Shown here piece after piece: positions 1 through 64,000 of a stretch of DNA of 64,000 nt (position 1 is its first letter; every line of letters begins with the position of its first letter). Origin of the DNA: Terriglobia bacterium (GTDB lineage Bacteria; Acidobacteriota; Terriglobia; Acidiferrales; UBA7541). Position numbers and translations under genes: made by a program. The notes under the pieces were generated by a model that worked only from the letters and a program-made list of their open reading frames with translations, was not told where the DNA came from and did not search any database. Location: positions 1,240,001-1,304,000 of the forward strand of contig JAIQGG010000002.1 of NCBI GenBank assembly GCA_020072785.1, written 5' to 3'.

Positions 1-1
1 G

Positions 2-889
2 ATTGCGGACCGCTACGAGATGCTGGCGCCCGCCGCGGTGGCGCTGGCGTTGCGGATTCCGATCGCGCACATCGAAGGAGGGGAGATCAGCGAAGGGGCG
101 ATTGACGATGCCGTGCGGAACGCCCTAACGAAGATGAGCCATATTCATTTTACGTCCACGCATGAAGCGCGGCGGCGGGTGATCGCCATGGGGGAAGAAG
201 AGTGGCGGGTGCACCGGGCAGGGGCGCCCTCCTTGGACCATCTGCGGCGGCAAAAGCTGTACAGCCGGGAAGAAGTGGAGTCGCGGCTGGGAATCAGCCT
301 GCAGCAGGGGACGATCCTGGTGGCGTACCATCCGGTGACGATTGCGCGGGACACGGTCGGGGAAGCCGATGCGCTGTTTGCGGCGCTGGAAAAACTTCCA
401 GAGCAGATCTTATTCTGCTATCCGAATGCAGACGCGGGAAGCCGGGACCTGATGGGGCGCACGAAGGCGTTTCTGGCGGCGCGGAAAAGCGGGCAGGTGT
501 TCGTTAATCTGGATGCGCTGATGTACTGGAGCCTGTTGCGGCAAGTGAGCCTGTTGCTGGGCAATTCGAGCAGCGGGATCATGGAAACCGCTTCGTTTGG
601 ACTGCCGACGGTCAACGTGGGGATGCGGCAGCAAGGCCGGGAGCGCGCGCGGAACGTAATCGAGGCCGCCGCAGATGCGGGTTCGATCATCGAAGCCGTG
701 GAAAAGGCGCAGAGTGCGGAGTTTCGCGCGTCGCTGCAGGGCATGAGCAATCCGTATGGGGAGGGAGATGCGGCGGAACGCATCGTGCAGGTCCTGACGA
801 CGGTGCCGCTTTCGGAAGAGCTGTTGCGCAAGCGGCAATCGCCGGCTTCCCGGTTCGCCGAAGGCTATGCAGGTGCGCGGCGGGAATGA
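2..889 (+). CDS. UDP-GlcNAc 2-epimerase, hydrolysing (NeuC/LegG-like), 5' partial
   Basis: The reading frame is already open at the first bases, so the N-terminus lies outside the window; 295 residues are visible. Seen: a DRYEML motif near the left edge, then HIEGGE (followed by SEG), and near the C-terminal half a GNSSSG(I)ME segment that binds the nucleotide in the GT-B-like fold. These are hallmarks of hydrolysing UDP-N-acetylglucosamine 2-epimerases of the NeuC/LegG type, which release ManNAc or a 2,4-diacetamido sugar for sialic, legionaminic or related nonulosonic acid synthesis. The stop overlaps the next start by 4 bp (ATGA), so it is translationally coupled to the aminotransferase. 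The exact substrate cannot be decided from this fragment. Confidence 0.85.
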   Translation: MADRYEMLAPAAVALALRIPIAHIEGGEISEGAIDDAVRNALTKMSHIHFTSTHEARRRVIAMGEEEWRVHRAGAPSLDHLRRQKLYSREEVESRLGISLQQGTILVAYHPVTIARDTVGEADALFAALEKLPEQILFCYPNADAGSRDLMGRTKAFLAARKSGQVFVNLDALMYWSLLRQVSLLLGNSSSGIMETASFGLPTVNVGMRQQGRERARNVIEAAADAGSIIEAVEKAQSAEFRASLQGMSNPYGEGDAAERIVQVLTTVPLSEELLRKRQSPASRFAEGYAGARRE

Positions 890-2025
890 GAATCCCTCTC
901 GCGGCGCCCGACATTTGCGAAGCGGACATCCTGGCGGTAAGCGGGGTGCTGCGCACATCGCGGCTGAGCCTGGGACCGAAGCTGGAAGAGTTTGAAAGCG
1001 CGATGGCGCAGTACGCGGGGGCTACCCATGCCGTGGCGGTGAACTCCGGGACCAGCGGGCTGCATTTGTGCATGCGGGGGCTGGGGATCGGCGCGGGCGA
1101 TGAAGTGATCGTTCCGTCGTTTGCGTTCATCGCCGCGGCCAACGCGATCCGCTACGAGAAAGGCATTCCGGTTTTCGTGGACGTGGAACCGGAAACGCTG
1201 AATCTGGATCCCGGACGAATCGAGGCCGCCATCACGGACCGGACGCGGGGAATTGTTGCCGTGCACACCTTTGGATGTCCGGTGGAGCTTTCCGAGATTC
1301 TGGAAATCGCGCGGCGCCGCGGTCTGTTTGTGATCGAAGACGCCTGCGAGGCCATTGGGGCGGAGTACGACGGACGGAAGGTGGGGCCGCTGGGAGACGC
1401 GGGAGTTTTCGCGTTTTACCCGAACAAGCAGATCACCACCGGCGAGGGGGGAGTGATCGTCACGCAAAACCCGGAGATTGCGGAGCTGGCGCGAAAACTG
1501 CGCAATCAGGGGCGAAGCGATTCCGAGGATGGGTATATGCACACGGAGCTGGGATACAACTACCGGCTTTCGGAGATGCATTGCGCGCTGGGGGTGGAAC
1601 AGCTGAAACGGATCGAGAGCATCCTGGAGCGGCGAGAGGCGATTGCGCGAGCGTATGAGCAGAGTCTGGGCAGTCAGGGGGACCTGAAACTGCCGGGATT
1701 GCGCGTGCCGCGGCGGAGGATCAGCTGGTTTGTATATGTGGTGCGGCTGAGTGCGGAGTTCGGGCGGATGCAGCGGGATTGGATTGCGCGCGAGATGAAT
1801 GCGAGGGGAATCGGCTGCGGCAGGTATTTTGCCCCGATTCATCTGCAGCCCGCCTACCGGTCTGCGCCCTGCGCGAGGGCCGGCCTTCCGGTCACGGAGT
1901 GGCATGCAGAGCGCACCTTGGCGTTGCCGTTCTTCAACCGGATTGAGGAGGAGCAGATCGAGGAGGTCTGCGAGACGCTGAAAGACCTGGTGCGCCGCGC
2001 CGCTGGCGAGAGAGCCGGAAAGTAG
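886..2025 (+). CDS. DegT/DnrJ/EryC1/StrS-family sugar aminotransferase
   Basis: A 379-residue PLP enzyme of the nucleotide-sugar aminotransferase family, which converts a keto-sugar nucleotide to the amino sugar using Glu as amino donor. Seen: NSGTSGLH (about residues 53-60, cofactor phosphate region), EDACEAIGA with the Asp that contacts the pyridine nitrogen (about 151-159), and FYPNKQITTGEGG with the Schiff-base Lys at about 181. Length is normal for the family. Its start lies inside the stop of the upstream epimerase (ATGA). Together they suggest a cell-surface glycan sugar (bacillosamine or legionaminate-like); this is inferred from context only. Confidence 0.88.
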   Translation: MRIPLAAPDICEADILAVSGVLRTSRLSLGPKLEEFESAMAQYAGATHAVAVNSGTSGLHLCMRGLGIGAGDEVIVPSFAFIAAANAIRYEKGIPVFVDVEPETLNLDPGRIEAAITDRTRGIVAVHTFGCPVELSEILEIARRRGLFVIEDACEAIGAEYDGRKVGPLGDAGVFAFYPNKQITTGEGGVIVTQNPEIAELARKLRNQGRSDSEDGYMHTELGYNYRLSEMHCALGVEQLKRIESILERREAIARAYEQSLGSQGDLKLPGLRVPRRRISWFVYVVRLSAEFGRMQRDWIAREMNARGIGCGRYFAPIHLQPAYRSAPCARAGLPVTEWHAERTLALPFFNRIEEEQIEEVCETLKDLVRRAAGERAGK

Positions 2026-2223
2026 GCGCTGGGGTGGGATAGCGCCAAAAAGGCATCGGACGGAAGTGCAGGATGCCAAAGGGCATCGGGGCCGCACCGT
2101 ATAGCAGAGGAAAAGACCTTGTAATTGCTGGCGGTGGCCAGTGTTATCCGGCGAAGTGGTTCTTGGATTCCGCGGGGAGAAGACACATAATTGGGCCGCA
2201 TTACAGAGGGGGCCCTCCAGCAG
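2026..2223. other. intergenic region with a short hairpin
   Basis: No gene seen. A perfect 6-bp stem GATGCC/GGCATC with loop AAAG lies at 2072-2087, and an earlier GGCATC at 2052-2057 could pair with the same left arm. There is no T-run, so it is a weak terminator candidate for the sugar operon or a leader structure for the kinase gene. Confidence 0.25.
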
Positions 2224-5154
2224 ATGCAATGCCCGCTTTGCCAGACGGATAATCCACCGAGCGCCGTTCGCTGCGGGAGCTGCAACACGCCATTTCCCGT
2301 TTCAGAAGCCACCCTGGCGGGCACCAACGCCGGCGTGACGGAAGCGTGGACGGCGCCCGTTGGCGCGACAACCGTCAATCGTATCATCGAGCGCGGGCCC
2401 ATCCCGCCGGGCACCCTCCTGGCGGGGCGCTACGAAATTCTGCAACTGCTCGGCGAGGGTGGAATGGGGGCCGTGTACAAGGCGCGCGATCTGGAGTTGG
2501 AGCGCCTGGTGGCCGTCAAACTGATTCGCCCGGACCTCGCCAGTCACCCGGAAATTCTGCGGCGCTTCAAGCAGGAATTGATCCTGGCCCGCGATGTGAC
2601 CCACCGCAACGTGGTGCGGATCTTCGATCTAGGCCAGACCGAGGGCATCAAGTTCATCACCATGGAGTATGTCGAAGGGCGCGATCTGCGCGTTCTTCTG
2701 AAGGAAAAGGGGAAGTTCGCGCCCGCCGAAGCGGTGCCAGTCATGACCCAGATCTGCCGCGCGCTCGAAGCCGCGCATGAAGCGGGCGTCGTGCACCGCG
2801 ATTTGAAGCCGCAAAACATCCTGCTGGACCCGAAGGACCGCGTCTACGTGATGGACTTCGGCATCGCCCATTCGCTGGAAACCCCCGGGATGACGCAAAC
2901 CGGTGTGCTCCTGGGCACGCCGGAGTACATGTCGCCGGAACAAGCCAAGGGCATGAAGGTGGATGCGCGCTCGGACCTGTTTTCCGTGGGCATCATTTTC
3001 TACGAGCTGCTGACCGGCATCTCTCCCTACCAAGCGGACACGGCGATGGCCACGCTCTTGAAGCGCACGCAGGAGCCGGCGCGCCCGCCCATGGAACTCG
3101 AGCCGGCGATCCCCAAGGCGCTCAACGACGTGGTTCAGAAGTGTTTGCAGATCGACCCGCAGAACCGGTACGCGAGCGCCCAGGAGATAGCGCGGGATCT
3201 GGAAGCCTGGCAATCCACGGGGAAGATTGCGGCGGCTGCGGGGGCGGCGCCCGGCTACTGGAAATGGGCGGCCATGGGGCTCTCCGTCCTGCTGGTAGCG
3301 GCGCTTGTCACGTTTCGCCTGAAGGGTCCTTCGAAACCGCCCGCGGCACATGCTCCGGTCAGTGTACTCGTTGCCGACTTCACAAATGCCACGGGCGACA
3401 GCGTTTTTGACGGAACTATCGAGCCCACACTGAACGTGGCGATCGAGGGCGCCTCCTTCATCAGCTCCTTCAACCGAGCGCAGGCGCGCAAGATCGCCGA
3501 GCAGGTGCAGCCCGGAGTGAGTTCGCTGGACGCTTCGGTGGCGCGCATGGTGGCGGTTCGCGAAGGCATCGGGGCGCTGGTTTCCGGCACGATTGCCAAG
3601 CAAGGCGCGGAGTATCTGATTACCGCGACGACCCTGGATCCCTCGACGGGCAAAGTTCTGGTGGACGCGAGGGTGAAGGCCAGCGACAAACAAGGAGTGC
3701 TCAATGCGGTGAATAAACTGGCAGCGCAAATCCGCAAGGCGCTCGGCGACACAATCCCCGAATCGGTGCAGATCGCGGCCGCGGAAACCTTTACCGCCGA
3801 TTCGCTGGAGGCCGCGCACGAATACGCCGAGGCGCAAAATCTGCAATGGCAGGGAAAATGGGAAGAGGCCATCCGGCATTACCTGCAGGCGGTGCAGCTC
3901 GATCCCAATTTCGGCCGGGCCTATTCGGGGATTGCGGCGGTCGACAGCAACATGGGACAGGTGCGGGAAGCAGTGAAATACTACACGCTGGCGATGGCGC
4001 ATCTCGACAGGATGAGTGAGCGCGAAAAATACCGAACTCGCGGCGGATACTATCTGCTGATGCGGGATGCGCGCAAGGCGACCGAGGAGTTCAGCGCGCT
4101 GGTGAAGCAGTTTCCGGCGGATTCGGCGGGGGTGGCGAACCTGGCCTATGCATACGTCTTGAGCCACGACATGCCGCATGCAGTCGAGCAGGCGCGCCGG
4201 GCGGTGGAAATCTCTCCGCAGAATGTGCCGCAGAGAAACAATCTGGGGCTTCTGGAAACCTACAACGGCAATTTTGCGGCGGGCCTCCGCGAGCAGCAGG
4301 CCGTGCTGCAGACGAATCCCAGATTTGTTCTTGCGCATGTGGGGATGGCCATGTCGCAGCTGGGAAACGGACAAGTGACCGAAGCGAAGGCGACCTACGA
4401 AAAGATGGCCAAGCTGGACGCACAGGGCGCTTCGATGGCGGCGAGCGGCCTGGCTGATCTGGCCCTCTACGAGGGGCGCGCGGCGGATGCGATAAAAATT
4501 CTAGAGCAAGGGATTGAGGCGGACCGGAAGGAGAAAAACCAGGAGGCCGCAGGCAAGAAGCTGGCCATGCTGGCGGAAGCGCATCTCCTGGCCGGACAGG
4601 CGCCTGCCGCCGGGGCCGCAGCGGAGAAAGCGGTGACGACAAGTCCTCAGGATATGGCGGTGATGTTCTGGGCGGCGCGCGTCGACCTGGCTCTGGGGCA
4701 GGAGGCCCGGGCGCTCGCGCTGGCCAAGCAGCTGGGAGCGCAGCTTCAGGCGGATCCGCAGGCTTATGCAAAGTTGATCGAGGGCGAGGCGTTGCTGAAG
4801 CGCCAAAAGTCACGCGAAGCGCTGGACCTTTTCCAGCAGGCCGGAAAACTTGCCGACACCTGGGTGGGACATTATGACCTGGGCTTGGCCTACCTTGCGG
4901 CGGGAGCGTTCACCGAGGCGTATTCGGAGTTTGAATTGTGCAAGAAGAGAAAGGGCGAGGCGGCCGCGGCTTTCCTGGATGAGGAGCCCACCTATCGAAT
5001 CTATCCGCCGCTGTTGTACTACTTTGGGCGGGCGCAGGAAGGATTGAAGAGTCCCGCCGCCAGTGAATCGTACAGGACGTTTGTGGCGATTCGCGGGAAC
5101 GGCGCCGCAGATTCGCTGCTGACCGATGCCCGGCGGCGCCTGGCTGGCCAGTGA
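2224..5154 (+). CDS. Membrane Ser/Thr protein kinase with N-terminal zinc ribbon and C-terminal TPRs
   Basis: A 976-residue receptor kinase. The start chosen is ATG 2224, preceded by a G-rich Shine-Dalgarno stretch and opening straight into a zinc ribbon (Cys pairs at about residues 3/6 and 17/20). The frame extends upstream to a TTG at 2191, which is less likely. The Hanks-type kinase domain spans about 70-330: GEGGMGAVYK glycine loop, VAVK Lys about 99, HRDLKPQN catalytic loop about 191, DFG about 211, GTPEYMSPEQ activation/P+1 segment. All catalytic residues are present, so it should be active. One membrane helix lies near 346-364. The rest is a TolB-like stretch followed by several TPRs. 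This architecture is common in acidobacterial genomes. The signal sensed is unknown. Confidence 0.93.
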   Translation: MQCPLCQTDNPPSAVRCGSCNTPFPVSEATLAGTNAGVTEAWTAPVGATTVNRIIERGPIPPGTLLAGRYEILQLLGEGGMGAVYKARDLELERLVAVKLIRPDLASHPEILRRFKQELILARDVTHRNVVRIFDLGQTEGIKFITMEYVEGRDLRVLLKEKGKFAPAEAVPVMTQICRALEAAHEAGVVHRDLKPQNILLDPKDRVYVMDFGIAHSLETPGMTQTGVLLGTPEYMSPEQAKGMKVDARSDLFSVGIIFYELLTGISPYQADTAMATLLKRTQEPARPPMELEPAIPKALNDVVQKCLQIDPQNRYASAQEIARDLEAWQSTGKIAAAAGAAPGYWKWAAMGLSVLLVAALVTFRLKGPSKPPAAHAPVSVLVADFTNATGDSVFDGTIEPTLNVAIEGASFISSFNRAQARKIAEQVQPGVSSLDASVARMVAVREGIGALVSGTIAKQGAEYLITATTLDPSTGKVLVDARVKASDKQGVLNAVNKLAAQIRKALGDTIPESVQIAAAETFTADSLEAAHEYAEAQNLQWQGKWEEAIRHYLQAVQLDPNFGRAYSGIAAVDSNMGQVREAVKYYTLAMAHLDRMSEREKYRTRGGYYLLMRDARKATEEFSALVKQFPADSAGVANLAYAYVLSHDMPHAVEQARRAVEISPQNVPQRNNLGLLETYNGNFAAGLREQQAVLQTNPRFVLAHVGMAMSQLGNGQVTEAKATYEKMAKLDAQGASMAASGLADLALYEGRAADAIKILEQGIEADRKEKNQEAAGKKLAMLAEAHLLAGQAPAAGAAAEKAVTTSPQDMAVMFWAARVDLALGQEARALALAKQLGAQLQADPQAYAKLIEGEALLKRQKSREALDLFQQAGKLADTWVGHYDLGLAYLAAGAFTEAYSEFELCKKRKGEAAAAFLDEEPTYRIYPPLLYYFGRAQEGLKSPAASESYRTFVAIRGNGAADSLLTDARRRLAGQ

Positions 5155-5250
5155 GCTGAGGGCGCCGGAAAAACGGCGGCCACCGGGAAATCCACAACTG
5201 AAAGAAGAGCGGGTTGTCCGGCGGTTGCGCGCCCTGGCGGCGAGGTTTTT

Positions 5251-5277
5251 GGAGGCCGCGCCCGTGCAGCGGCCTCC
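5251..5277. terminator. hairpin between convergent genes
   Basis: A perfect 9-bp inverted repeat (GGAGGCCGC / GCGGCCTCC) with a 9-nt loop sits between the ends of the kinase gene and the leftward secreted-protein gene. It lacks a clear U-tract on either strand, so it is only a probable transcription stop. Confidence 0.35.
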
Positions 5278-5288
5278 TCTTGCGGTCC

Positions 5289-8200
5289 TCAGTGAAGCTG
5301 GATGGTGGTGGCCTTCAGCGGACTCTGATCGCTGAGTTGCACCACGATGGTGTAACAGCCAGCCGGTGTGACGTTCGACGTATCCCAGTTAAAAATAAAC
5401 TGGTTGTTGGTCGTATCGTAGCGGAACGTGCTGTTGCCGGTGGCGCCCAATGTGGGCGCATAGAGCACATAGATCTGCCCAGTGGGCACGCCCGCGCACG
5501 CGGTGTTGAAGATCGCCTGCATGGAATTCAGCGAGCTGAGGCTGCTGACATAGTTTCCGTTGCCGTCGCGCAGTTGCCATTTGATGGGGACGGCACTGCC
5601 GAGGTTGGCCGTGCCGGAATAGGTTGGTGAAGAGAAAGTCCCAGCCACGGAGAGCGGACTGAGGAATCCGGTGAAAGCATAGGTCACGGTCAGCTGGACC
5701 GTCGAAGTTCCAGAACTCCCGGCGAAATTGGAATCGCCGGAATAGGTGGCCGTGAGCGTATGCGAGCCGATCGCTGTTGAGGTCAGGGAGCAGCTGGTTG
5801 CCGGCAGAGTGGCGGTACAGGAGGCACCCGCGCCATCGCTGGCCGTAACGGTCCCGGTGGGGGTGCCCGTGCCAGGTGCGACCACGGTGACGCTGAACGT
5901 GACCGTGGTGGGCTGGCCGACCACTACGGGATTGGGCGAAATCGAGACAATCATGGTTGTCGTGTTGGCCTTCACTTTAAAGGCAGCGAGTCCCGAACTG
6001 CCGGTATAGTTTCCGTCACCGGAGTAGGTTGCCGTCATGTTTCCCGCGCCGATGACGGTGGGGTTCAGCGAGCAGCTCGTCAGAGGCAGGGTAGCGGTGC
6101 AGGAGGCGCCTGCGCCATCGCTGATGGTTACGGTACCGCCCGGGGTTGGCGTGCCGCTGCCGGGCGGCAGCACAGTGACGCTGAAGGAGACAGTAACAGC
6201 CTGGCCGATCAGGGATGGGTTGGGCGTGACGGAGGTGATCGTCGTCACTGTGCCGCCCTTGTTTACAGTCAGGGTCACCGCGCGGGTGGCAGAGCGGGGT
6301 GGAGAGCTGGCGTCAACCGCTTGCACAGTGAACGTCGCTACGCCGGCGGAGGTAGGCGTGCCGCTGACGGCTCCGGTCGTGGAGTCGAGCGCCAGTCCCA
6401 GCGGCAGGGAGCCCAATTGAATCGACCAAGTATAGGGTGCGGTTCCTCCTGTAGCCTGCAGGGTCGCCTGGTAGGGAACCCCTACGATACCGTTGGGAAG
6501 CGTTCCCAGTGTGATGAGGGGCGGCATGGCAAATTTCGGCGTGTTGGAATCGGTGTTGGCCGCTTGGGCGGTAACCACGGGGGCGAGAATCGTGGGGATG
6601 GTCTGCATGGTGGTGGTGTCCACCGGGCTGCGCACCGTGACCAAGGCGGATTCGCCGGGGGCCAGGGTGAGGGTTGCATTGCCAATTTCCGGATTAGTGA
6701 GCGTTGGGTCAGCCAGATTGGTTGTGGCGAGATCGTTGGTGACGGCAGTGTCCACATTGGCCACCGGAATGATTTGAGTCTGCTGCATCAACTGGCAGCC
6801 GAGACCGACGGGGGTCTGGTAGCCCTTCGTGACCACCAACTGCAAATTGGTGCCAGCCGGGCTATTGCCGACCAGTTTCACGCCGTAGGAGGCGGTCGTA
6901 TTTCCGGAATTGCTCACGGTATAGGTGGCGTCGGAAATCGGACTGTTGGAGATGTTGGGATTGGAGATATTGGGGTTGGAAATGTTGGGATTGGAGATGT
7001 TGGGATTGGAGATGTTGGGATCGGAGACGTTGAGGTTCGCGATGTCCGGATTGGAGATATTGGGATTGGAGATGTTCGGATTGGAAATGTTGGGATTAGA
7101 AATGTTGGGATTGGAAATGTTCGGGTTCGAGATATTCGGGTTCGAGATATTGGGATTGGAGATGTTGGGATTATAGATTTCAATCTTTGAGATATCGCCC
7201 GCCGTGTTTCCGTCGGGATTGATGAGCGCGGGCGCAAGAGGGTCCGCATTCAGGACCGCATAGCCGGTGAGTCCATTGCTCACCAGGGTGCCACCGAGGC
7301 CGGTGATTTCCGCCACAGTGACGGTGATGGAGGCGGTGGGGCTGCTTGAGAGCGCAAAAATGGGACGGGCGATTCCCGCATGCGCAGCGATTTTGACGTC
7401 GAAGCCAGTATCGCTCGAGGTCAGCGCAGGCAGCGGAGAAGGAATCGGCTGATTGGGGACAGGGTTGAACGAGGCGCGTCCTCCCGGGGGCTGATTGGTG
7501 ATTGTGAGGCGGAACGTCTTGTCGAGATTCGTGGAGTTTTGCGCGAGAAGGATGAAGGAGCGTTGCAGCGTAGTGCTGAGAGGCTTGGAGTTTTGCGGAA
7601 CGCTCACGAGCAGGCCCTGGGTGATGCGGCTGCTATAGATATTCTGATTGCGCATGCCCTCCTGACCGGAGATGCAGGAAGGTGTCGTCCCGGAGCCAGT
7701 GACACTGGGACCTCCTCCGCCCACGGGAGTGTAGTGTGTCCAGTCCCCATCGGCCGGGGGACGGACATCCTGGTTGCTGGTCCAACTTGCATAGACGACA
7801 TTCGGATCCGAGGGCAGGGTGTTGAACCTCCAGCCGCCCGGCGCCGTGCTGGAAGGGAGGAAAGGCAGTCCCGCGAGGTCAATATAGTCACCCAGGAAGG
7901 CGAGCGTGCCCTGCGCGAACAATTTGAAGTTGGGAGGATCCACCTGCAATTGCTGCAAATACCCGGGGATATCGTTGGAATCATTGCGCAGCCCGAAATC
8001 GTAGCGGGAGACCCGGGCGGTGGAGAAAACGAGGGGAGATGCGCCAGTCACGGCCTGGGCGATCACCAGATCGATGGTATGCCTTCGGGCGGTCAATCCC
8101 TGGTCGGAGAGGAATGGAGTGAAGACCTGATCCGGGCTGGAGGGCAGTTCACCCTTGGCGACCCGGTCCTCCTGATAGAAATTGCCTGTGCCGGGGGCGG

Positions 8201-9599
8201 GAGAGAAGGGAGAATTAGGGGAATAGCGGCTGATGGTGTGATCCTCGCGAAGGTCGTAGTAAAGAACGAACAGTTTTCCGCCTGCGAGCGTGATTTGGGG
8301 CATCACCTGGTGCCCGCGGTTGAGCGTTTGTCCGGAGTCGCTGAGGAGGGGCAGGCCGCCTTCCATTAACGGGCCATTATCTATGGGGAATGGCTTGGAC
8401 CAATTCGAGCCGTTCGGAGAGGTGGTCATGACGATGCGCGCGTCTGCGGTGGGGGTCAGATTCGCGGAAAGACCGAATCCGCGTTGCGACCAGGCCAGAT
8501 AAACCGTGCCGAAACCATCCACCCCGATGGTGGGAAAGGAATGGGTGCGAAAGGAGGCGCCCGAAGATTCCTGATCGAAAAAGGAGGGAGCGGTGAGATT
8601 GTTGGGGTCAAAGGCAGGAAGGCTGGCGATATCCAGAGATTTGGAGAAGGACTTTCCGAAATTCGTGGAGACGACCCCGACGATGGCGTCGGGCTGGCTG
8701 CTGGTTAAGAACCGGCGCCAGGCGACATAGATGTTCCCTGTGCCAGGGTCAATGGCCATCGTGGTTCCCTGATTAACAGAATTGCTCTCGCTCAATTTAG
8801 ATGGCGTGCTCCATGTCGCTCCGCAATCCACGGACTTCGAAAACATGATCTTTGTGCTGGTGCTGCCGGTGAAACGGCTCCAGACGACGTAGATATTTCC
8901 AGCCGGAATCTTCTGCGTTACGGTCGTGCCGCCCTGTGGGACCTGAACGGTGCAAGTGGCAGTTCCGCGCGGGACGTCCACGGCGATCCACGGCTTATCC
9001 AGGAACTGTCCCGACGTGCCTGTATCAATGGGCACCACACCGATATAGCGGATAGGATCCAAGCTCTGGCTTGCGTCTCCACCTTCCAGGTTGTTGAGGT
9101 CCATGAAGCGAGCGACAAAGATTTGTCCCAGGTTGGTGCCGCGATTGAAAGCGATTCCGCTGTAATAGAAGAGCCCGTTGGTTCCGGCGCGGACAACGGG
9201 ATCCGCGGCGGTCGAATAGCCATGCAGAGGCGAAGCGAGCCCAATGGCCGACTGGTCTTGCGGATAGCCGGGAAGAAGGGTGCTCCCCCATGTCGCTCCG
9301 CCATCCAATGATTTAAATACACCCAGCCAGGCATCGCCCCGCTCATCCGATGAGTTGGGGTTGGGAATGTCCACCGAGCGATAATCATTTGCGCCGGCCA
9401 GGAGATGGATCGGATTGCGCGTGGAAACTGCCAGTGAGGGCTCATTCTGCCGCTGCAGGAAAGGATCACCCCCGGGCCACTTCGTTCCGGAAACCATGTT
9501 CACGTTCTGCCCGGGCGTTTGGCTCCACAGCGTGGATGCTGCGGCGAGCAGCAAGAGGGGAAGGATGCCCATTTTCGAGGCTCGTTGGGTAGTGCGCAT
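5289..9599 (-). CDS. Large secreted protein: Asp-box propeller, NPNIS repeats, Ig-like domains
   Basis: A 1436-residue exported protein starting at ATG 9599 with a GGAGG site just upstream. Residues 1-26 form a signal peptide (hydrophobic core LPLLLLAAAS). The N-terminal half looks like a sialidase-type beta-propeller: Asp-box motifs SLDGGATW and SVDCGATW are visible. The middle carries 16 consecutive five-residue repeats (mostly NPNIS). The C-terminal part has a putative-Ig/cadherin-like domain (TGGTAPYTW ... GTPTSAGVATFTVQA) and two near-identical bacterial Ig-like domains (Big_3_5 type, each with SDGAGASCTATLP and ATYSGD). No LPXTG, PEP-CTERM or Por sorting signal is visible. Probable extracellular or surface-bound adhesive or carbohydrate-interacting protein; enzymatic activity cannot be claimed because the sialidase Arg triad was not identified. 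Confidence 0.85.
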   Translation of the reverse strand: MRTTQRASKMGILPLLLLAAASTLWSQTPGQNVNMVSGTKWPGGDPFLQRQNEPSLAVSTRNPIHLLAGANDYRSVDIPNPNSSDERGDAWLGVFKSLDGGATWGSTLLPGYPQDQSAIGLASPLHGYSTAADPVVRAGTNGLFYYSGIAFNRGTNLGQIFVARFMDLNNLEGGDASQSLDPIRYIGVVPIDTGTSGQFLDKPWIAVDVPRGTATCTVQVPQGGTTVTQKIPAGNIYVVWSRFTGSTSTKIMFSKSVDCGATWSTPSKLSESNSVNQGTTMAIDPGTGNIYVAWRRFLTSSQPDAIVGVVSTNFGKSFSKSLDIASLPAFDPNNLTAPSFFDQESSGASFRTHSFPTIGVDGFGTVYLAWSQRGFGLSANLTPTADARIVMTTSPNGSNWSKPFPIDNGPLMEGGLPLLSDSGQTLNRGHQVMPQITLAGGKLFVLYYDLREDHTISRYSPNSPFSPAPGTGNFYQEDRVAKGELPSSPDQVFTPFLSDQGLTARRHTIDLVIAQAVTGASPLVFSTARVSRYDFGLRNDSNDIPGYLQQLQVDPPNFKLFAQGTLAFLGDYIDLAGLPFLPSSTAPGGWRFNTLPSDPNVVYASWTSNQDVRPPADGDWTHYTPVGGGGPSVTGSGTTPSCISGQEGMRNQNIYSSRITQGLLVSVPQNSKPLSTTLQRSFILLAQNSTNLDKTFRLTITNQPPGGRASFNPVPNQPIPSPLPALTSSDTGFDVKIAAHAGIARPIFALSSSPTASITVTVAEITGLGGTLVSNGLTGYAVLNADPLAPALINPDGNTAGDISKIEIYNPNISNPNISNPNISNPNISNPNISNPNISNPNISNPNISNPDIANLNVSDPNISNPNISNPNISNPNISNPNISNSPISDATYTVSNSGNTTASYGVKLVGNSPAGTNLQLVVTKGYQTPVGLGCQLMQQTQIIPVANVDTAVTNDLATTNLADPTLTNPEIGNATLTLAPGESALVTVRSPVDTTTMQTIPTILAPVVTAQAANTDSNTPKFAMPPLITLGTLPNGIVGVPYQATLQATGGTAPYTWSIQLGSLPLGLALDSTTGAVSGTPTSAGVATFTVQAVDASSPPRSATRAVTLTVNKGGTVTTITSVTPNPSLIGQAVTVSFSVTVLPPGSGTPTPGGTVTISDGAGASCTATLPLTSCSLNPTVIGAGNMTATYSGDGNYTGSSGLAAFKVKANTTTMIVSISPNPVVVGQPTTVTFSVTVVAPGTGTPTGTVTASDGAGASCTATLPATSCSLTSTAIGSHTLTATYSGDSNFAGSSGTSTVQLTVTYAFTGFLSPLSVAGTFSSPTYSGTANLGSAVPIKWQLRDGNGNYVSSLSSLNSMQAIFNTACAGVPTGQIYVLYAPTLGATGNSTFRYDTTNNQFIFNWDTSNVTPAGCYTIVVQLSDQSPLKATTIQLH
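6933..7172 (-). repeat. 16 tandem 15-bp coding repeats (NPNIS pentapeptide)
   Basis: Inside the 1436-residue gene, 16 in-frame units of 15 bp encode NPNIS (12 perfect copies), with four variants NPDIA, NLNVS, DPNIS and NSPIS. The codons vary between units (AAT/AAC, ATT/ATC, TCC/TCT/TCG), so protein sequence is conserved more strictly than DNA. Read as x-N-I-S-x, the register resembles the A(N/D)LXX pentapeptide repeat, so a beta-solenoid is plausible but unproven. Confidence 0.95.
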
Positions 9600-10023
9600 G
9601 GCGAATCCTCCAAGAGGACACTTCAGAAGTCTTGCGAAGGGGGCAAGTGAGTCAGTTTACCGCAGACGAATGGCGCGGAACTGAATTCCAGGCACACGCG
9701 CCATTCTGCGGGGAAAGCGACGAAGGCGTGCGTGTGACAGAGCTTGCTTTCCCTGATAGCCGGAAGAGCCTATGTGGAATGAAGAATGCAGTCAAGCACA
9801 GAACCATTAGAATTGGAAATCAGTACTTATGGTACCGAGAATCGCGCCAAAACACGGAAAGAAGAGTCTTTTGTCTGGTAATAAGTAACTTTCCTAAGCG
9901 AAAAGAAGCAGACGGAAGTCAATGGATGATGCCGGGGGTGGAGCGCACGGCGCCTGGGAGGCAGTTCTGCATCGCACGGGCGGTACGGGTAGTTCGCCAA
10001 TGAATCATGGGGCAGACCTGGCT
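9600..10023. other. 424-bp non-coding gap
   Basis: No convincing gene. The right-to-left reading carries the GGAGG ribosome site of the 1436-residue gene near 9606-9610, so its promoter should lie here. Part of the gap (about 9780-9900) is visibly AT-richer than its surroundings, as expected of a regulatory region. I could not identify a defined promoter, terminator or RNA. Confidence 0.4.
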
Positions 10024-11922
10024 TCAGGAAGGAAAGCCGATCCCGCGCAGAATCTGCTGAATCCGGGGGTCGCCTAGCACTGCCCGGAGTCGCGGGTCCA
10101 CCTTCAGTCCGGTCAGTTGCCACATGTGTTCCCGGTAGGCGCGCTCCAGGGTCACCACAGCCTTCTCGCGCTGGCCGAGCGCAATTTGGAGCACGGCGAT
10201 GCTGGCGCTGTCAAAAGCGAATTGCCGCGGCGATTGGAGCATCTTTTTCAGAATGTTCTGCGCTTCCGCCTTCCGGCCCATGCGGGCAAGGATGATGCCC
10301 TGCTCGACGTCAATCCACGGCGCGTCTCCCAGAGTTTGGGCGGCTTGCACTTCCTGAAGGGCCTCCGCGAAGCGGCCCTGCTGTTCGTAGACCATGGCCA
10401 GATGGCCATGCGCTGACGCAAAGTAGGGATCCAGCTCCACAGTGTGCCGGAGCTGTTCGGCGGCTTTTTCGTACTCTCCGCGGTAATAATAGGGGAGTGC
10501 CGCCTCTACATTGATAATTGGGGAGAGCGGGTCCAGCTCGAGTGCACGCTTCGACTCCTGAATTGCTTCGTCCTGGCGTCCCATTTGCCGGAGGAATTCC
10601 CCGTACCATTGATGCGCCGTCGCATATCTGGGATTGTCCTCGAAACTCTTCTGGAACTCCTTTTCCGCGGCGGGGAAGTCCCAACCATAGAAATACGTAT
10701 AAGCCAGCGTGGCATGGGCTTCGGCCAGCGTCGGGTCCAGGTCCAGCGCGTGCTGCGCCTCCGCGCGCGCCTGGCCGAGCAGCTCCCGCGCGGAAACGGA
10801 ACTATAAATGAATTGCACGGCGAAGCAGTCCGCCAAGGCCGCATGGGCCCGCGCCCAGCCAGGGTCGCGCGCAATGGCCTGCCGCAGGAGATGGATTGCC
10901 TTCTCTATCCCTTCGGGCGTCCTCCGGCTCCAGAAGTGTCGCCCTTCGAGATAGAGTTCATAGGCCTCCGGATCCACGGAGCCAACGCTTTCCAGCCGAA
11001 CTGCTTTTTCCGGCGCAATCTTCACCGCGATTTCTCCGGCAATGGACCGCGCCACCTGACTCTGCAACTCCAAGATGTTGCGCAAATCCCGGTCGTAATT
11101 CGCGGCCCAAAGAGTGCTCTGATCGCTCACACGGATCAGCTGCGCCGATACGCGGATGCGCTTGCCCTCGCGGCGCACACTTCCGTCCAGCAGGTAATCC
11201 ACGCCGAGCTCTTCCCCGATCTGGTGACTGTCCTTCTTCGTGCCGCGATAGAGCATTGCGGAGGTGCGGGCAATAACTGTGAGCCGCTCCGGGTTGAGCT
11301 GTCCGATCTGCGTGATCATCTCCTCGCTGAAACCGTCGCTGAGATAGTCCTGCGCGGGATCTCCGCTGAGGTTCACGAAGGGAAGTACGGCCAGCCGGGC
11401 GCGCTTCTCTGCGGAGGGCATGGCTGTCACTGGCGCAGGGGGTGGGCTCCTGCGGCGCAGGCTTACGGCCAGCGATCCCGCAAGAAGCACCACGACGGCG
11501 GCAGCAGCCACCCAGGAGAATCGTCTCGGGACGGAGCGTGGCATGGCCGGCGTGGCCTGCACCGGAATGTGGGGAGAGGGAGCCAGTGGCTCGTGCACGA
11601 CCGGGGCATCAAACCGGTAGCCGCGCTTTGGAACCGTTCCGATGTAGTCCTGCCCCGTGGCCTGTTTGCCCAGCGCTTTGCGCAGCGTCAGGATATTCTG
11701 CGCCAGCGTGGACTCCTCGACAAAAGTATCCGGCCACACGCGCTGGAGCAGAGTTTCTTTAACCACGACATGGCCGGCGTTCTCCACGAGGACGAGGAGA
11801 GTTTCCGCAGCTTTGGGCGTTAACGGAATTCTGTCTCCGGCTTTCTTTAATACGCGGTCTTTTGCATCCAGATGATAAGGGCCGAAAGTGTAGGCGACGC
11901 GCGTTGGAGTTTCTGAGGTCAC
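10024..11922 (-). CDS. Winged-helix (OmpR/CadC-type) regulator with TolB-like and TPR domains
   Basis: A 632-residue regulator from a GTG start at 11922 (AGAAAGG just upstream); the frame runs on to an ATG at 12009, but the DNA-binding domain begins right after the GTG. Seen: an OmpR/PhoB-type winged helix at about 10-105 (FGPYHLDAKDRVLKK, LTPKAAETL, GTVPKRGYRF), one membrane helix near 140-158 (VAAAAVVVLLAGSLAVSL), a TolB-like nucleotide-cyclase-associated region (RLAVLPFVNLSGD ... YLSDGFSEEM), and TPRs to the C-terminus. The CadC-like topology suggests a membrane-anchored transcription factor driven by an extracytoplasmic or TPR-bound signal. It is divergent from the exported-protein cluster beginning at 12.1 kb, a natural but untested target. 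Confidence 0.9.
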   Translation of the reverse strand: MTSETPTRVAYTFGPYHLDAKDRVLKKAGDRIPLTPKAAETLLVLVENAGHVVVKETLLQRVWPDTFVEESTLAQNILTLRKALGKQATGQDYIGTVPKRGYRFDAPVVHEPLAPSPHIPVQATPAMPRSVPRRFSWVAAAAVVVLLAGSLAVSLRRRSPPPAPVTAMPSAEKRARLAVLPFVNLSGDPAQDYLSDGFSEEMITQIGQLNPERLTVIARTSAMLYRGTKKDSHQIGEELGVDYLLDGSVRREGKRIRVSAQLIRVSDQSTLWAANYDRDLRNILELQSQVARSIAGEIAVKIAPEKAVRLESVGSVDPEAYELYLEGRHFWSRRTPEGIEKAIHLLRQAIARDPGWARAHAALADCFAVQFIYSSVSARELLGQARAEAQHALDLDPTLAEAHATLAYTYFYGWDFPAAEKEFQKSFEDNPRYATAHQWYGEFLRQMGRQDEAIQESKRALELDPLSPIINVEAALPYYYRGEYEKAAEQLRHTVELDPYFASAHGHLAMVYEQQGRFAEALQEVQAAQTLGDAPWIDVEQGIILARMGRKAEAQNILKKMLQSPRQFAFDSASIAVLQIALGQREKAVVTLERAYREHMWQLTGLKVDPRLRAVLGDPRIQQILRGIGFPS

Positions 11923-12101
11923 AGGCCTTTCTACCGGCCAAATCCTGTAAATTTCACGCCGATTTGAACAGAATTTGAGCCCCCTTTCAAGACTTCTCGG
12001 AAGCCACACGCTAAAACTCGCCGCCGGATAAAGAGCGCCGGGATCGCCTTTCTAAGTTTTGCTGGGCGTCCGGGCAAACGAAGACTTCTGCGGGAGTCAA
12101 A

Positions 12102-12563
12102 TTGTCCATGCAAACCGGGAAAATTTATCCCATCGAGCGCAAGACAGGCGCGGGGATGCCGGGGTTGATTGCCGGTACGGCACTGCTTCTCTTATTTTCG
12201 GCTGGCCAGCGGGTTCCTGCCCAGCCTTATCCGCAAAAAAAGGCAGTGTCGGCAGCCACCTACTCAGAGGGCTGGCAGCAGGATCTCAGGCTGTTCGAGA
12301 AGCGCTGGAATGCCCTCCTCTCAAATCGCCAGAGCGACGATAAAGCGAGATGGACGGCCCTCGAGAACGATCTGCGCGGCTTCGCAAAGAAATATGACCA
12401 GCACCTCGAGGAGCACATGCGGCGGGCCAAGGCCGCAGTTCCAGGCAATCCTTCAGCCCCTCCCGCTTGTGCGGTGCGGGACGATGTTCCCGGTTACAGG
12501 TGCTATCTCTTCGCCGGACCCAGGGGAGTCTGCCGCTACATATGCGTGCCAGTGAAATCGTGA
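12102..12563 (+). CDS. Small exported hypothetical protein
   Basis: I do not recognise this 153-residue protein. The start is either TTG 12102 (GGGAG five bases upstream) or ATG 12108 two codons later. A hydrophobic export segment follows a basic N-terminus (GLIAGTALLLLFSAG, ending near VPAQ). The middle is charged and probably helical (KRWNALLSNRQSDD to HLEEHMRRAK). The tail holds four cysteines (PACAVRDD, YRCYL, VCRYICV), suggesting disulfides outside the cytoplasm. It is the first gene of the rightward exported-protein cluster and lies divergent from the winged-helix regulator. Confidence 0.6.
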   Translation: MSMQTGKIYPIERKTGAGMPGLIAGTALLLLFSAGQRVPAQPYPQKKAVSAATYSEGWQQDLRLFEKRWNALLSNRQSDDKARWTALENDLRGFAKKYDQHLEEHMRRAKAAVPGNPSAPPACAVRDDVPGYRCYLFAGPRGVCRYICVPVKS

Positions 12564-12631
12564 GGTTCCGGAGGCGCACGCAAAGGTTTCTGCAGTCGCA
12601 GAGGACTTAGGCAATGGAAAGGGTGAAGCAC

Positions 12632-14620
12632 ATGAATCCGAAAAAAACATTCAGCGCTATGTGGATCAGCGCCGTAATTGCGACCGCGTGGATGCTGCTT
12701 GCGGTGGCCACGGGCCAGGCACAGCAGAGAACTGTGAAGAAATTACCTCCGCGTGCGGCCGCCACGGCCGCTTCTTCCGCGCCGGAGCCGAAGTACAAGG
12801 GCATCTGGGAGCCCGTGAACTATCCGGACGACGTCCAGTTGAAGGATGTTTACTTCGTCAACGACAAGGTGGGATGGGTCGCCGGGAAAGGTCAGGGAGG
12901 AATCATCCTGCACACTGCGGACGGCGGCGAGCACTGGGACATCCAACTCGGTGATCCGAATTCCAACGAAGAAAGTTTCGATGATCTCCGTTTCCTGGAC
13001 CAGACGCACGGCTGGGCGGTGCAAAGAGGCGGCAAGCTGGTGCGCACCGCGGACGGCAAGAACTGGGAGGAAGCGGGCTCGCTTCCCGGCCAAATGAAGG
13101 ATTATCAGTTCCTTACTCCGCGGAATGGCGTCGAGACGGGCGGATTTTTCAACGATTCCCGAATCAATGTCACCGCAGATGGCGGACGCAGTTGGAAGCC
13201 GGTATTTCAATGCGCCACTACCCTGCGAGTGGAAGGTCTGACGAAGCACGTAGGTTGTTACGTGGAGGATTTGCATTTTCCGTCTCTGCGCGTGGGCTAC
13301 GGCGTGGGTGGAGGCTTCAATGGCGGGTATGCCGTGATCGCGAAAACGGAGGACGGCGGGGCATCCTGGAAAGTGATTTTCGCCAGCACCGACATGGAGA
13401 CGGCCGAGGCGGTCTTCTTCACCGACGAGAAGAACGGCGTCATTCGGCTTAAAGACCGGAAGATTTTCCTCACCGCGGATGGCGGCCAATCGTGGCGCGG
13501 GGTACCGGCTTCTGCAAACGGCTTGATTAAATTCGGGGATCCGGAAGCGGGCGGCTCATGCCGCGAACGGAGCTGCAGCTTCACCACGGATGGCGGCCAG
13601 CACTGGATTTCCCGGGATCTCCGGTTCCCAGCATCCGTCGAATCCTTCAGCATCCCGCGGCGCGACCGGATCTACGTCGTCGGGGAACACGGCATGGTGT
13701 ACCGGTATCGCATCGTTCCGGCCGACTACCTGGCGCAGGGAATTCTCGATGCCCCGCTGCTGTCCCCTTACGGAGGTGCCGTCCCTGCGCAACTCGGCCG
13801 CTTAAGAGCCGAGGTTCAGCAACTCCAGACCAAAATCGGCGCTGCCGGCGGGTCCGCAAGCCCGGCTTCACGAACAGGAATTACGTCACAGTCTGCGAGG
13901 GGGCCGGCTGGTCAGCCACAAAATCAGACCAATACCTCGCAAGATCAAACCGCTCCCGCAGCCGATGCTGCATCCGCCGGGCAGGACCCCGGCGCGGCGG
14001 AGACCGGATTCTCCCAAGACGCTGCAAACGCCCCGGCGGGAGCCGATAGCCAGAGTGCCGGGGGGGACGCTGCATTTTCGCAGGATAGCGGCTTTTCGCA
14101 AGATGCCTTGAGCGCTCCACCGAGCCAACCCCTCCAGGACTGTTGCGGAGAGCAGATACAGGGTCTGCAGACGGACTTGAACTCGTTTTCGCAACAGGTG
14201 CCAGCCTTCACCGGAAAGTACCGCAACCTGAACCTTCTGTTCGTGGGCCTGAACATGATTAACGATCTGATCGGGAAGGCCCGTGGCATGCGCGACGCTT
14301 TTCTCGCGCTAAAGAAAGCCCCCAACCTCCCGGTGGCCGCCGCCGCTCTTCAGGATTTGGCCGGCAAGCTGGACAACACCTCCCAATCAATCTCGACGGG
14401 TTTCCAGGATCTCAATGCAGGCGGTTTCTCGCAGGGGGCCGGCGGCGCAGTGAGCAACATGATCGGCAACGCGGTCTCCGGTGAGCCCGCGGGAGATCCA
14501 AATGCCGGGCCGGGGGCACAAACCGCAAGCCAGGACGCAGAGCAGCAAAAGAAGGAGGAGAAGAAGAAGAGCGACACGATGGAGAAGTTAAAGAAGCTGA
14601 AGCGAAAATTTCCCTTTTAG
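12632..14620 (+). CDS. Exported Ycf48/BNR-like beta-propeller protein with low-complexity tail
   Basis: A 662-residue protein. ATG 12632 is preferred over ATG 12614 because GGAAAGGG lies eight bases ahead of it. Residues 1-29 look like a signal peptide. Residues about 45-360 contain repeated TADGG(x)xW-type blades (HTADGGEHWDI, VTADGGRSWKPVF, TTDGGQHWIS) and DVYFVNDKVGWVAG, typical of the Ycf48/HCF136 and sialidase-like propellers. A Gln/Ala/Ser-rich linker follows with several FSQD motifs, then a helical region and a lysine-rich tail (EKLKKLKRKF). In cyanobacteria Ycf48 assists photosystem II assembly; that role cannot apply here, so this is a fold-level call. It sits in the same run as the Cys-Cys-domain proteins. 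Confidence 0.75.
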   Translation: MNPKKTFSAMWISAVIATAWMLLAVATGQAQQRTVKKLPPRAAATAASSAPEPKYKGIWEPVNYPDDVQLKDVYFVNDKVGWVAGKGQGGIILHTADGGEHWDIQLGDPNSNEESFDDLRFLDQTHGWAVQRGGKLVRTADGKNWEEAGSLPGQMKDYQFLTPRNGVETGGFFNDSRINVTADGGRSWKPVFQCATTLRVEGLTKHVGCYVEDLHFPSLRVGYGVGGGFNGGYAVIAKTEDGGASWKVIFASTDMETAEAVFFTDEKNGVIRLKDRKIFLTADGGQSWRGVPASANGLIKFGDPEAGGSCRERSCSFTTDGGQHWISRDLRFPASVESFSIPRRDRIYVVGEHGMVYRYRIVPADYLAQGILDAPLLSPYGGAVPAQLGRLRAEVQQLQTKIGAAGGSASPASRTGITSQSARGPAGQPQNQTNTSQDQTAPAADAASAGQDPGAAETGFSQDAANAPAGADSQSAGGDAAFSQDSGFSQDALSAPPSQPLQDCCGEQIQGLQTDLNSFSQQVPAFTGKYRNLNLLFVGLNMINDLIGKARGMRDAFLALKKAPNLPVAAAALQDLAGKLDNTSQSISTGFQDLNAGGFSQGAGGAVSNMIGNAVSGEPAGDPNAGPGAQTASQDAEQQKKEEKKKSDTMEKLKKLKRKFPF

Positions 14621-14680
14621 CGACGCCGAACATAGTTCGTGCATTCGGGACGGGACCTTGCATTCCATCGGAGGCGGAGA

Positions 14681-15763
14681 ATGGCACTGCGGAACAAGGC
14701 TTTCACGTTTGCGGCGCTGGCGATTTTGTTCACGGCTCTGGCTCCGGCGGCACACGCCCAGCTGGGGCCGTGCTGCATGATCACGGCCATAGACGCCCGT
14801 ACCGCGACGGTGACCGCAAAGATCAACCCCAGCGGGGCGACCTTCGAATTCCGGGTGACCAATCCGCTCCTTCTTCGCGGGCTGCGTCCCGGCCAGAGTG
14901 TCTACGCCAACTTCAAAGCGAAGCAGGTGTCGCTCGACGGCAAGACGGCCTGCTGCGCTATTACCGCGGGACCAACGGCTGGGCCGGTAGCCGGCACCGC
15001 ACCCGTAGCCGGCTGGGGAGGTCCCAATTCACTTGCCGGGGGGCGGCCGGGAAAACTGCCGTCTGCGCCCGCCCAAATGGGACCCATCGTTCCCGCGCTG
15101 GGATGCCCGGCGGGGCCAGCGGCTCCTGACCTGATGATTACCGCGCTGGGCTTCGATCCGGCGAGACATGTGACGTACACGGTGGCCAACTGCGGACAGG
15201 CGACTACGCAGCAGCCATTCATCGTGGATTTGTATCTCAAGGCGGACCGTGGCGATACGGTAGAGCACCAGCCCTTGCCGGCAAGGTCACAGCAAACGGT
15301 GACCTCGCAACTGGCGCAATACCGGGGCTGCGACCGGGTCCAACTGCGGGCCGTGGCCGACCCTCAGCACATTGTCTCGGAAGCGAATGAGAACAACAAC
15401 GAGCGCACCCTCGACATCGTGCCGCCGTGTCCCGACCTGGTGGTGCAGGAGATCAAGCAGGACTGGGAAGACGCAAATACCCGCTATCTCGTGCAGATCA
15501 AGGTCGGAAACACGGGGAACGGGCCGTCGCAGGTTCCGGTCTACGCGCGGGTGGTGGTTTTTGCGAGCGGTGTCTCCATCCCGCAGCAGGAAAATCAGGA
15601 AATTCCCCCGCTGGCTCCGGGGCAATCGTTCATCTTCCACCCTCAAGGAAAGCATCTGGCGACAAGCACCACGGAGATCGACATTTTCGTGGACTTTTTC
15701 AAGCAGCTCATGGAAGCGAACGAAGAGAACAACATCGCGCACAAGACGCTCGGTCCGCATTGA
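14681..15763 (+). CDS. Exported Cys-Cys-domain protein with two CARDB-like domains
   Basis: A 360-residue protein; ATG 14681 is chosen because GGAGGCGGAG immediately precedes it and a signal peptide (residues 1-26, cut near AHA-Q) follows. Residues about 28-95 form the shared domain of this locus: CC at 31-32, ITAIDARTATVTAK, FEFRV, YANFKAKQVSLDGKTACC with the second CC at 91-92. A Gly/Pro/Ala linker leads to two CARDB-type beta-sandwiches, each ending in an Asn-rich signature (EANENNN and EANEENN) typical of cell-adhesion-related domains. The neighbouring hydrolase starts 32 bp downstream. The function is unknown; the modules suggest extracellular binding or scaffolding. Confidence 0.8.
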   Translation: MALRNKAFTFAALAILFTALAPAAHAQLGPCCMITAIDARTATVTAKINPSGATFEFRVTNPLLLRGLRPGQSVYANFKAKQVSLDGKTACCAITAGPTAGPVAGTAPVAGWGGPNSLAGGRPGKLPSAPAQMGPIVPALGCPAGPAAPDLMITALGFDPARHVTYTVANCGQATTQQPFIVDLYLKADRGDTVEHQPLPARSQQTVTSQLAQYRGCDRVQLRAVADPQHIVSEANENNNERTLDIVPPCPDLVVQEIKQDWEDANTRYLVQIKVGNTGNGPSQVPVYARVVVFASGVSIPQQENQEIPPLAPGQSFIFHPQGKHLATSTTEIDIFVDFFKQLMEANEENNIAHKTLGPH

Positions 15764-15795
15764 CCACAGGGGAACACTGTTTCGGGAGAAATAGC

Positions 15796-17268
15796 GTGAA
15801 GAAAGCGCTCCTTATGTTGTTGCTGGCGATGTTCTTCAGCGGACCTGCGGCGCACGCCCAGCCGGCGCCGTGCTGCACGATCACGGCCATCAACTCCCGC
15901 GCCGCGACGGTTTCCGCAAAGGTCAACTCCACCGGGCAATCGTTCGAGTTTCGCGTGCCCAACGCAAAACTCTTGGCCGGGCTGCACCCCGGCCAGGGCA
16001 TTTACGCAAATTTCAAAGCGAAACAGGTGTCGCTCGACGGGCGAACCGCGTGCTGCGAGATCATCAATCTTTCGCCGGAGGAGCAGATTTCTTCCCCGGG
16101 TCTCCTGGCAGGCAAGGGAACCGTCGCTGGCACGAGCGTGCAAAGCCTCCAGCCCGGCAAGTGCACGCACGCGTGGTTGCCGGCGGACGGCGGGGTTCTC
16201 TGCCGGGGCAAGGATGCCTCGCGCCCGGCCATTCTGCTGGTCCACGGACTGCACCAGAGCGCCGAGACCTGGACGAAGCCCTCCAGCACGGGCTATACGT
16301 ACGATTTTCGCCATCCGCCGCCGGAAAAGGACTTGGGAGAGCATTCCGCGCCGAACGCCGGTCTCTACAAGGCAGGTCCTTCCGAGCTTCTCAATGTGGA
16401 CCCGCTGAACTGGCTGGGCTACCTGGTGGCGCAAGGTTTCACCGTGGCCACCTGGAGCCAGCCCTGCTGCAACTTCGAGAAGGCCTACGATTCCGCCAAG
16501 CGTGCTCTGGCGCAATTTGCCGGCGACGTCGGGGTTATGTACCCCGCAGCGCCGCCGCCGATTGCGCTGGTTGGCCACAGCCGCGGCGGCCTGCTGATCC
16601 ACAAACTCCTGCGCGAACAGGGCAGCCTTGGCGGGCGCATCCGCTGGATGATTACCATCCACTCGCCACATCACGGCAGCCTCGTGGCCAAGACTCCCGA
16701 GGTGCTCGTCAACGATGCCGAAAAAGTTTTCGACGGAGCCAATCTACCTTCGGCGGTAAAAGGCCCGCTGCGCGAAGCCGCCATTAAGATCGTCAGCCCG
16801 ATGCACCAACTGATCGACGACGGATCGAAGGAATTGGCCCCGGACAGCCCCGTGATTACCGGCCTGCTCAACGGAGACGCCCCGGTGCCGGGCGTGCAGT
16901 ACTACACCTTCGGCGGGACGAACCCCATGATTGTGCGCCTCTATACCTGGCTGTTCACGCCGGAGAGTGCGGTGCCGCAGTACAAGGGTCTGGAGCAATA
17001 TTTTCACTGGAAGGCCAAGCCGGCGGAGGTGGGACTGGTGTCGCCGCTGCTCGACGGTGTCAATGCGGTCGTGCCGGAAATCAAAGCGGGGCAGGGAGAC
17101 ACCTTAGTCACGGATGCCAGTGCGCGGTTGCCGTACTCCATCCACGAAACCGACCAGCTCAACCACGCAGAAGTGCTTTGGGATCGCCCGCTGCAGGAAA
17201 AGGTGGCGCGGATTCTGTCCGGCGCGTTGCAACCAATCCATGCAGGAAAACCGGGAGATATGCGATGA
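15796..17268 (+). CDS. Exported Cys-Cys-domain protein with alpha/beta-hydrolase (lipase-like) domain
   Basis: A 490-residue protein from GTG 15796 (GGGAG seven bases upstream), although the frame stays open far upstream. A signal peptide (1-21, AHA-Q) precedes the locus-specific domain: CC at 26-27, FEFRV, YANFKAKQVSLDG, second CC at 86-87. Residues about 130-490 are an alpha/beta-hydrolase: ILLVHGLHQSAETW (oxyanion region), and the nucleophile elbow GHSRGG with the catalytic Ser. A candidate His lies in the C-terminal NHAEVLW. A lipase/esterase or acyltransferase acting outside the cytoplasm is likely. Its stop overlaps the next start (ATGA). Confidence 0.82.
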   Translation: MKKALLMLLLAMFFSGPAAHAQPAPCCTITAINSRAATVSAKVNSTGQSFEFRVPNAKLLAGLHPGQGIYANFKAKQVSLDGRTACCEIINLSPEEQISSPGLLAGKGTVAGTSVQSLQPGKCTHAWLPADGGVLCRGKDASRPAILLVHGLHQSAETWTKPSSTGYTYDFRHPPPEKDLGEHSAPNAGLYKAGPSELLNVDPLNWLGYLVAQGFTVATWSQPCCNFEKAYDSAKRALAQFAGDVGVMYPAAPPPIALVGHSRGGLLIHKLLREQGSLGGRIRWMITIHSPHHGSLVAKTPEVLVNDAEKVFDGANLPSAVKGPLREAAIKIVSPMHQLIDDGSKELAPDSPVITGLLNGDAPVPGVQYYTFGGTNPMIVRLYTWLFTPESAVPQYKGLEQYFHWKAKPAEVGLVSPLLDGVNAVVPEIKAGQGDTLVTDASARLPYSIHETDQLNHAEVLWDRPLQEKVARILSGALQPIHAGKPGDMR

Positions 17269-18065
17269 ACACAAACGCAGGAAGTCGTGCCGCTGCAAGC
17301 CGGCGGATGCGAAGCACCCAGAGGGCGAAATGGGCCGAATTCCTGGCGATGGTTCTCCTTGCACTGTCCGCTGCATCCGGTATTGCCGCGTATCCCGCAG
17401 GCGCTCCGCGCGCGGCAAGCCCGCGCCCGGCTGCTGTGGTGAACTATCCGCTGGCGCTGCACACGCGCTGGACCTATCACTTGCGGCATGAGGTCGGCCC
17501 GGGCGTGCACTTTGATGACGAATACGCAGGGCTTGCGAAGGGCAATGTGCTTGAAGACACGGTAGTTTCCGAAGTCGCCGGGAAAGATCGCATCGGGAAC
17601 CTGTCTTATGTACGTGTCGAGAACCGCCGTTCCCGGGGGCTCTGGCTCACCGAGTGGTATCGCGCGGCAGAGGAAAGTCTCTTCCTCGGCAAAACAATTG
17701 AATCGGAAACTGGCAACGTAACGCGGATGATTCCGCCGCAAAAAGTTCTGACCAGGACGCTCCGGGCGGGGGAAGCCTGGACCTGGCAAGCGAGCGATGC
17801 GCCCGTCAAAATCCGCGTGAATGTCAAGGGCACATCCGCAGTCACGGTTCCCGCGGGAACGTACACGACCACGGAGATCGCCTATGTGCTGACCATGCCC
17901 ACTCCGGGGGGCATGGCCCGCGCCGAACAGACTCGCTGGTTCGTTCCCGGCATCGGCTGGGTGAAGCAGGAGACCCGCACGCGGATCGGAACGCGCCTGG
18001 TGACCTACATCACGGTGACGCTTGAAAAATTCGAGCCCGGTGCGGCTCGCGAAACTATCCGTTGA
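17265..18065 (+). CDS. Exported hypothetical protein, DUF3108-like beta-rich
   Basis: A 266-residue protein coupled to the hydrolase by a 4-bp ATGA overlap; GGGAG precedes ATG 17265. After a long basic N-terminus comes a hydrophobic export segment (FLAMVLLALSAASGIAAY). The mature part is beta-rich with the pattern YPLALHTRWTYH ... VPAGTYTTTEIAYV ... RWFVPGIGWVKQE, which resembles DUF3108-type periplasmic proteins common in acidobacteria and proteobacteria; this is pattern recognition, not a verified hit. It lacks the Cys-Cys domain found in its neighbours. Function unknown. Confidence 0.65.
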   Translation: MNTNAGSRAAASRRMRSTQRAKWAEFLAMVLLALSAASGIAAYPAGAPRAASPRPAAVVNYPLALHTRWTYHLRHEVGPGVHFDDEYAGLAKGNVLEDTVVSEVAGKDRIGNLSYVRVENRRSRGLWLTEWYRAAEESLFLGKTIESETGNVTRMIPPQKVLTRTLRAGEAWTWQASDAPVKIRVNVKGTSAVTVPAGTYTTTEIAYVLTMPTPGGMARAEQTRWFVPGIGWVKQETRTRIGTRLVTYITVTLEKFEPGAARETIR

Positions 18066-18082
18066 AGCAGGAGAAAACAAAC

Positions 18083-20920
18083 ATGAAACGCTTGCTCTTT
18101 CTCATTGTCGTGTTGATCGGACTTAGCCAGCCGCTGCGCGCGGGGGCTCCGTGCTGCAAAGTGACTGCGGTGAATGTGCGCACGGGAATGGTTACCGCTC
18201 AGGAGAACGCGACCGGCCGCACGTTTGAGTTCCGCGTCACAAATGCAGCGCTGCTGGCCAAACTTCGGCCGGGCATGCCTGTTTACGCTAATTTCAGCGC
18301 CAAGCAGGTTTCTCTGGACGGCAAGACCGCCTGCTGTGCGATCACGAAGATCAACGCAGCTCCTCCGCGGGGCGGCGTGGGCGCCGGGCCGGCTTCGCCG
18401 GCCGCACCGGCGGCTCCCACTGCAGGACCAGCGCCTGCTCCGGGCACGGCTGCGCCCCCGCCAGCATCCGCAAATCCATCGAGCGGCTCGGCGCAGGGCG
18501 CCAAGGCGGGCCAGCAGAAGCCCACGACCCAACAGTCCTCCTCGGGCAGCAACACGGACAAGCCCATTACCGACGCCTCGCAAATCACCGCATCGGAGCC
18601 TAATGACACGGCCATGGCGATCCGCGGGGCTACCGCTGCGCCGCCGGCCGGCGGGCCGGCACCTTGCTGCACAGTAATCTCCGTGGATGTGCGGGCAGGA
18701 ATCGTGACCGCTCGAGAAGAATCGAGAGGGAGAACATTCGAAGTGAAGCCCGACGATCAGGGCCTGATGGCCCAGATCCACCCCGGCCAGGGCGTCTATG
18801 CGAATTTCAAGACAAACCAGGCCTCGCTCGACGGAAAGACGGCGTGCTGCAAAATCTTGGTGGAATCCTCGCCAGGGGCCGGCCGGGGGGTCATTGACGC
18901 GGCGGGAGCGGCGACAAATCCTGCGGCAGTTCAGCAAGGGATGCGGCCAAACGGGACGCCCTTGGAAGCGCTGAAGGGAGCGACAGGAGCAGCGCCCGCT
19001 GCGCCAACAGCAGGCGCCGCGCGACAGGAGGGCACCGGATTGGCGCCGCCGAACGGTGCGACAGGCGCTCAACCCTCCAAGCCTCTCGCCGGAGGAATTC
19101 ATGGCACGCAAGCGCTGCAAGGATTTACCTTGCCCGTGGTCACCGCCGGGGCGCCCCAGCGCGTGGATAGCATGGGGCCGCAGAAGGGCACGCCCGGCAA
19201 CCTCCTGGCGCGGAGTAGCGGGGTGAACAGCCATGTTCTGCGGGTTCGCGGGCTGGCCGGTATCCAGCAGGCTACCAGTCTGCCGGAAGGAGCGCGCGAA
19301 CTTCTGCTGATGCATGCGCGAACCCTGGGAGCGGGTGAGTTGGATGATTACATCGTGAACACGCAACTCGCCGAAGAGTGGATGAAGACGCATCCCGCTC
19401 CGGCTTCGGCAAAAGCCGCGACCAGCGGCGATAAACACACCGGATGCAAGGCCATCTCCATCCATTGCGCGGAGGAGGCCGGCCAGCACGCGGTGGACGA
19501 AGCCTCCCGGCAAAGCGAAAAGTACCTGAAACAGGCTCGCGAGGAATGGAAGCACGTGACCGATGAAGCCACGCACGACTGGCATATGACGGAAGGATGC
19601 TTTGCCGACCACACCCTTACGGTGCCGAACATCCCCGTGCAGTTTTCCATTACTCCGCAAATCAGCCTGGACGCGGAGAAGAGCGGCTCGACCAGCAACA
19701 AATACGGCTCGGCTTCCGGGAACGTGAAAGGAACCGTGAGCTTCGGTATTCCCCTCGACGCCGATTTCCAGGCGCAGCTGGATCTTTTCTATATTCCCTG
19801 CCTGCCCTTCGCCGTCCGCCCGAGAAGCCTGGGTGCGAATGGGTCCCTGGTTTCAGGCAGCAGGCTCGGCGCAACCCTCACCGCAACCGGTAACTTCAAA
19901 CAGCATTTCATGATTCCCCCCAGCGGCGGCCCGCATTTTCCGATCGAGGTCATCCCCATCGTGATTGCGGGCGTGCCCGTGGCGGAACTGGACGTCAGCG
20001 TCTATGTGGACGGCACGCTGGACATTGACGGAGACGGGAGGTTGGACAGCAATTTCACGCTCGAGGCCAGTCAGAAAACCAATTTCGATTTTAACTGCAG
20101 CGGCAAAGGCTGTGGCTTGCGTTCCCATACGGCCCCCCTGCCCAAGACAGCATCGGAGGCCGTCAAAGTCCAAGGGCGAGTCCACGTAAAGCCCGCGGTT
20201 TATGCGGCGCTCCAGCTTGATTTCGACGTGGATCTCCTGAGCGCCCGCGCGGGACCGCAACCCTACCTGCTGGGCGAACTCTATGGGTGCGGCGCTGCCT
20301 CGGGGACGCAAACGCAGGGCGGCCCGTCCACCGCGCAGGAGTTCTATGCATTCACCGCCGATCTGGATTGGGGCATTGAGCTGCGGTCCGAGGCTTTGGT
20401 GGCCAACAAGATTGTGGCCGAGGCGCCGAGGATTCAGCTTGTGCCGGCCAATAAGAAACACCTTTACTTCAAGGATCTCGCTGCCTCCACCGCCCTGCTT
20501 CCGCTTCTGGATGGCAACTTGCAGCCTTCGGCCGGTCGCTCCGCGTCCTACAAGACAAAGATGCCGGCCTGTTATCCTTACTCCGACCCTGTGGAGTACC
20601 AGGTCAACTGGACTGGTGGCGCTACTGCCACCAGCGCTTCCACCAGCACTGCCGCCACCAATAGCAAAGTTCGGAGTGACGCACTCACGATGCTTTCGGG
20701 GAGTAAAGCGCAACCGGCTTCGAGCAGCGCGCCCTCGGCATGCACGTTGCAAGCCGGACAGGGGGATTGCTGGAGCGATCCGCTGAAGGACGTTTCCTTG
20801 GACCTGGTCTGGCCCCAGGCCGGCCCGTACACCCTGAGCGTCGTCCCGGTGCGCGACAAGCATGGCCGGCAATTTACGGAGGAGACGGGCACGAAACTGG
20901 ACATCACCGTGCAGCCGTAG
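18083..20920 (+). CDS. Large exported protein with two Cys-Cys domains
   Basis: A 945-residue protein from ATG 18083 (AGGAG about ten bases upstream). The signal peptide is residues 1-20 (KRLLFLIVVLIGL). It has two copies of the locus domain: CC 24-25 to 84-85 and CC 195-196 to 255-256, both spaced exactly 60 residues. They are joined by an Ala/Pro/Gly-rich linker with many prolines. A second low-complexity linker is followed by a unique region from about 370 to 945, apparently mixed helix then beta-rich, with scattered cysteines. I recognise no catalytic motif in it. The first copy has FEFRV as in the other genes; the second has the diverged FEVKP. It is the last intact gene of the cluster and is followed by a decayed homologue. 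Confidence 0.75.
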   Translation: MKRLLFLIVVLIGLSQPLRAGAPCCKVTAVNVRTGMVTAQENATGRTFEFRVTNAALLAKLRPGMPVYANFSAKQVSLDGKTACCAITKINAAPPRGGVGAGPASPAAPAAPTAGPAPAPGTAAPPPASANPSSGSAQGAKAGQQKPTTQQSSSGSNTDKPITDASQITASEPNDTAMAIRGATAAPPAGGPAPCCTVISVDVRAGIVTAREESRGRTFEVKPDDQGLMAQIHPGQGVYANFKTNQASLDGKTACCKILVESSPGAGRGVIDAAGAATNPAAVQQGMRPNGTPLEALKGATGAAPAAPTAGAARQEGTGLAPPNGATGAQPSKPLAGGIHGTQALQGFTLPVVTAGAPQRVDSMGPQKGTPGNLLARSSGVNSHVLRVRGLAGIQQATSLPEGARELLLMHARTLGAGELDDYIVNTQLAEEWMKTHPAPASAKAATSGDKHTGCKAISIHCAEEAGQHAVDEASRQSEKYLKQAREEWKHVTDEATHDWHMTEGCFADHTLTVPNIPVQFSITPQISLDAEKSGSTSNKYGSASGNVKGTVSFGIPLDADFQAQLDLFYIPCLPFAVRPRSLGANGSLVSGSRLGATLTATGNFKQHFMIPPSGGPHFPIEVIPIVIAGVPVAELDVSVYVDGTLDIDGDGRLDSNFTLEASQKTNFDFNCSGKGCGLRSHTAPLPKTASEAVKVQGRVHVKPAVYAALQLDFDVDLLSARAGPQPYLLGELYGCGAASGTQTQGGPSTAQEFYAFTADLDWGIELRSEALVANKIVAEAPRIQLVPANKKHLYFKDLAASTALLPLLDGNLQPSAGRSASYKTKMPACYPYSDPVEYQVNWTGGATATSASTSTAATNSKVRSDALTMLSGSKAQPASSSAPSACTLQAGQGDCWSDPLKDVSLDLVWPQAGPYTLSVVPVRDKHGRQFTEETGTKLDITVQP

Positions 20921-20950
20921 CACTGAAAAGTTGCACAGGGAGACAAGGGC

Positions 20951-21073
20951 AGGAAGCGCTTGTTCCTGCCGGTGATCGGGTGCATAACTCTGTCTCTAGG
21001 AATGGGGCAGCCGTTGCAAGCGCAAGTCCCTTGCTGCACGGCTTGGAAAAACTCAACGACTCTTACACCATAA
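20951..21073 (+). pseudogene. Decayed 5' remnant of a Cys-Cys-domain gene
   Basis: Read in the frame from 20951, this encodes a signal peptide (RKRLFLPVIG ... GQPLQAQ) followed by VPCCT, then runs out of homology and stops at TAA 21071-21073. It aligns with the start of the 945-residue protein just upstream (KRLLFLI ... SQPLRAGAPCC). The expected ATG is AGG, and the remaining roughly 60 residues of the domain are missing; a tRNA gene begins 23 bp later. A duplicated copy that lost its start codon and 3' part is the simplest reading. Confidence 0.65.
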
Positions 21074-21096
21074 GGAAGAAGAATGGGGCGAAGGGA

Positions 21097-21171
21097 TGGT
21101 GCCGGGGGCCAGAATCGAACTGGCTACGCCCGCCTTTTCAGGGCGGCGCTCTACCGGTGAGCTACCCCGGC
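21097..21171 (-). tRNA. tRNA-Phe (GAA)
   Basis: Read on the minus strand it folds as a complete cloverleaf of 75 nt: acceptor GCCGGGG/CCCCGGC, D arm AGCTCACCGGTAGAGC, anticodon stem CCGCC/GGCGG with loop CTGAAAA (anticodon GAA), T arm with GTTCGATTC, discriminator A and an encoded CCA. It separates the exported-protein cluster from ftsK. Confidence 0.96.
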
Positions 21172-21297
21172 ACTGGGGTCTATAAATTGTAGGGGTGAGT
21201 GTGGGGTGTGTCAAATCGGGCCAGCACGCCAGAAAACAATACGGCCGGGCTCAGGAGCGCAACCCTCTGAACCCTGGCGATAGGATTTGCCGGCCGG

Positions 21298-23688
21298 CTA
21301 CTGCATGGAATCGTCGAACTCTTTCATCCAGCCGCGGCTCTTGAGCACTTCCCGCGGCCGCGTGCCGTCCGGCGGGCCCACGATGCCATCCTTCTCCATC
21401 AGGTCGATCAGGCGCGCCGCGCGGCCGTAGCCGATGCGCAGCCGCCGCTGCAGCGTGGAGGTCGAGGCGCGGCCCATCTCGCAGACCACCCGCACGGCAT
21501 CCTGGTACAGCGCGTCGTCCACGGCCTCGCCGCCATCGCCGTCCTCTCCCGCTTCGCCGGAGGCCTCGCCCTCTTCCTTCGGCGCTTCGAGGAGCTGTTC
21601 GTTGTATTTGGCTTCCGCCTGGGTGCGCCAGAAATCGCACACCGCCGCGATCTCTTCCTCCCGGACGTAGGGTCCGTGGATGCGGTGCAGCCGCGAGGAG
21701 CCCGCCGGCAGGTAGAGCATATCGCCGCGGCCCAGCAGCGATTCCGAGCCGTTGGCATCCAGGATCGTCCGCGAGTCCACCTTGCTGGCCACCCGGAAGG
21801 AGATGCGGGCAGGGAAGTTGGCTTTGATCAGGCCGGTGATAACGTCCACCGATGGCCGCTGCGTCGCCAGCAACAGGTGGATGCCCACGGCGCGGGCCAT
21901 CTGCGCCAGGCGCGTGATGGACTCTTCCACGTTGTTGGTGTCCACCATCATCAGGTCGGCCAGCTCGTCGATCACGATCAGGATGTAGGGCAGCGGCTTG
22001 TGCTGGCTCTCCTCGTTGGTGTCGAAGAGGGAGAGCGACTGCCCCTTCTGGAACTGGCGGTTGTACTGGTCGATGTTGCGCACGCCGCGCTCGGCCAAAA
22101 GTGTCAGCCGCTTTTCCATCTCTTTCGTGGCGTTGCGCAGCACATTCGAAGCGACCTTCGGGTCGGTCACCACCGGCGCCAGCAGGTGCGGGATCTTCTC
22201 GTAGAGACTCAGTTCCAGCCGCTTGGGATCTACCAGGACCAGCTTTACCTCGTCCGGGGTGGACTTGTAGAGAATGGACATCAACAGCGAGTTGATGAAC
22301 ACGCTCTTGCCCGTGCCGGTCGACCCCGCGATCAGCAGATGCGGCATCTGCGCCAGGTCGCTCACGCGAATGCGCCCGTGCAGGTCGCGGCCCATGGCCA
22401 GCGTCAGCCGGCTCGGCGAATTGACGAACTCCGGCGACTCGATAACCTCGCGCAGGGCGATCGTCTGGCGGTTGACGTTGGGCACTTCGATACCGATCGT
22501 GGACTTGCCGGGAATGCGCTCGATCAGGATCGATTCCGCCTGCAGCGCCAGGCACAGGTCATCCGCGAGGCCGGTGATGCGGCTCACCTTGATGCCCGCC
22601 TCGGGCTTGAATTCGAACGTGGTGACGACGGGCCCGGGGTTGATCTGCGTCACGTGGCCCTTGATGTCGAACTCTTCGCACTTCAGTTCGATGGCCCGTG
22701 CACGTTCCTTCAGCTCGGCTTCGTCCAGCAACTCGTTGCGCTCGCCCGGCTGCAGCAGCGTGGGCGAGGGCAGCTTGTAGGTGGCACTGCCGCGGGCGAT
22801 CTTGGGTTCGGCGCCGCCCTTGCGCGCCGCCGCTGGTTTGGGCTTCTCGTCATGCAGGAACAGGATCGGCGCGAGCCGCTCTTCTTTCTCCGCGGCCGCC
22901 GATTCCTCGTCGGCTTCTTCGGTCTCTTCCTCTTCGTCGGCCAAATGGATCGTTTTGTGCGCGTCCTTGAGCAGTGCGGCCACGCTCCCGCCAGGCTGCG
23001 TAACCGGCGGCCGCCCCGCGGACCGCATCGCCTCCACGCGCCGGCGCATGAATTCCTGTTGGCGCGCCTCGCGCCAGCTCCGCCACTTCGCCTGGGCCTT
23101 CTGAATCACGCCGAGCCGCTCGACGGCGCCCACGGGGCCCGTGGGGCCGTTCACCCAGGCGTGGGCTCCGGAAAAAGAAAAGCGCGTAGTCATGAACAGC
23201 GCCGTGAGGAACAGCGCCAGCGCCACCAGATGGGCGCCTACGGCGTTGAACCCGGCGCGCAGACCGTTGGCCACCAGCGTGCCCGTCAGCCCCCCTGCGG
23301 GCACCGCACCGCGCACTCCCGGCAGATGCCAGAGCGCCAGCAGCGAGGGCAGGGAAAGCAGCAGCAGGCCGTAGCCCAGCAGCTTGGCCGTCTGCGAATT
23401 CACCTCGTGGCTGCGGAACCACCGCCAGCCCAGCGTGCCCAGCGCCACCGGCAGCAGAAACGCCGCGAACCCCAATAACTGGAAGAGTAGGTCCGCGCTA
23501 TAGGAGCCCGCCAACCCGATCCAATTGCGCGCCGGGCTTTCTCCCGGCGCGGACGCAGACACGTTGAATGAAGCGTCGCGCGGGGAATAGGAAATTAACG
23601 CCAGGGCCAGCAACACGCCCAGCGTTATGCACAAAAAGCCGATCAACTCATTGAGCCGCTTATTTTCCGTGGGTGTCAGAAAGCGCAC
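21298..23688 (-). CDS. ftsK: DNA translocase FtsK/SpoIIIE
   Basis: A 796-residue septal DNA pump that clears and resolves chromosome termini at division. The start chosen is GTG 23688 (GAGGAGAG upstream); the open frame extends to 23949 without membrane-protein character. The N-terminus has four membrane helices (ITLGVLLALALISYS, LLFQLLGFAAFLLPVAL, YGLLLLSLPSLLAL, LVALALFLTALFM), then an acidic Glu-rich linker (EEEETEEADEES). The motor follows: GSTGTGKSVFIN Walker A, LVLVDPKRLELS, ILIVIDELADLMM Walker B, and a C-terminal winged-helix gamma domain (TLQRRLRIGYGRAARLID). The linker is short compared with enterobacterial FtsK. tRNA-Phe lies about 125 bp downstream. Confidence 0.96.
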   Translation of the reverse strand: MRFLTPTENKRLNELIGFLCITLGVLLALALISYSPRDASFNVSASAPGESPARNWIGLAGSYSADLLFQLLGFAAFLLPVALGTLGWRWFRSHEVNSQTAKLLGYGLLLLSLPSLLALWHLPGVRGAVPAGGLTGTLVANGLRAGFNAVGAHLVALALFLTALFMTTRFSFSGAHAWVNGPTGPVGAVERLGVIQKAQAKWRSWREARQQEFMRRRVEAMRSAGRPPVTQPGGSVAALLKDAHKTIHLADEEEETEEADEESAAAEKEERLAPILFLHDEKPKPAAARKGGAEPKIARGSATYKLPSPTLLQPGERNELLDEAELKERARAIELKCEEFDIKGHVTQINPGPVVTTFEFKPEAGIKVSRITGLADDLCLALQAESILIERIPGKSTIGIEVPNVNRQTIALREVIESPEFVNSPSRLTLAMGRDLHGRIRVSDLAQMPHLLIAGSTGTGKSVFINSLLMSILYKSTPDEVKLVLVDPKRLELSLYEKIPHLLAPVVTDPKVASNVLRNATKEMEKRLTLLAERGVRNIDQYNRQFQKGQSLSLFDTNEESQHKPLPYILIVIDELADLMMVDTNNVEESITRLAQMARAVGIHLLLATQRPSVDVITGLIKANFPARISFRVASKVDSRTILDANGSESLLGRGDMLYLPAGSSRLHRIHGPYVREEEIAAVCDFWRTQAEAKYNEQLLEAPKEEGEASGEAGEDGDGGEAVDDALYQDAVRVVCEMGRASTSTLQRRLRIGYGRAARLIDLMEKDGIVGPPDGTRPREVLKSRGWMKEFDDSMQ

Positions 23689-23875
23689 TGGTCTCTCCTC
23701 AGCTTTGGGGAAGGCCGAGTCACGAGCAGCCTGCGCGGGCGCTATCGCGCGAAGCCAGTCTGGCGGAACCACCAAACCAACACGACTATACCAAACAGCA
23801 GGCGGCAGACAACAAATACTTTCAGGGTGCGTGCTTGCAAATAGTGCACAGATGCACGAACGAAATGCCCGCGCC

Positions 23876-24769
23876 TTACCCCGCCAATCTCGATGCCCAA
23901 ACCAAAACGGCGGCGCCCACGATGATGCGGTACACCGCGAAGGGCGCAAATCCGTGCTTTCTCACCCAGGCCATGAACCAGGCGACGCTGCCGTAGGCCA
24001 CGACAAACGAAACCACGAACCCGATCGCCAGGACAATCCACCCATGCGCGTCAATCTGCGCTACGCCGATGGGATTCTCCGCTTTCCCGGCGAGCGATTT
24101 CAGCAGGTCGTAGCAGGTTGCCGCAGCCATGGTAGGCATCGACAAGAAAAACGAGAATTCCAGCGCGGAGGCGCGTGACATTCCGGCCAATTGTCCGGCC
24201 CCGATGGTCGACATCGATCGCGATGTCCCTGGAAACACCGCCGACAAAATCTGGCATGCGCCGATCCAGATGCTCTGGCGCAAGCTCATGTCTTCCATGT
24301 GCCAGGTGTGAATGCGGCTTCCCGAACCGTGCGGCCCGGCCGCTTCGGACCTGGCGTTGATCGCGTCAATGATCCACATGACGATCCCGCCGAGCAGCAG
24401 GGAACTCCCCATGATGTGCAAACTTTCCAGATGCTTGCCGATCACCTTGGTCAACAAAAACGCCGGGATCGCGGTAACCACAAATGCCACGATGGTGAGG
24501 CCCAGAGGATGCGTCAAAAGCGTGCGGTCGCCACGCTCGCCCTTCGGAAAAGTAGAGAGAAACTTCGCTATGCGCTCCCGGAAATAGACCGGAAGGCAAA
24601 GAATGGCGCCCAGTTGAATCACAATCGTGTACATCTTCCAATAACCGCTCTGCAGGCTGATCTTCAGCAGAGCCTCGGTAATGCGCAGGTGTGCGGTCGA
24701 GCTGACGGGTAGGAATTCGGTCAGTCCTTCGATAATTCCCAAGAGCAGGGACAGCAGATAATCGTTCAA
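23876..24769 (-). CDS. uppP: Undecaprenyl-diphosphatase UppP (BacA)
   Basis: A 297-residue membrane enzyme that dephosphorylates undecaprenyl diphosphate to recycle the lipid carrier for peptidoglycan and glycans. The start is TTG 24769, placed by GGAGGA a few bases upstream and by family alignment (short N-terminus before EGLTEFLPVSSTAHL); the frame is open to 24844. Active-site motifs: EGLTEFLPVSST near residue 15 and FPGTSRS in the middle. Several hydrophobic helices are evident. Together with uppS near 61.3 kb, the window encodes both synthesis and recycling of the undecaprenyl carrier. Confidence 0.95.
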   Translation of the reverse strand: MNDYLLSLLLGIIEGLTEFLPVSSTAHLRITEALLKISLQSGYWKMYTIVIQLGAILCLPVYFRERIAKFLSTFPKGERGDRTLLTHPLGLTIVAFVVTAIPAFLLTKVIGKHLESLHIMGSSLLLGGIVMWIIDAINARSEAAGPHGSGSRIHTWHMEDMSLRQSIWIGACQILSAVFPGTSRSMSTIGAGQLAGMSRASALEFSFFLSMPTMAAATCYDLLKSLAGKAENPIGVAQIDAHGWIVLAIGFVVSFVVAYGSVAWFMAWVRKHGFAPFAVYRIIVGAAVLVWASRLAG

Positions 24770-24972
24770 TCTTCCTCCAGGACGCATCCCGATTGCAGGC
24801 GGGAAGGTGATTGTAGAACCTACCAGACTCCGGTGAAATCCCAAAGAAGAAGACGGATTTGGCAGCGTGGCCGTCCCGCCGGTAAATTCTTCTTGCTCCT
24901 TGGTCCAGCAAGCACCGCAGGTCGGGGGCCGGCGTTACGGGAACTCTTGCGGAAAGCTCACGCGCAGGGAAT

Positions 24973-25476
24973 CTACGTCTCCTCCTGCGGCGGCTTCGAA
25001 TGCACTTGCGCCGGGCTCGCCTTTGGTGGAGCAGGCAAGAGTTTGCGCATTTCGTAAGCGTCCAGGCGGCCGAGATAGTAGCGTTTCAAGACGGCCTCGA
25101 TGCGATAACCGTGCCGCTGCCAGAAGGCCACCGCCGCTGCGTTGTTCACCGCGGTCTCCAGCAGGATGGCGCGCACGTCGCGGGCCGCCAGATTTGTTTC
25201 CATCTCTTTCACGAGCGCCGAGCCCACCCCGCGCCGCCGGTGCGATTCCTCAACGTCCAGGGTGATGATGTGCGCCAGGGGATGGTTCTCTTCCGCCAGC
25301 AGGAAGCCCGCGATTTTCTTGCCCTCTTCCGCCACCAGGCACTGTGCCCCGTCCAGCTTCAGGAAATAGCGCAGTCCGGTCTTCGTGTAAGCGATCCCCG
25401 GCGGGAAGCAGGTCTGGTCGAGGCGGTAGAGAGCCGCGAAGTCGCCGGGCTGGTAGGGCCGGATATGCCAGGGCAT
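24973..25476 (-). CDS. GNAT-family N-acetyltransferase (RimI-like)
   Basis: A 167-residue acetyltransferase from ATG 25476; a longer start at 25512 is possible and neither has a clear Shine-Dalgarno. The GNAT core is visible: ITLDVEESHRRRGVGSALV (acetyl-CoA pyrophosphate loop, R/Q-x-x-G-x-G/A), LETAVNNAAAVAFWQRHGY (motif B) and the N-terminal IRPYQPGDFAALYRLD. The spacing and the RHGY motif resemble RimI, which acetylates ribosomal protein N-termini, but the family is broad and the substrate cannot be fixed. Confidence 0.82.
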   Translation of the reverse strand: MPWHIRPYQPGDFAALYRLDQTCFPPGIAYTKTGLRYFLKLDGAQCLVAEEGKKIAGFLLAEENHPLAHIITLDVEESHRRRGVGSALVKEMETNLAARDVRAILLETAVNNAAAVAFWQRHGYRIEAVLKRYYLGRLDAYEMRKLLPAPPKASPAQVHSKPPQEET

Positions 25477-25545
25477 GCAGGATTGTATGGCAGAGCCAAG
25501 GGTCCGAAGCAAGCGCGGCGGCCGGGGCGGGCACCCCGGAAACGC

Positions 25546-25578
25546 AACAGGCCCGGCGCGTGAGGAGCCGGGCCTGTT
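25546..25578 (-). terminator. intrinsic terminator of the aldehyde dehydrogenase gene
   Basis: A perfect 12-bp inverted repeat (AACAGGCCCGGC / GCCGGGCCTGTT) with a 9-nt loop lies 38 bp past the stop of the leftward dehydrogenase gene. On that strand it is followed by TTGCGTTT, a modest U-rich run. Confidence 0.6.
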
Positions 25579-25615
25579 CTTGCGTCAACCGGGGCCGAAG
25601 CCCGCGCGACGCAGT

Positions 25616-27088
25616 TTAGAGTTTTACGGTCACGGTCTTGACTTCCGTGTAGTTGGCCAGGCCGTATTCGCCGAGTTCGCGGCCCAGCCCCGACTGCTTG
25701 AACCCGCCGAAGGGAGCTCCCGCGTCGAACACGTCGAAGCAATTCACCCACACCGTTCCCGCGCGGACGCTGTCGGCAATGGCGTGAGCCTTGGTGATGT
25801 CCCTGGTCCACACGGCTGCCGCTAGCCCGTACATCGTCTTATTCGCGCGCTCGACCACTTCGTCCATGTCCTTGAACTTCAGAATGGACATGACCGGCCC
25901 GAAGATCTCTTCCCGGGCGATCTTCATGTCGTCCTTCACGTCGGCGAAGATCGTGGGCTCGATGAAGTACCCCTTGTCGCCGACGCGTTTTCCGCCGGTC
26001 CGCAGCGTGGCTTTCTCCTGCTTCCCGGCCTCGATGTAACCCATGACCTTGTTGAACTGATCGCTGTCCACCTGCGGGCCCTGTTCGGTGGTCTGGTCGA
26101 ACGGATCGCCCACGGTCCGCTTCTTGGCTCGGGCCACGCTCTTCTCCACGAACTCGTCGTAGCACTTCTCCTCCACGAAGAGCCGCGATCCCGCGCAGCA
26201 GCACTGCCCCTGGTTGAAGAACAGCGCCTGGTGCGATCCTTCGATAGCTTCATCCATGTCCGCATCCGCGAAGACGATGTTCGGGCTCTTTCCTCCCAGC
26301 TCCAGCGTCACCCGCTTCAGGTTGGATTCCGCGGAAGCCTTCATGATCAGGTGCCCCACTTCGGTCGAGCCCGTGAACGCCACCTTATCCACGTCCATGT
26401 GCCGCGCGAGGGCCCCGCCCGCCGTCGGCCCGTACCCCGGCAGCAGGTTGACGACCCCCGGCGGGAATCCCGCCTCCAGAATCAGCTCGCCCACCCGCAG
26501 GGCCGTCAGCGGCGTCTGCTCCGCGGGCTTCAGTATCACCGTGCACCCGGCGGCCAGCGCCGGAGCCAGCTTCCACGCCTGCATCAGCAGCGGAAAGTTC
26601 CACGGGATAATCTGCGCGCAAACTCCCACCGGCTCGTGCTTGGTGTAACTGAAGTAATTCCCATTGACCGGGATCGTCTTGCCCTCGGTCTTATCCGCCC
26701 AGCCGGCGTAGTACCGGTAGCAGGCGATGGTCAGCGGCAGATCGGCGACCGAAGCGATGAAGTACGGCTTTCCATTGTCCAGGGCTTCCAGACGGGCCAG
26801 TTCGTCGGCGTGCTTTTCGAGGAGGTCCGCAAGCCGGTAGATCAGCAGGCCGCGCTGTGAGGCGCTCATCTTCCGCCACGCCCCTTTTTCAAACGCGGCC
26901 CGCGCCGCGCGCACCGCCTTGTCCACGTCCGCCGCGTCCGCTTCCGCCACCCGGCAGATCTCTTCGCCGGTCGCCGGGTTGATCGTAGGAAAGGTCTTCC
27001 CGGAGACGCTGTCGGTCCATTCGTTATTGATTAATAGCTTTCTGGCCCGGACTTCGACGCCGGGTTTCAACGTAGCTGCTGTCGCCAT
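25616..27088 (-). CDS. NAD(P)-dependent aldehyde dehydrogenase
   Basis: A 490-residue ALDH that oxidises an aldehyde to the acid. ATG 27088 is set by a strong AAGGAGG six bases upstream, although the frame extends to 27214. Family motifs: [10 protein letters not shown] (cofactor), [17 protein letters not shown] with the general-base Glu, and [12 protein letters not shown] with the nucleophilic Cys. It is closest in look to the ALDH1/2-betaine aldehyde type, which also takes aminoaldehydes. It lies in a leftward stretch just downstream of RNase J and a few kb from polyamine genes, so aminobutyraldehyde is a possible but unproven substrate. Confidence 0.93.
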
Positions 27089-27323
27089 AAATGCCTCCTT
27101 CGTGGGGTTCGCGCCCGGGTGCTGGGGGAACAGGCCGACGGGCGCGGCATGCTGTGGGAAACGGGGCCATACTATACCCCGCAGGGGGGACAGGCAAGAC
27201 TCTTGTGTCCGCAAGCAGTCCGCCGTCCGGCTGGCATTTCCAACTTAGTTGGCTGGATGCAAAGTACCGAATTTTCATGCCGGCCGGCCCGCGAACGCGC
27301 CGGGCCTCGCTGTGGAAGGGGGC

Positions 27324-28994
27324 CTAAATCTCCAGAATCACCGGCAGAATCAGCGGCCGCTTGGAGGTCTGCTTGCTGATGTATTTCTTCAGATCCACGC
27401 GGATCTTTTCCTTGATGACGCCCCAATCGCTTTTTTCCTCGGCGTTGGACTGTTCCACCGTGCGCAGGATCACTTCGCGCGCTCCGGAGACTATCTCCTG
27501 CCCGTTGTCGCTCGGCAGGAAGCCGCGGGTCACGATTTCCGGCTGCGATTCCAGCTTGCCGGTGTGCTTGTCGATGGCGATGATCGGTACGACGACACCG
27601 TCCTCGGAAAGGTGCTTGCGGTCGCGGATCACCACCTCTTCGATCTCTTCGAGCGACCCGGAATCCACGCAAACCCGCCCGGCCGTTACCGGCTCGATGC
27701 GCCGCGCCCCGTCCGCGGTGAACTCGATGGGCTGCCCGTCTTCAATCAGCAGAATCTCTCCGGAGACCACGCCCAGCTGGTGCGCCAGTGCCGCGTGCCG
27801 GAAGAGCTGCCGGTACTCGCCGTGGATGGGAATGAAGTAGCGCGGCCGCACGAGCTGCAGGACGAGCTTCTGCTCTTCCTGGCTGCCATGGCCGGAGACG
27901 TGGATCGTGCCTCCGCTGTTGTCGTAATAGACCAGCGCGCGCCGCCGGAACATGTGGTCCAGCATGCGGAAGATGGCCTTGTCGTTGCCGGGAATGATGC
28001 GCGCCGAAAGGATGACCGTGTCGTTCTCATCCACGGTCACGAAGCGGTGATTGTCCACCGCAATGCGCGAGAGCGAAGACATCGGTTCGGCCTGGCTCCC
28101 GCTCGCGAGCACCAGCAGCCGCTTCTGGTCGAATGCGCGGATGTCCTGCGGACGCACCACGATCCCGTCGGGGATGCGCAGGCAGTCCATAGAGTGTGCG
28201 ATTTCCACGTTGTCCACCATGCTGCGGCCGACGAACGCGATCTTGCGCCCCACCCGCTGCGCGATCTCGATCACCTGCTGGATGCGGTGAATCGACGAGG
28301 CGAAGCAGGAAAGCACCACCTTGCGCGGCGCCATCCGGCACAGCTCTTCCAGCCGCGGCACTACCACCCGCTCCGACGGCGTGAACCCCGGGCGCTCCAC
28401 ATTGGTGCTGTCGCTGAACAGCGCCAGCACGCCTTCGTTTCCGTAGCGGGCAAACGCGTGCAGGTCGAACGGCGCTCCGTCCACCGGCGTCTGGTCGATC
28501 TTGAAATCTCCGGTGTGGATGATCACCCCGACCGGCGTGCGCACCGCCAGCGCCACGCAGTCGATCGTGCTGTGCGTCACGGCGATGAACTCGATTTCGA
28601 AGGGTCCGATCTCCACCTTGCGCCCGGGCAGCACTTCGCGCATCTTGGTGGATTGCAGCAGCCCCGCTTCTTCCAGCCGCTTTTTGGCCAGCGCCAGCGT
28701 GAACCGCGTGCCATACACCGGCACGTTCAGGTCGCGGAGGATGTAGGACAGCCCGCCGATGTGGTCTTCGTGCCCGTGCGTCAGCAGGATGGCGCGGACG
28801 TGCGCGCGGTTCTGCTTCAGGTAGGTGATGTCCGGTATGACCAGGTCTACGCCCAGCAGTTCGGACTCCGGAAACATCATTCCGGAATCGATTACGATGA
28901 TGTCGTCTCCGTAGCGGAGCGCCATCATGTTCATGCCGAATTCGCCTAGGCCGCCGAGGGGGATAGCAGTGAGGGAGGCTTTACTATTGCTCAA
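27324..28994 (-). CDS. rnj: Ribonuclease J
   Basis: A 556-residue metallo-beta-lactamase/beta-CASP RNase that combines endonuclease and 5'-3' exonuclease activity in mRNA turnover and rRNA maturation. Seen: PLGGLGEFGMN near the N-terminus, the zinc motif THGHEDHIGG, HTGDFKID, SDSTNVERPG, and beta-CASP motifs SCFASSIHRIQQ and VSGHGSQEEQK. The start is TTG 28994, with GGAGAT somewhat upstream; no ATG occurs before the conserved N-terminus. Length is normal for the family. Confidence 0.96.
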   Translation of the reverse strand: MSNSKASLTAIPLGGLGEFGMNMMALRYGDDIIVIDSGMMFPESELLGVDLVIPDITYLKQNRAHVRAILLTHGHEDHIGGLSYILRDLNVPVYGTRFTLALAKKRLEEAGLLQSTKMREVLPGRKVEIGPFEIEFIAVTHSTIDCVALAVRTPVGVIIHTGDFKIDQTPVDGAPFDLHAFARYGNEGVLALFSDSTNVERPGFTPSERVVVPRLEELCRMAPRKVVLSCFASSIHRIQQVIEIAQRVGRKIAFVGRSMVDNVEIAHSMDCLRIPDGIVVRPQDIRAFDQKRLLVLASGSQAEPMSSLSRIAVDNHRFVTVDENDTVILSARIIPGNDKAIFRMLDHMFRRRALVYYDNSGGTIHVSGHGSQEEQKLVLQLVRPRYFIPIHGEYRQLFRHAALAHQLGVVSGEILLIEDGQPIEFTADGARRIEPVTAGRVCVDSGSLEEIEEVVIRDRKHLSEDGVVVPIIAIDKHTGKLESQPEIVTRGFLPSDNGQEIVSGAREVILRTVEQSNAEEKSDWGVIKEKIRVDLKKYISKQTSKRPLILPVILEI

Positions 28995-29061
28995 GGGAAA
29001 GTCATCTCCATGGTATGACAGTTCATCGTATCACAGAGAGGGACACGTGAGGGGTCGGCGC

Positions 29062-29361
29062 CTAGGTGCTGGATCCCGAGAACAAGCGCGCGATGGCCAC
29101 CAGCAGCACCGCGCCCACCGTCGCCGAGGCCAGCGAATAGATGAATCCGCCGCCGAAGATGCCCAGCTTCCAGAAGATCCAGCCGCCCAGCACCGCGCCG
29201 ATCAGCCCCAGCGCCACGTTGGTGAGGCACCCGTAGCCGCGCCCGTGCGAAAGTTTGCCGGCCAGCCACCCCGCCAGCAACCCGATCAGCAGCCAGCCGA
29301 GAAGTCCGTGGTGAAATTCCACGAGAAACATGCGTTCTTCAAGCAGCAGTGCGGAAAACAT
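29062..29361 (-). CDS. GlsB/YeaQ/YmgE-family small membrane protein
   Basis: A 99-residue hydrophobic protein with AGGAGG upstream of ATG 29361. The pattern GLLAGWLAGKLSHGRGYGC ... GLIGAVLGGWIF ... FIYSLASATVGAVLLVAIARL is the three-helix, Gly-rich signature of the transglycosylase-associated/GlsB stress-membrane family. The biochemical role is unknown; members are often induced by general stress. Confidence 0.88.
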   Translation of the reverse strand: MFSALLLEERMFLVEFHHGLLGWLLIGLLAGWLAGKLSHGRGYGCLTNVALGLIGAVLGGWIFWKLGIFGGGFIYSLASATVGAVLLVAIARLFSGSST

Positions 29362-29445
29362 CGGACCTCCTGAGCGGCAAAAGCAGTGCAGGCCTCAGCC
29401 TGCGCTCTTCGCCGATTGTAGCGTGCTCCCGTGCCGTAGATGCAT

Positions 29446-30531
29446 CTATCCCGCCGCCGGCTGCTGCTGCGTCATGCAGTGCAGCGTGCCCAGCCCCAAT
29501 ACCAGGTCGCGGCAGGGAATTCCCACTACTTCGCGCCCGGGAAAGAGCGCCGTCAGCGTGTTCAGTGCCACGCGGTCGTTGGCGTCACTGAACGTCGGCA
29601 CGATCACCAGCTTGTTTGCGATGTAGAAATTCGCATAGCTCGCCGGCAGCCGCTGCCCGTTGAAGAACACCGGCGCGGGCATGGGCAGCGTCTCCACGCG
29701 CAGCGCACGCCCGTCCTGATCCTTCATGGTCTTGAGCAGAGCCAGATTCTCCTGCAGTGCCGCATAGTTGACGTCCGAGGGGTCCTCTTCCACGACGGTG
29801 ACTACCATCGTGGGATTGACGAAGCGCGTCAGGTCGTCCACGTGGCCGTGCGTGTCGTCCCCGGCGATGCCGTTCTTCAGCCACAGCACGTTCGTCGCGC
29901 CCAGGTACTCGCGCAGGATCTCCTCCAGTTCCCCGCGCGTCACTCCGGGATTCCTCGCCTGCACCGGGCTCAGCAGGCACTCTTCCGTCGTCAGCAGCGT
30001 GCCGCGCCCGTTCACGTCGATGCTCCCGCCCTCCAGCACCACGCGGCGGCCCTGGTGCACCGGCTGCCAGACGCGGTGCTTCAGCCGCACGTTGACGCGC
30101 GCCGCGGACACGGCATCCTTCTTGTAATTGTCGTACTTGGCCCAGGCGTTGAAGGCCCAGTGCGTGCCGGCCACCTGTCCCGCGGCGTTTTTCACGCAGA
30201 TGGGTCCGGAATCGCGCATCCAGCCGCGGTCGGTCGGAACGCGGAAGAAATCCACGGCGTCGAGATTGGCCCCGGACTTCTTCAGGATCGAACGCACCCG
30301 CGCTTCCGCCGCGCGGTTCTCCACCAGCAGATAGACGCGCTCGACTCGCGAAAGATGCCGCACGATATCGGCATACACCCACGGCACCGGCGCAAATTTT
30401 CCCGGCCAGTCGCTCAGCTCATGCGGCCAGGCCAGCCAGGTGGCCTCGTGCCGCTCCCATTCCGCAGGCATGCGGAAGCCCAGGAAAAACGGAGTTCCGG
30501 GCGCAGGGCCCGGCGCGCTCCGGGCGCTCAT
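29446..30531 (-). CDS. aguA: Agmatine deiminase AguA
   Basis: A 361-residue enzyme of the guanidino-group-modifying fold that converts agmatine to N-carbamoylputrescine and ammonia. Family signatures: MPAEWERHEATWLAWPH near the N-terminus, GWMRDSGPI, LEGGSIDVNGRGT, GDDTHGHVDDLTRF, and the C-terminal catalytic Cys in TLHCMTQQ (about residue 352). The start at ATG 30531 overlaps the upstream amidase stop by 4 bp (ATGA); a start at 30543 is also open. It follows aguB in the same transcription unit and completes arginine to putrescine together with the decarboxylase at 32.8-33.3 kb. Confidence 0.96.
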   Translation of the reverse strand: MSARSAPGPAPGTPFFLGFRMPAEWERHEATWLAWPHELSDWPGKFAPVPWVYADIVRHLSRVERVYLLVENRAAEARVRSILKKSGANLDAVDFFRVPTDRGWMRDSGPICVKNAAGQVAGTHWAFNAWAKYDNYKKDAVSAARVNVRLKHRVWQPVHQGRRVVLEGGSIDVNGRGTLLTTEECLLSPVQARNPGVTRGELEEILREYLGATNVLWLKNGIAGDDTHGHVDDLTRFVNPTMVVTVVEEDPSDVNYAALQENLALLKTMKDQDGRALRVETLPMPAPVFFNGQRLPASYANFYIANKLVIVPTFSDANDRVALNTLTALFPGREVVGIPCRDLVLGLGTLHCMTQQQPAAG

Positions 30532-31409
30532 TCGCCCAGCCACCGCTGCAGGATCGGCTGGTAGGCGTCGATGCGCCGGTCGCGCAGAAACGGCCAGTGG
30601 CGCCGGGTCTCCTCACAGCGCTGCGGATCGCATTCCACCACGAGAATCTCTTCCTTGTCGCTGGAAGCCTGCGCCAGCACCTGTCCGAAGGGATCGGCCA
30701 CGAACGAATTACCCCAGAACTCCAGCCCGCTTTCCGGCGTGCCCTCGTAGCCCGTGCGGTTCACCGCGGCGACGTACACCCCGTTGGCGATGGCGTGCGC
30801 GCGCTGGATGGTGCGCCAGGCGTCCACTTGCGCCGCGCCGTGCTGCGCCTTCTCCGCCGGGTGCCAGCCGATGGCGGTGGGATAGAAGAGGACACTTGCG
30901 CCGGCGAGGCTCGCCAGGCGCGCCGCTTCCGGATACCACTGGTCCCAGCAGATCAGCACGCCGAGGCGCCCGCGCGCCGTGTCGAAATTCACGAAGCCCA
31001 GGTCGCCCGGCGTAAAATAAAACTTCTCGTGGTACAGCGGATCGTCCGGGATGTGCATCTTGCGGTATTTGCCAAGCAGCGTCCCGTCGCTGTTCATCAC
31101 CACCGCGGTGTTGTGGTAGACGCCGGCGGCGCGCCGCTCGAACAGCGACCCGATCACCACTACGCCCAGCTCCTTCGCGATTTTTCCCAGGGCGGCGCTC
31201 GAAGGGCCGGGAATCGGCTCCGCCAGCGCAAACATCTCCGCGTTCTCCTCCTGGCAGAAATACTGCGAGCGGAACAGCTCCTGTAGACACACGATCTGCG
31301 CGCCCTTCTGCGCGGCTTCCCGGATCTTACCGAGGGCCTTCACGAGATTGGCGGCCGGGTCGTGGCCGCAGGTCATTTGGATCAGCCCGATATTGAATTT
31401 TTCCGGCAT
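30528..31409 (-). CDS. aguB: N-carbamoylputrescine amidase AguB
   Basis: A 293-residue nitrilase-superfamily amidase hydrolysing N-carbamoylputrescine to putrescine, CO2 and ammonia. The Glu-Lys-Cys triad is visible: E44 in CLQELFRSQ, K117 in GKYRKMHIPDDP, C154 in LICWDQWYPEAAR. Start ATG 31409 (a second ATG at 31421 is possible). It is translationally coupled to aguA and divergent from the deoxyhypusine-synthase-like gene across about 200 bp. Confidence 0.96.
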   Translation of the reverse strand: MPEKFNIGLIQMTCGHDPAANLVKALGKIREAAQKGAQIVCLQELFRSQYFCQEENAEMFALAEPIPGPSSAALGKIAKELGVVVIGSLFERRAAGVYHNTAVVMNSDGTLLGKYRKMHIPDDPLYHEKFYFTPGDLGFVNFDTARGRLGVLICWDQWYPEAARLASLAGASVLFYPTAIGWHPAEKAQHGAAQVDAWRTIQRAHAIANGVYVAAVNRTGYEGTPESGLEFWGNSFVADPFGQVLAQASSDKEEILVVECDPQRCEETRRHWPFLRDRRIDAYQPILQRWLGE

Positions 31410-31611
31410 GCGGGGAATCATACAACATCTTTTCCGCGGGAAAAGCTTTCTTCGGAAAGTTCGCCGAAATTGGCTGGGAATGACTTTCCCTCTTCCTTTG
31501 CGGGCGCGTTTGTACTATCAATCGTTACACGCTCTTGGTGTTCTGCGGATTTCCGCCTGTCCGGCAGGGAATCCGCAAGCGGCAATCACCCTGGATACCT
31601 GAGGAGACGGA

Positions 31612-32682
31612 ATGGCGAAATCCAAAAAGACAGTGACGGGGCGGGTCCTGCATGACCCGGTGAAAGACAAGCTGCGGCCCATCTTTCCGCTCGACCTGTC
31701 CAAGTGCCGCACCATCGACGCGCTGGTCCGCGCCATGGGTGACACGGCCTTTACCGGGCGCCAGGTCGGCGACGCCGCCGACGTTCTCGAGGCCATGGCT
31801 CGCGACAAGGACTGTTTCGTCGTCCTGACCCTTTCCGGCGCGCTCACCGTCGGCAAGATGGGCCTGATCTTCTGCGACCTGATCGAATCCGGGGTCGTCA
31901 ACGCCATCGTCTCCACCGGCGCGCTCATGGCCCATGGCCTCGTCGAGGCCACCGGCCACTCGCACTTCCGCTACAACAAGAACATGGACGACAAGGCGCT
32001 CTTCCACGCCGGCTACAACCGCGTCTATGACTCCCTCGAGCCGGAAGTCAACCTCGACCACGTGGAAGAGGTCATGGACCACATCCTCGACCGCTGGGAT
32101 GCGAATGAGGTGGTGAGCAGTCATAAGCTCCACCGTAAGATCGGCGAGTTCCTCGTGATGCATTCCAAGGGCCGCGGCATCCTCAAGTCCGCCTGCCAGC
32201 ACAACGTCCCGGTCTTCGTTCCGGCATTCACCGATTCCGAGCTGGGCATCGATTTCGCCCTGCACAAGTTTGTCCGGCAGAAGCAGAAGCGGCCGCTGCT
32301 GCGTTTCGATCCCTTCGCGGATTTTGAGATGTTTGCCGACACCATGCTGGCCACCAAGCGCATGGGCATTTTCACCATCGGCGGCGGCGTCCCGCGCAAT
32401 TGGACGCAACAGTTCGGCGTTTACGCGGAGCTGCTCGCCCGCCGCGGCTACAAGAAGATGCCGCTCAAGCGCTACAACTACGGTCTGCGCATCTGCCCCG
32501 AGCCGGACTTCTGGGGCGGTCTCAGTGGCAGCACCTACACGGAAGCCGTCTCCTGGGGCAAGTTTGTCCCGCCGGAAGAGGGAGGCCGCTTCGCCGAGGT
32601 CTTTGACGACGCTACAGTGGCCCTCCCGCTGGTCGTCGGCGCGGTCTTGGAGCGCATCGGCTACTTCAAAAAGAAGAAGTGA
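31612..32682 (+). CDS. Deoxyhypusine-synthase-family protein (probable polyamine aminobutyltransferase)
   Basis: A 356-residue DHS-fold protein. The family transfers an aminobutyl group from spermidine via an enzyme-Lys imine. Seen: TLSGALTVGKMG, STGALMAHGLVE, GGGVPRNW (NAD site) and EAVSWGKF with the catalytic Lys at about 317, followed by ATVALPLVVG; so the catalytic machinery looks intact. Bacteria lack eIF5A, the protein substrate of true DHS. Homologues can instead act on putrescine (plant homospermidine synthase evolved from DHS), so with arginine-to-putrescine genes alongside, homospermidine or spermidine formation is the favoured inference. A GGAG-type site precedes ATG 31612. It ends at a bidirectional terminator facing the arginine decarboxylase. 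Confidence 0.88.
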   Translation: MAKSKKTVTGRVLHDPVKDKLRPIFPLDLSKCRTIDALVRAMGDTAFTGRQVGDAADVLEAMARDKDCFVVLTLSGALTVGKMGLIFCDLIESGVVNAIVSTGALMAHGLVEATGHSHFRYNKNMDDKALFHAGYNRVYDSLEPEVNLDHVEEVMDHILDRWDANEVVSSHKLHRKIGEFLVMHSKGRGILKSACQHNVPVFVPAFTDSELGIDFALHKFVRQKQKRPLLRFDPFADFEMFADTMLATKRMGIFTIGGGVPRNWTQQFGVYAELLARRGYKKMPLKRYNYGLRICPEPDFWGGLSGSTYTEAVSWGKFVPPEEGGRFAEVFDDATVALPLVVGAVLERIGYFKKKK

Positions 32683-32715
32683 CCCGTTCGCGGGAGCAGG
32701 GAAGCCGCAGCAAAC

Positions 32716-32755
32716 AAAAAGGCCGCCCTCGCAGGAGGGCGGCCTCGACTTTTTA
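32716..32755. terminator. bidirectional intrinsic terminator
   Basis: A perfect 10-bp stem (GGCCGCCCTC / GAGGGCGGCC) with loop GCAG at 32721-32744 is flanked by AAAAA on the left and a T-run on the right. It therefore works for both the rightward DHS-like gene and the leftward arginine decarboxylase gene that converge here. Confidence 0.9.
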
Positions 32756-32766
32756 CGGGCCTGCGC

Positions 32767-33324
32767 TCAGTCGTCTTCGCCGATGAGGATGGCCGCGCCG
32801 AGCACGGTGGTCCACAGCCCGCGCTTGTCGCCCACCGCCGACTGCGTGACGTTCAGCGTGCGCACGATCTTGTTGGAAATCCGGTAGACCTCTTTTTTCT
32901 CGTCCCACGACAGATCCGGATCGAACTCCACGTTCAGCGTGGTCGCCAGCATTTCCGCCGCGAGCTCCTCGGCGTACTCCCCGGCGACTTCTTCGGTCTC
33001 CCCGAAGGAATGGTGCTCGGAAAGATAGCCGTACATGGACTTGTCGGCGGGCAGCGCCAGGCCGATGCTGGCGGCGATCAGCCGGTGCGGCTCCTTGGTC
33101 GAATTCTCGCTGATGACCGTGAAGGCGACCTGGCCCGGCTTGATGTGCTTCAGCCCCTCGCTGCGCGAGATCAGCTTGCAGTTGGGAGGAAAGATGGAGG
33201 AGACGCGCACGATGTTGCATGCCGCAATCCCCGCGTTGCGAAGTGCGAGCTCGAAGCTCGAAAGTCTTTCGCGATGTTTGCCAACGCCTTTGGTGAGGAA
33301 GATCTTTTTTGCGACGAACGCCAT
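32767..33324 (-). CDS. Pyruvoyl-dependent arginine decarboxylase
   Basis: A 185-residue proenzyme that self-cleaves at a Ser-Ser bond to form beta and alpha chains, the new N-terminal Ser becoming the pyruvoyl cofactor; it decarboxylates arginine to agmatine. The cleavage site is visible as [14 protein letters not shown] (S42-S43). [20 protein letters not shown] and [12 protein letters not shown] match the archaeal/chlamydial family. It supplies agmatine for AguA/AguB encoded 1.4-4 kb to the left. Start ATG 33324 gives the family's usual short length. Confidence 0.94.
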
Positions 33325-33508
33325 GGATAATTCCGGGTTGCGGTTCCTCCCTGCGTGAAGTGCACAAAATATTTACGGCCGTGAAAAAATAACAAGAAGG
33401 ACCGGGAGTGTCAATGCAATTCGCGGCTTGGAGGCGGGAAGAGTGCGCCGGGCCGCGCTGGATCTGGGCCCTGCGCCGTCCACGAAACGCGGAACGCCCC
33501 GCAGAATT

Positions 33509-34045
33509 CTACGCCGCGGCGAAATGTGGCAGCAGTTTGCCGAGCGGGCGGCACAACGCGAGCGCTCTGCCCAGTTCTTCCGGCGTGAAGTCCGGTCCGG
33601 CCGCCCGCAGACTCGTTCCCTTGCGGCTGATCTGCAGTACGCCGATGACTTTGCCTTCGGCCAGAATCGGGGCGCTGATGATTTTCTGGATGGCGTATGC
33701 CGTATCGCGGCCTTCCAGCAGCACGCCTTCGAAAACGCTGGCGTGCCGCGTGTTCGGGAAATTATTCACGATCTCCGGGCGGTTTTCGCGCGCCGTGCGC
33801 GCCGCAAGCGAACTGGTGCTGCTTACCGGAATGGACCCCACATTCCGCAGCTTTTCCGGACTCAGAAACTGCAGTTGCCGCGACCGTCCCGAAATCGACA
33901 GGATGGCTACTTCATCCGGCCGTACGCCCATGGCGTTGGCCACGCGCTCCGCGACCGTAGCCAGGGAAATGGGGCACTCGGCCCCCGCCTCCCCTCCTAA
34001 GGCCTCTGCGAGGCGTTCCAGCTCGGTGACCAGTGTCGCGCTCAT
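33509..34045 (-). CDS. GAF-domain protein
   Basis: A 178-residue cytosolic protein that is essentially one GAF domain: ATVAERVANAMGVRPDEVAIL, GSIPVSSTSSLAARTARENRP, SAPILAEGKVIGVLQISRKG. GAF domains bind cyclic nucleotides, haem or other small molecules; no output domain is attached, so it may act as a partner in trans or as a redox/ligand sensor. Gene is divergent from sdhCAB across about 220 bp. The ligand is not predictable from sequence. Confidence 0.85.
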   Translation of the reverse strand: MSATLVTELERLAEALGGEAGAECPISLATVAERVANAMGVRPDEVAILSISGRSRQLQFLSPEKLRNVGSIPVSSTSSLAARTARENRPEIVNNFPNTRHASVFEGVLLEGRDTAYAIQKIISAPILAEGKVIGVLQISRKGTSLRAAGPDFTPEELGRALALCRPLGKLLPHFAAA

Positions 34046-34269
34046 CGGTTCCGCTCGCCTGCACCAGCGGTTTGCCCGGGGATACAGATCCTCGAAGGCT
34101 GGCGCATCCCAAATAGTTTACTCGGCCGGAGATTTTCCTCGGCGTGGATTTTCCCGGGCATGTGCAAGGAATGATAACGCCGGCGGCTTGCAAGAAATCG
34201 CACAAGTGCCTATACTGTCGGCGCCGTGAAAGTTTGCGCTGTTTCGGTGCGCTGCGCGGCGGAGAGGGC

Positions 34270-34920
34270 ATGTCCGCAAAGGTATCCCGGCCTGACCGCA
34301 GTTATCTCCTGCGAAAACTTCATTCTTTGTCCGGCATCGTGCCTGTCGGCGCATTCCTCGCCGAGCATTTCTGGTCCAACAGCACGGTCCTCGTCAGCAT
34401 TACTAAATACAACGAAACCTCGCGCGAGCTGCAGACCATTCCCTTCCGTATTTTTGCCGAAGCCCTGCTGATCTGGCTGCCCCTCCTGTACCACGGCTGC
34501 TACGGCATCCACATTTGGCTGCGCGGCAAGTCCAACGTTTCCGATTATCCCTGGGTGGGCAACTGGCTCTACACCCTGCAACGCGTGACCGGACTCATCG
34601 CCTTCGTCTATATCGGCTGGCACGTCTACGCCGAACGCTTTCTGACGCAGGGGAAATCCACCTATGTGGACATGGAGCGTACACTGCACAACCCGTATGC
34701 GCTGGCCTTCATGGCCGTGGGGATCGTGGCCTCGTCCTTTCACTTCGGCATCGGCATCTGGAACTTTCTCTGCAAATGGGGGCTGGCAGCGACCGTGCAG
34801 GCTCAGCGCGCCGCAGGGCGGTTGGGCGTGCTGGTCGGCCTTACGTTCAGCCTCGTGGGTATTCTGATTCTGGTGAGCTTCCGCCTCAACTGGCACCCCT
34901 TCGAGTTCTATATAAAATGA
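34270..34920 (+). CDS. sdhC: Succinate dehydrogenase cytochrome b subunit SdhC
   Basis: A 216-residue membrane anchor with five helices. ATG 34270 follows GGAGAGG directly. Four histidines at 33 (AEHFW), 75 (LYHGCYG), 118 (GWHVY) and 158 (SFHFG) sit in helices I-IV with nearly the spacing of the Bacillus subtilis di-haem subunit, so this is a single-anchor, di-haem type-B complex using quinone. No SdhD is needed or present. Its stop overlaps the sdhA start (ATGA). Confidence 0.93.
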   Translation: MSAKVSRPDRSYLLRKLHSLSGIVPVGAFLAEHFWSNSTVLVSITKYNETSRELQTIPFRIFAEALLIWLPLLYHGCYGIHIWLRGKSNVSDYPWVGNWLYTLQRVTGLIAFVYIGWHVYAERFLTQGKSTYVDMERTLHNPYALAFMAVGIVASSFHFGIGIWNFLCKWGLAATVQAQRAAGRLGVLVGLTFSLVGILILVSFRLNWHPFEFYIK

Positions 34921-36701
34921 GACAGCCAAAGATCATCATCGTGGGCGGTGGACTGGCAGGCCTGATGGCTACGATTCGTGTGGCCGAAGCCGGCGTCCCC
35001 GTGGACCTGTTTTCGATCGTTCCCGTCAAGCGCTCGCACTCCGTCTGCGCGCAGGGCGGCATCAACGCCGCCAAGAACACCAAGGGCGAAGGCGACTCTA
35101 CCTGGAAGCACTTCGACGACTCCATCTACGGCGGCGACTTCCTCGCCAACCAGACGCTCGTCAAGCGCATGTGCGAGGCCGCGCCGGGCATCATCGACCT
35201 GCTCGACCGCATGGGCGTCATGTTTAACCGCACGCCCGAGGGCCTGCTCGACTATCGCCGCTTCGGCGGCACCCTCTATAACCGCACCGCTTTTGCCGGC
35301 GCCACCACGGGCCAGCAGCTGCTCTACGCTCTCGACGAGCAGGTGCGCCGCCACGAAGCCGAAGGCAAGGTCCGCAAGTACGAGGGCTGGACCTTTCTCT
35401 CCGCGGTCCTCGATGACGCCGGCGTCTGTCGCGGCATCTGCGGCATGGACCTCAAGTCCATGGAAGTGAAAGTTTTCCCCGCCGATGCGGTGATCTTCTG
35501 CACCGGCGGCGTCGGCGCGATTTTCGGCCGTTCTACCAACTCCGTGGTCTGTACCGGCTCCGCTCAGGCCGCGCTCTTCCAGCAGGGCGTGGACTACGCC
35601 AACGGCGAATTCATCCAGGTGCACCCCACGGCCATCCCCGGCGAGGATAAGCTGCGCCTGATGAGCGAATCGGCGCGCGGCGAGGGCGGCCGCGTCTGGG
35701 TGCCCCGCAACCCCGGAGAGACCCGCCCGGCCAAGAGCATTCCCGATGCCGAGCGCTTTTACTTTCTCGAGGAGTGGTATCCCAAGTACGGCAACCTCGT
35801 GCCGCGCGATATCGCCACCCGCGCCATTCACCGCGTCGTCTTCCAGGAAAAGCTCGGCCTCGCCGGACAGCAGGCCGTCTATCTGGACCTCACGCACATC
35901 CCGCGCGAGACCCTCGACCGCAAGCTCGAGGGCATTCTCGAAATCTACGAGAAGTTCCTCGGCGTGGATCCTCGCGAGGAGCCCATGAAAGTCTTCCCGG
36001 CCGTGCACTACACCATGGGCGGCATCTGGGTGAACAACGAAGATCAGGCCACCAACGTTGCCGGCGTCTTCGCCGCCGGCGAATGCGAGTATCAGTATCA
36101 CGGGGCCAACCGTTTGGGCGCGAATTCCCTCGTTTCCTGCATCTTCGGCGGAGGCATCGCCGGGCCCGCTGCCGCCAAATATGCCCAGAGCCTGGAAAAG
36201 GGCGCCGAGAGCGCCGATCCCGCCATCTTCGAGCGCGAAAGAAAGCGCCAGGCGGCCATGAACGACGCGCTCATCAAGCAGGACGGCTCGGAAAACCCCA
36301 TCACCATCTGGAAAGAGATGGGCGACGTCATGTCCGAACACGTCACCGTCACGCGTTACAACAAGAACCTGGAACTCGCCGACGGCAAGCTGCAGGCGCT
36401 CCTGGCCCGTTTCAAGAAGGTTAACCTGTCCGACCGCACGCAGTGGTCGAATCAGACGCTCAATTTCACGCGCGAGCTCGGCAATATGCTCGTTCTGGCG
36501 CGCGTCATCACCCTGGGGGCGCTGGCCCGCAATGAATCGCGCGGCGCGCATTACAAGCCGGACTTCCCGGACCGCGACGACGCCAATTTCCTCAAGACCA
36601 CTCGCGCGAAATGGGTCCACGGTGAAATCAAGCTGACCTACGAAGCGGTGGATACGTCGCACCTCCCGCCGCGGCCGCGGCGGTACGACGTGGCACAGTA
36701 G
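34917..36701 (+). CDS. sdhA: Succinate dehydrogenase flavoprotein SdhA
   Basis: A 594-residue FAD subunit oxidising succinate to fumarate. IIIVGGGLAGL binds the dinucleotide at residues 6-16; His41 in RSHSVCAQGG is the covalent FAD attachment site; the substrate-site segments HPTAIPG and GEGGRVWVPR and the Arg in HGANRLGANSL are present. The start overlaps sdhC by 4 bp, which fixes it although the frame is open much further upstream. Sequence style (ICGMDLKSMEVKVFPAD, VDYANGEFIQVHP) matches the Bacillus/Wolinella-type long flavoprotein. Confidence 0.96.
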   Translation: MRQPKIIIVGGGLAGLMATIRVAEAGVPVDLFSIVPVKRSHSVCAQGGINAAKNTKGEGDSTWKHFDDSIYGGDFLANQTLVKRMCEAAPGIIDLLDRMGVMFNRTPEGLLDYRRFGGTLYNRTAFAGATTGQQLLYALDEQVRRHEAEGKVRKYEGWTFLSAVLDDAGVCRGICGMDLKSMEVKVFPADAVIFCTGGVGAIFGRSTNSVVCTGSAQAALFQQGVDYANGEFIQVHPTAIPGEDKLRLMSESARGEGGRVWVPRNPGETRPAKSIPDAERFYFLEEWYPKYGNLVPRDIATRAIHRVVFQEKLGLAGQQAVYLDLTHIPRETLDRKLEGILEIYEKFLGVDPREEPMKVFPAVHYTMGGIWVNNEDQATNVAGVFAAGECEYQYHGANRLGANSLVSCIFGGGIAGPAAAKYAQSLEKGAESADPAIFERERKRQAAMNDALIKQDGSENPITIWKEMGDVMSEHVTVTRYNKNLELADGKLQALLARFKKVNLSDRTQWSNQTLNFTRELGNMLVLARVITLGALARNESRGAHYKPDFPDRDDANFLKTTRAKWVHGEIKLTYEAVDTSHLPPRPRRYDVAQ

Positions 36702-36706
36702 CGCTT

Positions 36707-36721
36707 GGCCGCTTCGCGGCC
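36707..36721. repeat. palindromic element, variant copy
   Basis: GGCCGCTTCGCGGCC: 6-bp stem around TTC, a variant of the dispersed GACCGCTTCGCGGTC element, between sdhA and sdhB about 40 bp before the sdhB start. It could form a hairpin in the sdhCAB message. Confidence 0.6.
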
Positions 36722-36758
36722 GCACTTCACGGGCATGATTTGCGCCAGAGAGGGCGCC

Positions 36759-37511
36759 ATGGCAGACAAAAAGAAAGTCATCGTTCGCATCAAGCGTCAG
36801 GCCGGGCCTAAGCAAGAGACGCGCTGGGAGGAGTTCGCTCTGGACTGGCGCCCCTCCATGAATGTCATCATCGCCCTGCGCGATATCGCCGAAAATCCGG
36901 TCACCCGCGACGGCAAGAAAACCACCCCGGTCAGCTACGACTCCAACTGCCTCGAGGAAATCTGCGGCTCCTGCGCCATGCTCATCAACGGCAAAGCCCG
37001 CATGGCCTGCTCCGCGCTCATCGACAGTCTCGAGCAGCCCATCCGCATTGAGCCGCTCACCAAGTTTCCCGTCGTCCGCGACCTCGCCGTGGACCGCCAG
37101 TTCATGTTCGAAAGCCTCAAGCGGGTCCATGCCTGGGTTCCCATCGACGGCACCTACGACCTCGGCGCGGGCCCCCGGATGTCCTCCGAGACTCAGGAGA
37201 AGGGCTATCCACTCTCGCACTGCATCACCTGCGGGAACTGCCTGGAAGTCTGCCCCCAGGTCAATGCCAAGAACCCTTTCATTGGTGCCGCCATCATCAG
37301 CCAGGTGCGCCTCTTCAACATGCATCCCACGGGCGCCATGCACGCCCGCGAACGCCTGGAAGCCCTGATGGACCCGGGCGGCATCGCCGACTGCGCCAAC
37401 GCGCAGAACTGCGTGAAGACCTGCCCAAAGGGCATCCCCCTCACCGAATCCATCGCCGAGGTGAACCGCCAGGTCTGGAAGCAGGCGCTTTTTGGCTGGC
37501 TGATGGGTTAG
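36759..37511 (+). CDS. sdhB: Succinate dehydrogenase iron-sulfur subunit SdhB
   Basis: A 250-residue electron-transfer subunit. ATG 36759 is chosen for GAGAGGG directly upstream; an ATG at 36735 also opens the frame. The plant-ferredoxin-type [2Fe-2S] ligands are in CLEEICGSC plus the downstream RMAC; CITCGNCLEVCP and CVKTCPKG bind the [4Fe-4S] and [3Fe-4S] clusters. Third gene of sdhCAB, 57 bp after sdhA. Confidence 0.95.
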   Translation: MADKKKVIVRIKRQAGPKQETRWEEFALDWRPSMNVIIALRDIAENPVTRDGKKTTPVSYDSNCLEEICGSCAMLINGKARMACSALIDSLEQPIRIEPLTKFPVVRDLAVDRQFMFESLKRVHAWVPIDGTYDLGAGPRMSSETQEKGYPLSHCITCGNCLEVCPQVNAKNPFIGAAIISQVRLFNMHPTGAMHARERLEALMDPGGIADCANAQNCVKTCPKGIPLTESIAEVNRQVWKQALFGWLMG

Positions 37512-37550
37512 CGCAGGCCGCGCGCCAGAATCTTCCGCCCGGAGGCAGGT

Positions 37551-38777
37551 ATGCGCCGTTTCGCATTGCTTATCGTTTTCGGTGTCTGCCTCGCTGCCGG
37601 GTTTCTCTTGGCCGGCGCTGCGTCTGCCGACGACGTCGCTGCCCGTGCCCGCCAGATCCACTTTTCCTCCATTGTCCTCGACACCCACGCCGACACGACC
37701 CAGCGCCTCCTCTCCGGCAAATTTGACATCGGCAAACGCGACGCCGAAGGCCACATCGACATCCCCCGCATGCGCGAGGGCGGCCTCAATGCCCAGTTTT
37801 TCTCCATCTGGATTTCCGGAAAGATCCTCGGCCCCGCCGCCGTGCAGAAAGCGCTCGATCAGATCGACGCCATCCGCACCATGGTCCGCCAGCACAGCAC
37901 GGACATGCTCCTGGCTACCACCGCCGGAGACGTCCGCCGCGCCCGCGCACAGGGCAAGATCGCCGTCCTCATGGGGCTGGAGGGCGGCCACATGCTCGGC
38001 GACGACCTCGGCGTGCTGCGCATTTACGCCGCCCTGGGCGTTCGCTACATCACCCTGACCCACTTCTACAATGACGAGTGGGCCGACTCTTCTACCGACA
38101 AGCCCGCGCACAACGGCCTTACCCCTTTCGGTAAGGACGTCGTCCGCGAGATGAACCGCCAGGGCATCCTCATTGACGTTTCCCACGTCTCCGACAAGAC
38201 CTTTTACGACGCCCTGGAAGTCAGCAAGGCCCCGCTGATGGCTTCGCACTCCTCCGTCCGTGCCATCTCCAATCATCCGCGCAACATGTCCGACGACATG
38301 ATCAAAGCCCTCGCCGTCAAGGGCGGCGTCATCCAGATCAACTACGAGCGCAGCTTCCTGAGCCAGGAGTACAACGACGCCTACAAGGCCGTGGCAGGCG
38401 ACCTCAGCCGCATGGAAGCGCAGTTCCAGAAGGAATGCGGCGACGACGGGGAGTGCCAGATCCGAGCAGAAGCCCGCTTTACCAAGCAGTTGACGGACGA
38501 GGGCAAGCTCCCTCACGTGAGCTGGGAAAAGATCGTCGAGCACATCGACCACGTCGTAAAGCTCGTCGGGCCCGACCATGTCGGCCTGGGCTCCGACTTC
38601 GACGGCGCGAGCATGCCCGACGGCATGGAAGACGCTTCCAAGCTGCCCAGGATTACCGAGGCGCTCCTGCGCAAGGGCTACTCGGAGGCCGACATCCGCA
38701 AAATTCTCGGCGGCAATATGCTCCGCGTGATGGAGCAGGCCGAGCGTGTCAGCAGGGAACTGCAGGCCCAGCCGTAA
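37551..38777 (+). CDS. Exported membrane dipeptidase, M19 family (copy 1)
   Basis: A 408-residue zinc dipeptidase with a signal peptide (1-26, ending near ASA-D). GGAGGCAGG precedes ATG 37551. Zinc ligands are visible: DTHADT (His46, Asp48), the bridging Glu in GLEGGHM, ISVSH-type VSHVSDK and MASHSS, and GSDFDGA near the C-terminus. Renal-dipeptidase relatives cleave dipeptides including D-residue peptides. It is followed 26 bp later by a close paralogue. Confidence 0.93.
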   Translation: MRRFALLIVFGVCLAAGFLLAGAASADDVAARARQIHFSSIVLDTHADTTQRLLSGKFDIGKRDAEGHIDIPRMREGGLNAQFFSIWISGKILGPAAVQKALDQIDAIRTMVRQHSTDMLLATTAGDVRRARAQGKIAVLMGLEGGHMLGDDLGVLRIYAALGVRYITLTHFYNDEWADSSTDKPAHNGLTPFGKDVVREMNRQGILIDVSHVSDKTFYDALEVSKAPLMASHSSVRAISNHPRNMSDDMIKALAVKGGVIQINYERSFLSQEYNDAYKAVAGDLSRMEAQFQKECGDDGECQIRAEARFTKQLTDEGKLPHVSWEKIVEHIDHVVKLVGPDHVGLGSDFDGASMPDGMEDASKLPRITEALLRKGYSEADIRKILGGNMLRVMEQAERVSRELQAQP

Positions 38778-38803
38778 ACGGCCTGAGGGAGAGCCGAGGT
38801 GCC

Positions 38804-40027
38804 ATGTCACGACCGCTGTTTACCGCCTGCGTTTGTCTTCTTGCCGGTTTTTCTCTGGCGGGCACAGTGACCGCCGACGACTTCGCTGTCCGGGCCAGGA
38901 AGCTGCACTTCTCCTCGCTCATCGTCGACACCCACGACGACACCACCCAGCGCCTGCTCGACCCCTCCTTTGATCTCGGCCAGCGCGATCCCTCCGGCAG
39001 CATCGATATTCCGCGCATGCGCGAAGGCGGCCTGGGCGGTATCTTCTTTTCCATCTGGATCCCCAGCAAGGTGACCGGCCCGGAGGCCGTGAAGCGCGCC
39101 CTCGACCAGATCGACGCCGTTCGCCGGCAGGTGCGCCGGCACCCCAAGGACCTCGTCCTCGCCACCACCGCCGCCCAAGTTCGCGAAGCGCACCAGCAGG
39201 GCAAAATCGCCGCTCTCCTCGGCATCGAAGGCGGCCACATGATCGCCGGCGACCTCGGCGTTCTGCGCACCTTCGCCGCGCTCGGCGCCCGCTACATGAC
39301 CCTCACCCACAGCGGCAACAACGAGTGGGCCGATTCCTCCACCGACAAGCCCGTCCACAACGGCCTCAGCGATTTCGGCAAGGACGTCGTGCGCGAAATG
39401 AACCGCCTCGGCGTTGTCGTGGATATCTCCCACGTTTCCGACAAGACCTTCTATGATGTTCTCGCCACCAGCAAGGCCCCGGTCTTCGCCTCCCACTCCT
39501 CCTGCCGCGCCCTGTGCGACCATCCGCGCAACATGACCGACGAGATGATGAAGGCCCTGGCCGCCAATGGCGGCGTCGTGCACATCAACTATCATGTCGG
39601 CTTTCTCAGCCAGGAGTTCCGCGACGCCGAGCGCGCTCATCCGGAAATCAACAAGCAGATCGCTGCGGAGCTCGACAAGCGTTGCGGCGAAAACGAAGCC
39701 TGCCAGCTCCTCGAAGGTGACCGCCTCACCCGGGAGATGGTCGCGCAGGGCAAGCTCCCGCGCGTCGGCTGGGAGAAGATCATCGAACACATCGATCACG
39801 CCGTGAAAGTTGCCGGCGTGGAGCATGTCGGCCTGGGCTCCGATTTTGACGGCGCCAACATGCCCTACGGCATGGAGGATGCCACGCACCTCCCGCAGAT
39901 CACCGAGGCCCTTCTGCGCAGGGGCTATTCCGAGGCTGACATTCGCAAGATTCTCGGCGAAAATACCCTGCGCGTTCTGGCCGAGGCCGAGCGCGTCAGC
40001 CGCGAGCTGAACGCGCCAAAGCCGTAG
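38804..40027 (+). CDS. Exported membrane dipeptidase, M19 family (copy 2)
   Basis: A 407-residue paralogue of the upstream gene with the same layout: signal peptide, DTHDDT, GIEGGHM, VSHVSDK, ASHSS, GSDFDGANMP. It differs mainly at the second metal-adjacent position (DTHDDT against DTHADT) and in the helical insert near 270-310. The frame is open upstream, but ATG 38804 with GAGG and a clear export signal marks the start. Tandem duplication with divergence suggests different substrates. Confidence 0.93.
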   Translation: MSRPLFTACVCLLAGFSLAGTVTADDFAVRARKLHFSSLIVDTHDDTTQRLLDPSFDLGQRDPSGSIDIPRMREGGLGGIFFSIWIPSKVTGPEAVKRALDQIDAVRRQVRRHPKDLVLATTAAQVREAHQQGKIAALLGIEGGHMIAGDLGVLRTFAALGARYMTLTHSGNNEWADSSTDKPVHNGLSDFGKDVVREMNRLGVVVDISHVSDKTFYDVLATSKAPVFASHSSCRALCDHPRNMTDEMMKALAANGGVVHINYHVGFLSQEFRDAERAHPEINKQIAAELDKRCGENEACQLLEGDRLTREMVAQGKLPRVGWEKIIEHIDHAVKVAGVEHVGLGSDFDGANMPYGMEDATHLPQITEALLRRGYSEADIRKILGENTLRVLAEAERVSRELNAPKP

Positions 40028-40044
40028 CCGGGAAGAGGATCGCG

Positions 40045-40092
40045 TTGACCGCTTCGCGGTCACACTGGAATTGACCGTTTTGCGGTTACACT
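40045..40092. repeat. two tandem palindromic elements
   Basis: TTGACCGCTTCGCGGTCACA at 40045-40064 and TTGACCGTTTTGCGGTTACA at 40071-40090, 26 bp apart, both followed by CTG. The first forms a perfect 6-bp hairpin; the second is a degenerate version. They lie between the dipeptidase stop and the cyclophilin start. Confidence 0.8.
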
Positions 40093-40142
40093 GAAGGCGA
40101 GCTGTTCAACGATTCAACGATCGCATGGCAGAGGATAATCCG

Positions 40143-40925
40143 ATGAAACTGAGAAGCTTGTTGTTCGTGGCGGGGGCGCTCTTCTTGTCGGCGGCGGTGG
40201 CCGCGCAGACGCCGGCCGCAGCGCAAAAGCCCGCGGCCCCAAAGACGGCAGCGAAGCCTGGAACGCGCGCGAAGCGCCCCCTGGCCGCGCGCCCGGCCTT
40301 CGACCGCACCTTGCTGAGGCCCGCGCTGCTCAAGGCCAAGGCGCCCGACGCGTATGACGTGAAGTTCACCACCACCAAGGGCGACTTCACCCTGCACGTC
40401 ACCCGTGCCTGGGCTCCCCTCGGCGCCGACCGTTTCTACAACCTCGTCAAGCATCACTTCTATGATGGCGCCAGTTTCTTCCGCGTCCTTGACGATTTCG
40501 TCGCGCAGTTCGGCGTCAGCCCCTATCCCCAGGTCAGCGCGGCCTGGAGGAACACAGCCTTCAAGGATGATCCCGTCAAGCAGAGCAACAAGCGCGGCAC
40601 CATCACCTTTGCCACCGGCGGGCCCAACACCCGCACCACGCAGGTCTTCATCAATCTCGGTGACAACTCTCGTCTCGACCGTAACGGCTTTTCTCCCTTC
40701 GGCCAGGTCACCGAGGGCATGCTCACCGTCGTAAAGCTTTACGGCGGTTACGGCGAGGGCGCTCCCGACGGCAACGGCCCCGACCAGGAGAAGGTCGAAA
40801 AGCTCGGCAAGCCCTATTTGGACAAAGGCTGGCCCAAGCTAGACAGCATCAAGACGGCGGCCATCGTGACCCCGGACGCAGGGGCCGGTCACGCTGCGGC
40901 GCCGGCCACGAAGAAGCCGCAATAG
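40143..40925 (+). CDS. Exported cyclophilin-type peptidyl-prolyl isomerase
   Basis: A 260-residue protein; ATG 40143 has GAGGAT eight bases upstream and opens a signal peptide (LRSLLFVAGALFLSAAVAA), favoured over ATG 40125. After an Ala/Pro/Lys-rich linker, residues about 70-240 are a cyclophilin fold: TTKGDFTLHV, FYDGASFFRVLDDFVAQFG, and QVFINLGDN. The catalytic Arg of FFRV is present, but several surrounding residues differ from canonical CypA, so activity is probable rather than certain. Likely a periplasmic folding helper. Confidence 0.88.
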   Translation: MKLRSLLFVAGALFLSAAVAAQTPAAAQKPAAPKTAAKPGTRAKRPLAARPAFDRTLLRPALLKAKAPDAYDVKFTTTKGDFTLHVTRAWAPLGADRFYNLVKHHFYDGASFFRVLDDFVAQFGVSPYPQVSAAWRNTAFKDDPVKQSNKRGTITFATGGPNTRTTQVFINLGDNSRLDRNGFSPFGQVTEGMLTVVKLYGGYGEGAPDGNGPDQEKVEKLGKPYLDKGWPKLDSIKTAAIVTPDAGAGHAAAPATKKPQ

Positions 40926-40993
40926 GCGGCTTTCCATTTCCCGATAGACGCTGGCCTCTTCCGTTGGCATCCTCGGAGTTGTGAGAGGGTAAT

Positions 40994-42589
40994 TTGTCTG
41001 TAGGCGTTCAGGTGCCGCCTGTTCTGTCTTCTCCCGGCCGCGCGCCAGGACTCCCTCCCGGCCCGCTGCCATCTGCGTTTCCGCTGACGCTCTGGGTTCC
41101 CGCGCTGGCCGTCTTTGCCACCCTCCTGCATTTCGCTTTTAACGGCCGCTACGGCTACTTCCGCGATGAGCTTTACTACGCCGCCTGTGGCGAACATCTC
41201 GCCTGGGGCTACCTCGACCATGCCCCGCTGGCCCCCGCCGTGGCCTGGTTCAGCCGCCGCCTTCTCGGCAATTCGCTCTTCGCCCTGCGCTTTTTTCCCG
41301 CGTTGGCCGCCGCGGCCAAGGTCTACCTCGCCGGCTGGATGGCCCGCGAGATGGGCGGCGGCCGCTTCGCCCAGTTTCTCGCTGCGCTCGCCGTGTTCCT
41401 CGCCCCCATCTATCTCACCTTTGACAATTTCCTTTCCATGAACTCTTTCGAGCCGGTTTTCTGGATGGCCTGCGCCGCCCTCTTCCTGCGCATCCGCAAT
41501 GGCGGCCGGCCGCAGTTGTGGCTCCTCTTCGGCGCTGTCGCCGGCCTCGGCCTGCTCAACAAGCATTCCATGCTCTTCTTCGGCTCCGGGCTGTTCGCGG
41601 GCTTCCTGCTCACCTCCGCGCGCCGCGCCTTCGCCGCCAAATGGATTTGGCTCGGCGCCGCGCTCGTGCTCTTGCTCTTCCTTCCCAATCTTCTCTGGGA
41701 AATTCACAACGGTTTCCCGACCATTGCGCTTCTCCATGCCGTGATCGGGACGAAGTACACCCTCGTCTCACCCTGGACCTTCGTCGCCGAGCAGGCGCTC
41801 CTTACGCACCCGCTCGCCGCGCCCCTCTGGCTTGCCGGCCTGTGGTTTCTCTTCCGCGATTCTGCTGGCCGCAACTACGCGGCCCTCGCCTGGGCCTATC
41901 TCGTGGTCCTGGCGGAGATGCTGGTCCTGCACGGCAAGATCTACTATCTCGCTCCGGCCTATCCCATGCTCCTCGCCGCCGGAGCCGTCTGGACGGAATT
42001 GCGGGTCCTGCCGCGCACCGGCGCCTGGCTCAAGCCGGCCATCGTCGCCCCGCTGCTCCTCGGCGGCCTCATCGCCGCACCGCTGGCTATGCCCATTCTG
42101 CCGGTCACCGCCGCCGTCAAATACTGCCGCTTCTGGGACGTCGATGCGGTACGCGTGGAAAACGTGCCCTTGAGCGACCTGCCGCAGCTTTTCGGGGACA
42201 TGTTTGGCTGGCCGGAGCAGGTCCAGGCCGTAGCCCGCGTCTACACCGCCCTCCCGCCCGGCGAGCGCGCCAAGGCCGCTCTGCTGGCTTACAACTACGG
42301 GGAAGCTGGCGCCATCGATTACTTCGGCCCGCGCTACGGCCTGCCCAAGTCCATCTGCGCCCAGAACCAGTACGGCCTGTGGGGCCCGCGCGCCTACAGC
42401 GGCGAGGTCGTCGTCGCCATCGGCTATACCGCGGAACAGTTGCAGCCCTACTTCGGCGATATCCACCTTGCCGCGCGCATCTCACCCCGCTACGCCATCC
42501 CCGAAGAGAGCAACCTGCCCATCTACCTCTGCCGCCAGCCCCGGAAACCCCTCGCCGCGATGTGGCCCAGTCTGCGCTGGCTCGGCTGA
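40994..42589 (+). CDS. GT39/ArnT-like membrane glycosyltransferase
   Basis: A 531-residue integral membrane protein from TTG 40994 (GAGAGGG upstream). The early periplasmic loop motif YFRDELYYAACG after the first helix, and YLDHAPLAPAVAW, are hallmarks of the PMT/ArnT (GT39/GT83) clan, where the acidic pair binds the lipid-linked sugar donor. About ten hydrophobic helices follow, then a C-terminal soluble part containing FGPRYGLPKSICAQNQY. It probably transfers a sugar from a polyprenyl phosphate to a lipid or protein on the outer face of the inner membrane; the acceptor is unknown. Confidence 0.87.
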   Translation: MSVGVQVPPVLSSPGRAPGLPPGPLPSAFPLTLWVPALAVFATLLHFAFNGRYGYFRDELYYAACGEHLAWGYLDHAPLAPAVAWFSRRLLGNSLFALRFFPALAAAAKVYLAGWMAREMGGGRFAQFLAALAVFLAPIYLTFDNFLSMNSFEPVFWMACAALFLRIRNGGRPQLWLLFGAVAGLGLLNKHSMLFFGSGLFAGFLLTSARRAFAAKWIWLGAALVLLLFLPNLLWEIHNGFPTIALLHAVIGTKYTLVSPWTFVAEQALLTHPLAAPLWLAGLWFLFRDSAGRNYAALAWAYLVVLAEMLVLHGKIYYLAPAYPMLLAAGAVWTELRVLPRTGAWLKPAIVAPLLLGGLIAAPLAMPILPVTAAVKYCRFWDVDAVRVENVPLSDLPQLFGDMFGWPEQVQAVARVYTALPPGERAKAALLAYNYGEAGAIDYFGPRYGLPKSICAQNQYGLWGPRAYSGEVVVAIGYTAEQLQPYFGDIHLAARISPRYAIPEESNLPIYLCRQPRKPLAAMWPSLRWLG

Positions 42590-42597
42590 AAACAGGT

Positions 42598-42630
42598 CAA
42601 CCGTCGAACTGTTGATCAGTTCGACGGTTG
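42598..42630. terminator. perfect 14-bp hairpin between convergent genes
   Basis: Arms CAACCGTCGAACTG and CAGTTCGACGGTTG enclose loop TTGAT, nine bases after the glycosyltransferase stop and before the malate dehydrogenase stop on the other strand. No long T-run, but position and perfect pairing suggest a two-way transcription stop. Confidence 0.6.
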
Positions 42631-42659
42631 AAGGGAAAACCGCGCGGATTGTTCGGTGC

Positions 42660-43598
42660 CTATATTCCCAGGACAGTCACCAGTTCCCGCACCGACGCCG
42701 AGGACTTCTGCAGCGCCGCATTTTCCTCCGCCGTCAGCTTGATCTGGATGATCTCTTCCACGCCCTTGGCGCCCAGCTTCACCGGCACGCCCACGAACAG
42801 CCCGTTGATCCCGTACTCCCCGGTCAGATACGCCGCACAGGGCAGAATCTTCTTCTTGTCCTTCAGAATCGCTTCGACCATCTCCACCGCCGCGGCCGAC
42901 GGCGCGTAGTACGCGGAGCCGGTCTTCAGCAGGTTCACGATCTCCGCCCCGCCTTTGCGCGTGCGGTCCACGATCGCGTCAATGCGCTCCTTGGGGAGCA
43001 GATCGGGCAGGGGAATGCCCGCCACGGTCGAATAGCGCGGCAGCGGCACCATGTCGTCGCCGTGTCCGCCCAGCACGAACGAATGCACGTTCTCCACGCT
43101 CACGTTGCACTCCGTCGCCACAAACGTGCTCATGCGCGCCGAGTCCAGCACCCCGGCCATTCCGATCACCCGCTGCTTCGGGAAGCCGCTCACCTTGAAC
43201 GCCGCCTGGGCCATGGCGTCCAGCGGGTTGGTTACGATGATGATGATGCACTCCGGCGAATGCCGCACAATCTGCTCCACTACGGCCTTCACCACGTTGT
43301 AGTTGGCCTTCAGCAGGTCGTCCCGGCTCATCCCCGGCTTGCGCGGGAAGCCCGCGGTGATCACTACGATATCGCTGCCGGCCGTCCCGCTGTAGTCTCC
43401 GGTGTTCGTGGAGAGGCCCGTGGCCCGCGAATCGGTCCGCGTGATGGGCCCGGACTCGCACATGTCCAGCGCCTTCCCGGCCGGCACGCCCTCCAGAATG
43501 TCCGTAATCACCACGTCGGCCAGTTCCATGTCCACGATCCGCTGCGCCGTCGTCGAACCCACAAACCCCGAACCCACTACCGTTACTTTCTTCCGCAT
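42660..43598 (-). CDS. mdh: Malate dehydrogenase
   Basis: A 312-residue NAD-dependent enzyme of the LDH-like malate dehydrogenase group: [14 protein letters not shown] (NAD), [17 protein letters not shown] with substrate Arg residues, [12 protein letters not shown], and catalytic His in [16 protein letters not shown] precedes ATG 43598. It lies 90 bp downstream of icd in the same direction, making a small TCA-cycle unit. Confidence 0.97.
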
Positions 43599-43688
43599 GA
43601 AAGTTCTCCTGTCAGATGGAAAATCGAATTCCGCCTTCCGATTTTTGACTTTCTAATGTTGGACAATGCGGCGCGTCATCGCTCCCAT

Positions 43689-45089
43689 TTACATATTCTC
43701 GATGATGGCCGAGGCGAACGCCGACGTTCCCAGCTTGGTCGCCCCGCTCATCAGCCGCTCCAGGTCGTATGTCACACGTTTCTGCCGAATGGTCTTGGCG
43801 ATTCCGTTTTCGATCAGCTTCGCCGCTTCCTTCCAGCCCAGGAACTCGAACATCATCCCCCCGCTGAGCATCACCGAGCTCGGGTTGATGACGTCCTTGT
43901 CCGCGTATTTCGGCGCGGTCCCGTGCGTCGCTTCGAATACCCCGTAGCCGTCACCGATGTTCGCTCCCGGCGCCATCCCCAGCCCGCCCACCTGCGCCGC
44001 GCAGGCGTCCGACAAATAGTCCCCGTTCAGGTTCGACGTCGCCAGCACGCTATACTCATCCGCGCGCAGCAGCACCTGCTGGAACACCGAATCCGCGATC
44101 CGGTCGTTGATCATCAGTTTTTTCTTCCACTGTCCCTTGCCGTGCGTCGCCCCGATCGCGTCCAGCGTCCTTTTCACTTCGTCGTAGATGGCCTTCTTGA
44201 ACGTCTCCGTGGCCCGTTCCAGACCCGGCTCCACCATCGCCGCATTCTGCTCCACGGTCAGCTGCGGGTTCTTGTCCAGATTGTCCAGGATCCAGCTCTC
44301 GCGCTCCGTCACCGTCTGCGCCCGGAACTCTTCCCGCGCCAGGTCGTAGCCCCAGTCGCGGAACGCCCCCTCGGTGAACTTCTGGATGTTGCCCTTGTGC
44401 ACCAGCGTCACGCTCTTGCGGTTGTTGGCCAGCGCGTACTTGATCGCCCGCCGCACCAGCCGCTTTGTTCCCGTCGGCGAAATCGGCTTGATGCCCACGC
44501 CGGAATCCCAGCGGATCTGCTTCTTGGCGTCCTTCAGCATTTCGTTGTTCAGGAATTCCAGCACTTTCTTCGCTTCCGGCGTCCCGGACTTCCACTCGAT
44601 CCCGATATACACGTCCTCGGTGTTCTCCCGGAAGATGAACACGTCCATCTTTTCGGGATGCTTCACCGGCGACGGCACCCCCTCGAAATAGCGCACGGGC
44701 CGCTCGCAGGAGTACAGGTCCAGGAGCTGCCGCAGCGCCACGTTTAGCGAGCGGATGCCCCCGCCCACCGGTGTCGTCAGCGGGCCCTTCAGGGCGATCC
44801 GGAAATCGCGGATCGCTTCCACCGTCTCGTCCGGCAGCCATTGCTGGAACTGGTTGAAGGCCTTCTCCCCGGCGAACACTTCGAACCACGCCACCCGCCG
44901 CTTCCCCCCGTAAGCCTTGGCCACCGCCGCGTCGAACACCCGCCGCGACGCTTTCCAGATGTCCCGCCCCGTCCCGTCCCCCTCGATGTAGGGAATGATC
45001 GGCGTGTCGGGCACTTGCAGCTGGTCCCCGCTGTATCCGATTGCTTTGCCGTCGGCGGGAACCGCCTGGCCGTTGTAAGACGATTTCAT
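43689..45089 (-). CDS. icd: NADP-dependent isocitrate dehydrogenase
   Basis: A 466-residue homodimeric-type isocitrate dehydrogenase. Visible: [17 protein letters not shown], the substrate/phosphorylation-site region [25 protein letters not shown], and the dinucleotide segment [13 protein letters not shown] with the Lys-Tyr typical of NADP specificity. It is longer than the E. coli enzyme by about 50 residues, mainly through insertions in the middle ([13 protein letters not shown] region). The small domain Ser in RSLN suggests possible control by phosphorylation, but no AceK is visible in this window. Confidence 0.97.
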
Positions 45090-45286
45090 GGATGGCCCCT
45101 CTTGGAGATTTAGAAGATGAAGTGCTGCCCGCGCAGCGCCAAACGGACGTTTGTAGCAGCCCCGCGCGAAACAGCTAAGTTACCATATCGGGTGAGGAGA
45201 AGAGAAATTCGAAGCGCACGAAACTCGTTCCAAAGAGCATGTCGGCGGGGAAAACGGCGGCAATGCGCGCATCCGGCGCAAACCTC

Positions 45287-46447
45287 TCACCGCGCGGCCG
45301 CCAGCGGATAGATCACCAGGCTGCCCTTGCCCGGCGCCACCACCGCCAGATAGCGCCCGTCCGGCGAGATCTGAAAATCGTGAATCGACAGACCGTGGAA
45401 GATTGGCTCCAGCGCCGGCTGCACCACACCTCCATCCGGCTCCTTCTTCTTCACGCTCTCTCCCAGGAGCGGCGGCACAGCAATCCACACCAGTTCGCCC
45501 GCTTTCCGCTCTGGCGCGCGCTTCAGCAGGATGCGCTTTTCGTCTGGCGCCCACTGGAACACGCCGAAGCCCACGCGCAGCCGCGCGATGCGGTTGGGCG
45601 CCGTGAGGTCGCGGATCTCCAGCACTTCGTGGTCGATGTAGTACGCCACCTTCGTCCCGCTCGGAGAAACCTCCAGGCCCCCGGCGTAACCATCCAGCGT
45701 GGCCAGTTCCGTGTCCACTTCCTTCCCCAGATCCAGGCGCTGGATGCGCGGCGGCCCGCTAAGTGCGCGGTCGCGCTCGATGACGATTCCCATGTCCGTC
45801 TTCGCAATCCAATCCGCGTCCAGAAAAGTCCGCCCGGCAAACAGCGGCCCGCCGCGCCCGGCCGCCGGGCGCATCGTCTGGATGGAGTAAAGCAGGTGCG
45901 GTTTTACCGCCTCCGTGAGATAGACGACCGTAGCCCCGTCGGCGAGCCACGCGGCGTTGTTGGCGTCGGGGATCATGCTCTCCCTGTCGTTGATGCGAAT
46001 CTCTTTTCCCGCATCATCGAGCAGCAGCGCCTGTTTTAGGTCCCGCGTGTTGCCTTCGGCGTCCACCACAGCCGTCGTGAACAGCTCGGCCACGATGCGC
46101 CGCCCATCCGCTGACCACCGGAATCTGTTCACCGTATAGCTGACGGGCGCGCTCCCGCGCATGAATTTTTCGCCCTGCACCACCCGCCGCCGCTTGCCGT
46201 CCGCCCCCTCGATCCAGATGTCGTCGCGCTGCAGGTCGTACTGCTTGGTCTTGAACAGCCGCCGCACCGCATAGGCGATCCGCCCGTCCGGCGCGTAGGC
46301 GAACGCCGTGATCTCCTCGTCGATCGTCCGAACCGGTGCTTCCTGCGCTCGCGCCCGCGGCAGGGAAGCGGCCCCCGCCGCCAGCAGCACGAGCGCTGCG
46401 AGCCGCAGCAGCCACCGCAAACGCCCTTCCCCAAACGGTCCGCTCAC
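45287..46447 (-). CDS. Exported TolB/WD40-like beta-propeller protein
   Basis: A 386-residue protein from GTG 46447, overlapping the rarA stop by 4 bp (GTGA). Signal peptide 1-35 (LLRLAALVLLAAGAAS, ending RAQ). The mature protein is a chain of propeller-like blades of the TolB/PD40 type (FAYAPDGRIAYA, FRWSADGRRIVAE, LEVSPSGTKVAYY, FQWAPDEKRILLK, FQISPDGRYLAVV). No catalytic domain follows, unlike prolyl oligopeptidases. Function unknown. The coupling to rarA looks like gene packing more than a functional link. Confidence 0.78.
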   Translation of the reverse strand: MSGPFGEGRLRWLLRLAALVLLAAGAASLPRARAQEAPVRTIDEEITAFAYAPDGRIAYAVRRLFKTKQYDLQRDDIWIEGADGKRRRVVQGEKFMRGSAPVSYTVNRFRWSADGRRIVAELFTTAVVDAEGNTRDLKQALLLDDAGKEIRINDRESMIPDANNAAWLADGATVVYLTEAVKPHLLYSIQTMRPAAGRGGPLFAGRTFLDADWIAKTDMGIVIERDRALSGPPRIQRLDLGKEVDTELATLDGYAGGLEVSPSGTKVAYYIDHEVLEIRDLTAPNRIARLRVGFGVFQWAPDEKRILLKRAPERKAGELVWIAVPPLLGESVKKKEPDGGVVQPALEPIFHGLSIHDFQISPDGRYLAVVAPGKGSLVIYPLAAAR

Positions 46448-47796
46448 GAGCTCGCCTTCCCCCGTGCCCGGATCTTGCGGATCTCTTCCAGCCGCGCCCG
46501 CAGCCGCTGCTCGAAGCCTTGATCGGTAGGTTTGTAATAGCTCTTGCCCCGCAGATTGTCTGGCAAACAGGTCATGTCCGTGACCTTCTCCTCGAAATTG
46601 TGCGCGTACTTGTAGCCCTCGCCGTAACCCAGGTTCTTCATCAGCCCCGTCGGGGCATTGCGCAGCTGCAGCGGCACGGGGTCGGCTTCCGTCTGGCGCA
46701 CATCCTCCATCACCGCTCCGTAGCCCGTGTACAGCGCGTTGGACTTCGGCGCCAGCGAGAGATACACCGCCGCCTGCGCCAGGGCCAGATGGCCCTCCGG
46801 CGCCCCGAGAAAATCGAACGCTTCCTTCGCCGCCAGCGTCACCGCCAGCGCCCCCGGCTCCGCCAGCCCGATATCCTCGCTGGCCATGCGCACCATGCGC
46901 CGCGCCAGGAACAGGGCATCCTCCCCGGATTCGATCATGCGCGCCAGCCAGTACAGCGCCGCGTCCGGGTCCGAGTTGCGCACGGACTTATGCAGCGCCG
47001 AGATCAGGTTGTAGTGTTCCTCGCCGGTCTTGTCGTAACGCAGCAGCTTGCGCTGCAGCACGTCCTCCAGCAGCTCCTTCGTCAGCACCCGCCGCCCCGC
47101 GGCGTCCGCTCGAGCGCTGCGCACCGCCAGCTCCAGCGTGTTGTAGCCGGCGCGCGCATCCCCGTTGGCGAACGACGCCATGCGGAAGAGCACCTCGTCG
47201 CTGGCCTGCACATTTTCCTTGCCCAGCCCGCGCTCCGTGTCCGCCAGCGCCCGCCGCAGCAGCTCCGCGATCTGCGGCGTCGTCAGCGGCTCCAGCACGT
47301 ACACCTTGGTCCGCGAAAGCAGCGGCGCGATCACCTCGAACGACGGGTTCTCCGTCGTCGCCCCGATAAACAGAATGTGCCCCGCTTCCACGTGCGGCAG
47401 AAACGCGTCCTGCTGCGCCTTGTTGAAGCGGTGCACCTCGTCCACGAAGACGATCGTGCGGTGTCCGGAGCGCGCCTGGCGCTCCGCCGCGGCCATCACT
47501 TCCTTGATCTCCTTGATCCCCGCCAGCACCGCGCTGAACGAAATAAACTCCGCCCGCGTCAGCCGCGCGATCAGCCGCGCCAGCGTCGTCTTCCCGCACC
47601 CCGGCGGCCCCCACAGAATCATCGATCCCAGGTCGTCGTTCTCGATCTGCACGCGCAGCGCCTTGCCCGGCCCCAGCAGCTTCTCCTGGCCCAGGAATTC
47701 GTCCAGCGTGCGCGGGCGCATGCGCTCCGCCAGCGGCTGCAACGCCGCGGGTGTCTGCGCTCCGCCATCATCCGGCAATTTCGAAAACAGGCTCAC
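46444..47796 (-). CDS. rarA: Replication-associated recombination protein RarA (MgsA) AAA ATPase
   Basis: A 450-residue clamp-loader-like ATPase acting at stalled forks. GTG 47796 start. Motifs: MRPRTLDEFLGQEKLLG, GPPGCGKTTLAR (Walker A), TIVFVDEVHRFNKAQQDAFL (Walker B), FIGATTENPSFEV (sensor 1), and the C-terminal tetramerisation region with HNFEEKVTDMTCLPDNL, specific to the RarA/MGS1/WRNIP1 family. It starts nine bases after the methyltransferase stop. Confidence 0.96.
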   Translation of the reverse strand: MSLFSKLPDDGGAQTPAALQPLAERMRPRTLDEFLGQEKLLGPGKALRVQIENDDLGSMILWGPPGCGKTTLARLIARLTRAEFISFSAVLAGIKEIKEVMAAAERQARSGHRTIVFVDEVHRFNKAQQDAFLPHVEAGHILFIGATTENPSFEVIAPLLSRTKVYVLEPLTTPQIAELLRRALADTERGLGKENVQASDEVLFRMASFANGDARAGYNTLELAVRSARADAAGRRVLTKELLEDVLQRKLLRYDKTGEEHYNLISALHKSVRNSDPDAALYWLARMIESGEDALFLARRMVRMASEDIGLAEPGALAVTLAAKEAFDFLGAPEGHLALAQAAVYLSLAPKSNALYTGYGAVMEDVRQTEADPVPLQLRNAPTGLMKNLGYGEGYKYAHNFEEKVTDMTCLPDNLRGKSYYKPTDQGFEQRLRARLEEIRKIRARGKASS

Positions 47797-47805
47797 TGGG
47801 TCGTC

Positions 47806-48732
47806 TCACTCCCGGGGAAGAAGTTTCCTCTGCCGCGCGGCTTCGTAGAACAGCACTGCCGCCGCCGCCGCTGCATTCAGCGATTCCACGGCGCTGGCTA
47901 TTGGGATGCCCACCCGCGCATCGGCGCTGCGTTCCACCTCTTCCGGCAGCCCCGCGCCTTCGTTGCCCACCAGCAGCGCCACCGGCTCGCGCCAGTCCAC
48001 TTCCCAGGGCCGCAGCAGCTTGCTGCCCTCGCCTTCGCGCTCCTCGCGCACGCTCGACGCCAGGGTGTGCACTCCTGCCAGCCGCAATTGTGTCAGCAGG
48101 ATCGCCAGCGACATCCCTGCGAGCAGCGGCAAGTGCAGCGCCGCTCCCGCCGAAGCCCGCAGCGCCTTCGGCGAATACGGATTCGCCGTCCCGCTCTGTC
48201 CCGATGCGCAGGTGACCGCGCCCGTCGCTCCGAACGCCGCCGCCGTGCGCAAGATCGTTCCCACGTTGCCCGGGTCCTGCACGCCCACCAGCACCGCCAG
48301 CAGCGGCGCGCCCGCGGCCCCTTCAGCTGAGGGACGCAGCAGATCCTCCAGCGTGGCCGCGCGCGGCTCTACCAGAGCCGCCACGCCTTGCGGATGCTCG
48401 GTGTCGGCGATGCCTTCGAAAAGTCGGTCTGTCGTGCGCAGCACCGGGAAAGCCATCTCCGGCCGGTCCACGTACGGCGCCAGGCGCGGGCGGTGGCGCT
48501 CCCCCGATTCGCTGAACAGCACCGCCTCGATCCGGCAGCCCGAACGCAGCGCCTCCTCCACCAGCCGCGCGCCTTCCACCCCGGCGCAGCCCGACGCCGT
48601 GGGCACGCCCCCGCGCAGCGCCAGCCGGAACTCCTTGAGCCAGCGATTGTCCCGGCTGGTCAGCAGGGCCTCTTCGCCGCGCGTACGTCCGCGTGGCCGC
48701 GCGGGATTGGGTGGTGGGTTCGGCGGCGCCAT
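47806..48732 (-). CDS. TrmH/SpoU-family RNA 2'-O-methyltransferase
   Basis: A 308-residue SPOUT methyltransferase that methylates a ribose 2'-OH in rRNA or tRNA. Start placed at ATG 48732; an ATG at 48780 is open but adds unlike residues. The N-terminus has an RNA-binding L30e-like substrate domain (VEGARLVEEALRSG). The SPOUT core shows VQDPGNVGTILRTAAAFGA (motif 1), VALLVGNEGAGLPEEV (motif 2) and VPIASAVESLNAAAAAAV-type IPIASAVESLN (motif 3, knot). Specificity (RlmB, TsnR or another) is undecided. Confidence 0.92.
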   Translation of the reverse strand: MAPPNPPPNPARPRGRTRGEEALLTSRDNRWLKEFRLALRGGVPTASGCAGVEGARLVEEALRSGCRIEAVLFSESGERHRPRLAPYVDRPEMAFPVLRTTDRLFEGIADTEHPQGVAALVEPRAATLEDLLRPSAEGAAGAPLLAVLVGVQDPGNVGTILRTAAAFGATGAVTCASGQSGTANPYSPKALRASAGAALHLPLLAGMSLAILLTQLRLAGVHTLASSVREEREGEGSKLLRPWEVDWREPVALLVGNEGAGLPEEVERSADARVGIPIASAVESLNAAAAAAVLFYEAARQRKLLPRE

Positions 48733-48853
48733 GCAGCGAGCGTAGCAAAGCCCGCTCCGCACGGCAAAGCCTAGTAGCACTGCCTTCCGCCTGCGATCTT
48801 CGGCTACCTTGGCCGCCTAATCCCAGCTGCCCGTTGCGTCCACGCCAGAGCCT

Positions 48854-49570
48854 GTGATAGCGTCGCGCGCGGGATACGGCCAGCGCCAACTGCGCTGCAG
48901 GAATGCACATACGTCAGCCCCAAAGGCCAAACAGTTGCCTGCCGAACTCTTGCGCATAAATGCGCAGTCTCCTGAAGTGGAGCTCCTGCGCTATGCCGCG
49001 GATTTCCTCACCCGCGGCTGTGTCGTCGGCATTCCCACGGACACCCTCTACGGCCTCGCCGCCGATCCCTTCAACCTGGCCGCCGTCGACGAAATCTACC
49101 GTGTGAAAGGCCGCCCGGAAACCCGCGCCCTCCCCATCCTCATTAATTCCGTCGAGCAAGCTATGATCCTCGCCCGTGCAACCCCGCCCAGCTTCGTCCG
49201 CCTCGCCGAGGAGTTCTGGCCCGGCGCCCTCACCCTTATCGTGGACGCCTCGCACCGTCTCCCCCTCAAAGTCACTGCCAACACCGGGCGCATTGCCCTG
49301 CGCTGGCCGCGCAGCGAAGTCGTCGTCCGCCTCATCGAGGAGTTCGACGGCCCCATCACCGGCACCAGCGCCAACATCTCCGGCTTTCCCCCGTGCTCCA
49401 GCGCCGCCCAGGTCATGAAGCAGCTCGGCGAGCGCCTGCCCCTCATCCTCGACGCCGGCGATACCGGCGCGGCTCTCCCCTCCACCATCGTCGAGCTTCG
49501 CGGTGACACCTGGAAAATCCTGCGCGAAGGCGCCATCCCCGTCGCCGACATCCAGCGCGCCCTCAGCTAG
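48854..49570 (+). CDS. Threonylcarbamoyl-AMP synthase (TsaC/Sua5 YrdC domain)
   Basis: A 238-residue enzyme making threonylcarbamoyl-AMP for the t6A37 tRNA modification. The conserved YrdC core is clear: VVGIPTDTLYGLAADPF, KGRPETRALPILI, FWPGALTLIVDA, GRIALRWP and GTSANISGFP. GTG 48854 is the longest start; about 30 N-terminal residues before the core have little conservation and the true start could be an internal TTG. It lacks the C-terminal Sua5 domain. It stands alone between convergent neighbours. Confidence 0.93.
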   Translation: MIASRAGYGQRQLRCRNAHTSAPKAKQLPAELLRINAQSPEVELLRYAADFLTRGCVVGIPTDTLYGLAADPFNLAAVDEIYRVKGRPETRALPILINSVEQAMILARATPPSFVRLAEEFWPGALTLIVDASHRLPLKVTANTGRIALRWPRSEVVVRLIEEFDGPITGTSANISGFPPCSSAAQVMKQLGERLPLILDAGDTGAALPSTIVELRGDTWKILREGAIPVADIQRALS

Positions 49571-49647
49571 TCTGCGATTCCGGAAGTTTCTTACATTGAT
49601 CTTTACCGCCGGCCAATTTCGAATTTCGTGTTTCGAATTTCATTTTT

Positions 49648-51207
49648 CTACCGCCCCACCGGGCGCAGCGTTGCCAGAAAATCGTAATCGCCCGTCGGCG
49701 ACAGCTCGATCTTCCCCAGCTCCCGCCGGTGCACGCTCACCACGTCCGTGAACCACAGCGGCAGATACGGCAGATCCTCCGCCAGGATCTTCTGGGCCTC
49801 CGCGCACAGGGCCTTCCGCTTCTCCCGGTTCATCTCCACGCGGATCCGCTCTGCCAGCGCGTCGAACTGCGCATTGCGGTAATGCCCGCGGTTGGCCCCC
49901 TCCGGCGGAAATCGCTTCGAGGAAAACACAAATTCCAACACATCCGGGTCGTTGTTCGCTCCCACCCAGCGCAGCAGCGTGATCTGAAAATTCCCCCGCG
50001 TCGCGTCCGAAAGCAGCGTCGCAAACTCCAGCGGCCGCAGCTCCAGCTCAATTCCCGCGCGCCGCCATTGCTCCTGCAGCGCCGCGCCGATCAGCCGCGC
50101 CTGCTCGTCCGTGGACGTCTTCAGCGTCAGGTGCAGCCGCACGCCATTCGCCTGGCGCGGGAAACCTGCGCCATCCAGCAGCCTCTCCGCGCGCGCCACA
50201 TCCGTCGGATACGTCGCCACGTCTCCCGTGTACGCCCAGTGATTCGGCGGCAGAATTCCCGTGGCGATGCGCGCCTGCCCGTGCAGCAAATAGCGGATCA
50301 GCGCTTCGCGATCCGTGGCCAGCGCCAGCGCCTGCCGCACCTCGCGGCGCGCCAGCACCCCGTCCTCCAGGTTGAATCCCAGGTAGGTGAAGTTCGTTCC
50401 CGGCCGCTCCGTCACCTCCAGGTGCGCCTGCCGCGCCAGCACCGGTATGCTGTCCGGCGAGAGCGAGCTGATCTCGATATCTGCCGTACCCTTGCGCAAC
50501 TCCAACGCGCGCACCACCGCATCCGGCACCACCCGGAAGCGCACCCGCGCAATCGCCGGCGCCCCGCGGAAATAGCCAGGGTTCCGCTGCAGCACCACCT
50601 CGTCGTCCTGCGCCTGGCTCACGAACTGGAACGGCCCCGATCCCACCGGATGCCGCGCAAAATCCGCTCCCGCGCCCGCCGGTACAATCCCCACCGCGGG
50701 CCGCGACACGTTCCACAAAAACGAGGCGTACGGCTCCTTCAAGTGAAACACCACGGTCGCCGCGTCCCGCGCCTCCACCGATTCCACCATGCGGAACGCC
50801 CCGCGCTTCGGCGACCGGTTTGCCGCATCCAGCAGAAAGTCGAACGTGGCCTTCACGTCCGCTGCCGTCACCCGCTGCCCGTCGTGAAACTCCGCGTCGC
50901 GCCGCAGATGAAACACGTACGTCAGTGCATCCGGAGTCTCCCAGTTCGCCGCCAGGTCGCCGCGCAGATTCATCTGCCCGTCCCGCTCCACCAGGCTCGA
51001 AAACAGCAGCCCGTCGATCCGTTGCGATTGCGCATCCGTTGCGAACCGCGGATCCAGGTTCGCCGGGTTGGCCTCAATCAGAAACGTCAGCGAAGTCGGG
51101 TCGAACGCAGCCGGCCGCGCGCAGCCTATCAGCAGTAGGGAAGTAAGGACGCAAGAAAGGAGGGATGTCAGGAATGGCCGAAAGCTGTCAATTTGCTGTC
51201 CAAACAA
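49648..51207 (-). CDS. Oligopeptide-binding lipoprotein (SBP_bac_5 family)
   Basis: A 519-residue ABC-transporter substrate-binding protein. The frame is open to 51468, but a lipoprotein signal with lipobox LIGC (Cys at about residue 26) shows that translation begins near TTG 51207, without a clear ribosome site. Family features: FLIEANPANLDPRFATDAQ, LFSSLVERDGQ, WETPDALTYVFHLRRDAEFHD in sequence, then PVGSGPFQF. These bind di/oligopeptides or nickel. It follows anmK, whose product recycles anhydro-MurNAc, so a murein-peptide ligand (MppA-like) is an attractive guess. No permease genes are nearby. Confidence 0.8.
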   Translation of the reverse strand: MFGQQIDSFRPFLTSLLSCVLTSLLLIGCARPAAFDPTSLTFLIEANPANLDPRFATDAQSQRIDGLLFSSLVERDGQMNLRGDLAANWETPDALTYVFHLRRDAEFHDGQRVTAADVKATFDFLLDAANRSPKRGAFRMVESVEARDAATVVFHLKEPYASFLWNVSRPAVGIVPAGAGADFARHPVGSGPFQFVSQAQDDEVVLQRNPGYFRGAPAIARVRFRVVPDAVVRALELRKGTADIEISSLSPDSIPVLARQAHLEVTERPGTNFTYLGFNLEDGVLARREVRQALALATDREALIRYLLHGQARIATGILPPNHWAYTGDVATYPTDVARAERLLDGAGFPRQANGVRLHLTLKTSTDEQARLIGAALQEQWRRAGIELELRPLEFATLLSDATRGNFQITLLRWVGANNDPDVLEFVFSSKRFPPEGANRGHYRNAQFDALAERIRVEMNREKRKALCAEAQKILAEDLPYLPLWFTDVVSVHRRELGKIELSPTGDYDFLATLRPVGR

Positions 51208-51216
51208 AAAAACCGC

Positions 51217-51245
51217 GTCATTCCGAGCGCAGCGAGGAATTTCTC
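51217..51245. repeat. short intergenic repeat-like segment
   Basis: Lies between anmK and the lipoprotein gene and contains CATTCCGAGCGCAGCGAGG. From memory this resembles a short element scattered in many soil-bacterial draft genomes, often mis-translated as EIPRCARND. No second copy was noticed in this window, so the call is tentative. Confidence 0.3.
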
Positions 51246-51274
51246 TTCGATGTGCGCCGCGGGCCAGTCCCATC

Positions 51275-52456
51275 TCATCGCCCGGGCGCATAGCAGACTT
51301 TCCCGAGAATCGCCGGCCCCCGCGCACCAGTCGCCGACGGCAGGTTCCCCGGACGCCGGTGCCAGGTCTCATAGGCCAGCAGCGCAAACGCGTACGCCTC
51401 CTTCGCGTCCACCGGAATTCCCAGGCGCGAGGAAGGGAACACCGCGATCCCCGGCAGCGCCGCCGCAATCTGCCCCAGCACCAGCGGATTGCACGCGCCG
51501 CCGCCCGAAACGATCAACTCGTCAATCTTCGTCTTCGGCAGAACAAACCGGTGCAGGGCATCCCCCACCGACAGCGCCGTGAAGATCGTCGCCGCGCGCA
51601 CCAGGTCCGCGGGTCTCGCGCCATGCCTGCGCCCCGCCGCCAGCACCTTCTCCACGTACGCCCGCCCGTAGTACTCCCGCCCGGTGCTCTTCGGTGGCGC
51701 CAGCCGCAGATACGGGTCGCGCAGCAGCTCATCCACCAGCGCCGGAATGCTTCGCCCGCTCCTCGCCATGCGCGCATCCTTGTCGTAACGCTGCCGCCCC
51801 CGCGTGAAGCGCTGCACCAGGGCGTCAATCAACATGTTGCCCGGCCCGGTGTCGAACGCCAGCACCTGCTCCGCCCGCGCCGCGCGTGGCAGCACCGTCA
51901 CATTGCCGATCCCGCCCAGATTCAGCGACACTCGTCCGCGCTTCGCATCCCGGTACAGCAGAAAGTCCGCGTAGGGCACTAGTGGCGCCCCCTGCCCGCC
52001 CAGCGCCATGTCCGCCGGACGAAAATCCCCCACCGTCGTAATCCCCGTCCGCGCCGCAATCACCGACGCATCGCCGATCTGCAGCGTGGAAGCCGTCGCC
52101 CGCCCGAAACACGCCGTGCGCCGCCCCTGGTGATACACCGTCTGCCCGTGGCTGCCGATCAGCGCCACCCGCGAGGCCGCCACCCGAAATCTCCGGCAAG
52201 CCGTCCGCGCCGCTTCCGCAAAGCATTCCCCCAGCCGGAAATGCAACTGGCTGAGTTCGCCCGCCGTCACCCGCCCGCCTTCCGCCACGCGCAAAATCTC
52301 TCCGCGCAGCGCCACCGGAAATCCCACGTTCGTGTGCCGCAGCAGTTTCGCCTTTAGCCGCGGCGGAGTCCCGGCGATCCGCGCCAGGGCCACGTCCACG
52401 CCGTCCGCCGAAGTGCCGGACATGATCCCCAGTACCAGCATGGGCCGCTCGCTCAT
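51275..52456 (-). CDS. anmK: Anhydro-N-acetylmuramic acid kinase AnmK
   Basis: A 393-residue kinase that opens and phosphorylates 1,6-anhydro-MurNAc to MurNAc-6-P in peptidoglycan recycling. Signatures: LGIMSGTSADGVDVALA, ALIGSHGQTVYH, LGGIGNVTVLP, FDTGPGNMLID and VSGGGACNP, covering the ATP and sugar sites of the ASKHA fold. ATG 52456 overlaps the mutS stop by 4 bp (ATGA). Usual family length. Confidence 0.95.
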   Translation of the reverse strand: MSERPMLVLGIMSGTSADGVDVALARIAGTPPRLKAKLLRHTNVGFPVALRGEILRVAEGGRVTAGELSQLHFRLGECFAEAARTACRRFRVAASRVALIGSHGQTVYHQGRRTACFGRATASTLQIGDASVIAARTGITTVGDFRPADMALGGQGAPLVPYADFLLYRDAKRGRVSLNLGGIGNVTVLPRAARAEQVLAFDTGPGNMLIDALVQRFTRGRQRYDKDARMARSGRSIPALVDELLRDPYLRLAPPKSTGREYYGRAYVEKVLAAGRRHGARPADLVRAATIFTALSVGDALHRFVLPKTKIDELIVSGGGACNPLVLGQIAAALPGIAVFPSSRLGIPVDAKEAYAFALLAYETWHRRPGNLPSATGARGPAILGKVCYAPGR

Positions 52457-55125
52457 AAGATCTGCTTCTTCAGCTCCGCCAGAAGATTCAGCGCTTCGAG
52501 CGGCTTCAGCTGATCGAGGTCCGCCGTGCGCAGGGCCTCCAGCACCGCGCGGTCCAGCGCCGTGAACAGCACCTCCTGGTGCCCGTTGGCCCCTGCCGCC
52601 TCCGCCCCGCCCGGCGACAGCGTCTCCGTAAGCTGGTGCTCGCTCTGCTCGTGCTTCGTCAGCACCTCGCGCGCCCGTTCGATCACGCTGCGCGGCAATC
52701 CCGCCAGACGCGCCACTTCGATCCCGTAACTCTTGTCCGCGCTCCCCGGTTCCACGCGCCGCAGGAAAATAATCTCGTTCGGCGTCTCCTTCACCGACAC
52801 GTGCACGTTCTGCACGCCCGGCAAGAGCTCGGCCAGCTCCGTCAGCTCGTGGTAGTGCGTGGCAAAGAGCGTCCGCGCCTTGGTCTTCTTGTGCAGGTGC
52901 TCCACCACTGCCCAGGCGATCGACAGCCCGTCGAACGTCGCCGTCCCGCGGCCCACTTCGTCCAGCAGCACCAGGCTCGCCGGCGTGGCATCGTTCAGAA
53001 TCGCCGCCACCTCGCTCATCTCCACCAGAAACGTGGAGCGCCCGCGCGCCAAATTATCCGACGCCCCGATGCGCGTAAAAATGCGGTCCGTCAGCGGCAG
53101 CTTGGCCTCCCGCGCGGGGACAAACGAGCCCATCTGCGCCATCAGCACGATCAGCGCCGCCTGCCGCAGATACGTGGACTTCCCGCCCATATTCGGCCCG
53201 GTGATCAGCAGGATCTGCTGCTGCCCCGGCTCGAAGCACAGATCGTTAGGCACAAACCGTTCGCCGCGCTGCCGCAGCAGCTCCTCGATCACCGGATGCC
53301 GCCCGCCCGCGATCAGCAGCTCGCCCCGCTCGTTGAACTCCGGCCGCGTGTACCCCCGCTCCGCCGCCAGCTTCGCGAACGCCGCCAGCACGTCCAGCTC
53401 CGCCACCGCCAGCGCCGTGCGCCGCAGCCGCCCCGCCTCCGCCGCCACCGCCGCGCGCACTTCGCCAAACAGCTGCCGCTCGATCTCCAAAATCCGCTCG
53501 TCCGCCGCCAGAATCTTCCGTTCGTACTCCTTCAGCTCCGGCGAAGTAAACCGCTCCGCGTTCACCAGCGTCTGCTTGCGCTCGAAATCCGCCGGCGCCA
53601 GATGCAGGTTCGGCTTGGAGATCTCGATGTAATACCCGAACACCTGGTTGAAGCGGATCTTCAGCGAGCCGATTCCCGTGCGCTTCCTCTCGCGCTCTTC
53701 CATCGCCGCGATGATCTGCTTGCTGTGCTGGCTGAGGCTGCGGAATTCGTCCAGCTCCGCGTGGTAGCCCGCGCGGATAATCCCCGGATCGGCCGCCTGC
53801 GCCGGAGGCTCGTCGGCAATCGCCCGTTCCAGCCGCTCGCGCACGTCCGCCAGATCATCGATCTCCCGCTGCAGATCTCCCAGGCGCCCCGTCCCGCCCG
53901 TCACGTGCGGCTCCAGGAATTTCCGCAGCATCGGCAGATGCGTCAGCGACTTGCGCAGCGCCACCAGCTCCCGCGGCGACGCGAGGCCCATGGAGATGCG
54001 GCTGGTCAGCCGTTCCAGGTCCAGGATCCCCTGCAATTCGCGGCGTACCTCGTCGCGCACCACCGTCTGCTGCTTCAGCCGCGCCACCGCGTTCAGCCGT
54101 GGTTCGATCTCCTCGCGCCCTAGCCGCGGCCGCAGGATCCACGCGCGCAGCAGCCGCGCCCCCATCCCCGTCACCGTTTCGTCCAGCGCCGCCAGCAGCG
54201 TTGCCGGCCCGCCGCGCGCCCCATCCTCCGAAAAAATCGGCGTCACCAGCTCCAGATTGCGCACCGATACCGGATCCAGCACCAGCGCGTCCTGCTGCTC
54301 GTAGTAGCGCACCCGGTCGAGGTGCCCCAGCGTCTCCCGCCCCGCGCCGTCCTCCCCGTGCGCCGCGTTTTCCCGCAGGTAATGCACGATTGCCCCGGCC
54401 GCCGCGGCCGCCTGTCCGTGCGGGTCCAGCCCGAACCCGGTCAGTTCCGCGACCCCGAACTGTTCCCGCAAAAGCCGCTCCGCGTAGTCGCGCTGAAAGA
54501 TCCAGTCATCCAGCCGCGTCTCCACCCCGCCCGTGCCTTCCAGGAACGACGTCCGCGTTGTGTCGAAAAGTCCGCTCGGGCGCGCCAGCAGCGTCTCCCG
54601 CGGCCGCAAAATCATCAGCTCCTCGCGCGCCGCCTCTTCCGCGCGCTCCCCGGCAAATTCCGTGGCCTGAAACTCCCCCGTGGAAATATCCACGTAGGCT
54701 ACGCCCACCGGCGACCCCGAGGCATGCCGCGCCACGGCCGCGAGAAAGCTGTTCTCCCGCGCGTCCAGAATCGCCGCGTCCGTCGCCGTTCCCGGCGTAA
54801 TCACCCGCACCACTTCCCGCCGCACCAGTTTCTTGCCCGGCCCGGGTTGCTCCATCTGCTCGCAGATGGCCACTTTGTACCCCGCGCGGATCAGCCGCGC
54901 GATGTAGTTGTCCGCGGCGTGATAGGGCACCCCGCACATCGGCACGGCCTGGCCGCTCTCCCGGTTGCGCGACGTCAGCGTGATCTGCAGTTCCCGCGCC
55001 GCGGAAATGGCGTCCTCGAAGAACAACTCATAGAAATCCCCCAGCCGGAACAGCAGCAGGGCGTGGGGATACCGCGCCTTGATCGCGTGATACTGCCGCA
55101 TCAGGGGTGTCGTCGCTTCGCTCAT
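52453..55125 (-). CDS. mutS: DNA mismatch repair protein MutS
   Basis: An 890-residue MutS1. The mismatch-reading Phe-X-Glu is seen in GDFYELF (F31, E33). The connector and lever follow, then the ATPase: ITGPNMGGKSTYLRQ (Walker A), LVLLDEVGRGTATFDGLSIAW (Walker B/signature, split over the region 52.9 kb) and the FATHYHEL motif. A C-terminal tetramerisation-type tail ends in LKPLEALNLLAELKKQI. No MutL is in the window. Overlaps anmK by 4 bp. Confidence 0.97.
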   Translation of the reverse strand: MSEATTPLMRQYHAIKARYPHALLLFRLGDFYELFFEDAISAARELQITLTSRNRESGQAVPMCGVPYHAADNYIARLIRAGYKVAICEQMEQPGPGKKLVRREVVRVITPGTATDAAILDARENSFLAAVARHASGSPVGVAYVDISTGEFQATEFAGERAEEAAREELMILRPRETLLARPSGLFDTTRTSFLEGTGGVETRLDDWIFQRDYAERLLREQFGVAELTGFGLDPHGQAAAAAGAIVHYLRENAAHGEDGAGRETLGHLDRVRYYEQQDALVLDPVSVRNLELVTPIFSEDGARGGPATLLAALDETVTGMGARLLRAWILRPRLGREEIEPRLNAVARLKQQTVVRDEVRRELQGILDLERLTSRISMGLASPRELVALRKSLTHLPMLRKFLEPHVTGGTGRLGDLQREIDDLADVRERLERAIADEPPAQAADPGIIRAGYHAELDEFRSLSQHSKQIIAAMEERERKRTGIGSLKIRFNQVFGYYIEISKPNLHLAPADFERKQTLVNAERFTSPELKEYERKILAADERILEIERQLFGEVRAAVAAEAGRLRRTALAVAELDVLAAFAKLAAERGYTRPEFNERGELLIAGGRHPVIEELLRQRGERFVPNDLCFEPGQQQILLITGPNMGGKSTYLRQAALIVLMAQMGSFVPAREAKLPLTDRIFTRIGASDNLARGRSTFLVEMSEVAAILNDATPASLVLLDEVGRGTATFDGLSIAWAVVEHLHKKTKARTLFATHYHELTELAELLPGVQNVHVSVKETPNEIIFLRRVEPGSADKSYGIEVARLAGLPRSVIERAREVLTKHEQSEHQLTETLSPGGAEAAGANGHQEVLFTALDRAVLEALRTADLDQLKPLEALNLLAELKKQIL

Positions 55126-55164
55126 CGCTTCGCCATCGCTCGTGTCATCGCATGTCCCGGTCGG

Positions 55165-57282
55165 TCACCCGCGAATCCCCAGCTGCGTCAGTAGAAACGC
55201 ATAGTCGAACGCAATCTCCCGCAGATAGTCGTACCGCCCGGACGCCCCCCCGTGCCCCGCTTTCATGTTCGTCTTCAGCAGCAACGGGTTCGTGTCCGTC
55301 TTGAGCGTGCGCAGCTTGGCCACGTACTTCGCCGGCTCCCAGTACATCACCTGGCTGTCCTGCAGCGACGTTTTCACCAGCATTGTCGGATACGCCTTGC
55401 GCTCCAGGTTCGTGTACGGGCAGTAGCTTTTCATGTACTCGTATTCTTCCGGAATGTGGGGGTTGCCCCACTCCTCGTATTCCCCTATGGTCAGCGGCAG
55501 GGAAGCGTCCAGCATCGTGTTCAGCACGTCCACGAACGGCACGTGGCTGATCACGATGCGAAAGAGCTCCGGCCGCAGGTTCGTTACCGCGCCCATCAGC
55601 AGCCCGCCCGCGCTGCCCCCTTCGATGACCAGCCGCTTCGCCGCCGTGTACCGCCGCGCAATCAAATCCTCCGCCGCGGCGATGAAGTCCGTGAACGTGT
55701 TCCGCTTCTTCCTCATCCGCCCGCCGTCGTGCCACGGCTTGCCCAGTTCGCCGCCGCCCCGCACGTGCGCCACCGCATAGATCATCCCGCGGTTCAGCAG
55801 GCTCAACCGGTTCGAGCTGAACGTCACCGGCACGGAAATTTCGTACGAGCCGTAGCCATACAGCAGCAATGGCGCCGAGCCGTCCCGCGGCGTGTCCCGC
55901 CGGTAGACCAGCGATACCGGGATCTTCGTTCCGTCCGCCGCCATAGCATGCATGCGCTCGCTGGCATAGCGCGCACTGTCGTAGCCCCCCAGCACCGGCT
56001 GCCGCTTCCGCAGCACCCGCTCGCCCGTTCCCACGTGGTAGTCGTAGACCGACCGCGGGGTCACGAACGATTCGTACTGAAACCTCACGAACTCCGCCGC
56101 AAACTCCGGATTCGCTCCCGGTGCCGCGTTGTACGCCGGCTCGTCGAACGCAATCCGCTTCGAAGCCCCCAGCAAATCCCCCGCGCCGCCCTGCAAGTCC
56201 GCCACGCGCAGGTACGGCAGTCCGTCCTCGCGCTCGAACAGCAGCAGGTGCGTCGCGAACGCATCCACCCCCGCCAGCATCACCTCGCCACGGTGCGCCA
56301 GCACCTCCCGCCAGTTCTCCCGCCGCGGATCCGCCACCGGCGCCGTTGCCAGCCGGAAATTCCGGCCCCCGGAATTCGTCCGGATGTAAAAGAAATTTTC
56401 GCGGTGCTCCACGTAGTATTCGTGCTCTTCCTCGCGTTCCGCGATCCGCCGGAACGCCCCGCCTGGCTGATCGGCAGCCAGATACCGCACCTCGCTCGCC
56501 GTGTGGCTCTGCGTCGTCAGCAGCAGAAACGCCCGGCTGCGCGTCCGCTCGATCCCCACGCGGAAGCGCTCGTCCTTTTCCTCGAAAATCAGTTCATCCC
56601 CGCCGCGCGCCCCCAGCGTGTGCCGGTACAACCGGTAGGAGCGCTTCGTCTCCTCATCTTCCATCGTGTAGTACAACGTCCGATTGTCCGCCGCCCACGC
56701 CGCAGAAGTCACCCGCTCCATCCGCTCGCTCAGCAGCGTGCCTCTCACTAGATCCTTCACCTGCAGCGTGTACTGCCGAAACCCCGTCGTATCCGTGGTA
56801 TAAGCCAGCCAGCGGTTGTCGTCGCTCACCTCTAGCGTTCCCAGCGCCATGAAGGTATGTCCCCGCGCCAGATCATTCAGGTCCAGCAGAATCTCTTCTG
56901 CGCTGCCTTCCGCGTCCCGCCGCCGGCAATAGATCGGGTACTGCTTGCCCTCCTCCGTGCGCGTGAAGTACAGATACCCCCGCAGCCGGTAGGGCACCGA
57001 CAGGTCCGTCTGCTGGATCCGCCCCAGCATCTCCTGGTACAGCGTTTCCTGAAACGCCTCTGTCCCCTTCATCACCGCGTCGGTGTAGGAGTTCTCCGCT
57101 TCCAGGTAGGCGATCACCTCCGGATTCTTTTTCTCGCGCAGCCACGCGTAGTCGTCCGTCCGCCTCTCGCCGTGGATCACGTGCTCCACCGGGTGGCGCT
57201 TGGCCACCGGCGGCTGCGGCGCCCCCGCGCCGGCCGCGTGTTGTACCGCTTCGGGTCTCGTAGGATTCGTCTGGCTGCTCAT
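55165..57282 (-). CDS. ptrB: Oligopeptidase B (S9A)
   Basis: A 705-residue serine oligopeptidase cleaving short peptides after Arg or Lys. ATG 57282 (GAGG four bases upstream) is preferred to starts at 57291 and 57348. The N-terminal propeller begins after VIHGERRTDDYAWLRE. The C-terminal hydrolase has LLLYGYGSYE, HVRGGGELGKPWH, and the nucleophile in EGGSAGGLLMG; a catalytic His lies in KAGHGGASGRYD. No signal peptide, so cytosolic. Confidence 0.95.
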   Translation of the reverse strand: MSSQTNPTRPEAVQHAAGAGAPQPPVAKRHPVEHVIHGERRTDDYAWLREKKNPEVIAYLEAENSYTDAVMKGTEAFQETLYQEMLGRIQQTDLSVPYRLRGYLYFTRTEEGKQYPIYCRRRDAEGSAEEILLDLNDLARGHTFMALGTLEVSDDNRWLAYTTDTTGFRQYTLQVKDLVRGTLLSERMERVTSAAWAADNRTLYYTMEDEETKRSYRLYRHTLGARGGDELIFEEKDERFRVGIERTRSRAFLLLTTQSHTASEVRYLAADQPGGAFRRIAEREEEHEYYVEHRENFFYIRTNSGGRNFRLATAPVADPRRENWREVLAHRGEVMLAGVDAFATHLLLFEREDGLPYLRVADLQGGAGDLLGASKRIAFDEPAYNAAPGANPEFAAEFVRFQYESFVTPRSVYDYHVGTGERVLRKRQPVLGGYDSARYASERMHAMAADGTKIPVSLVYRRDTPRDGSAPLLLYGYGSYEISVPVTFSSNRLSLLNRGMIYAVAHVRGGGELGKPWHDGGRMRKKRNTFTDFIAAAEDLIARRYTAAKRLVIEGGSAGGLLMGAVTNLRPELFRIVISHVPFVDVLNTMLDASLPLTIGEYEEWGNPHIPEEYEYMKSYCPYTNLERKAYPTMLVKTSLQDSQVMYWEPAKYVAKLRTLKTDTNPLLLKTNMKAGHGGASGRYDYLREIAFDYAFLLTQLGIRG

Positions 57283-57438
57283 TGGCCTCATTTGGGGTAA
57301 GGATCGGCTGGCTGCGCGCGGCAGGGAACTCCCCCTCCGCACCAGCAAAAGCGTCGCGCACCCGTTATACTAGCGCCCGTTATACTAACGAAAGTCCGCG
57401 GCGGTAGCCAGACATTGCCCGCCGCGCACAAGCGAACC

Positions 57439-58080
57439 ATGGCTCGCGAAACCGAAATCAAGCTGCGCATTCCTGACCGCAAGATCTTCCTGCGTGCCCT
57501 GCGCAAACTCGGCGCTCGTGCCGCACGAGGCAGCGCCCCCGTCCGCGTCCACGAATTCAACGTCATCTTCGACACTCCCGACGGCGGCCTCGCCAAACAC
57601 GGCCAACTCCTGCGCATTCGCACCGAAACTCCGCAGCAGGGAAGCCGTAAAAGGCGCGGCGCGCCGGCTGCCCGCGTCATCTTCACCTTCAAGAGCCCCG
57701 TCGCCGCCGTGATGGACGCCGCGGGCTCGCATAAGGTCCGCGAAGAGACGGAAGTCGAAGTGGTTAGCGCGGAGCTGCTCACCAGGATTCTGGAGGGCCT
57801 CGGCCTGCGCGGCTGGTTCCGCTACGAGAAATACCGCACCACCTATCTCCTGCCGGCAGCCCAGCGCTGGGCCCGCGGCCTCCTGATCGAGCTGGACGAG
57901 ACCCCCATCGGCACCTTTGTCGAACTCGAGGGGCCTGCCGCGGCCATCGACCGCGCCGCCGCGCTCCTGGGCTATTCCCGCCGCGACTACGTCCTCACCA
58001 ACTATCTGCAGCTCTACCTCGCCGATTGCCGCCGCCGGGGCCAGCCTCCGCGCGACATGCTCTTTGCTAAAACGCCATAA
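57439..58080 (+). CDS. CYTH-domain protein (class IV adenylate cyclase/thiamine triphosphatase superfamily)
   Basis: A 213-residue tunnel-fold protein. ATG 57439 places the diagnostic ExExK motif (ETEIK) at the extreme N-terminus, as usual in CYTH proteins; an ATG at 57415 is also in frame. Other charged strands line the tunnel: RVHEFNVIFDT, QLLRIRTE, FTFKSP, REETEVEV, YEKYRTTY, LIELDETPIGTFVELEG. Bacterial members hydrolyse triphosphates, inorganic or thiamine, or make cAMP; the present sequence does not decide. Confidence 0.88.
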   Translation: MARETEIKLRIPDRKIFLRALRKLGARAARGSAPVRVHEFNVIFDTPDGGLAKHGQLLRIRTETPQQGSRKRRGAPAARVIFTFKSPVAAVMDAAGSHKVREETEVEVVSAELLTRILEGLGLRGWFRYEKYRTTYLLPAAQRWARGLLIELDETPIGTFVELEGPAAAIDRAAALLGYSRRDYVLTNYLQLYLADCRRRGQPPRDMLFAKTP

Positions 58081-58116
58081 CCCCCTAAAAAAGTGCACTT
58101 TCCAGTCACTCTAGTC

Positions 58117-58145
58117 TTGACTTTGTTGCGCACGCAGCTTATTTC
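58117..58145 (+). promoter_or_regulatory. candidate sigma70-type promoter
   Basis: TTGACT, a 17-bp spacer and TATTTC. The -35 is one base from consensus; the -10 is poor. It would start transcription near 58152, just ahead of the structured region that ends at a strong terminator. Confidence 0.35.
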
Positions 58146-58155
58146 TAGAAGTGTT

Positions 58156-58170
58156 GACCGCTTCGCGGTC
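58156..58170. repeat. palindromic element
   Basis: Perfect GACCGCTTCGCGGTC (6-bp stem, TTC loop), the consensus form of the dispersed element, near the predicted 5' end of the candidate RNA. Confidence 0.8.
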
Positions 58171-58376
58171 ACTCATACAGAGGTGGATATTGCACAATGA
58201 GCGCACCCAGCGAATACGACCCTGCCCCTAGTAGCTTCCTTGCGGAGCGCTGCATAGTAAGGGTTCGCATGCTCAGGCCGATGGTGATTGTGGAAGGACG
58301 GCGCAAGGCCTGCCAGCTGGTCGTTCGAGGAGGGGTCGCCCGCGGCCAGAGGTAAGTTCCAGCAGCATAAGGACTT

Positions 58377-58417
58377 GCCCGCGCCGCCCTGCTGCGGTTC
58401 GCGGGCTTTTTGTTTTT
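58377..58417 (+). terminator. strong intrinsic terminator
   Basis: Stem GCCCGCG (58377-58383)/CGCGGGC (58400-58406) with an inner CCGC/GCGG pairing, followed at once by TTTTTGTTTTT. It lies about 120 bp before the PRC/MgtE_N gene and no protein gene precedes it closely on this strand except the CYTH gene 300 bp away, which argues for a separate RNA or a leader. Confidence 0.85.
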
Positions 58418-58447
58418 CGCGCCACCGGGCGCCGCGCCAGAGACCGC

Positions 58448-58518
58448 CTCGGCTTCGCGGTCGCAGAATATGTTGACCGCTCTGCCGTCGCAGAGATTGT
58501 TGACCGCTTTGCGGTCAC
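58448..58518. repeat. three tandem degenerate palindromic elements
   Basis: Three related units about 26 bp apart: CTCGGCTTCGCGGTCGCAG, TTGACCGCTCTGCCGTCGCA and TTGACCGCTTTGCGGTCACT. Only the last keeps a perfect stem (GACCGC/GCGGTC at 58502-58516). They end 20 bp before the start codon of the next gene. Confidence 0.75.
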
Positions 58519-58538
58519 TTTGATTGAGGACTCGTTTC

Positions 58539-59777
58539 ATGCTGCACGCTACCGAACTCATGGGCGCGGAAACCTACGACACGCATGGCAACTTCGTTGG
58601 CCGCGTGCGCGAGCTGTTTATTGAGCCCGCCGAGGCTCCCAACCGCGTTGCCTATTTTCTTCTTTCGCGGGGCCGCTTTCAGCCCCTCGTCGCCCGCCAC
58701 AATCAGGTGGCCTCCATCTCTCCTGGCAACCTGCGTCTCAACTGCAGCGAGCGCGCCCTGGAGCTCTACGAACCCAACGAGGCCTGGCTCGCCGTTCGCA
58801 AGGACCTGCTCGACCAGCAGATCATCGACACCAGCGGCCGCAAAGTCGTCCGCGTTAACGATGTGGACCTGGCTGAGCAGCGCGTCAACGGCAACGTCGA
58901 GCTCCGCCTCCTGCAGGTGGACGTGGGCCTGCCGGGCGCTGTCCGCCGCCTGCTCCAGGGCATCGCCTCGCCCGCTCTCATTCGCAAGCTCCAGAACAAG
59001 CTGCCCACCCGCGTCATTCTCTGGGAATTTGTCAATCTCATCGAGCCCGACCCCCTGCGCCGCGTCAAGCTGCGCATCACTCACGAAAAACTCGAGGATA
59101 TCCATCCCGCCGACCTCGCCGACATCATGGAAGACCTGTCCGCCTCCGAGCGCCAGTCCATCATTTCCTCCCTCGATGAGGAGACTGCCGCCGGCGTCCT
59201 CGCCGAGCTCGATGCCCGCCTCACCACTCAAATCGTCGAAAAGCTCGACCCCGAGAAAGCCGCCGACATTCTTGAAGAGATGGCTCCCGACGCTGCTGCC
59301 GACGTTCTCGCCGACCTGTCCCAGGAAACCTCCGACGAGCTCCTGGAAGAGATGCCCGGCCAGGAAGCCGCGGAAGTGCGCGAGCTTTTGCAGTTCGACC
59401 CTGCCACCGCCGGCGGCATGATGAACCCGGAATTTGCCTTCGTCGGCGAAAGCGCCACGCGCGACGAAGTCCTCGCCTGGATGCGCGGCCAGGACCTCAA
59501 CCTGGACCAATTGGATACCGTCGTGCTCATTGACGGCACCGCGCAGTTTTCCGGCATCGTACCCGTGGCGCGCCTGCTCCTCGCCGCATCTGGCCAGTCC
59601 ATGAAAGATCTCCGGCCGGAGCCGCTTGTCAGTGTGAAGCCCGACGCCGAGGAAAAAGAAGTTTTCGAGCTGTTCGACAAGTACAACCTGCGCATGCTCA
59701 CGGTGGTCGATGAAAACAATCTGCCCATCGGCACCATCACCGTGGACGACGTGGTCTCGCGGCTCGTCCGTGCGTAG
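58539..59777 (+). CDS. Soluble PRC-barrel/MgtE_N/CBS-domain protein, putative Mg2+ sensor
   Basis: A 412-residue protein from ATG 58539 (GAGGA eight bases upstream; a TTG at 58524 is also in frame). N-terminal PRC-barrel-like segments (about 5-70 and 90-140) are followed by an MgtE N-domain superhelix (about 185-285: HPADLADIMEDLSASE, LDPEKAADILEEMAPD, EEMPGQEAAEVRELL) and a pair of CBS motifs (about 290-412: GGMMNPEF, LVSVKPDAEE, LRMLTVVDENN). This is the cytosolic gating apparatus of the MgtE Mg2+ channel without any membrane domain. The adjacent NRAMP-type transporter starts 46 bp later, suggesting it regulates that transporter in trans. Confidence 0.88.
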   Translation: MLHATELMGAETYDTHGNFVGRVRELFIEPAEAPNRVAYFLLSRGRFQPLVARHNQVASISPGNLRLNCSERALELYEPNEAWLAVRKDLLDQQIIDTSGRKVVRVNDVDLAEQRVNGNVELRLLQVDVGLPGAVRRLLQGIASPALIRKLQNKLPTRVILWEFVNLIEPDPLRRVKLRITHEKLEDIHPADLADIMEDLSASERQSIISSLDEETAAGVLAELDARLTTQIVEKLDPEKAADILEEMAPDAAADVLADLSQETSDELLEEMPGQEAAEVRELLQFDPATAGGMMNPEFAFVGESATRDEVLAWMRGQDLNLDQLDTVVLIDGTAQFSGIVPVARLLLAASGQSMKDLRPEPLVSVKPDAEEKEVFELFDKYNLRMLTVVDENNLPIGTITVDDVVSRLVRA

Positions 59778-59823
59778 CGGCAGTTTCATGGATAGGCGAC
59801 TTTTTTAGGAAGGCCGGGGCCGG

Positions 59824-61155
59824 ATGATGGATTGGATGCAGCTTACTTCTCGGGTGCAGGCCTGGCGCGACCGCGGCGGAGAGCTGCGCAAGCGCGGCCG
59901 CAGCTGGCGCCGCCGCCTGGCCCTCTACCTGGCCGTCCTGGGACCCGGTCTGATCACCTCCAACGTGGACAACGATGCCGGCGGCATCTCCACCTACTCC
60001 CTCGCCGGCGCCCACTACGGCTACGCTCTGCTCTGGTCGCTCATTCCTATGGCCATCGCCCTCTACGTCACCGAGGAGATGTGCGCGCGCATGGCGGTGG
60101 TCACCGGCAAGGGCCTTTCCGACCTGATCCGCGAGGAGTTCGGCTTCCGCTCCACCTTCTTCATGATGGCTGGCGGCTTTTTCGTCGATCTTTTCAACGT
60201 TGTCGCCGAATTTGCCGGCGTGGCCGCGGCCATGCAGATCTTCGGTGTCAGCAAATATGTTTCCGTGCCCATCGCCGCCCTGCTCGTCTGGGTTCTCGTT
60301 GTCCGCGGCACTTACAAGCAGGTGGAAAAAATCTTTCTCATCGCCTGTACCTTCTACTTGACCTATTTCTTTTCCGCCGTTCTCGCCAAGCCCCAGTGGC
60401 TGGTGGCCGCCAAGTACGTGGCCGTTCCCAGCATCCAGTTCGATTCCGGCTACTTGCTCACGCTCACCGCGCTGGTCGGCACCACCATCGCCCCCTGGCA
60501 GTTCTTTTATCTCCAGGCCGGCTTCGTCGAAAAGCGCATCGGCCCCCGCCAGTACAAGCAGGCCCGCGCTGACGTCATCGCCGGCAGTATCACCTGCATG
60601 GTCATCGTTTTCTTCATCATCGTGTGCACCGCCGCCACCCTGTACGCTTCCGGCAACCGCAACATTACCGACGCCGCGGACGCCGCGAAGGCCCTTGTGC
60701 CCCTCGCCGGACGCTGGGCCAGCTATCTCTTTGCCTTTGGCCTGCTCAACGCCTCGCTCTTCGCCGCTTCCATCCTCCCCCTCTCCACCGCCCACGTGGT
60801 CTGCGAAGGCCTGGGCTTCGAAGCCGGCATTGATCACAAGTTTAAGGATGCCCCCATCTTCTACTGGCTCTACACCGTGCTCATCGTCGTGGGCGCGGGC
60901 TTCATCCTCCTCCCGCGGGCCCCGCTCTTTAAGATCCTCATCTTTTCGCAAGTCGGCAATGGCATCTGGCTGCCCATTGTCCTGGTCTTCATGCTCCTGC
61001 TCATCAACCGCAAGGACCTGCTGGGCGAACATACGAACAAATTCGGCGATAATCTGGTGGCCTGGACCACGGCCATCGCCATGATCATCCTTACCTTCGT
61101 CCTCCTCTACGCCACGATCTTTCATCACACAACCCTCGGAGTCGCACCTACGTAA
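59824..61155 (+). CDS. NRAMP-family divalent metal transporter, atypical binding site (possibly Mg2+)
   Basis: A 443-residue, roughly 11-helix transporter. After a basic N-terminus, helix 1 has LGPGLITSNVDNDAGG: the canonical DPGN is replaced by DAGG (Asp51 kept). In helix 6 the canonical A-x-x-MPHN becomes TTIAPWQ: the metal-coordinating Met is Ala223, His is Trp225 and Asn is Gln226. The loss of the soft Met ligand is what characterises NRAMP-related Mg2+ transporters rather than Mn/Fe carriers. Its partner gene encodes an MgtE-type Mg2+-sensing module. Start ATG 59824 follows AGGAAGG in the 46-bp gap. Confidence 0.9.
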   Translation: MMDWMQLTSRVQAWRDRGGELRKRGRSWRRRLALYLAVLGPGLITSNVDNDAGGISTYSLAGAHYGYALLWSLIPMAIALYVTEEMCARMAVVTGKGLSDLIREEFGFRSTFFMMAGGFFVDLFNVVAEFAGVAAAMQIFGVSKYVSVPIAALLVWVLVVRGTYKQVEKIFLIACTFYLTYFFSAVLAKPQWLVAAKYVAVPSIQFDSGYLLTLTALVGTTIAPWQFFYLQAGFVEKRIGPRQYKQARADVIAGSITCMVIVFFIIVCTAATLYASGNRNITDAADAAKALVPLAGRWASYLFAFGLLNASLFAASILPLSTAHVVCEGLGFEAGIDHKFKDAPIFYWLYTVLIVVGAGFILLPRAPLFKILIFSQVGNGIWLPIVLVFMLLLINRKDLLGEHTNKFGDNLVAWTTAIAMIILTFVLLYATIFHHTTLGVAPT

Positions 61156-61251
61156 CTCCGCGCGCACAGCAGGATTGCGCCCGCGCGGAGCGGTATGTTA
61201 ACTTTGCCGCATAAAGTTGCAGTGCGGCTGCTGTCCGGTCACACTTATGCT

Positions 61252-61266
61252 GACCGCTTCGCGGTC
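61252..61266. repeat. palindromic element upstream of uppS core
   Basis: Perfect GACCGCTTCGCGGTC, preceded by GCT instead of GTT. It falls inside the open frame that extends upstream of uppS, which argues that this stretch is untranslated. Confidence 0.75.
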
Positions 61267-61308
61267 CCGCTAGAGAGGATTGCTGAGGAAGACCGGTCCC
61301 GTCGACCC

Positions 61309-62157
61309 GTGCCACACACCAAACGCCATCGCACCTTGCAGGTCGCTGCCTCCGAGCTTCTCGGCACCGTTTCCGCCGAGGAAGCGCGCCTGCTCGCCGC
61401 GCTCGATCTCCAGCGCCTGCCCCGCCACGTCGCCATTATCATGGATGGCAACGGCCGCTGGGCCCAGCGCCGCCATTTCCCCCGCATCGCCGGTCACCGC
61501 GCCGGCGTGCAATCCGCGCGCATGGCCATCGAAACCTGCGCCCGCCTCAAACTCGAGGCCCTCACCCTCTACGCTTTCTCCGTCGAAAACTGGCGCCGCC
61601 CCAAATCCGAAATCGATTTCCTCATGCAGCTCCTCCGCGAATATCTCCGCACCGAGCTGCCCCTCATTCACAAGAACAATATCCGCTTCCGCGTCCTCGG
61701 CCGCATTGACGAGCTGCCCGCCAGCGTTCAGAGCGAGGTCCGCGAAGCCGTCGAGGTCACCGCGCGCAACACCGGCATGATTCTGGCCCTGGCCCTCAAC
61801 TACGGCGGCCGCGGCGAAATCGTCGACGCCGTCAATTCGCTCCTCGCCGAACAGCGCGCCGCCCGGGCCCCCGAGCAGGTGCAGGAATCTCAACTCGCCC
61901 GCCATCTCTACACCGCCGGCATGCCCGAGCCCGATCTCCTCATCCGCACCAGCGGCGAAATGCGCGTCAGCAACTTCCTCCTCTGGCAGATCGCCTATGC
62001 CGAAATCTACTTCACGGAAACCCTGTGGCCCGATTTCAGTCGCCCCTGCCTCATCGAAGCCCTCCTCGAGTTTCAAAAGCGCGAGCGCCGCTACGGCGCC
62101 CTTCGCGAGAGCGAACAGCCGCCCTCCGCCGCTCCCGTCCGCGCCTCCGCCCGCTGA
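61309..62157 (+). CDS. uppS: Undecaprenyl (isoprenyl) diphosphate synthase UppS
   Basis: A 282-residue cis-prenyltransferase condensing FPP with eight IPP to form the C55 carrier. Core motifs: HVAIIMDGNGRWAQRR (catalytic Asp), HRAGVQSARMAI, LTLYAFSVENWRRP, ALNYGGRGEIVDAV and DLLIRTSGEMRVSNFLLWQ. The frame is open to ATG 61195, but that extension contains the palindromic element and no family similarity; GTG 61309 still leaves about 35 residues before the core, so the start is uncertain. First gene of uppS-cdsA-dxr. Confidence 0.94.
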   Translation: MPHTKRHRTLQVAASELLGTVSAEEARLLAALDLQRLPRHVAIIMDGNGRWAQRRHFPRIAGHRAGVQSARMAIETCARLKLEALTLYAFSVENWRRPKSEIDFLMQLLREYLRTELPLIHKNNIRFRVLGRIDELPASVQSEVREAVEVTARNTGMILALALNYGGRGEIVDAVNSLLAEQRAARAPEQVQESQLARHLYTAGMPEPDLLIRTSGEMRVSNFLLWQIAYAEIYFTETLWPDFSRPCLIEALLEFQKRERRYGALRESEQPPSAAPVRASAR

Positions 62158-62261
62158 CCGCCGCTCCTCTGGATTGTTCCGCCTCCTCCGGCGTAAACTC
62201 CTCCCGTGCTTTCTTCCTTCGATTCACTAACGCGCAAACCCGCGCAGGGGATTTTTGCCAC

Positions 62262-63137
<876 letters not shown>

Positions 63138-63271
63138 GGCCCGGAAGCTTTGGAGTTTTCCGAGAACGGTGCCAGCCTGACCGGATCGCAGATTCCGGCC
63201 GAGCCGGAAAGGATTTTCTTTTCGATTTGGTCCATGACTAGACCGCTGTTCTTGGCAAAGAAGACCACCCT

Positions 63272-64000
63272 GTGAAACAGCTCGCCATTCTCGGCTCCAC
63301 AGGCTCCATCGGCCGGCAATGCCTCGCCGTCGTCGAGGCCCTGCCCGAGCGCTTCCGCGTTGCCGCGCTGGCTGCGGGCTCCAACCTTGAAGAACTCCTT
63401 GCTCAGATCCAGCGCCACGCCCCCGATCTCGTTTCCGTCGGCGATGCCGCCCGCGCCGCCCAGCTCACTGGCCTCCTCCGCGAGAAGGGCCTCCGCGCGC
63501 CGGAAATTCACTACGGCCGTGAAGGCATGCGCGCTGTAGGCACTCATCCCCAGGCCGATATCGTCGTTTCCGCCGCCGTTGGCGTCGTCGGCCTCGAGGC
63601 CACCTACGAAGCTGTGCGCCTTGGCAAGCAGGTCGCCCTTTCCAACAAGGAAGTCCTCGTCGCCGCCGGCGAACTGGTCATGGCCGCGGCCCACAAAGCC
63701 GGCCGCGAACTCCTGCCCGTGGATAGCGAGCACAACGCCATTCACCAGTGCCTCCGCGGCGGCACGCCCAAGGAGGTCCGCCGCCTCGTCCTCACCGCCT
63801 CCGGCGGCCCCTTCCGCAAAACGCCCCTGAAAAATCTCGCCTCCGTCACTCCCGAACAGGCCCTCGCCCATCCCAACTGGAAGATGGGCGACCGCATCAC
63901 CATCGATTCCGCCACCATGGTCAACAAGGGTTTCGAAATCATCGAGGCGCGCTGGCTTTTCGGCATGCGCCCCGATCAGATCGACGTCGTCATTCATCCC
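63272..64000 (+). CDS. dxr: 1-deoxy-D-xylulose 5-phosphate reductoisomerase Dxr, 3' partial
   Basis: The frame opens at GTG 63272 (MKQLAILGSTGSIG) and stays open to the window edge, giving 243 residues. Dxr makes MEP in the non-mevalonate isoprenoid pathway, feeding UppS. Seen: GSTGSIGRQCL (NADPH fold), ALSNKEVLVAAGE, PVDSEHNAIHQCL with the metal ligands Asp and Glu, LTASGGPFRKTP, and HPNWKMGDRITIDSATMVNKG. All expected active-site elements up to the cut are present. Confidence 0.96.
   Translation, partial: MKQLAILGSTGSIGRQCLAVVEALPERFRVAALAAGSNLEELLAQIQRHAPDLVSVGDAARAAQLTGLLREKGLRAPEIHYGREGMRAVGTHPQADIVVSAAVGVVGLEATYEAVRLGKQVALSNKEVLVAAGELVMAAAHKAGRELLPVDSEHNAIHQCLRGGTPKEVRRLVLTASGGPFRKTPLKNLASVTPEQALAHPNWKMGDRITIDSATMVNKGFEIIEARWLFGMRPDQIDVVIHP

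Follow-up and report, generated by a model that had tools for sequence, protein, structure and literature searches.

Paired cysteines on a probable divergent CusF-related OB module in exported proteins of a Terriglobia bacterium

CusF and SilF, the periplasmic Cu(I)/Ag(I) chaperones, have been described as the only OB proteins in which metal binding is the sole function; their metal ligands (His, Trp, Met and Met) are strictly conserved, and the protein follows the OB strand order with these ligands gathered at one end of the barrel (PMC10656224). Two further described systems bear on the locus considered here: Ycf48 of Synechocystis, whose N-terminus is lipidated (PMC8038367), and vicinal disulfides, for which roles in ligand contact, rigidity and switching have been described (PMC12102755; PMC9210963). 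A literature search on the motif presented below, and on even-cysteine statistics in this phylum, found nothing directly relevant.

The window, the whole stretch of 64,000 nucleotides that was analysed (Terriglobia bacterium, GCA_020072785.1, JAIQGG010000002.1:1240001-1304000), contains a cluster of exported proteins, three of which (starts 14681, 15796 and 18083, the second with a GTG start codon) share a module with two Cys-Cys (CC) pairs, present on translation in four intact copies (Table 1). The first-pair codons begin at 14771, 15871, 18152 and 18665, exactly where an earlier note on this DNA had placed them, and its claim that the pairs lie exactly 60 residues apart was borne out in all four copies and extends to seven relatives with both pairs. 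Because the copies are homologous, this constant spacing is inherited and should not be counted as four independent facts. The same note described a shared mature N-terminal domain; it is indeed shared by the three proteins, but it is not always N-terminal, as seen in the second copy of the third protein and in the C-terminal modules of relatives L020 and L015. Identity to copy 1 is 47-67% over about 70 residues, dN/dS is 0.1-0.3 where dS is unsaturated, and synonymous change exceeds non-synonymous change; the copies are therefore real conserved coding sequence under purifying selection. A protein search of the bacterium's own genome returned these four copies only; a truncated fifth, which the note had not mentioned, lies just beyond the third protein (Table 1). 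The cluster's four exported proteins, the YCF48-like one included, hold 10 CC pairs against a mean of 0.66 (maximum 5) in 20,000 shuffles, and this cluster is the only place in the own genome where AQx(x)PCC follows a signal peptide, the further in-frame sites having been rejected because none is so placed.

Table 1. Features of the cluster and its borders, in window coordinates
Feature	Position	Strand	Details
Divergent regulator	10024..12009	-	winged-helix Trans_reg_C (PF00486) + TPR; G082 has the same kind and arrangement
Small exported protein	12102..12563	+	four Cys; probable first gene of cluster
YCF48-like (PSII_BNR) propeller protein with C-terminal tail	12614..14620	+	PF14870 E 2.8e-15, over Pfam cut-off
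CC pair of YCF48-like tail	14141..14146	+	QDCCGEQ; present in five aligned tails and G082
Exported protein 1	14681..15763	+	signal peptide, CusF-like CC module, linker, two CARDB domains
CC module copy 1	14771..14962	+	C31-C32 ... C91-C92 (protein 1 numbering)
Exported protein 2	15796..17268	+	signal peptide, CC module, alpha/beta-hydrolase (PGAP1/Abhydrolase-like, GHSRGG)
CC module copy 2	15871..16062	+	
Third CC pair, inside protein 2 hydrolase	16465..16470	+	SQPCCNF, residues 224-225; conserved in G149
DUF3108-like exported neighbour	17265..18065	+	PF21347 E 4.9e-8; predicted mature part Cys-free
Exported protein 3	18083..20920	+	signal peptide, two CC modules, low-complexity linkers, large region ending PKD-like
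CC module copy 3	18152..18343	+	
CC module copy 4	18665..18856	+	most divergent copy
Partner region of protein 3	19229..20917	+	conserved in G289, G149, G663; remotely in G232, order swapped
Truncated fifth copy	about 20954-21073	+	signal-peptide-like stretch + AQVPCCTA, then stop; without clear start codon
tRNA-Phe(gaa)	21097..21171	-	

Whole-genome searches found relatives of the module in the same genus (G289, G232), the same family (G663), the same class (G149) and the same phylum (G555), and a GTDB pattern scan added L015, an Acidobacteria MAG with the second pair only, which suggests that the window too probably comes from the Acidobacteriota; beyond the phylum, coverage is that of a two-pattern scan. 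The module is rare: of 299 genomes searched in the class, 4 have it, and matches occur in 6 of 89 genomes of the family, two of these being weak and of DUF5666 type. A tblastn search of plasmids gave no match. Several candidates were set aside: the weak matches in G283, G226 and G779 fall in DUF5666/CusF-type proteins whose matched stretch has no CC pairs, that in G385 (L022) is probably due to chance, PDB sequence matches of the module profiles were chance only, and two viral matches (L037/L038) reflect a chance 26-residue match inside proteins that read, from their sequence, as terminase-like. PADLOC and PHROGs, covering anti-phage defence and phage families, gave no match at E 0.01.

The module is fused to different partners, as had been claimed for the hydrolase, the CARDB domains (PF07705, E 7.6e-18, in two stretches) and the large region of the window, and the relatives add a GH25 lysozyme (PF01183, E 2e-26) in G663, an EGF tail in G149 and a tectonin protein in L015. 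In G149 the module is also carried by the same hydrolase as in protein 2 (69.7% identity over the hydrolase part). The large region of protein 3 accompanies the module in each relative listed for it in Table 1, and 10 cysteines outside the modules are counted alike in the window, G289, G149 and G663 versions; its PKD-like end was read by eye (WGDGS...HTY in the G232 row), and a profile of the region run against PDB sequences returned nothing of note. The DUF3108-like neighbour also stands beside a G663 locus. The reading of a constant targeting or attachment module on variable effectors thus holds in part: the module is constant and its partners vary, whereas targeting or attachment remains conjecture. 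As for export, none of the three proteins, read from sequence, matches the lipobox [LVI][ASTVI][GAS]C at the signal peptide end; they show putative type-I-like cleavage sites (between AHA and Q, or between LRA and G), and the residue preceding the first Cys is Pro in every copy. Both the Pro and the AHA/LRA sites speak against processing as lipoproteins.

What kind of domain this is emerges from several comparisons. Isolated copy 1 matches Pfam CusF_Ec (PF11604) at E 2.3e-4 (21.4 bits), and sub-threshold matches were obtained for 9 of the 12 members tested, the best whole CC-module protein reaching 24.1 bits against a gathering cut-off of 27. When a profile of the 15 modules was aligned by hhalign to one of 12 CusF sequences (E. 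coli CusF and domains from the same bacterial family, the genome's own CusF among them), the result was 94.2%, E 1.2e-7 and a score of 39.8, compared with 14.6 for the best of 60 column-shuffled profiles. TOBE (PF03459) matches one copy, copy 1, at E 0.003, and the module proteins scanned reach at most 18.0 bits for it, below the gathering cut-off of 22.3. The domain is very probably a divergent CusF-related OB module, and the earlier statement that no named family shows this pattern gives way to a remote CusF/OB-fold relative, recognised through sub-threshold Pfam matches, hhalign, AlphaFold and structural comparison. A confident match to a named family was to have told against the note; the homology found lies halfway, evident at the profile level but below the Pfam cut-off. 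In the merged alignment the column of CusF Met49 is occupied by a near-invariant Phe, that of Met47 is variable, Trp44 faces a gap and a conserved His is lacking; the His/Trp/Met/Met copper site is thus absent from the modules. Apart from the modules, the genome encodes a true CusF that bears the Met/His motif (G000:C2:921637-921840), and in a tree whose bootstrap is not fully settled the split between CC modules and CusF is fully supported.

The structure prediction that had been proposed was run with AlphaFold on the four window copies plus L015, and gave an OB layout (pLDDT 89.2, pTM 0.75) with strands at 6-12, 17-22 and 28-32, a helix at 36-41 and strands at 47-51, 56-58 and 64-72. Comparison by VIA-align returned mostly OB or OB-like barrels (cold-shock, IF5A/EF-P, proteasomal-ATPase OB and the C-terminal part of CysA) at Z 5-6, a range in which, being under 8, the likeness may reflect merely a common arrangement, and CusF itself was not among the listed rows; Foldseek with the module model gave no confident match (best E 1.8). 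The modelled domain is, at this moderate Z, a five-strand OB-type barrel. One CC pair lies where strand 1 begins, the other where strand 5 begins. With the OB strand order used (1-2-3-5-4-1), the starts of strands 1, 3 and 5 share one barrel end with the ends of strands 2 and 4, which would place both pairs around the mouth where CusF holds its metal, a position that we infer from OB topology.

The cluster abuts the tRNA-Phe gene, at whose 3' end nucleotide identity with five same-genus relatives stops. It therefore lies in a variable region beside the tRNA, suggesting horizontal gain. The window has no attachment repeat, in the sense of a further copy of the tRNA-Phe end, and the upstream ORFs that were scanned do not include an integrase, so an integrated island stays conjectural.

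The cysteines themselves vary in an instructive manner. Both pairs are kept in 11 of the 15 module rows, the first only in two (G149b and G663_C58) and the second only in L015, while the G555 module has no cysteine at all; a single-Cys remnant was seen in 0 of 15, such that each CC is kept or lost as a whole pair. G149b and G663_C58 group in the tree (support 83/82), and loss of the second pair may therefore have been a single event. Cysteine counts are even in 16 of the 18 Cys-bearing mature exported proteins of the module loci, a proportion whose binomial P is optimistic since the rows are related and not independent. One additional conserved CC is found in the hydrolase and one in the YCF48-like tail. 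Pairwise loss, even counts and the further conserved CC pairs together favour disulfides with each CC as a unit, and on these sequence patterns disulfides are favoured over a metal site. Where disulfide pairing, metal binding and thiol attachment had been offered side by side, parity and pairwise loss thus shift the balance from metal to disulfide, all three still being interpretations.

The explanation we prefer, tentatively and with slightly less than even confidence, is that the module, its paired cysteines oxidised, would give secreted envelope proteins of several domains a small accessory unit for binding or docking. The unit itself is very probably a divergent CusF-like exported OB barrel without the copper site, with CC at the starts of strands 1 and 5. 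Each CC would probably form a unit, that is, a vicinal disulfide, or alternatively the two pairs may be stapled across strand 4; either way a rigid face would be fixed at the barrel mouth. This face might recognise an envelope ligand or a YCF48-like partner and so position the attached enzyme or adhesin-like domain, which is the least secure step, the clues to a ligand or partner being those of fusion and neighbourhood. Against this explanation, the one-pair members (G149b, G663_C58 and L015) show that four cysteines are not essential, G555 has the fold and the YCF48-like neighbour but a cysteine-free module, and a VKOR-type oxidant was not found in the genome.

A plainer possibility is that pair 1 is joined to pair 2 by two disulfides across the strands, which do no more than stabilise the secreted barrel, and that vicinality is irrelevant. 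The constant spacing, the retention of both pairs in most rows and their putative location flanking strand 4 at one barrel end would all be accounted for by such a staple, but the three one-pair rows would be left with two cysteines either unpaired or vicinally bonded, and the total Cys counts of both first-pair-only proteins are still even, so that we give it a minor though appreciable chance. It is unlikely that the four cysteines instead replace the CusF His/Met/Trp set as an extracytoplasmic soft-metal thiolate site for Cu(I), Ag(I), Hg(II) or Zn(II), making the cluster proteins metal-scavenging or metal-regulated. Kinship with a metal chaperone and the inferred position of the pairs at its metal-site end speak for this reading; yet the scanned cluster proteins match no copper or efflux family, the partners are lysozyme, hydrolase and adhesion-type domains, the even counts point to disulfides, and the genome already has its own CusF. 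Either pair, moreover, is missing from some rows.

A YCF48-like protein lies near the module in all five readable clusters (the window, G149, both G663 loci and G555). The five aligned tails have CC...VPxF...R.LNL in common, and the rarity of this tail (3 of 299 genomes in the class, 2 of 396 in the phylum) is much like that of the module; G232 and G289 gave no tail match, but their assemblies are incomplete and the modules sit close to contig ends. G082 also has the YCF48-like gene, with a broken frame; in the protein of the next gene GPCC comes directly after the signal peptide, and an OB domain was not detected there. That CC occurs in the modules, in the hydrolase, in this G082 protein and in every YCF48-like tail that could be read (six of six), and that in the own genome AQx(x)PCC after a signal peptide is limited to the cluster, could mean that these are docking cysteines which disulfide-link the exported proteins to one another or to the YCF48-like CC tail. 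We regard such intermolecular assembly as quite unlikely, given that G555 retains the CC of its YCF48-like neighbour while its module is cysteine-free, that every CC has a plausible intramolecular explanation, and that the single-sequence model of the tail (pLDDT 55) is too poor to use. Less probable again is the broader notion of paired cysteines as a shared chemical tag, by which (A/G)PCC or OB-borne CC effectors and a CC-bearing YCF48-like scaffold would together build a surface complex, assembled through disulfides or switched by redox state, that has spread horizontally next to a tRNA gene.

Here a barrel known as a metal chaperone very probably occurs in a portable form that has lost or never had the metal site: it is attached to secreted enzymes and to adhesin-like proteins, and by topology its vicinal cysteines would sit at the mouth that holds the metal in CusF. 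A non-metal or thiol-based CusF relative, if true, would clarify how the metal site arose or was lost, and the YCF48-like co-occurrence supplies a concrete candidate interaction for the module. That neighbour is over the Pfam cut-off for YCF48/PSII_BNR propellers, from which it differs in its added conserved-CC tail, and unlike Synechocystis Ycf48 it has a type-I-like signal peptide and not a lipidated N-terminus. Vicinal disulfide sites, such as those of the vWF A2 domain and the sugar-contacting Cys-cis-Cys of 1wd4, likewise place adjacent cysteines in secreted proteins, a likeness best taken as an analogy of function only. DUF5666 (PF18914) and TOBE (PF03459) are also small barrels of OB type, and weak matches of the module profile fall in proteins that themselves score sub-threshold for DUF5666 and CusF; the matches to DUF5666 and TOBE are mostly weaker than those to CusF_Ec and below cut-off, and the matched stretch of those proteins has no CC pairs. 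The closest system is CusF/SilF, with which the module shares a small exported OB barrel of the same strand pattern and a block, FEFRV...LL..L+PGQ.VYANF, that aligns to MRFTI...M.EIKTGDKVAFNF. In contrast to CusF/SilF, the module dispenses with the conserved His36/Trp44/Met47/Met49, has a shorter strand 2-3 loop and an extra SLDG hairpin before strand 5, adds two CC pairs, is fused to large partners and scores below the Pfam cut-off; it is an undescribed variant of a known fold.

Clusters carrying the CC module (a divergent CusF-like OB-fold domain with Cys-Cys pairs) are accompanied, in the window and at the relatives' loci listed for it in the table, by a YCF48-like protein whose C-terminal CC tail, rare in itself, bears the motif VPxF...R.LNL. 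Neither an OB domain nor a Pfam match was found in the exported G082 protein. The fragment immediately upstream of the G289 module gene matches CsgG at E 5.8e-4, under the cut-off.

Features of the window and of relatives' loci (L numbers)
Feature	Position	Strand	Description
1436-residue protein, near cluster	5289-9599	-	bacterial Ig-like domains (Big_3_5, He_PIG)
YCF48-like protein	12614-14620; also L019, L021, L039, L040, L060		C-terminal CC tail
Fifth CC-module gene, truncated	20954-21097		signal-peptide-like stretch, AQVPCCTA, stop
tRNA-Phe(gaa)	21097-21171
G289 fragment	L018 2-463		CsgG/FlgT_C-like
G082 protein	L060 1245-2294	-	signal peptide, then GPCC
G663 protein	L039 6539-8737	-	two CC modules fused to GH25 lysozyme domain

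The truncated gene lies between protein 3, which carries two modules, and tRNA-Phe. Because synteny with five same-genus genomes (L086-L090) ends at the 3′ end of this tRNA, and the window genes past it were not found there, except for one regulator-like match in L090 (33% identical), the region beyond is suggested to be a variable or island site.

Follow-up and report, generated by a model that had tools for sequence, protein, structure and literature searches.

A soluble MgtE-like protein with a predicted double PRC-barrel as a putative Mg2+-sensing partner of an NRAMP-related carrier

A pair of genes from a Terriglobia bacterium (GCA_020072785.1, contig JAIQGG010000002.1) was analysed, located at positions 58539-61155 of a stretch of 64,000 nt (the window; all coordinates below are those of the window, and all features lie on its + strand). 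Gene 1 (58539..59777, from the ATG start codon at 58539 to the end of the stop codon at 59777) encodes a soluble MgtE-like regulatory protein of 412 aa with a predicted double PRC-barrel, an MgtE N-domain and a CBS pair. Gene 2 (59824..61155) encodes a protein of 443 aa which, judged by its sequence, is an NRAMP-related magnesium transporter (NRMT). The gene 1 protein may well be a Mg2+-sensing partner that restrains in trans the presumably uncoupled Mg2+ carrier encoded by gene 2.

Papers given below by PMC number are cited for the excerpts of them that were accessible. The pairing itself has been known since 2014: Shin et al. (PMC4072509) defined NrmT, described most nrmT genes as adjoining a gene for the MgtE N-terminal cytoplasmic domain, and proposed a cytoplasmic feedback regulation or a chaperone role for this MgtE-like fragment. 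The pair described here is therefore a further member of a described pairing, and the hypothesis of an earlier note on this DNA, that a Mg2+ sensor controls a secondary transporter in trans, restates a printed one; its view of this as a new wiring of the MgtE regulatory domain is not supported. To the accessible excerpts the present work adds that the two genes are inherited together even when unlinked, that they displace the MgtE channel, and that the partner has a predicted double PRC-barrel.

The gene pair and its carrier

Genes 1 and 2 are separated by 46 bp (59778-59823), and no terminator-like site was found in this gap. Neighbouring genes, as recognised by Pfam, were a CYTH-domain gene upstream, and an undecaprenyl diphosphate synthase gene and a CTP_transf_1 gene downstream. 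The pair is not a chance arrangement, since the same pairing was seen again in other genera and phyla.

The gene 2 protein matched the Nramp family (PF01566, E 2.6e-91) over nearly its full length, in line with the NRAMP-family gene which the earlier note had placed 46 bp downstream of gene 1. Its closest solved relative was EleNRMT (7qia; E 3.9e-101, 342 bits), and the next were Deinococcus MntH chains (best, 100 bits), so that the comparison with NRMT structures proposed in the same note favoured an NRMT. Helix 1 reads N-D-A-G-G, with D-A-G-G (residues 51-54; 59974..59985) as a DxxG site replacing DPGN, and helix 6 reads G-T-T-I-A-P-W-Q, with Ala for Met and Trp for His in the site T-T-I-A-P-W-Q (residues 220-226; 60481..60501); both sites are as first read from the DNA. 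The second PF01566 gene of the genome is a canonical NRAMP (MDPGNW in helix 1, GATVMPHN in helix 6), and gene 2 has Ala and Trp where this protein has the M and H. The helix 6 Met and His are marks of Slc11 (PMC9606685), and the signature of NRMTs is DxxG in helix 1 and TxxA/T in helix 6 (PMC8806188), matched in gene 2 by D-A-G-G and T-T-I-A; the loss of Met had rightly been taken as typical of NRMTs. A classification of gene 2 as canonical NRAMP/MntH was ruled out, neither DPGN nor the A/CxxM signature being present.

EleNRMT transports Mg2+ as well as Mn2+, with no coupling to H+ (PMC8806188). As expected of an NRMT, the gene 2 protein would take up Mg2+, not Ca2+, without H+ coupling, and very likely Mn2+ as well. 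Acidobacteriota, and also records named Geobacter, Geomonas, Smithella, Pelotomaculum and Omnitrophota, yielded NRMTs approximately 50-60% identical to gene 2. The signature varied among close relatives: the last position of the helix 6 site was Ser in some, the helix 1 Asp was changed to Glu in one lineage, and one sequence had GATVAPWQ.

Domains and metal sites of the MgtE-like protein

Pfam recognised three domains in the gene 1 protein: a PRC-barrel (PF05239, residues 3-47, E 1.9e-6; 58545..58679), MgtE_N (PF03448, residues 188-288, E 9.5e-26; 59100..59402) and CBS (PF00571, residues 361-410, E 7.6e-9). The last of these corresponds to the second CBS domain of a pair (about residues 289-410; 59403..59768), delimited also by the structure match. 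The MgtE channel domain (PF01769) was absent, by Pfam, from the gene 1 protein and from the whole genome. An MgtE N-domain and CBS pair without a channel, as the earlier note had it, was thus recovered; the PRC-barrel had been missed. Among relatives, PF03448 was found in 55/55 members of alignment A2, and PF05239 in 51/53 N-terminal halves of the family at E 0.01.

The model of the full protein had a mean pLDDT of 87, and its residues 171-409 superposed on the Mg2+-bound MgtE cytosolic domain 2yvy (Z 26.8, rmsd 2.3 over 238). Fold matches of the whole model were dominated by residues 222-412, and the N-terminal half was therefore folded and searched separately. Residues 1-170 alone gave a pLDDT of 92 and a match to 8qzo_F spanning 1-170 (Z 11.9, rmsd 3.4 over 130); 8qzo is a structure in which two archaeal PRC proteins, CdpB1 and CdpB2, were solved. 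Since single PRC-barrels match model residues 1-82 and the 8qzo_F match extends over 1-170, the N-terminal half is read, from the model, as a double PRC-barrel. The first barrel (about residues 1-80 in the model) aligned with the PRC protein 1pm3 (VIA-align Z 8.6, rmsd 1.6 over 66). The second PRC-like barrel (about residues 83-140; 58785..58958) was delimited from the model of residues 1-170 and the invariant columns; it gave no Pfam PRC match by itself, and only the first barrel has one. Thirteen columns were invariant across 55 aligned gene 1 proteins from several phyla, and these residues, including W162, lie mostly in the second barrel and the linker behind it, the barrel alone accounting for most of them (D92, Q94, D97, R105, V106, D108 and R137; alignments A2 and A3). 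In RimM-type and CdpB proteins, the PRC-barrel serves to bind other proteins.

The Mg2+ and ATP sites were mapped onto Thermus thermophilus MgtE (TtMgtE) following the assignments of PMC5882242 and PMC5529423. By alignment, the residues of sites Mg4 (D91, D247) and Mg6 (D95) are retained in gene 1: D91 and D95 as D251 and D255 (codons at 59289..59303), and D247 as D404 (59748..59750). The Mg5 residues (D226, D250) are replaced by N383 and S407, the Mg7 Glu (E59) by G219, and none of the five ATP-contacting side chains compared (Y170, R187, D188, N203, F227) is conserved. Eight residues follow D404, and 6-27 residues follow the D247 position in the family, so few that the plug helix must be gone. 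In MgtE, the cytosolic domain is compact in the presence of Mg2+ and loose in its absence (PMC8104411), a change for which D95 is required (PMC5882242).

Conservation of these positions was counted across 90 aligned rows, in which the window protein appears twice (WINDOW and L004) and near-identical genomes may recur, after removal of partial sensors (those that began beyond residue 85 or stopped short of residue 395 of the window protein). Asp was present at D95 in 87/90 rows, at D91 in 62/90, at D247 in 68/90 and at D226 in 14/90, and the E59 position was Glu or Asp in 69/90. Six sensors associated with M-box RNAs retain more of the sites (Glu or Asp at 59, D91, D95 and D247, and also D226 in 4/6). 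In the f2 group, by contrast, 9 of the 14 sequences tabulated have lost both D91 and D247.

Co-inheritance with the carrier and displacement of the MgtE channel

A close NRMT, defined by an E value to gene 2 of at most 1e-110, was found in 31 of 149 Acidobacteriota genomes, and all 31 encoded one gene 1 relative each, matching from the PRC-barrel through the end of the CBS pair, whether the genes were linked or unlinked. The sensor gene was located less than 350 bp upstream of the carrier gene or, in G062, overlapped it by a few bases (15 genomes); 0.7-5.6 kb upstream on the same strand (8 genomes); or at a distance (8 genomes: 199 kb away in one, on another contig in seven). A PRC-MgtE-like gene was present in 10 of the 118 other genomes, and all ten adjoin a gene of a second NRMT-like clade, approximately 35% identical to gene 2, with the gene order reversed; eight of the ten match only from residue 79-81 on. 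G136, a genome 67% complete, has a second-clade carrier fragment at a contig end and gave no sensor match.

Similar results were obtained for 80 named loci picked by closeness to the window carrier: a sensor was matched in the flank of 66 (upstream by no more than 350 bp in 51 and by 0.37-4.3 kb in 11, downstream in 4), 12 had the sensor elsewhere in the genome, and the last two carriers were at contig ends. No sensor was found in the flanks of 10 loci with DDPSG-type carriers, nor of two with NDAGAV sites. The MgtE-like protein is supported by these counts as a regular genomic partner of the NRMT, and the survey of the pair suggested by the earlier note was in this respect positive. A true carrier-sensor fusion without an intervening stop was not found in the Acidobacteriota genomes and named loci searched. 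Both proteins lie in one frame split by a single TAG in L027, and only a stop codon parts the two open frames in L052 and L055; a long open frame in L018 was considered and rejected as a fusion.

In Acidobacteriota, the pair takes the place of the MgtE channel. The channel domain was over the cut-off in 3/31 NRMT genomes vs. 82/118 others (Fisher p 1.2e-9, a test treating genomes as independent although they are related; redrawing one genome per family, a partial remedy, gave a median p of 1.1e-5, or 6.6e-8 if the second clade was counted too). CorA showed no clear association (14/31 vs. 75/118, p 0.07; median p by family 0.31), and MgtA-type ATPases over the cut-off were commoner with the pair (8/31 vs. 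10/118). Ten of the 31 NRMT genomes, seven of them belonging to the 15-genome sample of the class, had no recognised CorA, MgtE channel or MgtA; outside the 31, all three importers were missing in 8/118 genomes, two of which (G029, G066) have a second-clade pair. Neither an MgtE channel nor CorA was found in the window genome, which has one MgtA-type ATPase (894 bits); as this is over the cut-off, the NRMT was rejected as the only Mg2+ importer of the genome. A canonical NRAMP similar to that of the window genome was present in 13 of the 15 sampled class members, and the class therefore seems not to need the NRMT for Mn2+.

An M-box is known upstream of only a subset of MgtE-like fragment/NrmT pairs and is thus no defining feature of them. 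M-box RNAs over the gathering score were found upstream of the pair at 6 of 14 tested loci of relatives, in Geobacterales and Firmicutes records, where the carriers are approximately 55% identical to gene 2; one of the M-boxes was cut by a contig end, and that of L133 was located about 1.2 kb before the sensor. No M-box was found at the gathering score in the window, nor up to E 1 in 58000-59900, and none in the 149 Acidobacteriota genomes, including that of the window, searched by Infernal with stricter filters that lose weak matches.

Proposed role, alternatives and known systems

Gene 1 would encode the dedicated soluble partner of the carrier, built from the MgtE regulatory domain and a double PRC-barrel. 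At high cytosolic Mg2+, ions at the retained Mg4 and Mg6 sites would lock the protein in the compact shape of Mg2+-bound MgtE, in which it would bind and restrain the carrier; at low Mg2+ it would loosen and free it. Binding of this kind through the barrel half, in trans and dependent on Mg2+, is proposed from three features of the sensor: D95 and both Mg4 residues are retained, the pore plug is missing, and a double barrel with the most conserved residues has been added. Since the plug helix is absent, the contact would be made by the PRC-barrels. We infer from these features that the sensor contacts the carrier directly, docks on it by its PRC part and inhibits it when Mg2+ is high, and an uncoupled Mg2+ carrier would presumably need such a brake. 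The following points count against it: the null effect of the fragment on Mg2+ rescue and the full Mn2+ rescue reported for Acidobacterium capsulatum, the function of the Clostridium acetobutylicum carriers in the absence of their fragment (PMC4072509), the lack of an acidobacterial M-box in the genomes searched, the loss of Mg5, the Mg7 Glu, the ATP pocket and the plug helix, the presence of MgtA, the 8/31 pairs that are not close, and the absence of fusions.

The A. capsulatum pair Acp2976/Acp2977 was tested in Bacillus subtilis (PMC4072509): its NrmT rescued Mg2+ uptake partially and Mn2+ uptake fully, co-expression of the fragment did not give better Mg2+ rescue, and the carrier was concluded to be likely a manganese transporter. 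In the reading of Shin et al., the pair would be a manganese system, with a carrier importing mainly Mn2+ and an MgtE-like protein responding to Mn2+, and the lack of M-boxes in the Acidobacteriota genomes searched and the loss of the Mg4 pair in 9/14 tabulated f2-group sensors agree with it. Mn2+/Fe2+ selectivity had been named by the earlier note as evidence against its reading, and the full Mn2+ rescue touches on this point. EleNRMT carries both ions (PMC8806188), so Mn2+ rescue is non-specific and compatible with a Mg2+ role. The manganese system is considered quite improbable, given the separate canonical NRAMP in the window genome and in 13/15 class members, the lack of CorA, MgtE channel and MgtA in 7/15 of these members, the M-boxes preceding pairs with carriers about 55% identical to this one, and the retention of both Mg4 aspartates and D95 in the window sensor.

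In another alternative, the carrier would need the partner for something other than Mg2+-dependent braking: to assemble, to have Mg2+ buffered or chaperoned on the cytosolic side at its inner mouth, or to signal the Mg2+ status to some other target. The lack of effect in the single published co-expression test (PMC4072509) agrees with this, as do the loss of Mg5, of the ATP pocket and of the plug helix, a conservation that peaks in the second PRC-like barrel and its following linker rather than at the Mg2+ sites, and fold matches to a class of protein-binding modules. Such roles are nevertheless rather unlikely, as D95, which the Mg2+-induced change in MgtE requires (PMC5882242), is Asp in 87/90 rows. 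The Clostridium acetobutylicum carriers function without the fragment (PMC4072509), which is thus not strictly needed for assembly and speaks against that variant. A brake would not be expected to improve the rescue of a Mg2+-starved strain, and the published negative result would therefore not test it. It is very improbable that gene 1 is what decay has left of an MgtE channel, kept by linkage only: the channel and plug helix are absent and several Mg2+ sites lost, but a relative is present in 31/31 close-NRMT genomes even when the genes are far apart, 13 columns are invariant in 55 proteins from several phyla, and a predicted double PRC-barrel has been gained.

The preferred reading, a Mg2+-dependent brake acting in trans, has a wider form, which is advanced tentatively: the regulatory domain of a channel may have been detached, joined to a double PRC-barrel for docking and turned into a separable Mg2+-dependent brake for a carrier from a different family, one with the LeuT fold, and the resulting two-protein unit may have replaced the MgtE channel in Acidobacteriota, acting in trans even when unlinked. 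If true, a dedicated Mg2+ sensor inherited with an uncoupled Mg2+/Mn2+ carrier would explain how cells avoid overload, and ion-sensing domains would be movable between unrelated transporter folds as separate subunits. In the open-licence literature, no later answer was found to the role of the fragment, left open in 2014, and nothing was found on a PRC-barrel together with MgtE and CBS, though later work may exist.

Compared with T. thermophilus MgtE (2yvy/2zy9), the N-domain and CBS pair of gene 1 superpose and D91, D95 and D247 are retained; unlike that protein, gene 1 has no channel, plug helix, Mg5 site or ATP-contacting side chains, and has a predicted double PRC-barrel in addition. The carrier shares NDAGGI and GTTIAPW with EleNRMT of Eggerthella lenta (7qia), to which it aligns over residues 30-430, and a sensor gene adjoins the window carrier. 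The pairs of Shin et al. (the C. acetobutylicum Ca_c0685 operon and A. capsulatum Acp2976/Acp2977) have the same two genes in the same order; beyond what the accessible parts of that paper (PMC4072509) describe, the present analysis adds the PRC-barrels, the unlinked co-inheritance, the finding that MgtE channels are displaced, and an account of each Mg2+ site in turn.

Palindrome copies in the window

The 15-base palindrome GACCGCTTYGCGGTC was present in four copies in the window (positions 40047, 58156, 58502 and 61252; 0.03 expected), and three of the four flanked the gene pair formed by the sensor, a soluble MgtE-like protein, and the NRMT carrier.

PF01566 relatives of the carrier

A second NRMT-like clade, approximately 31-38% identical to the window's carrier, was found at loci L050, L051, L052, L054, L055, L056, L059 and L060, with the sensor gene located 3' of the carrier gene, not 5'. 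In the ATP pocket, the sensors of this clade retained Y170 and R187 and kept position 227 aromatic (T. thermophilus MgtE numbering), but D91, one residue of the Mg4 site, was lost. An additional PF01566 group (L058, L061, L062, L063, L064, L065, L066, L067, L069 and L071) had DDPSG in helix 1 and GT(T/S)ISPY in helix 6, and no sensor gene was found near these carriers. Three other PF01566 proteins, L068 (IGPGTV/GTTVVPYN), L072 (FEVGSM/GSTISPYM) and L070 (NDGPSM/GATVTPWM), carried unusual sites that match neither the NRAMP nor the NRMT signature.

A near-fusion and a possibly split sensor gene

The closest approach to a sensor-carrier fusion observed was L027:244-2781, where one frame held both proteins, separated by a single TAG, and their match coordinates overlapped. 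The sensor gene at L105:3627-4929 had its N-terminal and C-terminal parts in two overlapping frames, an arrangement due to a frameshift or, alternatively, to a splitting of the gene such as has been reported in C. acetobutylicum.
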